Assembly: GCF_000003605.2 (NCBI RefSeq) | Contig: NW_003108586.1 | Coordinates: 175,762 to 221,335 of the forward strand | Direction: 5' to 3' | DNA from: Saccoglossus kowalevskii | Lineage: Eukaryota; Hemichordata; Enteropneusta; Harrimaniidae | DNA: 45,574 bases | Part shown: in pieces, positions 1-45,574 of the stretch | Layout: every line of letters begins with the position of its first letter | Position numbering within the stretch: the first letter of the stretch is position 1 | The notes under the pieces: generated by a model | Seen by the model: the letters and a program-made list of their open reading frames with translations, nothing else | The model's database searches: none | What the model was told of the DNA's origin: nothing | Position numbers and translations under genes: made by a program

Positions 1-800
1 AAATGGGTAAGTCAGGAAAATGCTGTTGATTAAGTAAGTCAGTGAAAATGCAGTTGAATTGGCAAGTCAGTGAAAATGCAGTTGAAGAGGCAAGTCAATG
101 AAAATGCTGTTGAAGGGGTAAGTTGGTGAAAATGCAGTTGAAGAGGCAAGTCAATGAAAATGCTGTTGAAGGGGTAAGTTGGTGAAAATGCAGTTGAAGG
201 GGTAAGTCAGTGAAAATGCAGTTGAATGGGCAAGTCTGTGAAAATGCAGTTGAATGGGCAAGTCAGTGAAAATGCCGTTGAATTGGTAAGTCAGAGAAAA
301 TGCAGTTGAATTGGTAAGCCAGTGAAAATGCAGTTGAATGGGTAAGTCAGTGAAAATGCCGTTGAATTGGTAAGTCAGTGAAAATGCAGTTAAATTGGTA
401 AGTCAGTGAAAATGCAGTTGAATTAGTAAGCCAGTGAAAATGCATTTGAATTGGTAAGTCAGTGAAAATGCAGTTGAATTGGTAAGTCAGTGAAAATGCA
501 TTTGAATTGGTAAGTCAGTGAAAATGCATTTGAATGGGTAAGTACGTGAAAATGCTGTTGAATTGGTAAGCCAGTGAAAATGCAGTTGAATTGGTAAGTC
601 AGTGAAAATGCAGTTGAATTGGTAAGCCAGTGAAAATGCAGTTGAATTGGTAAGCCAGTGAAAATGCAGTTGAATTGGTAAGTCAGTGAAAATGCAGTTG
701 AATGGGCAAGTCAGTGAAAATGCATTTGAATGGGTAAGTCAGTGAAAATGCTGTTGAAGGGGTAAGTAAGTTAAAATGCAGTTGAATGGGCAAATGTGTA
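1..800. repeat. 28-bp minisatellite, about 28 copies, open at left edge
   Basis: Head-to-tail copies of a unit close to GTAAGTCAGTGAAAATGCAG followed by TTGAATTG fill the stretch from the first base to about 795. Copies differ by a few substitutions (TTGAATT, TTGAAGG or TTGAATG endings; CAGTT, CATTT or CTGTT centres). The array begins before the window, so its total length is unknown. The unit is 28 bp, so it cannot keep a reading frame, and no open frame spans it. Every unit contains GGTAAG or GGCAAG, which resembles a splice donor on the plus strand. Confidence 0.95.
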
Positions 801-3439
801 AAAAAAACAAAATTCAAAAAATAAAAAAAAAGTCTATGATAGCCATCAGTTTCGATACAATTTAAACCAATTAATACACAGAGAAAAAAATAACCACAAA
901 CTCAAAATGTTTTATGCAGAATACAACTGGGACATCTTGAAGCTCAAGAGAGATCCGAGGATGACCCATTCATGGGGACAAATGATGAGATCTATAATTA
1001 CACGCTTGTAATAACCGAGACTTGGTTTTGTCATTCAATTATTTACATGTCAAGTTCTTGTTCATGAACTTCAAATCATGCATGGTTTATACCTAACAAG
1101 TACATCGGTGGTGTGATAATACAGCCGGGAGCTATACACTGGCTGACCTTTAACACCGCAGATAATGCATTGCCAGGCAACCACCACTTAGCATACAAGT
1201 GCATTTAACCGATCAAAGCATCATAATCATCTAAACCAGAATAATGAACATGCATTAATTAATTACATAAAAACAATTGAATCTTTTTAAATATCACAAC
1301 ACAAAATTTCCTTCTATTTCAAGTCATCACCATGGCAACTGAAATCTACATTTTTTTATATAGTCTCAGACTCCATGAATATCCTAATTGCCAATTTCTG
1401 AGAAAATTTAGACAATACATATACACACTCCAAGATGATATTGTACTGTAATTGTTTACAGTAATAATTTTAATTTAAAGTCAAGCTAGGGACTCTCAGA
1501 TAAAAAATGATTCAAGTGCCACCTATTCATCACAAAAAAATTAAATGAAAAATGTTATAATTTATGTGTAATTCGTACTGATGCTTCTGAATTTCCTAAT
1601 TTAGAATAATAATAAAGCACAAAAAATTGTTATCATGGAAATTTAAGTTAGCAAGAAATAATAAAATTAGCATGCAGTTAACATACAGGCTTGTTTTACT
1701 GTTATTGTAACATTTAAATTGCAAAGACCCTTATGTATGATAATATTTTATATATTCATATAATACATTAATATTCTGTGTACTATATATCAAAATAACA
1801 TGAATCTCTATTTTGAAGGTAGAATTTCCTAATAAATAAATAATCTGATTAGTATTTGCAATTGTATCACAACGCATCATTTCATTAATACTTGATTCAT
1901 ACTACAAAAAAAACCAGATCCAAATAGATAATTCATATCAAGGGTTTGAAACGGAGTATACAAAGCTGAAGACATCAGCATACAAGACCTCTAATCGCAG
2001 AACACAGCAAGTCCTGAAACACTACCTATACATGTGGCTTGGCATGTAATTTGTTCAGTACATAGCACAACAGTATTATTAACGCTCACCGATTTTGATT
2101 TGATCATCTGGCTAGCTGTCTCACAATTATGACTTAGATCCCCTTAAGAATGACATACAAAGCCCACATAAGGTCTATTCACAACACTTTTTTTTCATGA
2201 AAAAAAAAAAAATAAGAATCCTTTCTACACTCAACATGGTAGCGATGAAGTCAGGCAAAATTACTTTTGAGATTGAAAGCATGGTAGTTATGGGGGAAAT
2301 ACTTTATCAGACCTATTGAAGAGCCGATGCTAACCACTTTTACCGAGGATTTTAGTTGTATAGCTGCAGGGCAAGGATCAAATCTAAAAAGCTTTTTACT
2401 TTTAGCGACCATTGTGAAGTTCACAAAGTCTCGATCCAGCAGTTAATATCTTTTTCTTTTACTACCAAAATGAAGATGTAAATTTATTCTGATGTTCTGA
2501 TTAATTGGTAACACTGCGTTTGAATATTATTAAAAATTCATTCTGTTATAACTTTTCGCCCTTGGTGAAAATGGAATTGTGGAGAGTAAAGGAAATTAAA
2601 TCACTGGATATGTCTTAATTGGTGATTGGGTTACTGTTGCTTTAATGCTTTCTATAAGCCCCGACTGTTTTTACTTCCAGCAGTGGTTTCATGTAACAAT
2701 TCCCAGTTTCAGTACATTTCATTATATCTTCCAAAACAGGAACAGCAGATTACAGAATTATTAAGACATTTAATTTTCCCCAGAAACATTGAGTTTTTTC
2801 TGACTTTTACAAACTTTCCTCATGCCACATATTTCACTTACTCGTATTATATTGAACCTGACTGACACTATAAGTGATCACAAAGTATGCATGATCAGAG
2901 ATCAATGTAATCCTGTAGTGCCTGAGTACTACCTTATTATTGTACCATCTTTTTCTGCACTGTGCAAACTTTTGTGTTGTCTGACAAGATTCCATTTCCG
3001 TCACATGCTATGGAGATTCTGCATCCAATGTAAACAAAACAATGAATTTGAATGTGTTGTTAACATGTTCAATATTGGAGACATAGTTTAATTACCCCAT
3101 ATAAGGGAAAATTTGAATGAGTGACGATAATATTTGGAACAAATGTAGATGTTTTTTTTTACAGAACAGTAAATTTTAATGTTTTTGGTGCTAGATGCAA
3201 CATAATGTCTCATACCTACAGGCCTCAACTACCGGTATATTTTGAACTCCTATCTTTTTATTTAGGTTTTCACTAATATGATCAACATTTTTCACCTTGT
3301 AGATTATAAATTCTTTGCATTTAATATTTTAAAAAATCACTGTTAATGACATATTAGTCCTTGTTTGTATTTGACTGAATTTGACAACACAAAATTATGT
3401 CTTGTCATTGTAACAACTTTTTACAAAATCTGTGAAACC

Positions 3440-3800
3440 AAGTCAGAAAAATGGTTGAGGACACGTAAAAATAAAACCAATATGGCCGCCAGTCAGCCAT
3501 GTAGAATCAAATCATCAGTAACAATCACACATGTTTTTAGCAAGCATGAAAAAATTGGCCTAGCAGTGTAGGACATGTTTGGGGGGGGGGGGGCAAAAAA
3601 GGCTCCCATTCAGTCAGAAAGTCAACAAAACAAAATAAAAATACCATTATAACTTGCTTTTGCACCAAGTTTGAACCAAATTGGTCCAAGCACATGCGAA
3701 AAATTATGTTGGACAGATGGACCAAGTCCCATGGGACAATAATTACACCCACAACAATTGTTGTAACATAAAGCAGATGTGTACCAAATCAGGGAGAGGG
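3440..3800. repeat. dispersed repeat with ATGGCCGCCAGTCAGC core
   Basis: The segment AAAACCAATATGGCCGCCAG near 3474 is closely matched by AAAAACAAAATGGCCACCAG near 15971, and a later part (ACCAAGTTTGAACCAAATTG, near 3665) resembles ACCAAGTTTGAAACAGATTT near 42523. Three loci sharing blocks in the same order suggest an interspersed family. Ends cannot be defined by eye and no coding capacity is visible. Confidence 0.4.
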
Positions 3801-3828
3801 GGGGGGTGATCATCACACTCACTCTATC

Positions 3829-3849
3829 ACACACACACACACACACACA
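3829..3849. repeat. (CA)n microsatellite
   Basis: About ten CA dinucleotides in a row. Confidence 0.9.
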
Positions 3850-5982
3850 AGTGAATTGGCTTTTTTTGAATACAATGACCTTATTTATGACCATGAACCA
3901 AACAATGAATCACAAACTGCATCTAAGTGAAGATAACGCACAAAGAAAACATTAAACCCTTAAAATTTAGGAGGCATGAAGGGCAACATTATAGTCCTAA
4001 CAAAGCATACACCAGACTGCATAGACAGATCACTCAAGCCGAGAGTACAAGTCAATTTAATGTGTTTCTTCACCATTTTTATTCTGTATAATTTCAATGA
4101 ATATAAATGCTTAGGTTTTTTATACAGTGAATACCAGTCATTTTGTTCCACATGATGAATGCCACCATTGTATCTCCTGACTCTTTCTTTGTGGAAATTT
4201 TGCAAGTACAAATCACGAGTGCACAGACCGCATACAAATCCACTTAAACTGTTTGGTCATCTCCTTTATAGTGGCGAGATGTGTTCAGTATGCAGCTCAA
4301 GGTTTGAGCTACAAACTGGCTTGGTTTTCTTGTTACTAATAGAGCAATTAACTGATTTCCATTAGTAGTATGAAAATTTGATTGCGATTTTGGATTTTTT
4401 TTTTATTTGAAAGAACGACAAGTAAATCTATGAAGGGCCATTTGTTTAGGCTTTCACCCTGAATACTCAAAGATGGTGAAATAACTTTCTTCAGTAATTA
4501 CATGGTTAAAATTTTATAAGTTAATTTAATTCAGTTAAATTGTTTCATACTAACATTGATTTTATAAATAATGATTGAATGGGGGAATGCCTGTGTGAAA
4601 GAGAGGAGTGTTAATTGTTAAAATCATGTGCGATGGGGAGGGGGGTTATTAGAAACCTTGTAAAATCTGATAATATTCTGGATACAAACTGGCTAAAATA
4701 CATTTCTGGCCAGACCACTGTAAGGAAAAGTGCATTTTACCAATGCTAGGCTTCCACCAAGAATAAATTAGTTTTAGTCATATTAACCAATACTACTGTA
4801 CATTGTTTTTCTTAGCCTATTTTCAAATTGGATTAGCAGCTTTGTAAATGAGGAGAAATGAAAAATCATGAATTTGTCAGAAAAATTGAATAGTACTACA
4901 GAACTGTAACATACACTTTATATCAATTAATATGTTTTTCTGGTGTTTAATTTTCATTTTTGTGGATGACATGTTTTCAAACGATGACAATTTTTGTTGA
5001 ATAGTTCATGGCTCAAAATTCTTCCCAACCATTGGTGGCAAAAGTGACTTTTCGTGAAGTCTAGCAATACCCAAGTTGAAGGTTGGTAGAACAATACTTG
5101 AGGTGGGTTTTCATTACAAGTGTGCCCCAAGGGAAAGAAGGATTTATTTGCCAAATGTCCTGGGGGGCACATTATATCAATGCCTGGAGTCAAAGGTTTG
5201 TTGAATATACTTGAGCCGAGGGTCATTTCATCTGTGCCTGAGAAAAGTATTAAATTTCTAAATGTTCTGGGGTCATCAAAACTTGAAGAAAAAGTTGCAA
5301 TGCTGGATGGATTTAGTCAATTGATCCTTACATGAAAAAGAACATATAAGTTAATATCTTGTGGAAAAGGTGAGAGGGGGCTACTATCAGTGCCCAGAGC
5401 AGTTCATTCCCACAATGAATGCTGTTAAGAATGCAGGGTATTAAATGTACATCACATGAATGTGACAGGATTGGATGAGGTGAAGCAGAACAAAGCCATT
5501 CATAAAATCATTCATTCATGTCAACAACACCGATGACAAATGCTGCAAGCTCCTTGTTAAGGCGAGTGTAGTTTATCAATATTCTCCCTGGAAGGTGTTG
5601 AATTAGTCACCCAAGTTTGTTGCATTATTCACATGTCAATGTTGGGGAAAAAGTGTGCGTGGAAGATGCAGTGTGTGGAATTATTCATAATTGTATAAAC
5701 AATACAATGAAATACTGTTTTTATCATGGTTGCTTTCGGTTAAAAACTAAAAAAGAATCACACCATTTTTCTACATATAGTATATACAAAACATGGCAAG
5801 CCTAATGGTCTGCTACATAGGAGTTATGGTCTACCTCTGAAAGCATCTTGATATTTGTTATCAAGCCAAATGTCCAGGCTGAACTGCTTTTATTTTCTCC
5901 AGTTATATTTTTTAGTTTGCATTTGGAGTTATGTATTATTTGTTTCTGTAATAATTATCATACTACTTCTGAATCATTATTT

Positions 5983-6116
5983 TCATTTAGAATTTATTTT
6001 TACTATTTTCACTGAAGGGATTAAACCGTGAAAATACCCTTTTTCCTATATTTTACATTCAACTTGATAAAAAACAGCCAACACGTGTTTTCAGTTACAA
6101 TGAAGTATTTTACAGC
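5983..6116. mobile_element. decayed copy of the palindromic TACTGTAGAATAC MITE family
   Basis: The blocks TTTTCACTGAAGGGAT, TTTTTCCTATATTTTACATT and TGAAGTATTTTACAG occur in the same order and spacing as in the better copies at 10189-10405 and 16641-16852. The left terminal repeat is worn away. It encodes nothing. Confidence 0.55.
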
Positions 6117-7819
6117 AATTGACTTTGAGTAAGTTGGTTTTCAATATTCATACAACACCCACCGCCATCCCTTTATAGGGTTTCCATTTCTTTTTAAGTC
6201 CAAACTCGTGAGTCAAATCAGCTGCGATACCAGTATAAGAGAAGTCAAATCACAATGGAGCAACTATGCAGAGAAACTCAACAACAGATGTTTCAGTGCA
6301 GTCAAGTTACCAAACTACTAATGAATCCCACACAACAAAAGTATGGCCTCCCACACCGGTATAAGCATAAAAGATTTTTCTGCATGATAGAAGACTAGGG
6401 CACCCTTAGGATTAGGAATCCGAACTAACCTCCCATACTAAGTATCGGGCCACTGTTAAAGAGAGAGAGATGGGTGAAAGTTAAAAATATAATTAACATT
6501 CAAGGACAGAATGGCAAATTAAAATAATGCGCAAGATTCATTCATCTAATTGTTATGGGCATAAAATATGTATTACTGGTGAAGATATTAAACAAGAAAT
6601 TAACATTGAAGAGAATTTGACTCCAGGAAGTTTGAAATTATTAATGAAAATAAATGGGCAAGACTTGTTAGTTTCTAATTCAGTATGCCAATGAAAGGAC
6701 CCTGCAAGGCTCTTTGAGTCAGTGATGAACGGAGTCTAGTTTCACCAATGTAACAGCTGTTAATGATGGACTCCCGAATCGGGTGTGGAGTGAAACCGTA
6801 CAGTTTCCGTGGTCAATTAACTAAGTCTAGATGGCCCGAGTACTTATTAATTGCAACATCATAGTCATTTAGGGGACCACTTTATATTATGATAAGTTAC
6901 AATGTCAGCAGTGCCCAACCCCCTCGGGGTTTGGACACCCCAGAGGACAGCTACATACATTAACAACTCTCGCCATCTAAAACGCTTTCCCCAGCTAAAA
7001 ATTGTGTTATGGATCAGTGTCGCAGTTTATTTCAAATATTGATTGTCCTTGGGATAGTGTGAGCAGCAGTGAGAGACAGATTGTGTCAATAGTTAGACTA
7101 TTACAAAGGTGGGCAATTGATACCATACCAGCAAAAATTCTCTCCCGCTGGTTCACACCATGTGGTTGACTTGATTCTGGTCATTTTATAAGGGCCAGTG
7201 AACAAACCATGGTTAGAAGCCGCTTACATTTTACATGATAAATAATGAACGGCCGAGCCGAGCAAAAGCTTTTGTCTGAAATTCACAAGCATGGCATTTC
7301 TATCAATTTTGTATTCAGATCAAGTTCCATGATAACAATGTTTTCAGCAATGGATCCTTTGACTGCATACAGCCAAAATGAACTTGGCTTATTCTCGGAT
7401 ATATTACTTTAAGAATCGTCACACATAATTTGTCAAATTACGTTTTTATTATTTTACAAGTAACATTATTAACATTGACAACATGTTATTTACAACTCCG
7501 CTGCTTTAAAAATAAATCAGAACGTCTTCCTTGGGTGCATATCCATGCATGATCCGCATATTAAACTTGACAATTTGTTATAATTCCAGCCAACAAACTG
7601 TCATTGATTGAAAGCGACGGCAAGACTTTAATACTGGACAAGTGCATAAAAGCCCCTAGCAAGCAGGCCTCTTGTGGCTCCCTGCTTTCTCCACATCTCG
7701 AGAGCTGATAACGCAATGATCCATCCATTCTACCTACCCTTGGGGCAACGACAGCTTTTACTGCTTTGATCAGATTTGCATCGTCTTTGAGTTTCCCATA
7801 CTATGATTATACCCAGCTT
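6117..7819. other. TRIP4 3' flank and probable 3' UTR
   Basis: No gene is seen. On the minus strand this lies directly downstream of the TRIP4 stop codon. An AATAAA hexamer (plus-strand TTTATT at 7445-7450) about 370 bp after the stop is a possible polyadenylation signal, unverified. Confidence 0.4.
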
Positions 7820-7875
7820 TTATTTCCTGCGAAGGCCTTTCTTGGCTGCTTGATGTATGTGTGGGTCTAGCTTCC
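7820..7875 (-). CDS. TRIP4: TRIP4 coding exon 11, C-terminus and stop
   Basis: Completes the split Trp codon and encodes KLDPHIHQAAKKGLRRK then TAA (human KLDSKIHQGAKKGLMKQ). Acceptor TTTTACAG. Confidence 0.93.
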
Positions 7876-10800
7876 CTGTAAAACAAATACAACAAAGGCG
7901 ATGACGGTGTGGGGTACGAGAGCGTTTTGTTGTCATTAACAATGAAACGTCCACTACATAGAAAGTAAGTGGATACAAATGAGTTGCCAGCTGTAATGTT
8001 TGTATAGGCAACACAAAGATCACACAAAGGATTATTGTTCAGCAAACCTTTTGTCCCATCAGTTATCATAAGCATCTACTTTCTTAAATCCAACTATAGG
8101 GGGCAGTATGTAACTTTCAACGTCAAAAACTGCAGCCTCTTAAATTATACCAAGGTTAGACATGCATATTGACAGTTAAGAGCGACAAAATTAGTTTTAT
8201 TTACAGCTATATTAATCCACTGAGGATGCAGTTGGAGAGTAATTGAGAGGAATATGTAAACAATTTCACCAGTTTATTGTCATACTTTCATCTTTGGGGT
8301 TATTACAAGGATAATGAAAAGTTGGAAGTGAGAGGATTGACCAGCAGTGGTAAATTTAAGTGAAATCAAAAAATATCATCAACGATTTAAAATCATGTAC
8401 GCTGATAAGCGATGAAGGTCTCATGAGAAGCGAACATTAGCGTACCCTCATTATAAACCTTGGTATTACCCATTTTTCATTCATACAATTCAGGTATCAT
8501 TAAAAAAAATGTAGCAAACGCTCAAATCTAGATAGAAAGGCCAAATTTGACAAAATCACTGACCCATAAAGTGAAATGTTCACTGCTACATCCAAATTTG
8601 TCTCTCGTGTGAAAAACAGCATTTATTGAAGAGCATAGGTGTAAACAGTTGAATTTCTGGGATAAAATTTGACAAAATTCCATCAAGTCACTGTGCCTTG
8701 AACGTCCACATGACATATGAACATTTGGGTTTCTCTATTCTATGGCAAATACAAATAAAAACAGATAACTAAATCAAAAAAAGTTTAGAAAGAACTTCTG
8801 TTTGCTAAGGGTATTGGAAGCATGAATCACAAATAAGAAATACTGTATTTACTATATTAGAAGCACATCTCCAATATGTATAAAGAATAAATTTTATCTA
8901 TTGCATGCAAAATCATTAAAATATGACTTTTTTTGACCAGACTTGCCATTGTCATTTACAATTATGCATATGAGCTTCAAATGGAGGAAAAATGGCATTT
9001 AAAATATAAATGCAAAACTGATCAGGGTGGTTCCAAGTGGCTATGGTATAACAATTATAAATATTTAATGAAATCATGACCATATTTGATGACTTGATAT
9101 TTTGGTCTTGTATCTTATCCGAAAACACAATTATAGTACTATTTGTATGTCCCTATCTGCAACTATACTTAAGATAATACAGTTTTAATTAGGTCACATG
9201 ACCATATATGGTCATCTGATATGTTAGTCATACTTCTTGTCAAATTCCTTCATTAGAGCACTAGTTGCAAGCCCTTATCAGCAACAGGGCTTGACCCCAT
9301 ATTCATATGACCCAATTTTCAGAAAGTAGGTAATTAATATGCTTGGATTTCAACCCTGAAGTAAAAGGATATGTGGATTATCCAAAAGCACCTGTGTTCC
9401 AGTTTTTTTTTTAATTTGATGATACTCAAGATATCTGGATACTGGGTAATTTATGCAAATTACGTAATTAGTAAGCGCAAAAGTTAACCTTAAGCATGGA
9501 TATGGGTTATGTACCAAGTTTCATTGAAATCTGACGAGATATTGGTGAAAAAGCTTAAAATGGGCTTATTAATATGCAAATTAGATCATTAATATGCACA
9601 GATTTCAACCAAAACCTATTCAGGTCTAAGTATTATACCAAAGCATCTATGTACCAAGTTTCATTGAAATCTGACGAGATATTGGTGAAAAAGCTTAAAA
9701 TGGGCTTATTAATATGCAAATTAGATCATTAATATGCACAGATTTCAACCAAAACCTATTCAGGTCTAAGTATTATACCAAAGCACATATGTACCAAGTT
9801 TCATTGAAATCTGACGAGATATTGGTGAAAAAGCTTAAAATGGGCTTATTAATATGCAAATTAGATCATTAATATGCACAGATTTTAACCAAAACCTATT
9901 CAGGTCTAAGCATTATACCAAAGCATCTATGTACCAAGTTACATTGAAATCTGTTAAATGGTACTTGAAAAACAAATGAAAATGCTTAAAATTGAAATCT
10001 GATAATTGGTTCCTGTGATATAAGTGGAAAAGACACCTCCCAAATATATATACACAGACACACAAAATGCAAAGACTACACTGGAGTAAAAAATAATTAA
10101 TGTGAACATTTTGAATTATTGTGAACGTTTTTCGGTAAGCACTGAGTAACAATTGGGAATTATAGTAGTCTGTAAAATATGAAACAAATACTGTAGAATA
10201 CTTTATTTTCGCTTGGAATTTATTTTCGCTATTTTCGCTGAAGGGATGATTCCATGAAAATAAAATCCAGCGAATAAACTTTTTTTCCTATATTTCACAT
10301 TAAACTCATCAGAAATCAGTGAAAATAAATTCCATACAAAACTCCCAAAAAGCCTTTTCAGCCGAGCGAAAATTAATTCCAGCGAAAATAAAGTATTCCA
10401 CAGTAATTACAGTTAAAGGTACTTACAAATTTTATGTTTTCCTTTAATGGGAAATTTAACAATCAACTCAAGTGGATTTTCACAAATAAAAATATATGGT
10501 GAACCAGACTCTCCATCTGGAATCTGAGGGCAAAAAAGATAAATTAAATGCATGTTTCATTGTTAATATAAAAGCATGTTTTACATACGAAGCAGAAAGT
10601 GTAATTAATTGAAACAGACATGCTGTTAAAAAAAACATGCCAACTATATGAAGCGCCCTCTATAGTTGAAATTCACATTTTTTTACGGGCAACTCAAAAA
10701 AGAGCAAAATTTTAAGTTCTTTCATTCATATACCATATTTATCTGGGTAAGGGCCGATGCAAAACGCCCACTCCCCAATTTTGATACAATAAAGAAATTG

Positions 10801-13800
10801 AGATCATGTCCAGGCATACGCCCAGGGGATCTTTTTCTACACTTTTTTTTTTCGTTGTATTAACAGTTGACTTTCTTGTTGTGAAAAATATCTGTTGATT
10901 GCGTAAAACGAGGGGTGAACGCGAAATAACTGTGAGAGCCTTCAGGGCAGCACGGTAGTTCTCTTTTAGAAATATGTTGTGGCCCTGAAAAGGGCTGCTT
11001 GGTTTGTGCTTCCTTAGAAACAATTTAAGCAAATCTTGCAGTATATAAAGAGCCGCAAAGCAAGTGTCATACTCGTTCGGCTTTAGCGTCGTCGACAATG
11101 AAATCAATGTTGCAATATTGTATCAACCCATACCAGGAAAAGTGCTTGAAATAACGTTATTTTGGCTTTATAAATAGTTGACAGTTTGTGAATCCATAAC
11201 TGGGGCCAGCAATTTTGCAATGTCACGCCGAAGACTGCCAACTTTTTTACCATCTTTCATCACCGCTGTTGCATTTCTGTCATGAAAATTATTCTTCTGT
11301 CATTGGAGAAAAAAAAATTCCTAGTTCAAGCCCAGCACGATATCCATACAGTGAGACATTTCAACTGTCGGAACTTGCTGAATGGTAACTTTCACCGTGA
11401 TTGATGAGTGCCTAGTCTGATAAGAAAGCAATGTTGACTTGACCTCTATGATGAAACACGAGTAGTGATGTCATTCTTAGCCAATCAGTAAAGCAGATGA
11501 TTAAAGGGCAAAGATGATTGACAGAGATGTGATAAGTTTTTTCAAACAACTACGAACCTCCGTAATTTTTACCATGAAATTTGTAAATTATTATTGACCT
11601 TGTATGACAGTTGATTTTTAATTTGTCAAAACCAAAAATAATTTTACGCAGTTTAATCCCTGACATTTTAGTTCATTTTGAGTTCAGATGTATTGGGCGT
11701 GTTTGTCGGCGAGGAAATGCTAATTCAAATGATTCCTCACTGTCTATTTTTATTATGTTGGTTTATTTGTCACATTATAAGCAATAAACTATTTTTGTTA
11801 TACTTCTAAGTTGCATATTGTTCATTTATTTCCAGTGAATATTTTCATTTGCCATTCTATTCCCTGTCACAATTTAATCTGCATGTTGTCAATTTTTCAT
11901 TTTCAGGACCCTGGGCGCTTACCTGGATAATTACGATATTTATATAAATAAAATCTGTAAATGCATGTCTGAGAAACAACAGACCAATGAGAGCAATTCC
12001 TGTTTTTCAACAGAAAAGTAAAATTAATAGATATAAAAATCAGAAATCAAGATGCAGCATTAATAAACTTGAATTGGTACAAATGGAAGGACATTTGTTG
12101 GCAATTAAAAGTTGTTTACCTTTTCTCGATACTGCTCTTGTGATAAGCAATCTGTAACATCAACACTACCCAACAAACAACTGACTGGATACTGGGAAGG
12201 GAAATCAAAATGTTCATCTGCAAAAAAAACAAAGTAAAGAAGAAGAAGTTTATTCCATCTACATGGTAAGCAGGCACACACAGTGGGATCACTATACAGT
12301 ATTGTAAAGGACACAATGTGGAGAAATGTACTTAACAGTTTTTTGGCAGACCTGTATCATTCCACATTCAGTGTTCATACCCAATCACAATAAATTAAAT
12401 TTTCATTTTATAATTTATTTGGTTGTTTTTGTATTATATTTACCTGTCTAATCAGTTTCAGATTATTTGTCATATTTTACAACCAGCATCAACACATCCC
12501 GGCGCCACAGTGATTGTGAATTATTGTTTTCATATTTCTCTTAAAAATAGGCTATTATAAATGCTGTTTGATAGTGACAAAACTGTTTACTTGTCTTTAC
12601 ATATACATACACTTGTACGTATTCAGAGATATATAGTCAACAAGTATTAATTTCTTCCAACATAAAGGATGTTACTTCTCTACATTTCTACGAATCAAAT
12701 AATCATAATATGGCATAATAACTCTGTCATCCTCTTAAAATCCACTATTGAAGAGTGGCAAAATTGGAACTTTAACTCTCAACAAAATATTAATGCCTGT
12801 AACACTATGTTGCTTAAGCAGACAGAGGAACCATGACAAGTCATATTTGCACCATGTTTTGCAATCTGTTTAATTTTCCATAAAATGTGATAGTAAGACC
12901 ACTATACACTTTTAGTGTTTTGTGCAAAACGTGTCGGATGAAAGAGTTTTAAGCAGTGACATTGCAATATTTTGATGATTCAGCATACAATAAATGCATT
13001 TTTTGGTTCATACCTGTGTCTATAGAAGATACATTTCTAATATTGCAAATATGGTAGTCATAATTCAGACCAACTGACAAGGTTTTGTATCTCATAGTGG
13101 TTTTATTTTGGTAGAAACAAAGCCTGCTTGAGCATGTGTCGCATTCAAGGTTGATAATAAGTGTTGAGTGTCTTCAGCTGTATGCACAGGCTTATAACTG
13201 TGTTGTAGATTCCGTAGAAGTATCAAAATATTCAATCCAATTAGACTTACTCGGGTAAATAATCTTATGTGCATTTTCAACTTCAGCTATTTCTTGTGGA
13301 GTTGGTCTATTAGCAGCAGCGGCTATCCATAACCTGCCTCGATGTGCACTGTACCAGGTTCTACCTTCATGTCTAGAAATTGAAATACACAGGTGTACAT
13401 TACTTTGCTGGTCATAAGGTCTAAATACAACCCAGGTAGGAACATATTGAGAAAAAAAGAGTGGGTGACCAGTATATATGATACCCATGCTATTGCCATC
13501 ACCTAACATTTCATGTACTGGTAACTTACCAGCTATAAGCAATGACGCCCAGGGTTGGTGCATACTGAGACATATCCCATCATCTGACATTTCAAGTAAC
13601 TTACTTTTTAATACCAGCTATAAGCAATAACGCCCAGGGTTGGTGCATACCGAGACATATCTCATCATCTGACATTTCAAGTAACTTACTTTTTAATACC
13701 AGCTATAAGCAATGACGCCCAGGGTTGGTGCATACTGAGACATATCCCATCATCTGACATTTCAAGTAACTTACTTTTTAATACCAGCTATAAGCATTAA

Positions 13801-16800
13801 CGCCCAGGGTTGGTGCATACTGAGACACATCCCATCATCTGACATTTCAAGTAACTTACTTTTTAATACCAGCTATAAGCAATGACGCCCAGGGTTGGTG
13901 CATACTGAGACATATCCCATCATCTGACATTTCAAGTAACTTACTTTTTAATACCAGCTATAAGCAATGATGCCCAGGGTTGGTGCATACTGAGACATAT
14001 CCCATCATCTGACATTTCAAGTAACTTACTTTTTAATACCAGCTATAAGCAATGATGCCCAGGGTTGGTGCATACTGAGACATATCCCATCATCTGACAT
14101 TTCAAGTAACTTACTTTTTAATACCAGCTATAAGCAATGACGCTCAGGGTTGGTGCATACTGAGACACATCCCATCATCTGACATTTCAAGTAACTTACT
14201 TTTTAATACCAGCTATAAGCATTGACGCCCAGGGTTGGTGCATACTGAGACATATCCCATCATCTGACATTTCAAGTAACTTACTTTTTAATACCAGCTA
14301 CATTTGTATAAGCAATGATGCCCAGGGTTGGTGCATACTGAGACATATCCCATCATCTGACATTTCAAGTAACTTACTTTTTAATACCAGCTATAAGCAA
14401 TGACGCCCTCGGTTGGTGCATACTGAGACATATCCCATCATCTGACATTTCAAGTAACTTACTTTTTAATACCAGCTACATTTGTATAAGCAATGACGCC
14501 CAGGGTTGGTGCATACTGAGACATATCTCATCATCTGACATTTTAAGTAACTTACTTTTTAATACCAGCTATAAGCAATGATGCCCAGGGTTGGTGCATA
14601 CCGAGACATATCCCATCATCTGACATTTTAAGTAACTTACTTTTTAATACCAGCTATAAGCAATAACGCCCAGGGTTGGTGCATACCGAGACATATCCCA
14701 TCATCTGACATTTCAAGTAACTTACTTTTTAATACCAGCTATAAGCAATGACGCCCAGGGTTGGTGCATACTGAGACATATCCCATCATCTGACATTTCA
14801 AGTAACTTACTTTTTAATACCAGCTATAAGCAATGACGCCCAGGGTTGGTGCATACTCAAACACATCCCATCATCTGACATTTCAAGTAATTCTTTATCT
14901 TGAATACGTAGAATACGTGATTGTGAGATTTCTGATTTACTATTACCAGTAGATGCTTGAGACTTGTTATCTAAAACAAACTGGTAACAGCAGAGATTAT
15001 TGTTAATTTTTTCTGCTTTAACAAAATACACATACACATTAGCTCTTATCATTATATGTAAATAAGCTACTGTAAAATACTTTAATTTAGCTGGAATTAA
15101 TTTTTTAAAAGTTGAATGTAAAATATAGGAAAAAGGTATATTCGGTGCAAATTAGCTATAATTATGTGTAAATAAGCTATTATCACTATATTCAAATTAG
15201 CTGCCATGACTGGGCATATACCTCTGAAGAACACGATAGGAATATCAATTTTGTCTTGAAGATGTACAAATTATTGGCACCTGTATCTCACTTATAACTC
15301 ACTTTTGGTGCTGGCTGGCTAATACCAGGTTTAATAAGACCACTTGTCTTTTGACTTTCAGTCCTGTAATCAGTACCAAAATTTACAGCTTGGACTACTG
15401 CATCCTCCCTATAAAAATGAATTGACAACAACAAAATTGGGAATAAGAAATACTGAAAAACAATGCAGTGGCATGTTTTTCTTCTTCTTTTTTTATGTAT
15501 TACGATTATTCAATACCATAACAACAAGATATACATGTATGTTTAACAATTAACATGATCTATTAAATAATGCTTTGAAATATATGCAGTAAAGATCTAT
15601 TTGAAATGACTAAACATCCTCTGCAGCAGAAAACATTTCCATATTCTATTGTATTGGTGCAGTTTACCACTATGTAAAAAATAACAAGTCATTGTTAATG
15701 ACACAGTCCCTGTCCACAATTTTGTGATCTGACATATCAATTTGATGCTGATTAAGTCATTGAGATTAGATTGAAACCATTAATAGGAGATGGATTTGTA
15801 AAAAATTATGATTTAGTGCTTTTACAAGAGAATTGGATATTGGGCAGTCATATTGAACCAAATTACAAAAATAATGTTCATGTTGATGTATCTATTGATA
15901 TACTGTTTTTGTACAAAATTTAAACACAAATGTTCATTGCATTCATGAGAAAGTAGGCATGGGTATCATGAAAAACAAAATGGCCACCAGTCAGCTATAT
16001 TAGTTTGAATCACAGAAAATATATGACATGCAATTATAACCCAATAGATATGATCACCATACCAACTTTGATTCGAGCGGGGACTAAAAAGTGTGAAGCC
16101 TGGTTTTTCAAACAAAACTAGCATGATGATGAAACATGTTTTAGTGACGGACCTAAAATAAGTTTTAGGAAAGATATGACAGTGAAATCTCTTCAAAATA
16201 ATCTATAATACGAGTAGTATTTACTAGCTCTCTTGTTAGTTTTGATTTGGGTGGTGTGACCTCTCTCATTATATCGACAACCAGAAACATACACAATAAC
16301 ACGCCAGAAGAGGATTCCTACCTGTCGTACATATTGATTGGTTCATTGTCTTCAATTACTTTTCTCCCAGCAAAGTCTAGTGTAATCTTTTTGCCTCTTC
16401 TGGAACCATGTCTTTGCTCCCTTAGCTCATCTTCTCTATTTTTCAAGACTTCTCTCTCCTTTTTTGATAACCATCTATTGGTATCAGTTGCGAAATAATC
16501 TGATTCATCATCAATTACATGTGTTCTTCGTGCACTACAGAAGTACAGAACAACCTGAAGTTATATATATGCATAGACCATGCATTATTACATAAATGGT
16601 GTATGTTCATCATAGTGTGGTGTATGGCGGAGCATATAAATACTGTAGAATACTTTATTTTCGCTTGAAATTTATTTTCGCTACCTTCGCTGAAGGGATG
16701 ATTCCGTGAAAATAAAATCCAGCAAATATACTTTTTTTCCTATATTTAACATTCAACTCATCAAAAATCAGTGAAAATAAATTCCATACAAAACACCCAA

Positions 16801-19800
16801 AAAGTCTCTTCAGCGAAAATTAATTCCAGCGAAAATAAAGTATTCCACAGTACATGGGGCATGCAGTGATATTTTTATTTAGTTCTCACATTCAGCAAAG
16901 ATGAAGGAATAAGCATGTAGTAACTATAACATGCTGCAATCGTGGTATGTAAGCACCAGGTTCACAAAACAAAATACCTTGTCTTATCGTATTCAATAAG
17001 TTTATTCTTGTGCATTATAGCTTTATCCAAACCACTGCAAAGTTTACTGGAATCTTTTTCCACTGTTCCTAATGCTTTATCTTTAACGATAACATCACCC
17101 ATTAATTTTCGCATCAGCTTCTCACTTTTGTGCGAGTTCCTTGCTAAGATTTCAAGCTGTTCTGAAGAACACACCTAGAAAACAGGAATCAAGTTTGTGC
17201 ATGTAACCATCTTGGATTTAGACTGCTGGTTGTCATCAATCACACCAATGTTGATAGATGAAAGCAAAGACACTAGAAAACGTAGAGACAGACATGGGTG
17301 ATATTTTTTCATTTCTTTTGGCATTCGATTGATTTTCAACCTTCGGCATTGAGATCACGTTTGAATATTCCAAGACAACTTACATCACACATGTACAAAT
17401 TTCAAGTAAAAGCCAATTACGAACCAACAAAAATAAACACAGTAGGTTTTAAGCAAATTTGATATATCATACTTTTGAAAATTGTTTAGATTTGACAGTT
17501 GACAGGGTATTTTCATTGTGATTTGATCCAAGGAAACAACATTTCTTTATTTGTTGATTTTCGAACAAAAACAAGCCAACAGTGGTACCTAGTCCATCTA
17601 GTCTGTTGTGAACATAGTTTCATAAATGGGTTACATAAACTACTGAAAAAAAGTCTAATATGATGCACACAAATGCTTATAAAAGAGAACATGATGTTAT
17701 AGCTGAGTTTGTAATTTTGCATCGGCTGATTCGCACAGTTTTGCTGTAGCTAACCATTCATGGCCATCCCTACGAACCAGTGCGTGATCATGTTAGGAAA
17801 AGCTGTATTTGACCCTTAGTTAACTTGAATGATTTGATTGGGCGCAGCAAGGGGCTGGATCCAACAATTAGCGTACCGTACATAATAACAACTCTTACCA
17901 ATTATATCACGACATAGCTTAACAAAAACATGCAACTTTGTATTCAATTTCCCATGGAAATGGGCCACAGCACTTGACTTCATGTTCTCTTTACCATGGA
18001 GACGCATTGTGCAGCTGTGTTTGATTTTGTTGACAGTTGAAGTATGTAAATAATATCAAGCATTAACCAAAAATACATACCAATGAACCACAAAAAAAAC
18101 ATGGCCCTGCACCTTCCTGGTCACACACAACACGGCCACATTTTATGCAATTGTTTACCAGTCTGTGCCTGTGAGCCTGACATTCACATGGGTGTCTACC
18201 TGGTATTTTAACAGTACTTTTCTCTTCACCTTCTTTACTATATAGTGCTACAAATTTCTGTTTCTTCTTTGCACCTTGCTTGTTGACATCGGATTGTGGC
18301 GGGCTTTTAGAGTTAGGAATGATCTCATCTTCCTGCGAAAATAAGGAATTGAAATGTATTAATAGTATTTAAAATAAATAACTGGCTTTGCACTTCACCC
18401 AAACACAGCCAAACACAACATAATGGATATCAGCAACCATTAGGTGTACATCTCCTCTCTATTCTTCCCTTTTTCATTAACCTTGTAAATTCATTGCAAT
18501 GTCATGAAAAATGGGATGGTCACATATGCGTCGCTGTAGCAACTTTCTGAAGGTGAAATCTTAGGAAGAAGCCCAGACTATTAGAGAGTAGCAAAACAGT
18601 ACTTCACTGACGAACCTACCAAGACAACTATTGAGATGGAATGCTAAGATTGACTTTCTATGTTTATCATAAACCATTTCCTAAAATGAGAAACACTATA
18701 AACAGTGCATTTCTAAATATACATATTGGAGACCAATTTAAACTTGGTGTACAATATGTAGAACTTAATTATATTAGATCACACATTCAAATATCTTCAC
18801 ATATTATGATTTGCAGACAACATCATCACATAATACTAAATGAGATGTATTGATCTGACATGTATTTGGCGGCAAAGAAAAAAAATGGCATACATGGCGC
18901 AAAATTAGATCACAAAACATGAATTTAAATTGTTGAATTTCACATTTCCTTTCTCAAAATGTCTCTGACACCCTGCTAAAATAAGATTTTGATTTTGGCT
19001 AGGTACAAGACTTTGAAGACAAACTATATTAGTTTATTTTTAACTTATTTCTGTGGCCCGTACTAGAGCAAAAAAAAAAATCTTATTCCAGTTATTTTCC
19101 TATTTGTATTATTTTTTTTATTTTGTATTAATCTTTGTATTATTCATTGTTATTATACATCTGTAACCGTAACGCCATTACAGCGTGCCGTAATTTTGTG
19201 GTATTTTACAAGGTATTTTCACCCTACCATATTAGGAAATGCGAATTCCAAATAATGGAATGATTACGCACGTAAGCGTTCTCTAATAACAAAAACAAAC
19301 ATGGCTGCCACCAGAGTTTGACCGGACTCCACACAAAGAAGTTCGCTGATTCTGTTCTAAACATTTTGAATTTCGGCATTCCCATGGTGTATCCTTTAAA
19401 GGAAAAAATGTATAATAATAAGGTTATTACGAGTATACCTCAAAGTATGCACTCAGACAGTACGCTGCGCGTCGGTCGATACTCCAGTTGTACTGTCTTC
19501 GTGCATACTTTGAGGTAGTCTCGTAATAACCTTATATTATTAAACTTGAGCATCAGTTTAGCTCTTCGCCTCCTCTTGCAATTTTTTTAGCCAATCACAG
19601 TACACAGTTTCTAACCAATTACCTAGCATCAACACACAAATAAGCATCTGTTCCTTTATTCAGCATTCCTCCGTTCATTACTTTTCATCGCATAAACACT
19701 ATTTCTTTCAAAGACTGAAAATCCTTGTCTAATTAAAGGTAGAATAAAACAGTGACTTACTACGGGAGAAGGATCACCAGGCATCCTTGGCTTATATGGA

Positions 19801-21511
19801 ACCTTCATCAGATCAATTTTCTGTTTCTCAGGTTTATGTTTATTTTTTTTGGCTTTACCCTTGGCGCCTGTTGCAATTTCGTCAACATCATCCTTTTTTC
19901 TGTAAATGTGTACATTTTCTGGCACTGCTGGTGGGTTCATTACACGCAGGACAAGGTCATCAACAAATTGTTTATGCTCTCGATTGGATCCATCCAACAA
20001 TTCAAATAAATATTCTTGTAATTCTTCAACATCTTCAATCCCCAAGATGTACCTAGATAGATTATAATGGTTTGTAATTGGACTTAATAGTGAGAGAATA
20101 CCACCACTAATTCACTTCCTGAATTTCTTGAGAACTGAAATTGAGATATGAAAATCTGCAAATGAAAATACTTTTACAAATTTTAACACAACGCGGGTGA
20201 TGTTTTTTATTGTATTCAGATGGCTGTTGTGTCACACAAACACTGTGCTGATAAACAAATTTTTCATCCAATCCATGACACTCCACTAAGAATTCAATAA
20301 GTATCTGGGTGCGGCAGACAACGGTGGTGGTTGGCGGAAAACAAGCAGCAGATCCTATATTGTTTATTTGACTTGCAATTCCACATCACATCACATTACA
20401 ACATATTGCATAAATTGGCTGAGCAATTTAATATTCAGAACATGCTTTAAAATAGGGTTGGCTCAATTCTTACTTATCATTGCAAAAGTATTTTGAGACC
20501 ACTTCTTTTTAATACTTTTATTGACTTGGTTGTAAATATAAAATCTAATTGTCCATGATTTGTAGATTACACTTTATTGCACATACATATTTCAACCAGT
20601 CTTGATGCTGGCATTTACAGTCTGATATTAAATTTTTAGATCACTGAAGTGTCAGGAATTGTATGTCTTTGCTATCACTAAGTCTAAGGTTTTACCTGTC
20701 ACTCAAGTGGGGATTGCATTACACCCAATTTATTATCTAGATGAATCACCTTTTAGTGACCAGTCACCAGTTATAAATACCTTGTGGCTAAGAAACAGAA
20801 TTCAAGAAGTAATTTGTAACAGTGAGGGGATCATCTTGAGCTTTAATTAATTTATTTTTACATAAATGTAAGAGCTTTTTAATTTTATATTGCTTATGTA
20901 TACAGTTGTTCCATGGTGATTGACAATTTCTTTTTCTGGTACCGTATCGTAATAAAGCCATATTATCCATGTGACCAGCATTTTGTGTTGTTAAGAAAGG
21001 TACGTTATTTTGGGTCATTTCACTTCGTATGAGTAATCTATGTGTGATTGTCAGTATTTTTCTTTGTAATTTATGTTTTGTGTTTATGTTTTTACCATTC
21101 AGTACAATTGATATTAACGAAGAGATAAGCAGGCAGCGTTTGTAGAAATATTTCACACGCCACGGGGAAACAGTAGGAAGCATTTTTATGAAGATTATAG
21201 GCCACTGTCTGAAAAAAATATTTAAATATTGGTTTTGATAAAGTTTCGTGGAGAATTAAGAGCCTGTCCCTATGTTTTGAAATATTGTTGTGGGACGTGC
21301 TATTAATCATGATTAGTCCATATGCCTTCTTTTAAAATAAGACAAACTTCCCTGTCGATACATGTTTTTTAGAACCCCCTCCATCCCATTTGCCTACAAT
21401 TTGAGACCCGGCTTACCTTACAATGTCTTCTGCAATATCGTTCTGCAGAAGTCTTGACAGTTCTTCCCGGCACCAGCCAACAAGAGCCGTATCCACAGTA
21501 TGTGCTGACAT
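7820..21511 (-). CDS. TRIP4: TRIP4 / ASC-1, activating signal cointegrator 1, complete in 11 coding exons
   Basis: ASC-1 is the zinc-finger and ASCH-domain subunit of the ASC-1 complex (with ASCC1-3), known for transcription coactivation, alkylation repair and splitting of collided ribosomes. Coding exons in transcript order are 21511-21417, 20052-19761, 18332-18081, 17174-16978, 16534-16322, 15408-15303, 14980-14811, 13372-13251, 12217-12120, 10523-10427 and 7875-7820. All joints have GT/AG sites and agreeing phases, and the sum is 1698 nt, giving 565 residues (human 581). Residues 1-130 are the N-terminal helical region. About 178-215 hold the Cys/His-rich C2HC5 zinc finger (GRHPCEC, NNCIKCGRVVC, GPCFFCG, VC). 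About 419-545 are the ASCH domain (SMHQPWASLL, GRTWYSAHRGRLW, SCLLGSVDV, KFPIKG). The protein ends in KLDPHIHQAAKKGLRRK, close to the human tail. The start codon matches the position of the human N-terminus (VGWCREEL against human VHWCTQQL). Intron 7 carries a 16-copy duplication of the end of exon 7. Confidence 0.95.
9511..9960. repeat. 140-bp tandem repeat, three full copies and a partial
   Basis: GTACCAAGTTTCATTGAAAT recurs at 9511, 9651 and 9791, and in altered form at 9931, exactly 140 bp apart. Each unit contains TTATTAATATGCAAATTAGA and GATTTCAACCAAAACCTATT. Copies are nearly identical, which suggests recent expansion. The core CCAAGTTTCATTGAAATC also appears near 42824, so the unit derives from a dispersed repeat. 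Confidence 0.92.
10189..10405. mobile_element. palindromic MITE, complete copy (217 bp)
   Basis: Starts TACTGTAGAATACTTTATTT and ends with the imperfect reverse complement AAATAAAGTATTCCACAGTA. The terminal inverted repeats run about 30 bp (outer TACTGT and ACAGTA, inner TTTTCGCT and AGCGAAAA). No coding capacity, so a non-autonomous DNA element mobilised in trans. Related copies lie at 16641-16852 and 27025-27230, with fragments at 5983 and 15068. Confidence 0.85.
10427..10523 (-). CDS. TRIP4: TRIP4 coding exon 10, end of the ASCH domain
   Basis: Residues 516-547. SGSPYIFICENPLELIVKFP and IKGKHKI match human SDSPFVFICKNPQEMVVKFP and IKGNPKI. A MITE ends 21 bp beyond the exon, 15 bp past the donor GTAAGT. 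Confidence 0.93.
10524..12119. other. TRIP4 intron 9
   Basis: Mostly filled by one terminal-inverted-repeat element (10731-11938). Nothing else recognised. Confidence 0.75.
10731..11938. mobile_element. 1.2-kb element with terminal inverted repeats
   Basis: The left end TACCATATTTATCTGGGTAA pairs with the right end read on the minus strand, TATCGTAATTATCCAGGTAA, at about 15 of 20 bases; both are followed by a G and C-rich GGGCC or GCGCCC block. Inside is a 122-codon minus-strand frame (11107-10739) that I cannot assign to a transposase. It is probably a non-autonomous DNA transposon, and the ends resemble those of the element at 29825-30494. Confidence 0.5.
12120..12217 (-). CDS. TRIP4: TRIP4 coding exon 9, ASCH domain
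   Basis: Residues 483-515. FPSQYPVSCLLGSVDVTDCL matches human FPNDYPSGCLLGCVDLIDCL. Acceptor TTTTTGCAG, donor AAG|GTAAAC. Confidence 0.95.
12218..13250. other. TRIP4 intron 8
   Basis: About 1 kb of AT-rich intron. I recognise nothing in it. Confidence 0.7.
13251..13372 (-). CDS. TRIP4: TRIP4 coding exon 8, ASCH domain
   Basis: Residues 442-482. HEGRTWYSAHRGRLWIAAAA and RPTPQEIAEVE match human VEGRSWYTPHRGRLWIAATA and KPSPQEVSELQ. Acceptor TTTCTAG, donor GTAAGT after one base of the next codon. Confidence 0.95.
13373..14810. other. TRIP4 intron 7
   Basis: Occupied almost entirely by 15 tandem copies of the end of exon 7. Only the roughly 150 bp next to exon 8 are unique. Confidence 0.9.
13523..14888 (-). 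repeat. TRIP4: 85-bp tandem array of a TRIP4 exon end plus splice donor, 16 copies
   Basis: In transcript orientation each unit begins ACTTGAAATGTCAGATGATG, encodes MSDDGICLSMHQPWASLL and then IAGIKK, and ends with the splice donor GTAAGTT, after which the next unit starts at once. The landmark CAGCTA (plus strand) ends at 13535, 13620, 13705, 13790, 13875, 13960, 14045, 14130, 14215, 14300, 14393, 14478, 14571, 14656, 14741 and 14826. Steps are 85 bp except two of 93 bp, where an 8-bp insert CATTTGTA follows 14300 and 14478. The copy at 14888-14804 is the real end of exon 7; it reads DDGMC where the 15 intronic copies read DDGIC. The copy nearest exon 8 lacks the bases encoding IKK. A decayed seventeenth start is visible at 13496-13517. 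Copies differ by only a few bases. Confidence 0.97.
14811..14980 (-). CDS. TRIP4: TRIP4 coding exon 7, start of the ASCH domain
   Basis: Residues 386-441. Starts FVLDNKSQAS after the acceptor CTGTTACCAG, which was chosen over TTTTAG ten bases downstream because only it keeps phase with exon 6. It contains LRIQDKELLE (human LRIQDQEFQE) and MCLSMHQPWASLLIAGIK. Its last 78 bp and donor GTAAGT are the founder unit of the tandem array in intron 7. Confidence 0.92.
14981..15302. other. TRIP4 intron 6
   Basis: Short intron carrying a MITE fragment at about 15068-15155. Nothing else seen. Confidence 0.75.
15068..15155. mobile_element. fragment of the palindromic MITE family
   Basis: Begins TACTGTAAAATACTTTAATT, followed by GGAATTAATTTT and GTTGAATGTAAAATATAGGA, as in the copy at 27025-27230. 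The second half is missing. Confidence 0.6.
15303..15408 (-). CDS. TRIP4: TRIP4 coding exon 6
   Basis: Residues 350-385, the variable linker before the ASCH region (EDAVVQAVNFGTDYR through SQPAPK). Similarity to human is weak, but the acceptor TATAG, the donor GTGAGT and the phases on both sides all fit. No other frame is open. Confidence 0.8.
15409..16321. other. TRIP4 intron 5
   Basis: No gene. The part from about 15940 to 16200 shares blocks with the dispersed repeat at 3440-3800. Confidence 0.6.
16322..16534 (-). CDS. TRIP4: TRIP4 coding exon 5
   Basis: Residues 279-349. SARRTHVIDDESDYFATDTN and LDFAGRKVIEDNE match human SIRRTQVIDDESDYFASDSN and IDFAGRKILEEEN. It starts in phase 2 and ends in phase 2 at AG|GTAGGA. 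Confidence 0.95.
16535..16977. other. TRIP4 intron 4
   Basis: Short intron about half filled by the MITE copy at 16641-16852. Confidence 0.8.
16641..16852. mobile_element. palindromic MITE, complete copy (212 bp)
   Basis: Same ends (TACTGTAGAATACTTTATTT and AAATAAAGTATTCCACAGTA) and the same internal order as the copy at 10189-10405, differing by scattered substitutions and a few small gaps. Same orientation. Confidence 0.85.
16978..17174 (-). CDS. TRIP4: TRIP4 coding exon 4
   Basis: Residues 214-278. Starts VCSSEQLEILARNSHKSEKL, where the second residue completes the zinc finger, and ends GLDKAIMHKNKLIEYDKT (human GLEKAIKHKDKLLEFDRT). Donor AG|GTATTT, phase 2. Confidence 0.93.
17175..18080. 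other. TRIP4 intron 3
   Basis: About 0.9 kb. I recognise nothing in it. Confidence 0.7.
18081..18332 (-). CDS. TRIP4: TRIP4 coding exon 3, zinc finger
   Basis: Residues 130-213, phase 0 at both ends. It contains QKFVALYSKEG (human TKFVNLYTREG), then GRHPCEC, HRHRLVNNCIKCGRVVCDQE and GPCFFCGSL. All cysteines of the human finger are present; the last lies at the start of exon 4. Confidence 0.95.
18333..19760. other. TRIP4 intron 2
   Basis: No gene. It holds a strong hairpin element at 19411-19552. Confidence 0.7.
19411..19552. mobile_element. hairpin element, about 50-bp arms
   Basis: The left arm ATAATAAGGTTATTACGAGT through CCTCAAAGTATGCAC to GACAGTA is mirrored by the right arm TACTGTC through GTGCATACTTTGAGG to CTCGTAATAACCTTATATTA. 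A GC-rich loop of about 28 bp (CGCTGCGCGTCGG) separates them. It looks like a fold-back MITE; no other copy is visible in this window. Confidence 0.75.
19761..20052 (-). CDS. TRIP4: TRIP4 coding exon 2
   Basis: Residues 32-129, starting YILGIEDVEELQEYLFELL (human YVLSIESAEEIREYVTDLL) and ending in a lysine-rich linker before PYKPRMPGDPSPV. Acceptor CTATCTAG, donor GTAAGT. Confidence 0.92.
20053..21416. other. TRIP4 intron 1
   Basis: About 1.4 kb. A 131-codon minus-strand frame (21183-20788) has no recognisable similarity and AT-driven composition. I see nothing else. Confidence 0.6.
21417..21511 (-). CDS. TRIP4: TRIP4 coding exon 1
   Basis: Encodes MSAHTVDTALVGWCREEL and on to residue 31, ending in phase 2 at donor AG|GTAAGC. 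It aligns with the human N-terminus around VHWCTQQL. Confidence 0.9.
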
Positions 21512-21636
21512 TATTTTTGGTAATACAAAGGATAACCAAACAACAACTGCACCTCATAACACACAGAAACTGTGTCCTGTGTAAATTTATGTTGAATCAG
21601 CAGGATTTAATCGTGTCGATATTATTGCACAAGGAG

Positions 21637-21648
21637 GCCGCCATGTTG
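21637..21648 (-). promoter_or_regulatory. YY1-type motif upstream of TRIP4
   Basis: The plus strand reads GCCGCCATGTTG, so the TRIP4 sense strand reads CAACATGGCGGC, close to the YY1 consensus AANATGGCGGC. It lies 126 bp upstream of the TRIP4 start codon, where such motifs often mark TATA-less start sites. Confidence 0.5.
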
Positions 21649-22087
21649 AATACACGAACATAACCGAAAATAGCCGATGGTTATACTGCACAGCACTTTT
21701 TTTTTATTTTAAGTTTTTGCCGTTCATACTCCCCCAAATCCCCAAATGTATATAAAAAAATAAATTGAATCAGCCATATAGTTAATAGGTTCAAAAACAT
21801 AATGACCCTGAATGCTTTGGTAACCACAAATGACCTCCAGAAAAGGACTGCACTATTTTTAATTAGGGTGTTCTACTTTAAAATTAGCACTATTATGTTT
21901 GTTGATAGAATATTAGTAGTTACATTAATACATAAAAGGTGTGCTAAACTATGTAATATAATTAATGTAAAATAACGAACAGTTAGGAAATGAACTGAAT
22001 TTATGCTGACTTCACAAATGTATAAACCAAATTGACACCTATTTTTATAAATAGAATACTCCTATTTACGGCCAATTGACTCAGAGC

Positions 22088-22095
22088 GCGCGAAA
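22088..22095 (+). promoter_or_regulatory. E2F-type site upstream of PCLAF
   Basis: GCGCGAAA, the reverse complement of TTTCGCGC, is a full match to the E2F consensus. It is 123 bp before the PCLAF start codon and 11 bp after a CCAAT box, a pairing typical of S-phase genes. A second match, TTTCGCGG, is in PCLAF intron 1 at 22295-22302. Confidence 0.55.
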
Positions 22096-22218
22096 ATTCA
22101 CATGTTGACTATCTTTCATTTATACACACCAAGACACTGAGAGTGACACCGAGCGCGCACTTTGTCTGGATTATTAGAGCAACTCCTCATTTTTCACCAA
22201 ATTATCTTTCATATCACA

Positions 22219-22255
22219 ATGGTTAGAACAAAAGCTGATGGGTGTGGACGAAAAG
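22219..22255 (+). CDS. PCLAF: PCLAF coding exon 1
   Basis: Encodes MVRTKADGCGRK plus one base, then donor GTGGGT. The first seven residues are identical to human PAF15. Confidence 0.88.
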
Positions 22256-23973
22256 GTGGGTTGACAAGTATTTTTTTTTGCAGCAATAACTCATTTTCGC
22301 GGTCGAAGTGACGGCTAATCCGGGCAGCTAGTCTAGCTTCTCAATGTCACGAACGCTGCCAAGAGAAAACATTTCATTGCATTTAGAGTCCTGAAGTGAA
22401 CAGTTTTTCAATGTTCATTTCCTCACAAGGGGTAGTCAGACATAGTCTGCAAGAATAAAAATTCTCGTGCAGTTTTGTCGTGAAGCACTGATTGCTGGAC
22501 AATGACATTCCAAGATGACATCCCAGCTGCCATTAGCAATGTGGCGGGCCCGAATTAATTGATTGATAAAGTTACCCATCATTTCCGTAACCCTCGCATT
22601 GTTCAGACCACAAATTACAAGATTAATTTTCACAGGCGGAAAGCTTGTGTAAACATTGTTGGTATATATATTCGTTTTTCACTTTTCACGAAATTGAATT
22701 ATTAACTAGCTGACATAATTTACAAAATTACTTGAATCATGGAACTATAAACCACTTGAATGTAATCGCGAGTTAACGACAAAATCACTTTATTGTAAAC
22801 TGTTGCCCAAATTCATGAACAAATGTTTTAGAGCAGTATCTAACTAAAATCTAGATTAATAATAATAGATTATGATTTGTTAATTTTGCTTCACAGCTGT
22901 TGCAGCCAAGGCACCAAGGAAAGCATTGAGCAGTTCAAGTCAATCAGCGTCATTTGCATCGCCTGGCAAAGCAGGTCAGTCACATCGCAACTTGGATACT
23001 TGTAATGTTGGTGGGAAAAGGTTCCTTTTGTACCCTCGCCCCTCAAACTCTCCCCAATTTAATTGTATATGCTCCGTCTAAAGTAAGGGGCATGGGGTGG
23101 GGTGCAAGAAAACTCTTGCCCTGTATTTGCTCGAGCAGCGCATTTGCTTATGTGAACTACTGGTATTTCTATGATCAAAAGAAGTGATATTTCAGTTTGT
23201 GGAAAATTGATCAAACTCTACATTCTTTACTTTTGCCAATATCAAATGTTTCCCGAAACATCATACCAGTACCATAGCAGCATTGTTATAAAATGTAGCC
23301 AAACAAAATGCACAGTACGAGTTTTGCAAGCACAACTTCTTACCATCGTAATGATTTGTTTCAAGTCAATTTGTCTCGACATATTTCAAAATGCTTTCCT
23401 GTAGGAGCCAAAAATGCAGGTGGTGGCAATCCAGTTTGTGTGCGACCAACCCCTTCATGGCAAAAAGGTATGGGAAACTTTATTACAACAGCTCCATCAA
23501 AAAGCAAATCATTAGATAAAGAGAATGAAGTGCCAGATGACATGGAAGGTGCAGGATGCAGCAGCGCCCAGGACAGGTAACATCCAAATCAGTTTATGCA
23601 TTTAAAGAATTTATTCATGTTTTGGGTTTAGTTTTTTAGAGTATAATTCAGAGTATAATTAGGTATTTGCATTTGCAGAGGAAAAGGAAAAACTACATTG
23701 CTTAAGGGTAAACCATTGTTAAAAGCAGGGGGTCCACACCAGGTCCCCCTATTTTAGATGGTTAATCTTTGGAATCCCTCAAATTTTCCTTATTTTTGTA
23801 CAAGATTTTGTGAATTTGTGGTTGAGGTTGTCACAAAAAAGTGCCTGATGTTTCAAATCCCCCTAAAGTAACAATGAATATTTTTTTTTTACAGCTGCAT
23901 GAAAGAATCGTCAACAGAAACAGTTACTCCAACGAAAAACAATATCATAGAAAGTGATGACGACGATGATTAA
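22219..23973 (+). CDS. PCLAF: PCLAF / PAF15, PCNA-associated factor, complete in 4 coding exons
   Basis: PAF15 is a small disordered nuclear protein that threads through the PCNA clamp during replication; its ubiquitylation state controls translesion synthesis and it is destroyed by APC/C after S phase. Coding exons are 22219-22255, 22897-22974, 23405-23576 and 23895-23973, all with GT/AG sites and matching phases: 366 nt, 121 residues (human 111). It begins MVRTKADGCGRK (human MVRTKADSVPGT). Lysines 12 and 21, in contexts GRKAVAAKAPRK, keep the nine-residue spacing of human K15 and K24. GGGNPVCVRPTPSWQKGMGN then FI holds the PIP box (Q58, M61, F64, I65), with Ile where human has the second Phe. 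DKENEVPDD holds the KEN box at 77-79. The tail ESDDDDD is acidic where the human tail is mixed. It is divergent from TRIP4 across a 707-bp gap with an E2F-type site. Confidence 0.93.
22256..22896. other. PCLAF intron 1
   Basis: No gene. It contains an E2F-type TTTCGCGG at 22295-22302, shortly after exon 1. Confidence 0.7.
22897..22974 (+). CDS. PCLAF: PCLAF coding exon 2
   Basis: Encodes AVAAKAPRKALSSSSQSASF and ASPGKA (human VVAARAPRKVLGSSTSATNS). Acceptor GCTTCACAG, donor GTCAGT. Confidence 0.9.
22975..23404. other. PCLAF intron 2
   Basis: Ordinary intron. I see nothing else. Confidence 0.7.
23405..23576 (+). CDS. PCLAF: PCLAF coding exon 3, PIP box and KEN box
   Basis: Encodes NPVCVRPTPSWQKGMGNFI (human NPVCVRPTPKWQKGIGEFF) and DKENEVPDD (human EKENQIPEE). 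Acceptor CCTGTAG, donor AG|GTAACA. Confidence 0.96.
23577..23894. other. PCLAF intron 3
   Basis: Ordinary intron ending in a polypyrimidine tract before exon 4. Confidence 0.7.
23895..23973 (+). CDS. PCLAF: PCLAF coding exon 4, acidic tail and stop
   Basis: After a long T-run and acceptor ACAG it encodes SCMKESSTETVTPTKNNIIE then SDDDDD and TAA. The phase agrees with exon 3. Similarity to human is low, so the final exon rests mainly on splice sites and phase. Confidence 0.8.
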
Positions 23974-24130
23974 AAAGCTCAAAAAGAAATGGATAATATT
24001 GTATATATACTAGAATTTTTACTGATTTTTGTACCACACTCTTCACCTTCAGACCTTTAAACAATTTGACAGAATTAAACAGGGTGAATCTTGCTGTGTA
24101 CGTGCACGTTATTATCCCATGTGATATTTT
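23974..24130 (+). other. probable PCLAF 3' UTR
   Basis: Short AT-rich stretch between the stop codon and a repeat element. An ATTAAA at 24074-24079 is a possible weak polyadenylation signal. Confidence 0.4.
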
Positions 24131-25412
24131 TAGTCCCCGTTCGGACGCAGTCCGAAAACGGGGACTTATGTTTTGCCCTGTGTGCGTCCGTCCGTCCGTC
24201 CGTCCGTCCGTGATCACCTGTATCTCGAACATGCATGGACCGATTAAGTTCAAACTTCACTCATACATCACACATATGGGACATATGCACATGCATTTTT
24301 TTCATGATCCGATTAACGATAGCCGAATAGCGGCCATTTTAAGGCCGAAAATGCATCAAAATCGCACATTTTCACCATTCCGGACCCGGATCTCAGTTAT
24401 GCATGGACGGATTTTGTTCAAATTTGGTACATACATTAAACATAATAGGACCTTGATGCACGTCATTTTTTTTTTTGGATCGGGTTCGAAATGGCCGACT
24501 GGCGGCCATTTTGTTTTAAAGAATTCAGTTCTGGATCCGTATCTGAGACATGCTTGGATTGATCGAGTTCAAACTTCACACACACAAGATGCATCATGTC
24601 ACAAATATGTATGTGCATTTGTTTCATGATCTCATTAACGATAGCCAAATGGCAGCCGCTTTAAGGCCGAAAATGCATTGAAATCGCACATTTTCACCAT
24701 TCCGGACCCGGATCTCAGTTATGCATGGACGGATTTCATTCAAATTTGGTACATACATTAAACATAATAGGACCTTGATGCACGTCATTTTTTTTTTCGG
24801 ATCAAGTTCGAAATAGCCGACTGGCGGCCATTTTNNNNNNNNNNNNNNNNNNNNNNNNNNNNNNNNNNNNNNNNNNNNNNNNNNNNNNNNNNNNNNNNNN
24901 NNNNNNNNNNNNNNNNNNNNNNNNNNNNNNNNNNNNNNNNNNNNNNNNNNNNNNNNNNNNNNNNNNNNNNNNNNNNNNNNNNNNNNNNNNNNNNNNNNNN
25001 NNNNNNNNNNNNNNNNNNNNNNNNNNNNNNNNNNNNNNNNNNNNNNNNNNNNNNNNNNNNNNNNNNNNNNNNNNNNNNNNNNNNNNNNNNNNNNNNNNNN
25101 NNNNNNNNNNNNNNNNNNNNNNNNNNNNNNNNNNNNNNNNNNNNNNNNNNNNNNNNNNNNNNNNNNNNNNNNNNNNNNNNNNNNNNNNNNNNNNNNNNNN
25201 NNNNNNNNNNNNNNNNNNNNNNNNNNNNNNNNNNNNNNNNNNNNNNNNNNNNNNNNNNNNNNNNNNNNNNNNNAGTCATGCATGGATGGATTTTGTTCAG
25301 ATTTAGCACAATGTGTTGTACATATGCAGGTGCATTTCGGTCATGATCTGCTTTGAATGTATATGTCACTCAAATATGAACGGAACGGGGACATGTCATT
25401 GACAATGACTTG
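24131..25412. mobile_element. repeat element with 5' hairpin and internal 322-bp tandem units, interrupted by an assembly gap
   Basis: It opens with a perfect-stem hairpin (AGTCCCCGTTCGGAC, then GTCCGAAAACGGGGACT), followed by (GTCC)n at 24186-24211. Two long units follow: CGGACCCGGATCTCAGTTAT recurs at 24381 and 24703 (322 bp apart), each followed by ATGCATGGACGGATTT and CGAAATGGCCGACTGGCGGC (CGAAATAGCC in the second). After the gap the unit resumes (ATGCATGGATGGATTTTGTT), and the right end reads ACGGAACGGGGACATGTCAT, which brings back the ACGGGGAC of the hairpin. The long frame across the left part only translates the repeats. No transposase is visible; it is probably a non-autonomous element. 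Confidence 0.7.
24835..25273. other. assembly gap, 439 N
   Basis: A run of N inside a tandemly repeated element. The true length is unknown, and the gap probably marks a collapsed or unresolved repeat. Confidence 0.99.
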
Positions 25413-27024
25413 TTTTATTCAGTTTATTTGCATGGATAACTTCAGTATTGTATACAGTATACTCCCCTCTACAGTCATTTTTTTTACATTATCTAAACAC
25501 TGCCAACATCTCGTATTTTAAATGTATCTTGGAATACCGGTAATCTGAATTTCTATGTACTAAACTAGTATTTTAAGTTTTCTAAAGCTGTGAGCAAGGA
25601 ACCAAAGTTAATAATTACAGCATTGATGCCCACAGTACAATATAAGGCATTCAAGTCTGGTTGTCTGTATTCATTAGTTTTTTTGTATGTAGATGAATTT
25701 TTTGTACAAGAAAATAAAGCTTTATTTAGAAAATTGTACTTTCAGTGTTGGTGTATCCATAGACCCTCTACCTCTATGCTGTATCAAAGTTGTGTATTGG
25801 TCTGTTTAATATGGTAATTTCTATAAAAAAAAAGTTTGCCTAATGTGGCTGCTCAATTCTATGAATTATTTAATGGCAATTGTACAAAACAAAATTGCTA
25901 CTAGTCCAGCATGAGCAGGGTTAAAATTAGTTGCTAGTTAATAAAATTGTTGCCCGAGTGCGCACTGAACCTGCATTTATGTGGACTTGTATGGTGGTGA
26001 GCTGAGCAAAATTTCCCCAAGGGCTGCCCTTGTAATCATTGAGAATATTTCAATCTGTTCTAGCATTGGTTTTCAAATGGGTTATATCTTGGCTGGTTTG
26101 TAGGTTGACTAGCGAAACCTTAAATTGCACCATTTTACAATACTGCAGTGGCTGAACCACCAGGCAATTCTTGCTGAAACCATTTTTTTTCCAGGTTCTG
26201 CAGCTTCCTCCATAGTCAAACGTCAATTCTGTGAATGTACGAGATATGCTGTGACAAAATAACGTCCTCGCTAAAGGGTTTTTGCAATGACTGTTGATAG
26301 AGAATGCCATTGGATAGTGGATGTGGTGAAGTTCAATAACCTCCAGCCCCGACACAACTGTTCAATGTCTCCAAAATCAAGTGGGCTTGACTGTTGGAAA
26401 GAGGTCTTCAATAACAACTGGCTTGAGTGACCTATGCAAACTAAAATGTTCTGAAACTAGATTTTTTTTTTTTTAAAGATCAATGTACAATTTACTGTTG
26501 CATCAATGACATGTCTGCATACTGGGCAGTACTATGCATACTAGGCAACATGTGAAGTGGGGTCAGCTAATTTTCAGCGCATCAGTGATGCAACATAACT
26601 GTACATACTTCACCTTTACACGCAGTGAATGATTAAGAGTCAATGACCACAACAATTTATGAATGCACATTTCTGTAATTTATTTGAACATTTTCTATCT
26701 ACACATCTTTTTTTTTGGACACAAATGTATGCCTTTTTTTGTGCCTGTAAAATTCTTGCAGCTTCACAAATCCTTTAAGGAAACTACTAAGCAAGGCTGT
26801 ACACCAACATTCCCCCCCTCCCCCAACAATCTTGGGAACAAAAAGGTCATGCAGTTCACACTGGAAAATAGTGTAATTGCATAAATTTCCATATTTAGTG
26901 CTGATTCCATTATGCAAATGAGCTTATGTTTTTTAAAAATTTGCTTATGCAACAAGATGAACAATGGCTATCTCAAAATGGGAGTCTCATCACACAGCAC
27001 ATATTAAAATTTCATGTAAACAAT

Positions 27025-27230
27025 GTACTGTAAAATACTTTATTTTATTAGGAATTAATTTTCACTGAAAAGACTTTTGGGGTGTTTTGTATGGAATTTA
27101 TTTTCACTGATTTTTGAAAAGTTGAATGTAAAATATAGGAAAAAAAAATAAATTGGCTGGATTTATATTTTCACTGAATCATTTCTTCAGCGAAAATTAA
27201 TTCCAAATGAAAATAAAGTATTTTACAGTA
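27025..27230. mobile_element. palindromic MITE, complete copy (206 bp), opposite orientation
   Basis: Starts TACTGTAAAATACTTTATTT and ends AAATAAAGTATTTTACAGTA. The inner blocks (AAAGTTGAATGTAAAATATA, then GGAAAAA) are the reverse complement of those in the copies at 10189 and 16641, so it is inserted the other way round. Confidence 0.82.
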
Positions 27231-29824
27231 GTTTATGTATATAAAACAAGCGACAACCATGGTGTTTAGAATTGTAGTTTGTAACATTTCCAATCATTAA
27301 ACCTAAAAACTTGTCGCATACTAACTGAAATGCAGGTACATTTTCCTTTTCCCCTTTGGAACTCTGCTTGTCGGGCAATATTTGTCCTAGAAGTACTTGA
27401 CATAGTTATCTTTATTGCACACAAACAACACTAAACATGGAAAAAGACAAACATTCTCACAAGGAAACTCAAAATCAATATTACACTATTTTGATTCCCA
27501 GTGGCACAAGAGTTAACAATGGACACAAATTTGCAGAAAGAAAAATAAAATATGTAAATATGTTGAGAGCAGTTGACAATTCCATAGTTGTATTCATCAC
27601 AAAAAAAATCTATAACCACTTGTGCTACCTCTAGATCATCTTATCTGAAACAACAATTTCAGTGTTCCCACATTATCTCAAGATGCACAATTGTTCATGA
27701 AATATTTAACTCAATGTACAGTTTCAGAAACATTTTATATAGTTTGGGGTTTCATCAATAAACCCTTGTACTAAATTGACCATTCTGATATGCAGTTGTT
27801 CCAGTTGAGGCTGCAGTCAGAATAGTTTTTAATTTCGACACCAAATTGTGCAGAACTTGAGGAAACCAAAGACAGCAGTACAATGGTTTCAGAGAAGGAC
27901 ATGTATATGATACCCCTCATCACAGATACAGGATGACACATAAACCACCTAGCCGAGTCTAAATTCAGAAGCTGTTAGAAATTAGAAGTATTTTATGAAA
28001 GGGCGTGGACTGAAATCACTTGACTATAAATGCCATTACAAGAACATATTACAGAAAGTGCTGTATTATTCATTGGTAACATATTCTCCTAAAGCAGTAC
28101 TGGTGCGTAACATTTGCCGACAAAATTAGAGGTTCAGACACCAACATCCATATCCCAATTGCAACTACCGTATTATACATTGTCAGTACTATTTTTACGT
28201 TAGTCAGAACCCAAATCTCTACTCAGCTGGATATTCAGTCCGGATATCCATGGAGCAATAGGACCACTGAAAACCCAAAATTAAAAAAAAAAATCACCAG
28301 TTCCTAACATTAAATTCCTACTTGTTTATGAAAAGACAAAAGCACAGTCCGAGCTTGAATGTCTTTTTCAGCAAGACTGAGAAAGAGCTTGAGTTCGACA
28401 AATGATTTTGGAGGAAGGGGTTACCATCAAAGACCAGCTTCTGGAAGAATCTGCCAGACAAATCTTTCGTTTATTTCTCTTTTTTTTCTTCTTAAAACGG
28501 CTAAAATAAATTTTTATCTGAATGATAATAATAATCAGGCAGGAATTTTGTTCAAGAAAGCAAGTTTGCAATTTCATGATCATAATTATCATATATTCTT
28601 TTCTTCATGAAGAATGCAAAAAAAAAAAAAAAACTTTTTTTTACAATAAAAATGATTTGTGTAAAATATCATGGGTATTTTTCTCTCCATTTAACGGAGA
28701 GGTACACCTTCCGTTAAGTTTTCTTGAATAAGAATGAAAAAAAAAATTGAAATCATCGGAATGAAAACACAAGCATTAATGTGAATTGAAGTAAAGAGAT
28801 ACAAACAATATTGAGTTGATTTTTCATTACCATGGCAACAAAGTCCACATTAAATAAAAACAATGCAGTGTCTGATTAATGTTCATCAGCTATTTTACAT
28901 AACACTTGCTTTATACACAATAAGCTACAAAAAAATACTTGGCTGAGTAAATTTCTCAAAAATAAAACTCAATAAAAGCAAGCACCTAGACAAAGGCTCA
29001 TACTTATTCGAACGTTTAAAGCATAACACATACAAGTCTGTTGTGAAGTAACTTGTGAATGTGCTTAGACTGACTACGCACCTCAGACCAGTCGAGATTC
29101 CTTCTATAAATTAGGAAATGCTACAGTACCTGTATAAATCATTTTTTGTCTGATTTTTTGAGTTTCAAAAGTTGATAGTATTTGGACTTGGTATATATTG
29201 CAAGGTTTACTTGGTGGAATGCAGCAATTTGTATAATAGAGAACAAATCTTTTGGTGAATGCAACAAAAACTAACTTAGTACCATTCAGTTAGAGATAGA
29301 TAAATCACAGAAACTAAACAGATGACAAAACGATGTGCTTGAACAGCAATCACTCCATTGCACAGAGGGCAAAAGTAAAAACATGTTTGAACCAAATCGT
29401 GCAATAAAATCAAAATCTTTCTTTGACTAGAAACGCATTTGTCGGTTTTTCACCTTGTCGCTCGAACAATATTCATAGGCTATGTGATGTCAGTTTGACA
29501 AAGTTTCATGTTTGTCAAATTGGTATAATGTAACTACCAGTATTACGGTATGTCAATTAAATGATGGCAGAAAGGATTTGTAACACACTGACAGCCACAC
29601 ATGCATATGAAGTAAAATTCGTGAGGCTTGAAAATTACAAGCGAGTCTAGAGAAAAAGACCGAAAATGGTTTTTAGTTTGTTCACATTGGTTTACACATG
29701 GTTTTACTGTTACCGTAATTAGCTCTAAATAGAAGCATACAAAAATCAATACATGTACAATTATTCAACAAAAAACTTATTTTCACCATAGATATACCTG
29801 TCATTTATGTAAGCACATGCACAA

Positions 29825-30494
29825 ATAACCGTACTCGTCCAACTAAGCCCCCGTTTTTTGGGGAATTTGTTATTTTCAAAATAAAGTTATACTTTGCACC
29901 CAACCCTTTCAAAACTCCCCAAATTTGACCGATAAGTTTTACTTTAGACTATAATTTTAGTGTATATTCTAATTATCAGAAATGGGGTGTGATCAATATT
30001 TCTAGGACTTGCTGACAACCATGAAAAATGCTAAATACTTTCTCCACACCAGGTTCATTTTTCAAAAATTATAAATCACCAGGAAAACATGGCTGGGATT
30101 GCTTTTCATTGAGAGTTTGTGGATATCAAAAACAAATTGGAGTCTTCATCTTTCAAAAATCATGACTTGGGACAGTTTTTACACAGACCCTGATCATTTT
30201 TATATCACAAATTCTGATGACACTTGAAAAATGAAATGTGTGTATTTTTTTCGTGAACATTTGTGTTACTTCATTGTAAAAGTGTTAGCTCAATGTGGAT
30301 TTCATTGACAATGCAAAACAATGTTTATTTCCCCTGAAGTAATACACCCCCCCCCTTAACTGACAAATGTTCATCAAAAATTGTCATTTTGATAAGTTGT
30401 TTAGGATGGCGCTCTAATAAATGCCCACCCCTTACAAAACATGATGTTCGGAATACAGAAGGTACTAAGTCGGACGAGTAGAGTAAATATGGTA
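29825..30494. mobile_element. probable inverted-end element of about 670 bp
   Basis: The left end AACCGTACTCGTCCAACTAA followed by GCCCCC resembles the right end read on the minus strand, ACCATATTTACTCTACTCGT then CCGACTTAGTA. Near the right end is GCGCTCTAATAAATGCCCAC, a motif type seen in marine invertebrate non-autonomous repeats. No coding frame. Confidence 0.45.
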
Positions 30495-32430
30495 CTATGT
30501 ATAAATAATCATTTAAAAATTATTAAATATTGTTCTGATCTTCAAGGCTTAGAAAAAATATACCATATTACAGTGCAACTAAATAGAATGAAGGAATAAT
30601 TCTTGTGATTTATACAAAGAACACCCAAAAAAAGCAAAAACAAAACTTCATTAAAAAATAAATTATCTTAAGAGGTAACTGTTCCAATGACTAGTGTGAG
30701 TAAATGTAAAGTCTAGCTTAATCTTCAAATTCAGTGTAAAACTAATTGATCATTTAAAAAGAATTGGTGTAACAATGTGATATTGTATTATTGCAGACTG
30801 GCATGGTGACACAGGTGCTGTGTACGAGACGATAGAATACTGGGAGAGTGGTAGACTACTACGTATGAAATTTAATTGTGTATAATCTAGTAGTTGGATG
30901 GTTGGCAGTGAGAGTTGCAGTTTACCGATAGCAGTATTTAATTGTTGACAGTTGAGAAGTTTTTTCCGTATCAGCATTACCTGAGAATTCTGAAGCTGTT
31001 AAGTTGTTTTTCCAAGTAACAAATATTTATGTACCGGAATACAATATTAGCCAGCACAGAAACAATGGTAGTAACACTACAGGGGAGCTCTGGGCAGGAG
31101 TGCAATCATACCAGATTCTCGTATTTTGCTTATCAAGCACATTGTTACCAGAATAACCAAAATTATCACACACATAAGTTTAAGACTAGTATAGCACAGA
31201 CTAGTTTTATTCCAAATTTCATTATCCTTGGTAATAAGAAAAGAAGTTGCAGGTTATGTTATATCGTCATATTCAATATTTTGGCTTTTTCATTTTCACC
31301 TCAGTTAAAACTCTGTACATTAAAAATAAAGGCGGAGTTAAATAACGAATTGAGTTTCTTCCAGCACGGCTGGAAATCTATACTGTCAAGTTTACACAAA
31401 TTTTTAGTTTACATGCATTCAACAATTAGATTATTAAACTTAATTTACAGGTGCTAAACCCAAGTGATATTGATATGGGATTACAAATGGCATGAATAAG
31501 TTTTGAGTTTGTATTTAAAAAACTGGCTTTGTTCATTCAAATATGTGATCTAGTCTACAGAAAAATTGGACATCAGGTTCTACCGCACCACAAAATAGTG
31601 TTCCATTCTACAGTAACTTGCACAATGTCTAACCGTTACACTTTGATAAAAGGACGCACTTAGACAACAGCATGATTGGACACCCTCTTGAACTGTCCAA
31701 TCTCAAAGGCCACAGCTCTTGAATGAGTTTTAAAAAAAAAAACAAGAAAACAAATGGATTAGGAAAACCACTGAACGGAGGAGCAATCACAAACACCGTA
31801 ATAAAAATAAACTTAGTATTGAACAACAAACAAATTTAAGAATATAATGTACAGAAATCTTGCAGCAAAATATGCTGACCGTAGTTTTTTTTTTTCAAGT
31901 ATTTACAGCCAATGCCTGGTCAGAGTGAGGAAATAAAATATCAGACACTTTGCTTGGTAAAGAACAGTATAAAGAACGATAAGAAATCCTCAGAAATTCT
32001 GACCAGTCCTTATGAGAAACTAGTCACTGTACATGTGCTATCTGCGACAATATCAAGCTCAAGTTCAGTTCCTTCTCGTCATTAAAACATTGAGAAGTCC
32101 ATGTTTCTTTGACCGAGGAGGTTCACCACATCTGTAAATGATACACTCCCCAGAAACACAAAAAGTATCCTTTGGTTAAAATTTGGCAGTTCTTTTAATT
32201 CGGTCCCACCTATTAATGAATATCTCATGACGTTCAATCTTAGTAAATATCTCGCAATTGATCAAAATCTATTTCTTCCTTTTAATACATCTCATTCCAT
32301 CTCCACAACAATATATTATTTTTACAAATCAAGTTCACATTCTAGAACAAAGCACCATGGCATTAGATTAATCTCAGTGTGAAGCTTTCCCAGCTAATAA
32401 ACTTCCCAGTTCCACGTACTGTGTAGGTAG

Positions 32431-32485
32431 TCACTTTCGACGACCAGTGCTTTTCTTTTTCCTCCTCTTGAAGAAACAGCAACAT
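32431..32485 (-). CDS. CSNK1G: CSNK1G last coding exon: palmitoylated basic tail and stop
   Basis: Completes the Lys codon and encodes [17 protein letters not shown] then TGA (human CCCFFKRKRKKTAQRHK). The CCC triplet plus the basic stretch is the plasma membrane anchor of CK1 gamma. Confidence 0.95.
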
Positions 32486-35400
32486 CTGAAAACAAGAAGA
32501 GTAATGTGTCAAGAATTACGATGCAACCAATCTCAAGACTTTCGCTTTTTTCAGAAATATGCTGAAAAGCAGAGTGAAAATACCATTAAGCTTTCTTCAG
32601 CAAAGCGTGATTAATTGACCTTCTGAGCACCAAAGTCAACTTCAGACACCAACAGAAAAATCCAGTACTCAAAGGGTTAAGTAAGATACATAGAAATGTA
32701 CAAAATGCATGAAAACTTTGGCGGAAAAAATAATGAAATTCAAAGCATTTACGAGAAAATTCGTCAGACCCAAACTGTTTATAAACGGGAATCACAGCAG
32801 GGCATGAAAAGGTAAATAAAGTCAACATTTCTTAAATTGAGTTAAGGGTGTCCGAAGAAGAAATGATCAATGTCACCCATTCATATTACAAGTGACAAGC
32901 ACCCCCACCACATCTTGGTAATGTACACTATTTAGAAAATGCTATCTACAGGGTTTGACCTTAAGAGGGCACCCATTTTCCAAGATGAAATTTGAAAAAA
33001 AAGCCTTGGCATTATTATAGGAGTAAAATAGGAAATATCTAAGGACACCAAGGTAAACTTATTGGTCATAAATGCCTCCATAAAGTTCAAACCCTGTATC
33101 TACAGGTGAGACAGATACTTACTTTGTTTCGTCCACTACTTCCACTTCAGCCTGCGCTGTAATTGGGGCATTTGAATGCCCAGCTGTGGGATCATCTGTA
33201 GCTACTTCCCCATTTGTAGAGTTCACCACTTGACACGAGCCGTGTCTATCTGCTGCAGTCATATTGGGGTTCAAGTGGTGTTGATTTACACCTTGATTTT
33301 GTTCCTGCCATGCACCATGTCTATTTCGATCCTGTGAGTAAAACACAGAAATAAAAATATATTACGGGTGTGAAAAGATCTTGGATGCAAATCGAGCATG
33401 AGAGAACCACAGGACTTATTTTCATCCCTCAAATAGAGTTCTGTTCTCCCACATCATCATGTCATTCTAAATACCATAGTTCAAGGGTGACGATGACAGG
33501 AAAAAATGGAACACTATTTGAGGCGTATCAACAAGTCATGTAGCTCTTAATATTATAGTAGCTGATAGCATTGAAATTAAACAAAATAGAACAATTACTT
33601 GGGGAGTCTTTGATTGACAAGAAATTTCAAAATTCCAAAATTATGTGGTTTTGGAGTATATACATGTATGGTTTGATCCTAGATTTATGTATGAAATAAA
33701 ACCATAAACACGTTTAGATACAAATGGGACATCATCTAAACAAGGAATGTCTACAAAGCAATGCACAACAACAACATTCAGAACAGGTAACATATTTGCT
33801 CTATCACAAGTGCATTTCTAATAGAAGCGAACATAACCCAAAACTTACATTTCATATATGTTTGGTCATTAAAATATGACTCATTTATATAAGCGTATGC
33901 ACTACTAATACAATAATTTATCATACCAGCAATAAGAAGATCACATTTCATGATGGTCTGACTGCATTGTTACTTACCCTGCCATGGTTGAGATGCCTTG
34001 GTAGACCTTGGCCTTGTGGCGATGATAGACCACCCCCATCAGTGGAATGTAAAGAGCCTCCAGGGGTATTCTGCAAATGAAACATTAATGTTACATACAG
34101 TTCACCTGGTATATGGTATGCCCTTTAAACCGACATGGCACGCCACTGACGTACAAAGATTTGATGTGATGCAACTAGTTGTGAAAATGTATTGACACAA
34201 CAGGAAATCGTATATGATACAGGGTCACAACATTTTTATTTGTGCCTCAAGCTTCTTGAAGAGCAACCTCCCTAGCAGTCAACAAGCTGACTCAACTTGA
34301 AATTTGGAGATTCCATTTCGACTTATGATGCCTACAAAATCAGCCCTGTAAGAGGGCATACTGTGGAACAAGATGAAATTCTTTTTTGCATAGACTAAGA
34401 CAATACCGCGGTATTAGGAAAAAACTGATTACGGTCATTGAACATGTCATTATTTCGGGGAGCCTGAATATTATTTCTGCTTTCGGAACCATGATAAATT
34501 TTCAATGATTCATAATCCCCAATAACTACTAAATGTAGATGTGGTGAATTCAACAACAAATTATTATAAAGATGCCTGATTTTCTTGAAATGAATCCAGG
34601 TTAGGTTGGATAAAATTATTTTTATTTTTGAGATTCAGTTGTGAGCAATGAAATCTGAATCAGTTTGAAGACAAACTTTGGTTAGATATGAAAATAATCA
34701 AGCTGTGTTATTCAGCTTTCACCATCTACAACAGACCTTGTGGCTAAACACGATACCCAGAATTTAATAAAGTTTACTACAATTACTGAGATTGAAAGTA
34801 CCATTACCTCGCTTCATTTACTGAACTAGTATGAAAACTCATTACGAAGATTATACAAACTATTTTGAGAATATCGCTTTATTAGTAACACAGATAAGTG
34901 ACGATATATATAATAATCCAGTATACTGTTGATTTCATATATGCTTCTACTGGATATGCACAACAGAGCAAATATGGACTAAAAATATATTTCTTGAATT
35001 TCAATCAAATGTTAACATAGTCACCTATGAGAAAGTAATTAAAAACCATGCAGCAGATTTTATCTGACATGTCCCTGTGTTATGAGCTGACATACACAGC
35101 TCATTTAATAATGCTAAATTTGTCCTACTTTCTGTAACCTGGGAATATCTCAGGTATAAGCAGAACATCATGCATATAACCTGCGCCCCTGGAAATCACA
35201 ACTGATTAGATATAATACCTACCAACTGCTTCCCTGTCCAGTCAAATTCGTAATCATTTTTCCAACCTTTGCGATCCATTAAATCAACAAATATCTTCCG
35301 TAAATAATCATAGTCAGGAGTTTCAAAGAAATCTAGTCTTCTCACGTAACGAAGATATGTAGCCAATTCTGATGAAGAAAAATAAGTAAAGTATATCAGG

Positions 35401-38400
35401 TTAACAATTCAAGTGCCAGATATTTTTCTCACCCCAAAATTCAGTGAAACTATTTTCACATTTTCTAAAATTGACACTGAATTTCATCATCATTTTGGAC
35501 CATTCAGACAGCTTCAGATATTGCTTTTAGGTTTGTCAATTTTTATCAAAATGTAATACGAGGAAGAACAGACTGTACACAATTATTTTGTAGATGAAGC
35601 CATAATTTGTTAATGGCACAAAGAATTAATAAACATAGAAATAATGCTTTAAACACCAACTTTTGTCAGGTAAAGGTATCCCCAGCAAACCTGCACAATT
35701 TTAAACTCTAATCAACACCTGTAGCTAACGGACATTGTGCAAAATCTTACATGATTTTTTTTTTCTTTTTTCTACACGTTTCTTATGAACAAAGGGAATC
35801 CAAATTAAAATTCCTTAATGCAAAAATTTAATTATTATGAAGTAGAGATAATTGAAAAAAAAAAAATGAAAATGCATATACAATGCCTCAGTAACACCAG
35901 ACAAAATGAACAATTTTCTTCCAGTGTACAATTGTAAGTACACAAAAGGTGAAACATTTCATAGGGGAACAGGGGTGCAGCGCCCTCTTACTGAACCAGG
36001 AACAGTCAGTAGATTATCATCAGTTATATACCAAAGGTGTGTTTGCTCTTAAAATTTGTTTCTAGAAAAAAACAACCTGTATATGAAACACACAACTCGC
36101 GCATCAGCTTTGTAGGTCAAATGTTACTTGTATATTACTATACAGTTGTTTCGCAGCTAAATTATTGAAGTGTGAAACAATATTAGAAATGTTATGAATA
36201 GCTAACCAAGCAGTCTGAATAGTGCTATCAATAATTAGTACAAGCATGTTCAATTGTTCTGGGTGTATTTTTAACAAGACTTAACAAGACAGAATTTTTT
36301 ATTTATGACTTTCGTAAGAGGTTGCAGGTTGTGATATGGAAAAAATATAATTGAGGGGCAACCCATAGTCCAGAATATCGTAGCAGTGCAAAGTCCAAAT
36401 TGATGGATGCAATGACTATACTGTACCTTACAAGGAAACAGCACCCATTCAAAATGGTGGACTTAACGAAATAATGCAAAGCGTGCCACATCACACATAT
36501 TAAGTTGAGTTGCAGGGTTATGTTACTGGCTGAATCACAAAAGATCATTTGTCGATATACATGAATTTTTACTTTTCAAAACAATAACAGACACCACTGG
36601 TTAACAAAATCCAGTCGTCAATTTGCAAGACAAGTGTTCCCTGTGTAACTGTCTGTACAAATGGACATGCTTCACTGGACAGCAAAATGTGTTTAGTTCA
36701 AGACATGCAATAAAATGCAAATAATGACCGTGAATGTACATTGAAGCCATTAATAATTTCCTACCATGCAAAAATAAAAATGATTTGCAGAATTTACACA
36801 GGTATACCTTTATTTCATTTTTAAGCTTTGGTCAATTTTTCCCCTCTCAAAATTTAGTATAAATATTTTCATATTTTGTAAAGTTTTCACTAAATTACAC
36901 CATCTTTTCGCTTGACCATACAGACAAGATATCGCTTCAAGTTTTTGATTCTAAAGGTTTGTTAATTTTCATCAACATTATCCTACCTAATTATCTAATT
37001 ATGGTTTTATTGAATTTAACTTTATTCCAACACCAAGTTGATTTGCATATCATTTCAGTAAAGAGTATTCTTTAGCAGTTATCTTGAGACAGTACCTGGG
37101 TAATTATCACACAATACTTCAATGGGAGTCGCCCTCTTTGTATCGCCTATTTTCTGGTAACGCTCCTTCAAAGTGTCAGCCTAGAGAATAACAGTAAGAG
37201 TTACTATGACAACACAACACAACAGTACACATGCATCATCTAAGTGGATTTATAAGTAGATACAAAAAAAAATATACACCAATCTCCAATAATCAATTGA
37301 CAATTGTATCCTCAGTTAATTGATAACGGCGATTAAAAACTAAAACAGTCTTTTTAAAAAAATAATATGGTGCATATTCCTGTTACAATAAGTCAAGCCA
37401 AACCAAATAATAATATTGTGTAATTGGATGTTATTAGTTGTATTATTCTTATCCACAATGAAATAGTAAAATTATTTTTCTACAAATAAGTTGCCAATTT
37501 CAGCATCAAAATCCAACAATAGTTCCAGAGCTGGGATAAAACAAATAGTCATTGACTTAAATTTATAACAATTTGATTTTATGACAACGATAAAATGAGA
37601 TGACAAAATTACCTTTAGACCCTGCCACGGCAAACTTCCTCGTAAAAAGTACATAAACATATGGCCTAGAGCTTCTAAATCATCTCGCCTACTTTGTTCT
37701 GCAAAAATGAGAAAAATAAATATGAAACCAATCTAAAGACCGTAAGAGTGCTACAACAATCAATATTTTCTCATTTTCAATCTACACCCATGTATTCTGA
37801 AGATGATACAATAATTTACAATTTTACCAGAAAAAAAACACTGTAAATATAAACAAATGAATTAACATGAGCAGTCAAATATGCCACTGATAATATTATT
37901 GATATCAATAGATCATTTTCCTTTCACTGCGAGATCCTGTATTATGCATAAAATCGAATGTAAAAACAGGACAAACAAAGGTGCTTGGGATTCAACAAAT
38001 CGGCATTTCAACAAGTTCAAAATTAAATCCTTCAATTTGTGTGGCATACGTTCGGCTCTCGCCTTTCATGCATTATGCGAGGTATATCAGTGATTGGAAA
38101 AAGCTTCTATATGAAAGAAACGCTAATTAATCCAATCACATGAAGTTTGTTCATGAACTACAGCACGGACAAAGGATCAAGGTGAAAAAAAAAATCTGTC
38201 AGATCCATTAACGATGACTATATTATTGGCTTCGTTTTTTTTTCTAATAACAGATTGATCATTCAATCATTTAGGCAAATCATGGGTTCATTTTAACACA
38301 CCCTACAAACACCACACTTCTCGTTAACATTTATTTGACCTTAGCAAGAGAATGAATGACAACATTAATAGTCCATATCTGCAATATATATAAATGCATA

Positions 38401-39833
38401 ATGTATAAAGCTACCATCTTTTATTGCATACGTAAAATGCAGATGCAATATTATTCAGAGGTCTACACAGGGTGAAACTAGATAACACTTCTAATCAGGT
38501 ATCAACTGCCAAGAAACTCAATCAGAAGACCTACTATATTTTTATTATCAGCAGCTGCATCTAGCATTCCAAACATCAAACTCAGTTTAAGGCTTAAAAA
38601 AACATAAGTAAACAGGAGCATATGATGCCTGCCTCTGGCTTGAAAATAGAAGTGTTAGACAGGAAGTATCAACAGTTTCCAAAGCATGATTCACTAAGTC
38701 CTAATCCATACATGATAAGGCATCCCTTGCCTATGACATAATTCTTCTAAGCAGGTCACATATATAAGGCAGAATCACTGACAGGAGACATACCTTTTCC
38801 TAAATGTGTGTTGATTGACATATATCTCGCTGTGCCCGTAAGACTTTTATGTTCCCTGTAAGGTATATGCTTATTCGTCTCCGGATCTATGTATTCTTTA
38901 GCTAAACCAAAATCTATTATATCTATTATATGCTGCGACTTTGTTGACTGCCGACCAATCAGGAAATTCTCTGGCTTGACGTCTCTGTATATAAGATGCT
39001 TGCTGTGAACATATTCAATCCTAGTAATCTGTGGGTTGGAATAGCCGACATTATTAGTGCCTGCGGACATTTTATTGTTAAAGAAGAGTTAATATCGATT
39101 TGTGACATGTCAAGGAGCTATTGGAAAGAGTGGGTGAAGTGATGCGCACTGGAGATCTTAATAGCATGATTTCATACGTGTTTTGGCCTGTAAGTAGCAT
39201 ATAATTATTCAAGCTAAGAAGTCAGTAAGTTCACTAGCTAACTGATACAGGGAAAGAACGACTACTGTTGTACCACAATCACTGAAAGACAAATCACTTC
39301 AGTGGCAACAAATGCCTAAGAGTCCTGTAATCAGACATAAGTCTGTGCCTTCTAATCTGCAGAGATGATATCATTTTTCTTTTTTTTTTCTTTATTACAT
39401 GCATAATGGTTCCTGTTGGCTTCAGGTTATCAATGTCTCAAATACATTGATCAGAATATAAACACAGAATAAATCAACGCATCAAAAGAACATTAGCTGA
39501 GACCAAGAATAGATTTTAGTAGCTGTGGGTCTAACTTTTGTACCATCTAGGTAGAGTACGGATCTCTAACCACGTCTATGTCACAAATCCCTATGCAGTT
39601 GTGTGCATTTTTAAAACTCTGTTGCAAAGCTATTAACCATGTTGTTCAAGATCAACCAGATGTAGATAACATAAAGTTACTTACAAGTTGTATGGCTATC
39701 ATGAGTACTGTTTTCAACGTGAATGTCCTATCACATAAATCAAATAGATCTTCCAAGCTAGGACCCAGTAATTCTAAAACCATTGCATTATATTTACCAC
39801 AGGGACCAAAGTAGTGTACTTGTGGAACACCCT
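32431..39833 (-). CDS. CSNK1G: CSNK1G, casein kinase 1 gamma, C-terminal eight coding exons (5' end outside window or not found)
   Basis: CK1 gamma is a membrane-anchored Ser/Thr kinase; it phosphorylates LRP5/6 in Wnt signalling and is gilgamesh in Drosophila. Exons in transcript order are 39833-39685, 39028-38794, 37698-37613, 37180-37096, 35368-35223, 34070-33978, 33331-33123 and 32485-32431. Every splice site is GT/AG and all phases agree, giving about 352 residues. Visible are [20 protein letters not shown], the catalytic loop [18 protein letters not shown] (DFG), [54 protein letters not shown] and [18 protein letters not shown], all close to human CSNK1G1-3. The tail [25 protein letters not shown] and [11 protein letters not shown] keeps the cysteine triplet known to be palmitoylated. 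The N-lobe (Gly loop and VAIK lysine) is encoded upstream; I searched 39834-45574 by eye without success. Confidence 0.95.
32486..33122. other. CSNK1G last intron
   Basis: No gene. It holds a 152-bp inverted-repeat element at 32947-33098, close to the donor. Confidence 0.75.
32947..33098. mobile_element. 152-bp MITE-like element with TACAGGGTTTGA ends
   Basis: The left end TACAGGGTTTGACCTTAAGA and the right end read in reverse, TACAGGGTTTGAACTTTATG, agree over the first 16 bases except one. The interior is unique and non-coding. Its right edge lies 25 bp from the CSNK1G exon ending at 33123. Confidence 0.7.
33123..33331 (-). CDS. CSNK1G: CSNK1G exon: C-terminal conserved tail
   Basis: [20 protein letters not shown] through [20 protein letters not shown] to [16 protein letters not shown] (human [36 protein letters not shown]). 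Acceptor CTCACAG, donor GTAAGT. Confidence 0.95.
33978..34070 (-). CDS. CSNK1G: CSNK1G exon: glycine-rich linker
   Basis: [20 protein letters not shown] then [11 protein letters not shown], in frame with both neighbours and 31 codons long. The linker is poorly conserved against human, where this part begins TPVGSVHVDSG. It may be skipped in some transcripts, since its length is a multiple of three and it is phase 0 at both ends. Confidence 0.85.
35223..35368 (-). CDS. CSNK1G: CSNK1G exon: end of the kinase domain
   Basis: [35 protein letters not shown] and [11 protein letters not shown] (human [20 protein letters not shown]). Donor GTAGGT. Confidence 0.94.
37096..37180 (-). CDS. CSNK1G: CSNK1G exon: [12 protein letters not shown] segment
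   Basis: [20 protein letters not shown] then EVLCDNYP (human NTPIEALCENFP). Acceptor TTCTCTAG, donor GTACTG, phase 1. Confidence 0.94.
37613..37698 (-). CDS. CSNK1G: CSNK1G exon: [12 protein letters not shown] segment
   Basis: [20 protein letters not shown] then SLPWQGLK, identical to human over its length. Acceptor TTTTTGCAG, donor GTAATT. Confidence 0.95.
38794..39028 (-). CDS. CSNK1G: CSNK1G exon: catalytic loop and DFG
   Basis: [20 protein letters not shown] through [27 protein letters not shown] and SINTHLGK plus one base. The catalytic Asp and DFG motif are intact. Donor GTATGT. Confidence 0.96.
39685..39833 (-). CDS. CSNK1G: CSNK1G exon: hinge region
   Basis: Starts in phase 1 (needs one base from upstream) and encodes [40 protein letters not shown] and TVLMIAIQL, ending in phase 0 at GTAAGT. 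Nearly identical to human. Confidence 0.95.
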
Positions 39834-42453
39834 CTGAAATGACAAACAAGAAAAGATATGGATTAACGAGTGCTTCTTAGAATTTCCAGAAATATGGCAT
39901 TCTCAGAGTTCTCTGAGACACACATGTAACAAGGTCACATGTAAACAATAATGTTTTGTGCTGTATTGTTTCAGACAACCGTCAAACACTGATGTCTTGT
40001 ACTTTTAACACTTTCATGATAAAATCGAATTCAGTGAAACACAGCGAGATGGTCATGAACGCTTAATGAAAAAGTCATCCATGGCTTCATAAAGTCCGTA
40101 ATTTTTGTAATTCAAGTACAGTACAGCAGACTTTCATAAATGAATTATTCATTAACTTGACTCCCAATATTATCCTATTCCTAATTCTAAAATATATCAA
40201 TATTTGAGGATTGGTAGTTTAACAAGCAGCATGGTTCCAGGATAAATACATTATTGCCTTAACAACCCACGTACATTCCCAAAGAACACTGTCTAAAGTT
40301 TAGTATTCATCACATCCCCCCTTCATTTCATTTATACATACAACTCAGGAAAACTGACAGAATGGGTCCAGCCCCAAAGTGCACACCATTTCAAAACAAA
40401 CAGTAGCTGTAACTAAGTGGAACACAAACTTGTCTGTGTTTACACAGGTCTTTAACCATACAACATGTTTGTTTGTTTTTTTTGATGAATTTTCTGTTTC
40501 AGAAAAATGTGTGAAGTTCAAATCCAGTGCGAGAGTCAACAGTTCAATACTGTATAAAATATGCTTGGAGTTGAATGTTTACATTACTTTACTGCAAAGA
40601 GTTGTGCTGCAATTTACTAAATTCTAAAGAGAAACGTGACACTGATGGATGCTCATCAATATTATCTAGGATGTTGCATTTACATGTATGGTTACCTCTG
40701 GACAGAACATTATCAAATATGTATAAACTATTTTGTACAAATGCAAGCGGATATAAAATATCATCTGTATTGCTGAATATTTGTAATATAGATTTTCATC
40801 ACATTCATATTGCACACCAGCAAATCCACATTGTAATTTGACACCTTAGTACATGCATCCTACCAGTATTGTTTTTGTTTTTTTACCTCACTCCTTTTGC
40901 ACACCACCAAATGCGCATTGTAATACAACACCTTGCTACATGTGTTCCATTCTTTTCGGAACATCAACACACTATATGCATATGAACACGGTAATATAAT
41001 AATATAAACCTTACAATCTGTTGTATAACCATATAATGACCACGCAAATGTAGTAGTTTGATGATTGAGTTTTGTCATAGCAGTAATTACTTTGGACAAT
41101 TAAACGCACTTGTGAAAGCATGACCAGAGAAGGACAGACTACAATATGTTATTTAAGATGCCCTGGGCTTTGAATTCGCTTGTTTTGAGAAGCAAACAAT
41201 GCTATACTGATGCTAGCTCATGCGTGTAGGTGAATGCACTCTTAAACAAATTTATATATGAATCTCAACCTATAGCGATTATATTAATGAAGCCTGACAA
41301 CATGGCGGTACTCCCATGATGCATCTCACATGCAATGTGCACAACTTCTAGTTGTCAGAGACAAAAGAAAGTTGCACACAAATTTAAACATTATTTTATC
41401 TATGGAAATGCCTCTATTGGTGATTCAGAGCACCGTAACAGTAGCAATCACAGACCCATCAAGAAGGACAGTATCAATGCATCTGTGGCTCCATATATTA
41501 ACCCCAATTGAGTGCCAGAATTGTTCCAGCCAAAATTTTATTTGTAAATTGATGCTCATTCTTATGTATTTTCTAGAATTTCTTCGTTAATTTTGACCAA
41601 ATGTACATTATTTCCTACTGTTCTTGATCACAATTTTGGAAAAAGTATGAACAAAAATTCTTGGTTTTATTTTGTGAAAGGTAAAAAAAAATTGATTTGG
41701 TACTCAAATATTAAAGTAGGAATTGCTCACATATATTTTTCAAACTGATCTTCAACTTCACAAGATTTTAATTTAGCTAAACTAACCCAGAAAATACAAA
41801 TTTTACACTTGCATATATATGTACATAACAACAAGATCCATGACCATTGAAGCCATAGGAGGCAGACCAGGCAGGCACTTACACAATGTAGACGATTGCA
41901 AGATTTAGGAGAAGCTGATAACCTTAAGTACCAATATTACGTGTTGTCACAACCAAATCCGGTGTAAACAGGAAACTGTTTAAAATCACACACTTCCCTT
42001 CTCCATATCGTTTCTAATATTGAGACTCTTAGATACCAAAACTTTTTTTGAAGTAACTTTGGTTAGCAACATCAGTCAGATGCTATAAGCGTAGATTCAC
42101 AGTTCGGCTAGTGAAGGACAAGCACACGTCATCCAACTGTACACCACAAGCGATTTAACAATTATAAATATTATAAAAAAAAGAGTGCATTGAAGTGAAG
42201 ATTAAATTAATGCGGTTTTTTTGTACTCGTGGTATACAGGATTGTATGCCTTCACTATTCTATTGGAGGGTGAGGCTCTTGTAATGCTGCTAATGTGCAG
42301 AGTCCAATTAAACAGATATAATAAGCATTAAATAGCTTATCAATTGATCTTGCTAGAAATAAGCTGCATTGCTTCATCTAGTATGGCATTTGCCAAATAA
42401 ATCAGATTTAATAGATTGACGCATTATAAAGCTCATCTACTCTTCTAGTGAAT

Positions 42454-42950
42454 CGGATGACCTTGCAAACTTTTTTTTCAATGCATCAAATCAAAATATG
42501 CCACCAAACAATCTTTTTTGCACCAAGTTTGAAACAGATTTCCAGTACCCTACGTGTCACTCCATCTGACATCACTTCTCCAAAGATAACATACAGTTAT
42601 ATGCATAGGATTAACAGGCGGAGGGTCTGGGTCTGTACATTCATGATCTTGTGCAGTAGATATCGTTTTGGAAAATGAACACTGTCAAGTCTTTGCCCCA
42701 CTGAGTCAATCACAAATCTTAATGTTTATAGCAAAGAAGCCTACTTAAGAGAGTTGGTAATTATTATGCAAATGAGGCAATTAATATTCATGTATTTCAA
42801 ACAAAAAACAGGCATCTACGTACCAAGTTTCATTGAAATCAGACAAGTGGTTCTTGAGATCTCAGTGGACCAAACACATATACAATGACGCACACACGTA
42901 TACATACTAACAGGGTAACTACAAAGACTATCCTTGTGTCCTTAGACACT
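42454..42950. repeat. dispersed repeat with CCAAGTTTCATTGAAATC core
   Basis: TACCAAGTTTCATTGAAATC near 42822, preceded by ATTATGCAAATGAGGCAATT, resembles the unit of the tandem repeat at 9511-9960 (its TTAATATGCAAATTAGATCA). A second block, GCACCAAGTTTGAAACAGAT near 42521, resembles the repeat at 3660. Ends cannot be set by eye. Confidence 0.45.
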
Positions 42951-44477
42951 GGAGTCAAAAAAACAAGTAATATTTACTCAGATCAGTTTCATTCATCATC
43001 AATTTAAAAATTGTGAGAAGTACATCGACAGAATTATTGGACATCTCCTGGCCATGATAACATAGGGCAAAAAGCAGTGGGCGATAGAGCTAGGTAGCAG
43101 AGGCAGAAAGGGTACTGTCATCTATTTTCAACTACTTAACAGAGTTCGGGTAAAAAAGATAAGATAGTTCGTTGATCTTATAAAAAGACTATGCACATGA
43201 TAAAACTGTAATACCAAGGGAAAGCATTTTTAAAACACAAACCAATGCAGCAAGTAGCCTCAGGCGATTCAAACAACACATCAGCTCGTAAATGCCACAC
43301 TTATGTGCATTATTGACTTAAGACAACCAACTGAAACACTATACTATACTTATGAACTGCAGGGGAAATTTATTTTAAAGGGTCATGATATCCCTGTGAA
43401 TGCTAGGCAACAGATAGAAGAGGCGATTATTAAAATACATCAAACAAGTTAGCATAATTTATTAGATTTCTTAGTAAGGACTTAATTTTTTTACGAAATG
43501 CAATTATGAAATATTTCTAAAGATAATATATAATATACCCCGGTAACCTTAATATAACTTATTACTGTGCCTACAATGATGTTGAAGTTGGCCTCAGATT
43601 CAGATTTGGGTGGGAATAAACTAGTTTATCATTTCATGTCACAGATAACATTGTTTTCTTTTTGTTTTTTTTTCTGTTACAGTGTATATGCTTTACAACA
43701 CAAGTCTTTTAAAACATTAGAAAAAACTTGTTAAGCTCGACACTTTTTGGTGTTTTCTTAGAGACAAACCAGCCATGCATGGCACAGTTTCCGGTAGTTA
43801 TCAAATTTGAGATATTTAGTTTTGTTTATAGTAATGTGCCATGGACATAGGACCAAGGACAAGATTAGTTTCAGGAAACTACTTACATGGTGCTCACCAG
43901 TAATTTCAAGTTCTGTAAGTTGTAACAACAATTTCATTTCTGGTGAATTAAATTATTCACTATCATTGTATTAGCCAAGAAGCCACGTCTGATTTACAAC
44001 GGGGGTAGCAGTAGTACAGTAGTCTGTAGCTAATAAAATGCTGGTTTACGCTCTGCATATTAGTATTAGTATAAAACAATGGATCATGTGACAAAAAGTT
44101 GTACAAGAACATTAAACTAATGGTACATTGTTTAAAAAATACTTTCAAGAATCCGAACCCAATAATGAATATGAATCCAAGCTTCAATCTGAATATGGAA
44201 CCAACTTCAGCAACATGTGTCTTCATGCATACATGAAAACAAATCAATGTTAAATGTCAAGTAATACATAGTGTTTGAGATTTCAGAGACACTTCCATAC
44301 ACAATTATAAGATTACACATAACAGCTTTTAAATGCTAGGAAATATCACAACACCAAGTGCGTGCCAGGCATGGGTAATATCAAAAAGTGTATTTCTGAA
44401 TTATAATTTTCAATACGTTTCAACAATTGGTTCATTAACCAAAATGTATAATCATAAAATTTTCACATCTAAGAGCA

Positions 44478-44721
44478 TTTAACCTTTTCACCACCAGTTC
44501 CCTCTTTTCAGCACAAATTCACAAAATAATTCCATTTATAGTCTGCACTGCCCTTCAGAAGACTGGGAAAAAATAGCCAAATTTTTTGAGTAAAAACTGA
44601 AATTGACTCAAATTTTGACTTTTGGCTCCACAATTAAGATTCATTACTAAAAATCATGAAGAAAATAAGAAAAAAGTGAAGAAAAATTTGGGTGATAAAG
44701 TTTGGTGGTGAAAAGGCTAAA
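44478..44721. mobile_element. 244-bp MITE-like element with TTTARCCTTTTCACCACC ends
   Basis: The left end TTTAACCTTTTCACCACCAG and the right end read in reverse, TTTAGCCTTTTCACCACCAA, differ at only one of the first 18 bases. The interior is AT-rich and has no frame. Confidence 0.75.
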
Positions 44722-45574
44722 CAGAAGTACACATGGTCTTTCCCACAACACTAAGTAGTACATGTACCATAGTCCATTTCACAGTACATTTAAGGTAGAG
44801 ATGCAGTTTATTTGTGAATTTCAATCAAAAATAGTTTTTTTCGTTTTTTATATAGATTTTTATCTAAAGAACATTCTGTGAAAATTTGACCAATGAATTC
44901 TTATTGGAACACCGTTAAAATTGCTGTTTATTTTCTGGTTAAAAATAAAAAACACTCACACGTGGCAATGTTTATGTCCAATTGCCTAAATTGCATGAGT
45001 AACCAAATAACAGGACCTTTGATTGACGATATGCAAATCGAGATTGTACGGGTCATAGTTCATTCAATTCACGCGCATGTGCAATTATCCTCAAATCAGT
45101 TCTCGCTCGCTAGCAAACCAAACATTATATTTCCTCAGTGTTTTTTCCTAATTTTTATCATTACATTATGCGTGGTGTGAAAAGAAAGAGAGGTAAAAAG
45201 AAGATTCAGATGATTTCTATGTCGGAAGAGACAAACGCTACACTGAAGGCATCAGCCCACCGAACGAAAAACAAAATCGATGTGAGCGTCCAAACATGAC
45301 TTTCCCTGAAGGCATGAATCCGAGTTGATTGACTGAGAGATTTTATTTTTAAATAATTGTTCTCAAAAAATAAACTGAGCATGTGAAGAATAATTTAACA
45401 TTGTTTACAGTGATAACTGCTCATTGTCGAAACGAAGCTTACCCATTCACGCTAGTTACAATAAACATCATACTCTTGAATAGGCGTCAATGACTACGGT
45501 AAAACTTAGAAAATGATGCCAAAATACACCTTAAAAATCCCATTTTATTTTTTTTCTAAATCCCATCCCGAATT

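Follow-up and report, generated by a model that had tools for sequence, protein, structure and literature searches.

Intron 7 of TRIP4, as found in the 45,574-nucleotide stretch of DNA analyzed here (the window), carries 15 head-to-tail copies of the end of the preceding coding exon and its 5' splice site, and this array takes up 1281 bases, as counted from the sequence, in an intron of 1438. Very probably, it is a minisatellite of the type described in lancelets as a mirage, namely, one that was seeded by an exon-intron boundary, amplified in the intron under neutrality, and is spliced out whole. Under this reading, the boundary of the TRIP4 coding exon would have been tandemly duplicated first, and the duplicate would then have been amplified inside the intron via unequal exchange, slippage, or gene conversion. 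Coding selection would act only on the most upstream unit, the true exon end, with the 15 downstream units drifting as intron. The true upstream donor would be used and the whole array removed, whereas the choice of a later donor instead would lead at once to a stop codon and a truncated message.

The host gene was identified from minus-strand exons that were picked by eye from open frames and joined in order, for which small errors at the exon edges are likely. The joined sequence matched human ASC-1 (TRIP4) collinearly over residues 27-495 of the 8alz_A chain (E 5.7e-112). The exon that ends at the array, the seventh by count, covers 162 nt (14811..14972, minus strand), with its frame open to GIK(K) and its upstream limit probably at TTTTAG/ATAACAAG. 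The true 5' splice site, AAAAA/GTAAGTT, lies at 14804..14810 on the minus strand; splicing from there to 13372 reads GIKKHEGRTWYS, gapless to human GIKRVEGRSWYT. More broadly, the splice from 14811 to 13372 yields ...LLIAGIKKHEGRTWYS..., which aligns without gaps to human ...LLVRGIKRVEGRSWYT..., and since the splice product is gapless to human TRIP4 at the protein level, the donor at 14810 is taken as the true one. The next exon (exon 8 by count; 13251..13372, minus strand) follows the acceptor TTTCTAG/ACATGAAGG and matches human TRIP4; its 3' end was read from the sequence just before the GTAAGT at 13250-13245. The sequence, the units, and the splice match together place intron 7 (1438 nt) at 13373..14810 on the minus strand. 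The gene, exon end, and donor named in the first-pass annotation are borne out by these matches, and its intron number agrees with the by-eye count of exons with ordered matches to human TRIP4, a number that one missed exon would change. The spliced sequence also matches human ASCH structures. The Pfam ASCH profile (PF04266), searched against the genome exon by exon, gave no match, and the same profile matched in 5 of 14 control genomes; because introns divide the domain in this gene, this search is underpowered.

Two descriptions of the array agree. Tandem Repeats Finder (TRF) called it at 13527-14890 with a period of 85, 15.9 copies, 94% matches, and a score of 2416, and decomposition of the minus strand gave 16 units, the first starting at 14888 and the last at 13597. 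The founder unit (14804..14888, minus strand), as defined by unit decomposition and copy alignment, is the true exon end followed by GTAAGTT, so that the boundary is spanned by 78 nt of exon and 7 nt of intron. The 15 intronic copies follow without spacer at 13523..14803 on the same strand, and the limits of 13523-14888 proposed earlier proved exact to the base. Twelve of these 15 copies measure 85 bp. Two, starting at 14548 and 14370, measure 93 bp and share the same 8-bp insert, located at 14480..14487 and, two units off, at 14302..14309 (minus strand; both placements are ambiguous by a few bases). The last copy, which starts at 13597, has lost the 10 bp adjoining the donor and is 75 bp long, which leaves CTG/GTAAGT as the final donor motif of the array (GTAAGT at 13524..13529, minus strand). 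GTAAGT is present in all 16 units, as had been claimed for the 5' splice site, and the minus strand of the window contains this hexamer 16 times within the array compared with 11 times in the approximately 44 kb elsewhere.

That an assembler expanded one or a few copies is a reading that we regard as improbable. The scaffold does contain many N stretches, which speaks for it, but the array itself is free of N, the sole N run of the window being at 24835-25273, and the copies differ from each other in variants and indels that occur in mosaic order across the unit alignment. Furthermore, assemblers more often shrink than expand arrays of this type.

Within the searchable genome, the array is confined to its own locus. 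The unit as DNA query gave 16 matches, all of them at the array, and a 71-amino acid piece of human ASCH gave eight matches, all at the TRIP4 locus and corresponding to two exons and six copies, with 52-66% identity exon by exon. Among the matches listed for the flank 12800-13530, the only full-length one was at its own locus. No second TRIP4 copy or haplotype was found in the searchable assembly by the unit, flank, and ASCH-piece searches. A dispersed repeat family as the source of the array is not supported, with the unit matching the TRIP4 locus only. As a separate observation, the flank includes a dispersed element of about 90 bp at approximately 12963-13065, which accounts for 37 of the 39 further flank matches listed, at 74-91% identity and on other scaffolds.

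The intronic copies are closely alike and stand apart from the exon. Their mean identity is 97.0% (105 pairs) when the 8-bp insert and gap columns are excluded, as they also are in the exon-consensus and neighbor comparisons below; the true exon end is 95.1% identical to the copies, which indicates that the array was homogenized apart from the exon. The exon and the copy consensus disagree at three unit positions (25, 29, and 31), and ten unit positions vary among the copies. According to the first-pass annotation, nearly all copies keep the ASCH coding sense, which overstates the case: two of the 15 are frameshifted by the 8-bp insert, one is interrupted by a stop in frame (TGG to TGA), one has a W to R change, several carry other missense changes, and the last copy has an altered end. 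Selection keeping the copies coding is likewise not supported. The ratio of nonsynonymous to synonymous changes among the copies is 8:2 (one of the eight being the stop), set against 179:46 for all possible single changes and 54:21 for transitions only, a comparison that rests on ten changes and is thus of low power. There is no sign of coding constraint, and the coding sense of the copies looks like a leftover, the copies resembling the exon because they are young.

The changes are not spread evenly along the unit. All 12 changed positions (the ten among the copies plus 29 and 31) are in 5-56 and none in 57-85, the part that includes the donor; the chance of such a substitution-free segment is 0.011 for ten sites and 0.004 for 12, values obtained post hoc. 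The lack of substitutions in 57-85 is unexpected from neutral drift alone and is a weak hint in favor of a different reading, in which the array acts on splicing: the 15 extra donors would recruit U1 in competition with the true donor, a wrong choice would lead to an immediate stop and decay, and copy number would set the amount of productive TRIP4 mRNA. However, the same part of the unit accommodates indels, being the site of both the 8-bp insert and the 10-bp loss. The retention of GTAAGT in 16 of 16 units also fits competing donors, but it needs no selection given such a short donor and, as judged from the 97.0% identity, such a young array.

The strength of the donors bears on the same issue. 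They were scored with a human weight matrix. The true donor and 14 of the copies reach 7.8 bits each, a score attained by 50 of the 2711 minus-strand GTs, these 15 included, whereas the last donor, CTG/GTAAGT, scores 10.7 bits and ranks third of the 2711. The best-scoring donor of the array is thus the last and not the true one, which, like the TAA within the donor itself that stops read-through, speaks for the decoy reading. Reading through the true donor gives GIKK and then an immediate stop, the skipped donor supplying AAG TAA. Most simply, splicing would be expected to use the first donor, which gives the shortest exon (162 nt if its upstream limit is right), and to remove the array as intron. 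The lancelet cases treated below are reported to splice regularly, which also argues against a role as decoys, and we consider such a role unlikely, although slightly less so than an assembly artifact. About as improbable as that artifact is the combined version, namely, a mirage outside lancelets that is not neutral, in which 15 decoy donors free of nearby substitutions compete for U1, the TAA stops wrong choices, and copy number governs productive TRIP4 splicing. An open frame of 141 codons (13192-13617) connects the last copy with exon 8 across the whole intron tail; it was taken as chance, with 3.6% of the tail shuffles also open.

A further way in which the copies could be used is as cassette micro-exons, each delimited by a CTCAG acceptor and a GTAAGT donor and adding a frame-keeping insertion of 45 nt that contains MHQPWASLLIAGIK. 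At two sites fixed in the copies, TTTGAG has become TCTCAG (TTGAG in the true exon, CTCAG in the copies), and 45 is a multiple of three. Nevertheless, CTCAG is not preceded by a pyrimidine tract, its AG is also present in the true exon, the changes look random, and the last copy would yield 35 nt and hence a frame shift, all of which makes this the least credible of the readings, with very little probability attached to it.

As to how the array arose and grew, additional information comes from its distal edge. Just past the last copy, in the expected order, 19 of the 22 bases at 13496-13517 (minus strand) equal the start of the unit, and only one of 1000 dinucleotide shuffles of the intron tail matched the unit start as well. 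This segment probably represents a partial 17th unit, an edge copy that is old and has diverged. With up to five substitutions allowed, the 22-base start of the unit has no match in the window outside 13401-14900, and the similarity of the upstream flank to the unit is no higher than that of shuffles. A first duplication through TTAC microhomology had been proposed. TTAC is indeed found at both junctions, but given the diverged 17th remnant beyond the array, the present distal edge is not clearly the first breakpoint, which makes this origin uncertain. Subsequent growth by unequal exchange, as was also suggested, is plausible because copies separated by two units share the 8-bp insert and variants turn up repeatedly in separate copies. 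However, adjacent copies did not resemble each other more than copies placed at random (0.66 of the permutations gave a similarity as high), whereas amplification by exchange between neighbors would predict alike neighbors; this counts against the preferred reading of a boundary-seeded, neutrally amplified array.

Parallels exist with lancelets, for which published reports describe tandem repeats that span exon-intron boundaries, many of them with splice signals, under the name mirage. Affected genes include Adh3 and the globins BflGb6 and BflGb9 (PMC3087553), as well as troponin C (PMC3902484). The boundaries of lancelet mirage clusters are described as escaping the homogenization of the inner units (PMC3087553), and mirage genes are reported to be regularly spliced, with RT-PCR for the globins (PMC3087553, PMC3902484). 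Length polymorphism between alleles is another mirage trait. The TRIP4 array shares the anatomical traits: its unit lies across an exon-intron boundary, all 16 units carry GTAAGT, and a homogenized interior (97.0% versus 95.1%) is accompanied by a diverged edge in the form of the probable 19/22 remnant. In BflGb9, too, the 3' boundary of an exon is duplicated (PMC3087553). Differences concern the gene affected, the size of the unit, the number of copies, and probably the animal group. The unit of 85 bp compares with 10-72, 150-160, and 157 bp in lancelet mirages, and the 15 intronic copies compare with six and three repeat units per haplotype in BflGb6. The 60-bp and 108-bp tandem repeats of lancelet PGBD5 are similarly short duplications at or overlapping splice sites (PMC3902484); they are described as imperfect and the 108-bp one is a triplication, whereas the TRIP4 array has 16 units. 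Another relative is the model of Rogers of intron gain by tandem duplication of sequence bearing AG/GT, with cases in Drosophila and the potato RdRp gene (PMC2891723, PMC4974935). Splice signals are multiplied in that model as in TRIP4, but the TRIP4 copies are in an existing intron and no new intron was seen.

Exon-derived minisatellites of this kind had been called rare; the kind is not new, having been described in lancelets, but is little known. In the literature as judged by titles and the starts of abstracts, with few subscription papers covered, arrays of this kind appeared in the two lancelet reports only. Two lancelet marker proteins, B. lanceolatum SCP and a lancelet-derived fluorescent protein, had no match in the genome, in searches for which 91,972 of the 241,300 letters of the scaffold stretch are N and the queries lacked a genome with a known match. 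The 71-amino acid human ASCH query, by comparison, did match exon by exon at 52-66% identity. Histone H2B of this genome was at best 83% identical to the human protein and 92% to a mollusc form, which does not decide the affiliation of the host, and searches with the GFP and bantam families found nothing here or in any control genome. Since neither lancelet marker matched, the case possibly lies outside lancelets, and the TRIP4 array may be a mirage from beyond that group. It is a real and clean example, probably neutral, of a known but little-known kind.

Minisatellites that span such boundaries illustrate how the end of an exon can give rise to a tandem array, and its splice signals be multiplied, while the gene survives; they are relevant to how splice-site choice copes with decoys and to the gain of introns through tandem duplication. 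Finding one so long and regular, in a conserved gene and probably in a non-lancelet host, would point to a process that is not lancelet specific. The TRIP4 array also represents a natural test of splice-site choice among 16 nearly identical donors.

Other repeats were inspected in the same material. No genome-wide excess of donor-bearing arrays was detected: a pattern of AGGTAAGT repeated three times, with gaps of 40-70 bases in between, matched 583+530 times versus 848+248 for the backward pattern, where the triple pattern is one that would miss the present TRIP4 array and the listed places are on five contigs. GTRAGT was absent from the consensus of five other long arrays in a 241,300-letter stretch of the scaffold, 91,972 letters of which are N; when the flanks of these five were viewed by eye, two had N beyond the array and one was largely N. 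A 28-bp minisatellite of 28 copies at 2-787 of the window, with the consensus AATTGGTAAGTCAGTGAAAATGCAGTTG, contains GGTAAGT, and its left side runs into N, so that no exon edge is visible there. A CGTC simple repeat (24185-24211) adjoins duplicated blocks of about 300 bp at 24220-25310 that are interrupted by N (24835-25273). At 9508-9953, there is a 140-bp tandem repeat of 3.2 copies with 97% matches and the motif TTAATATGCAAATTAG, and similar text is found in L035 near 7570. Finally, in 56,845 non-N bases of other scaffolds, a two-copy 114-bp tandem duplication, 95% alike, was observed at L035 7037-7267. The first copy has GTGCGT and the second GTAAGT, with TTGTAG just before each GATGG, and this may be a second boundary or small-exon duplication involving a putative exon.
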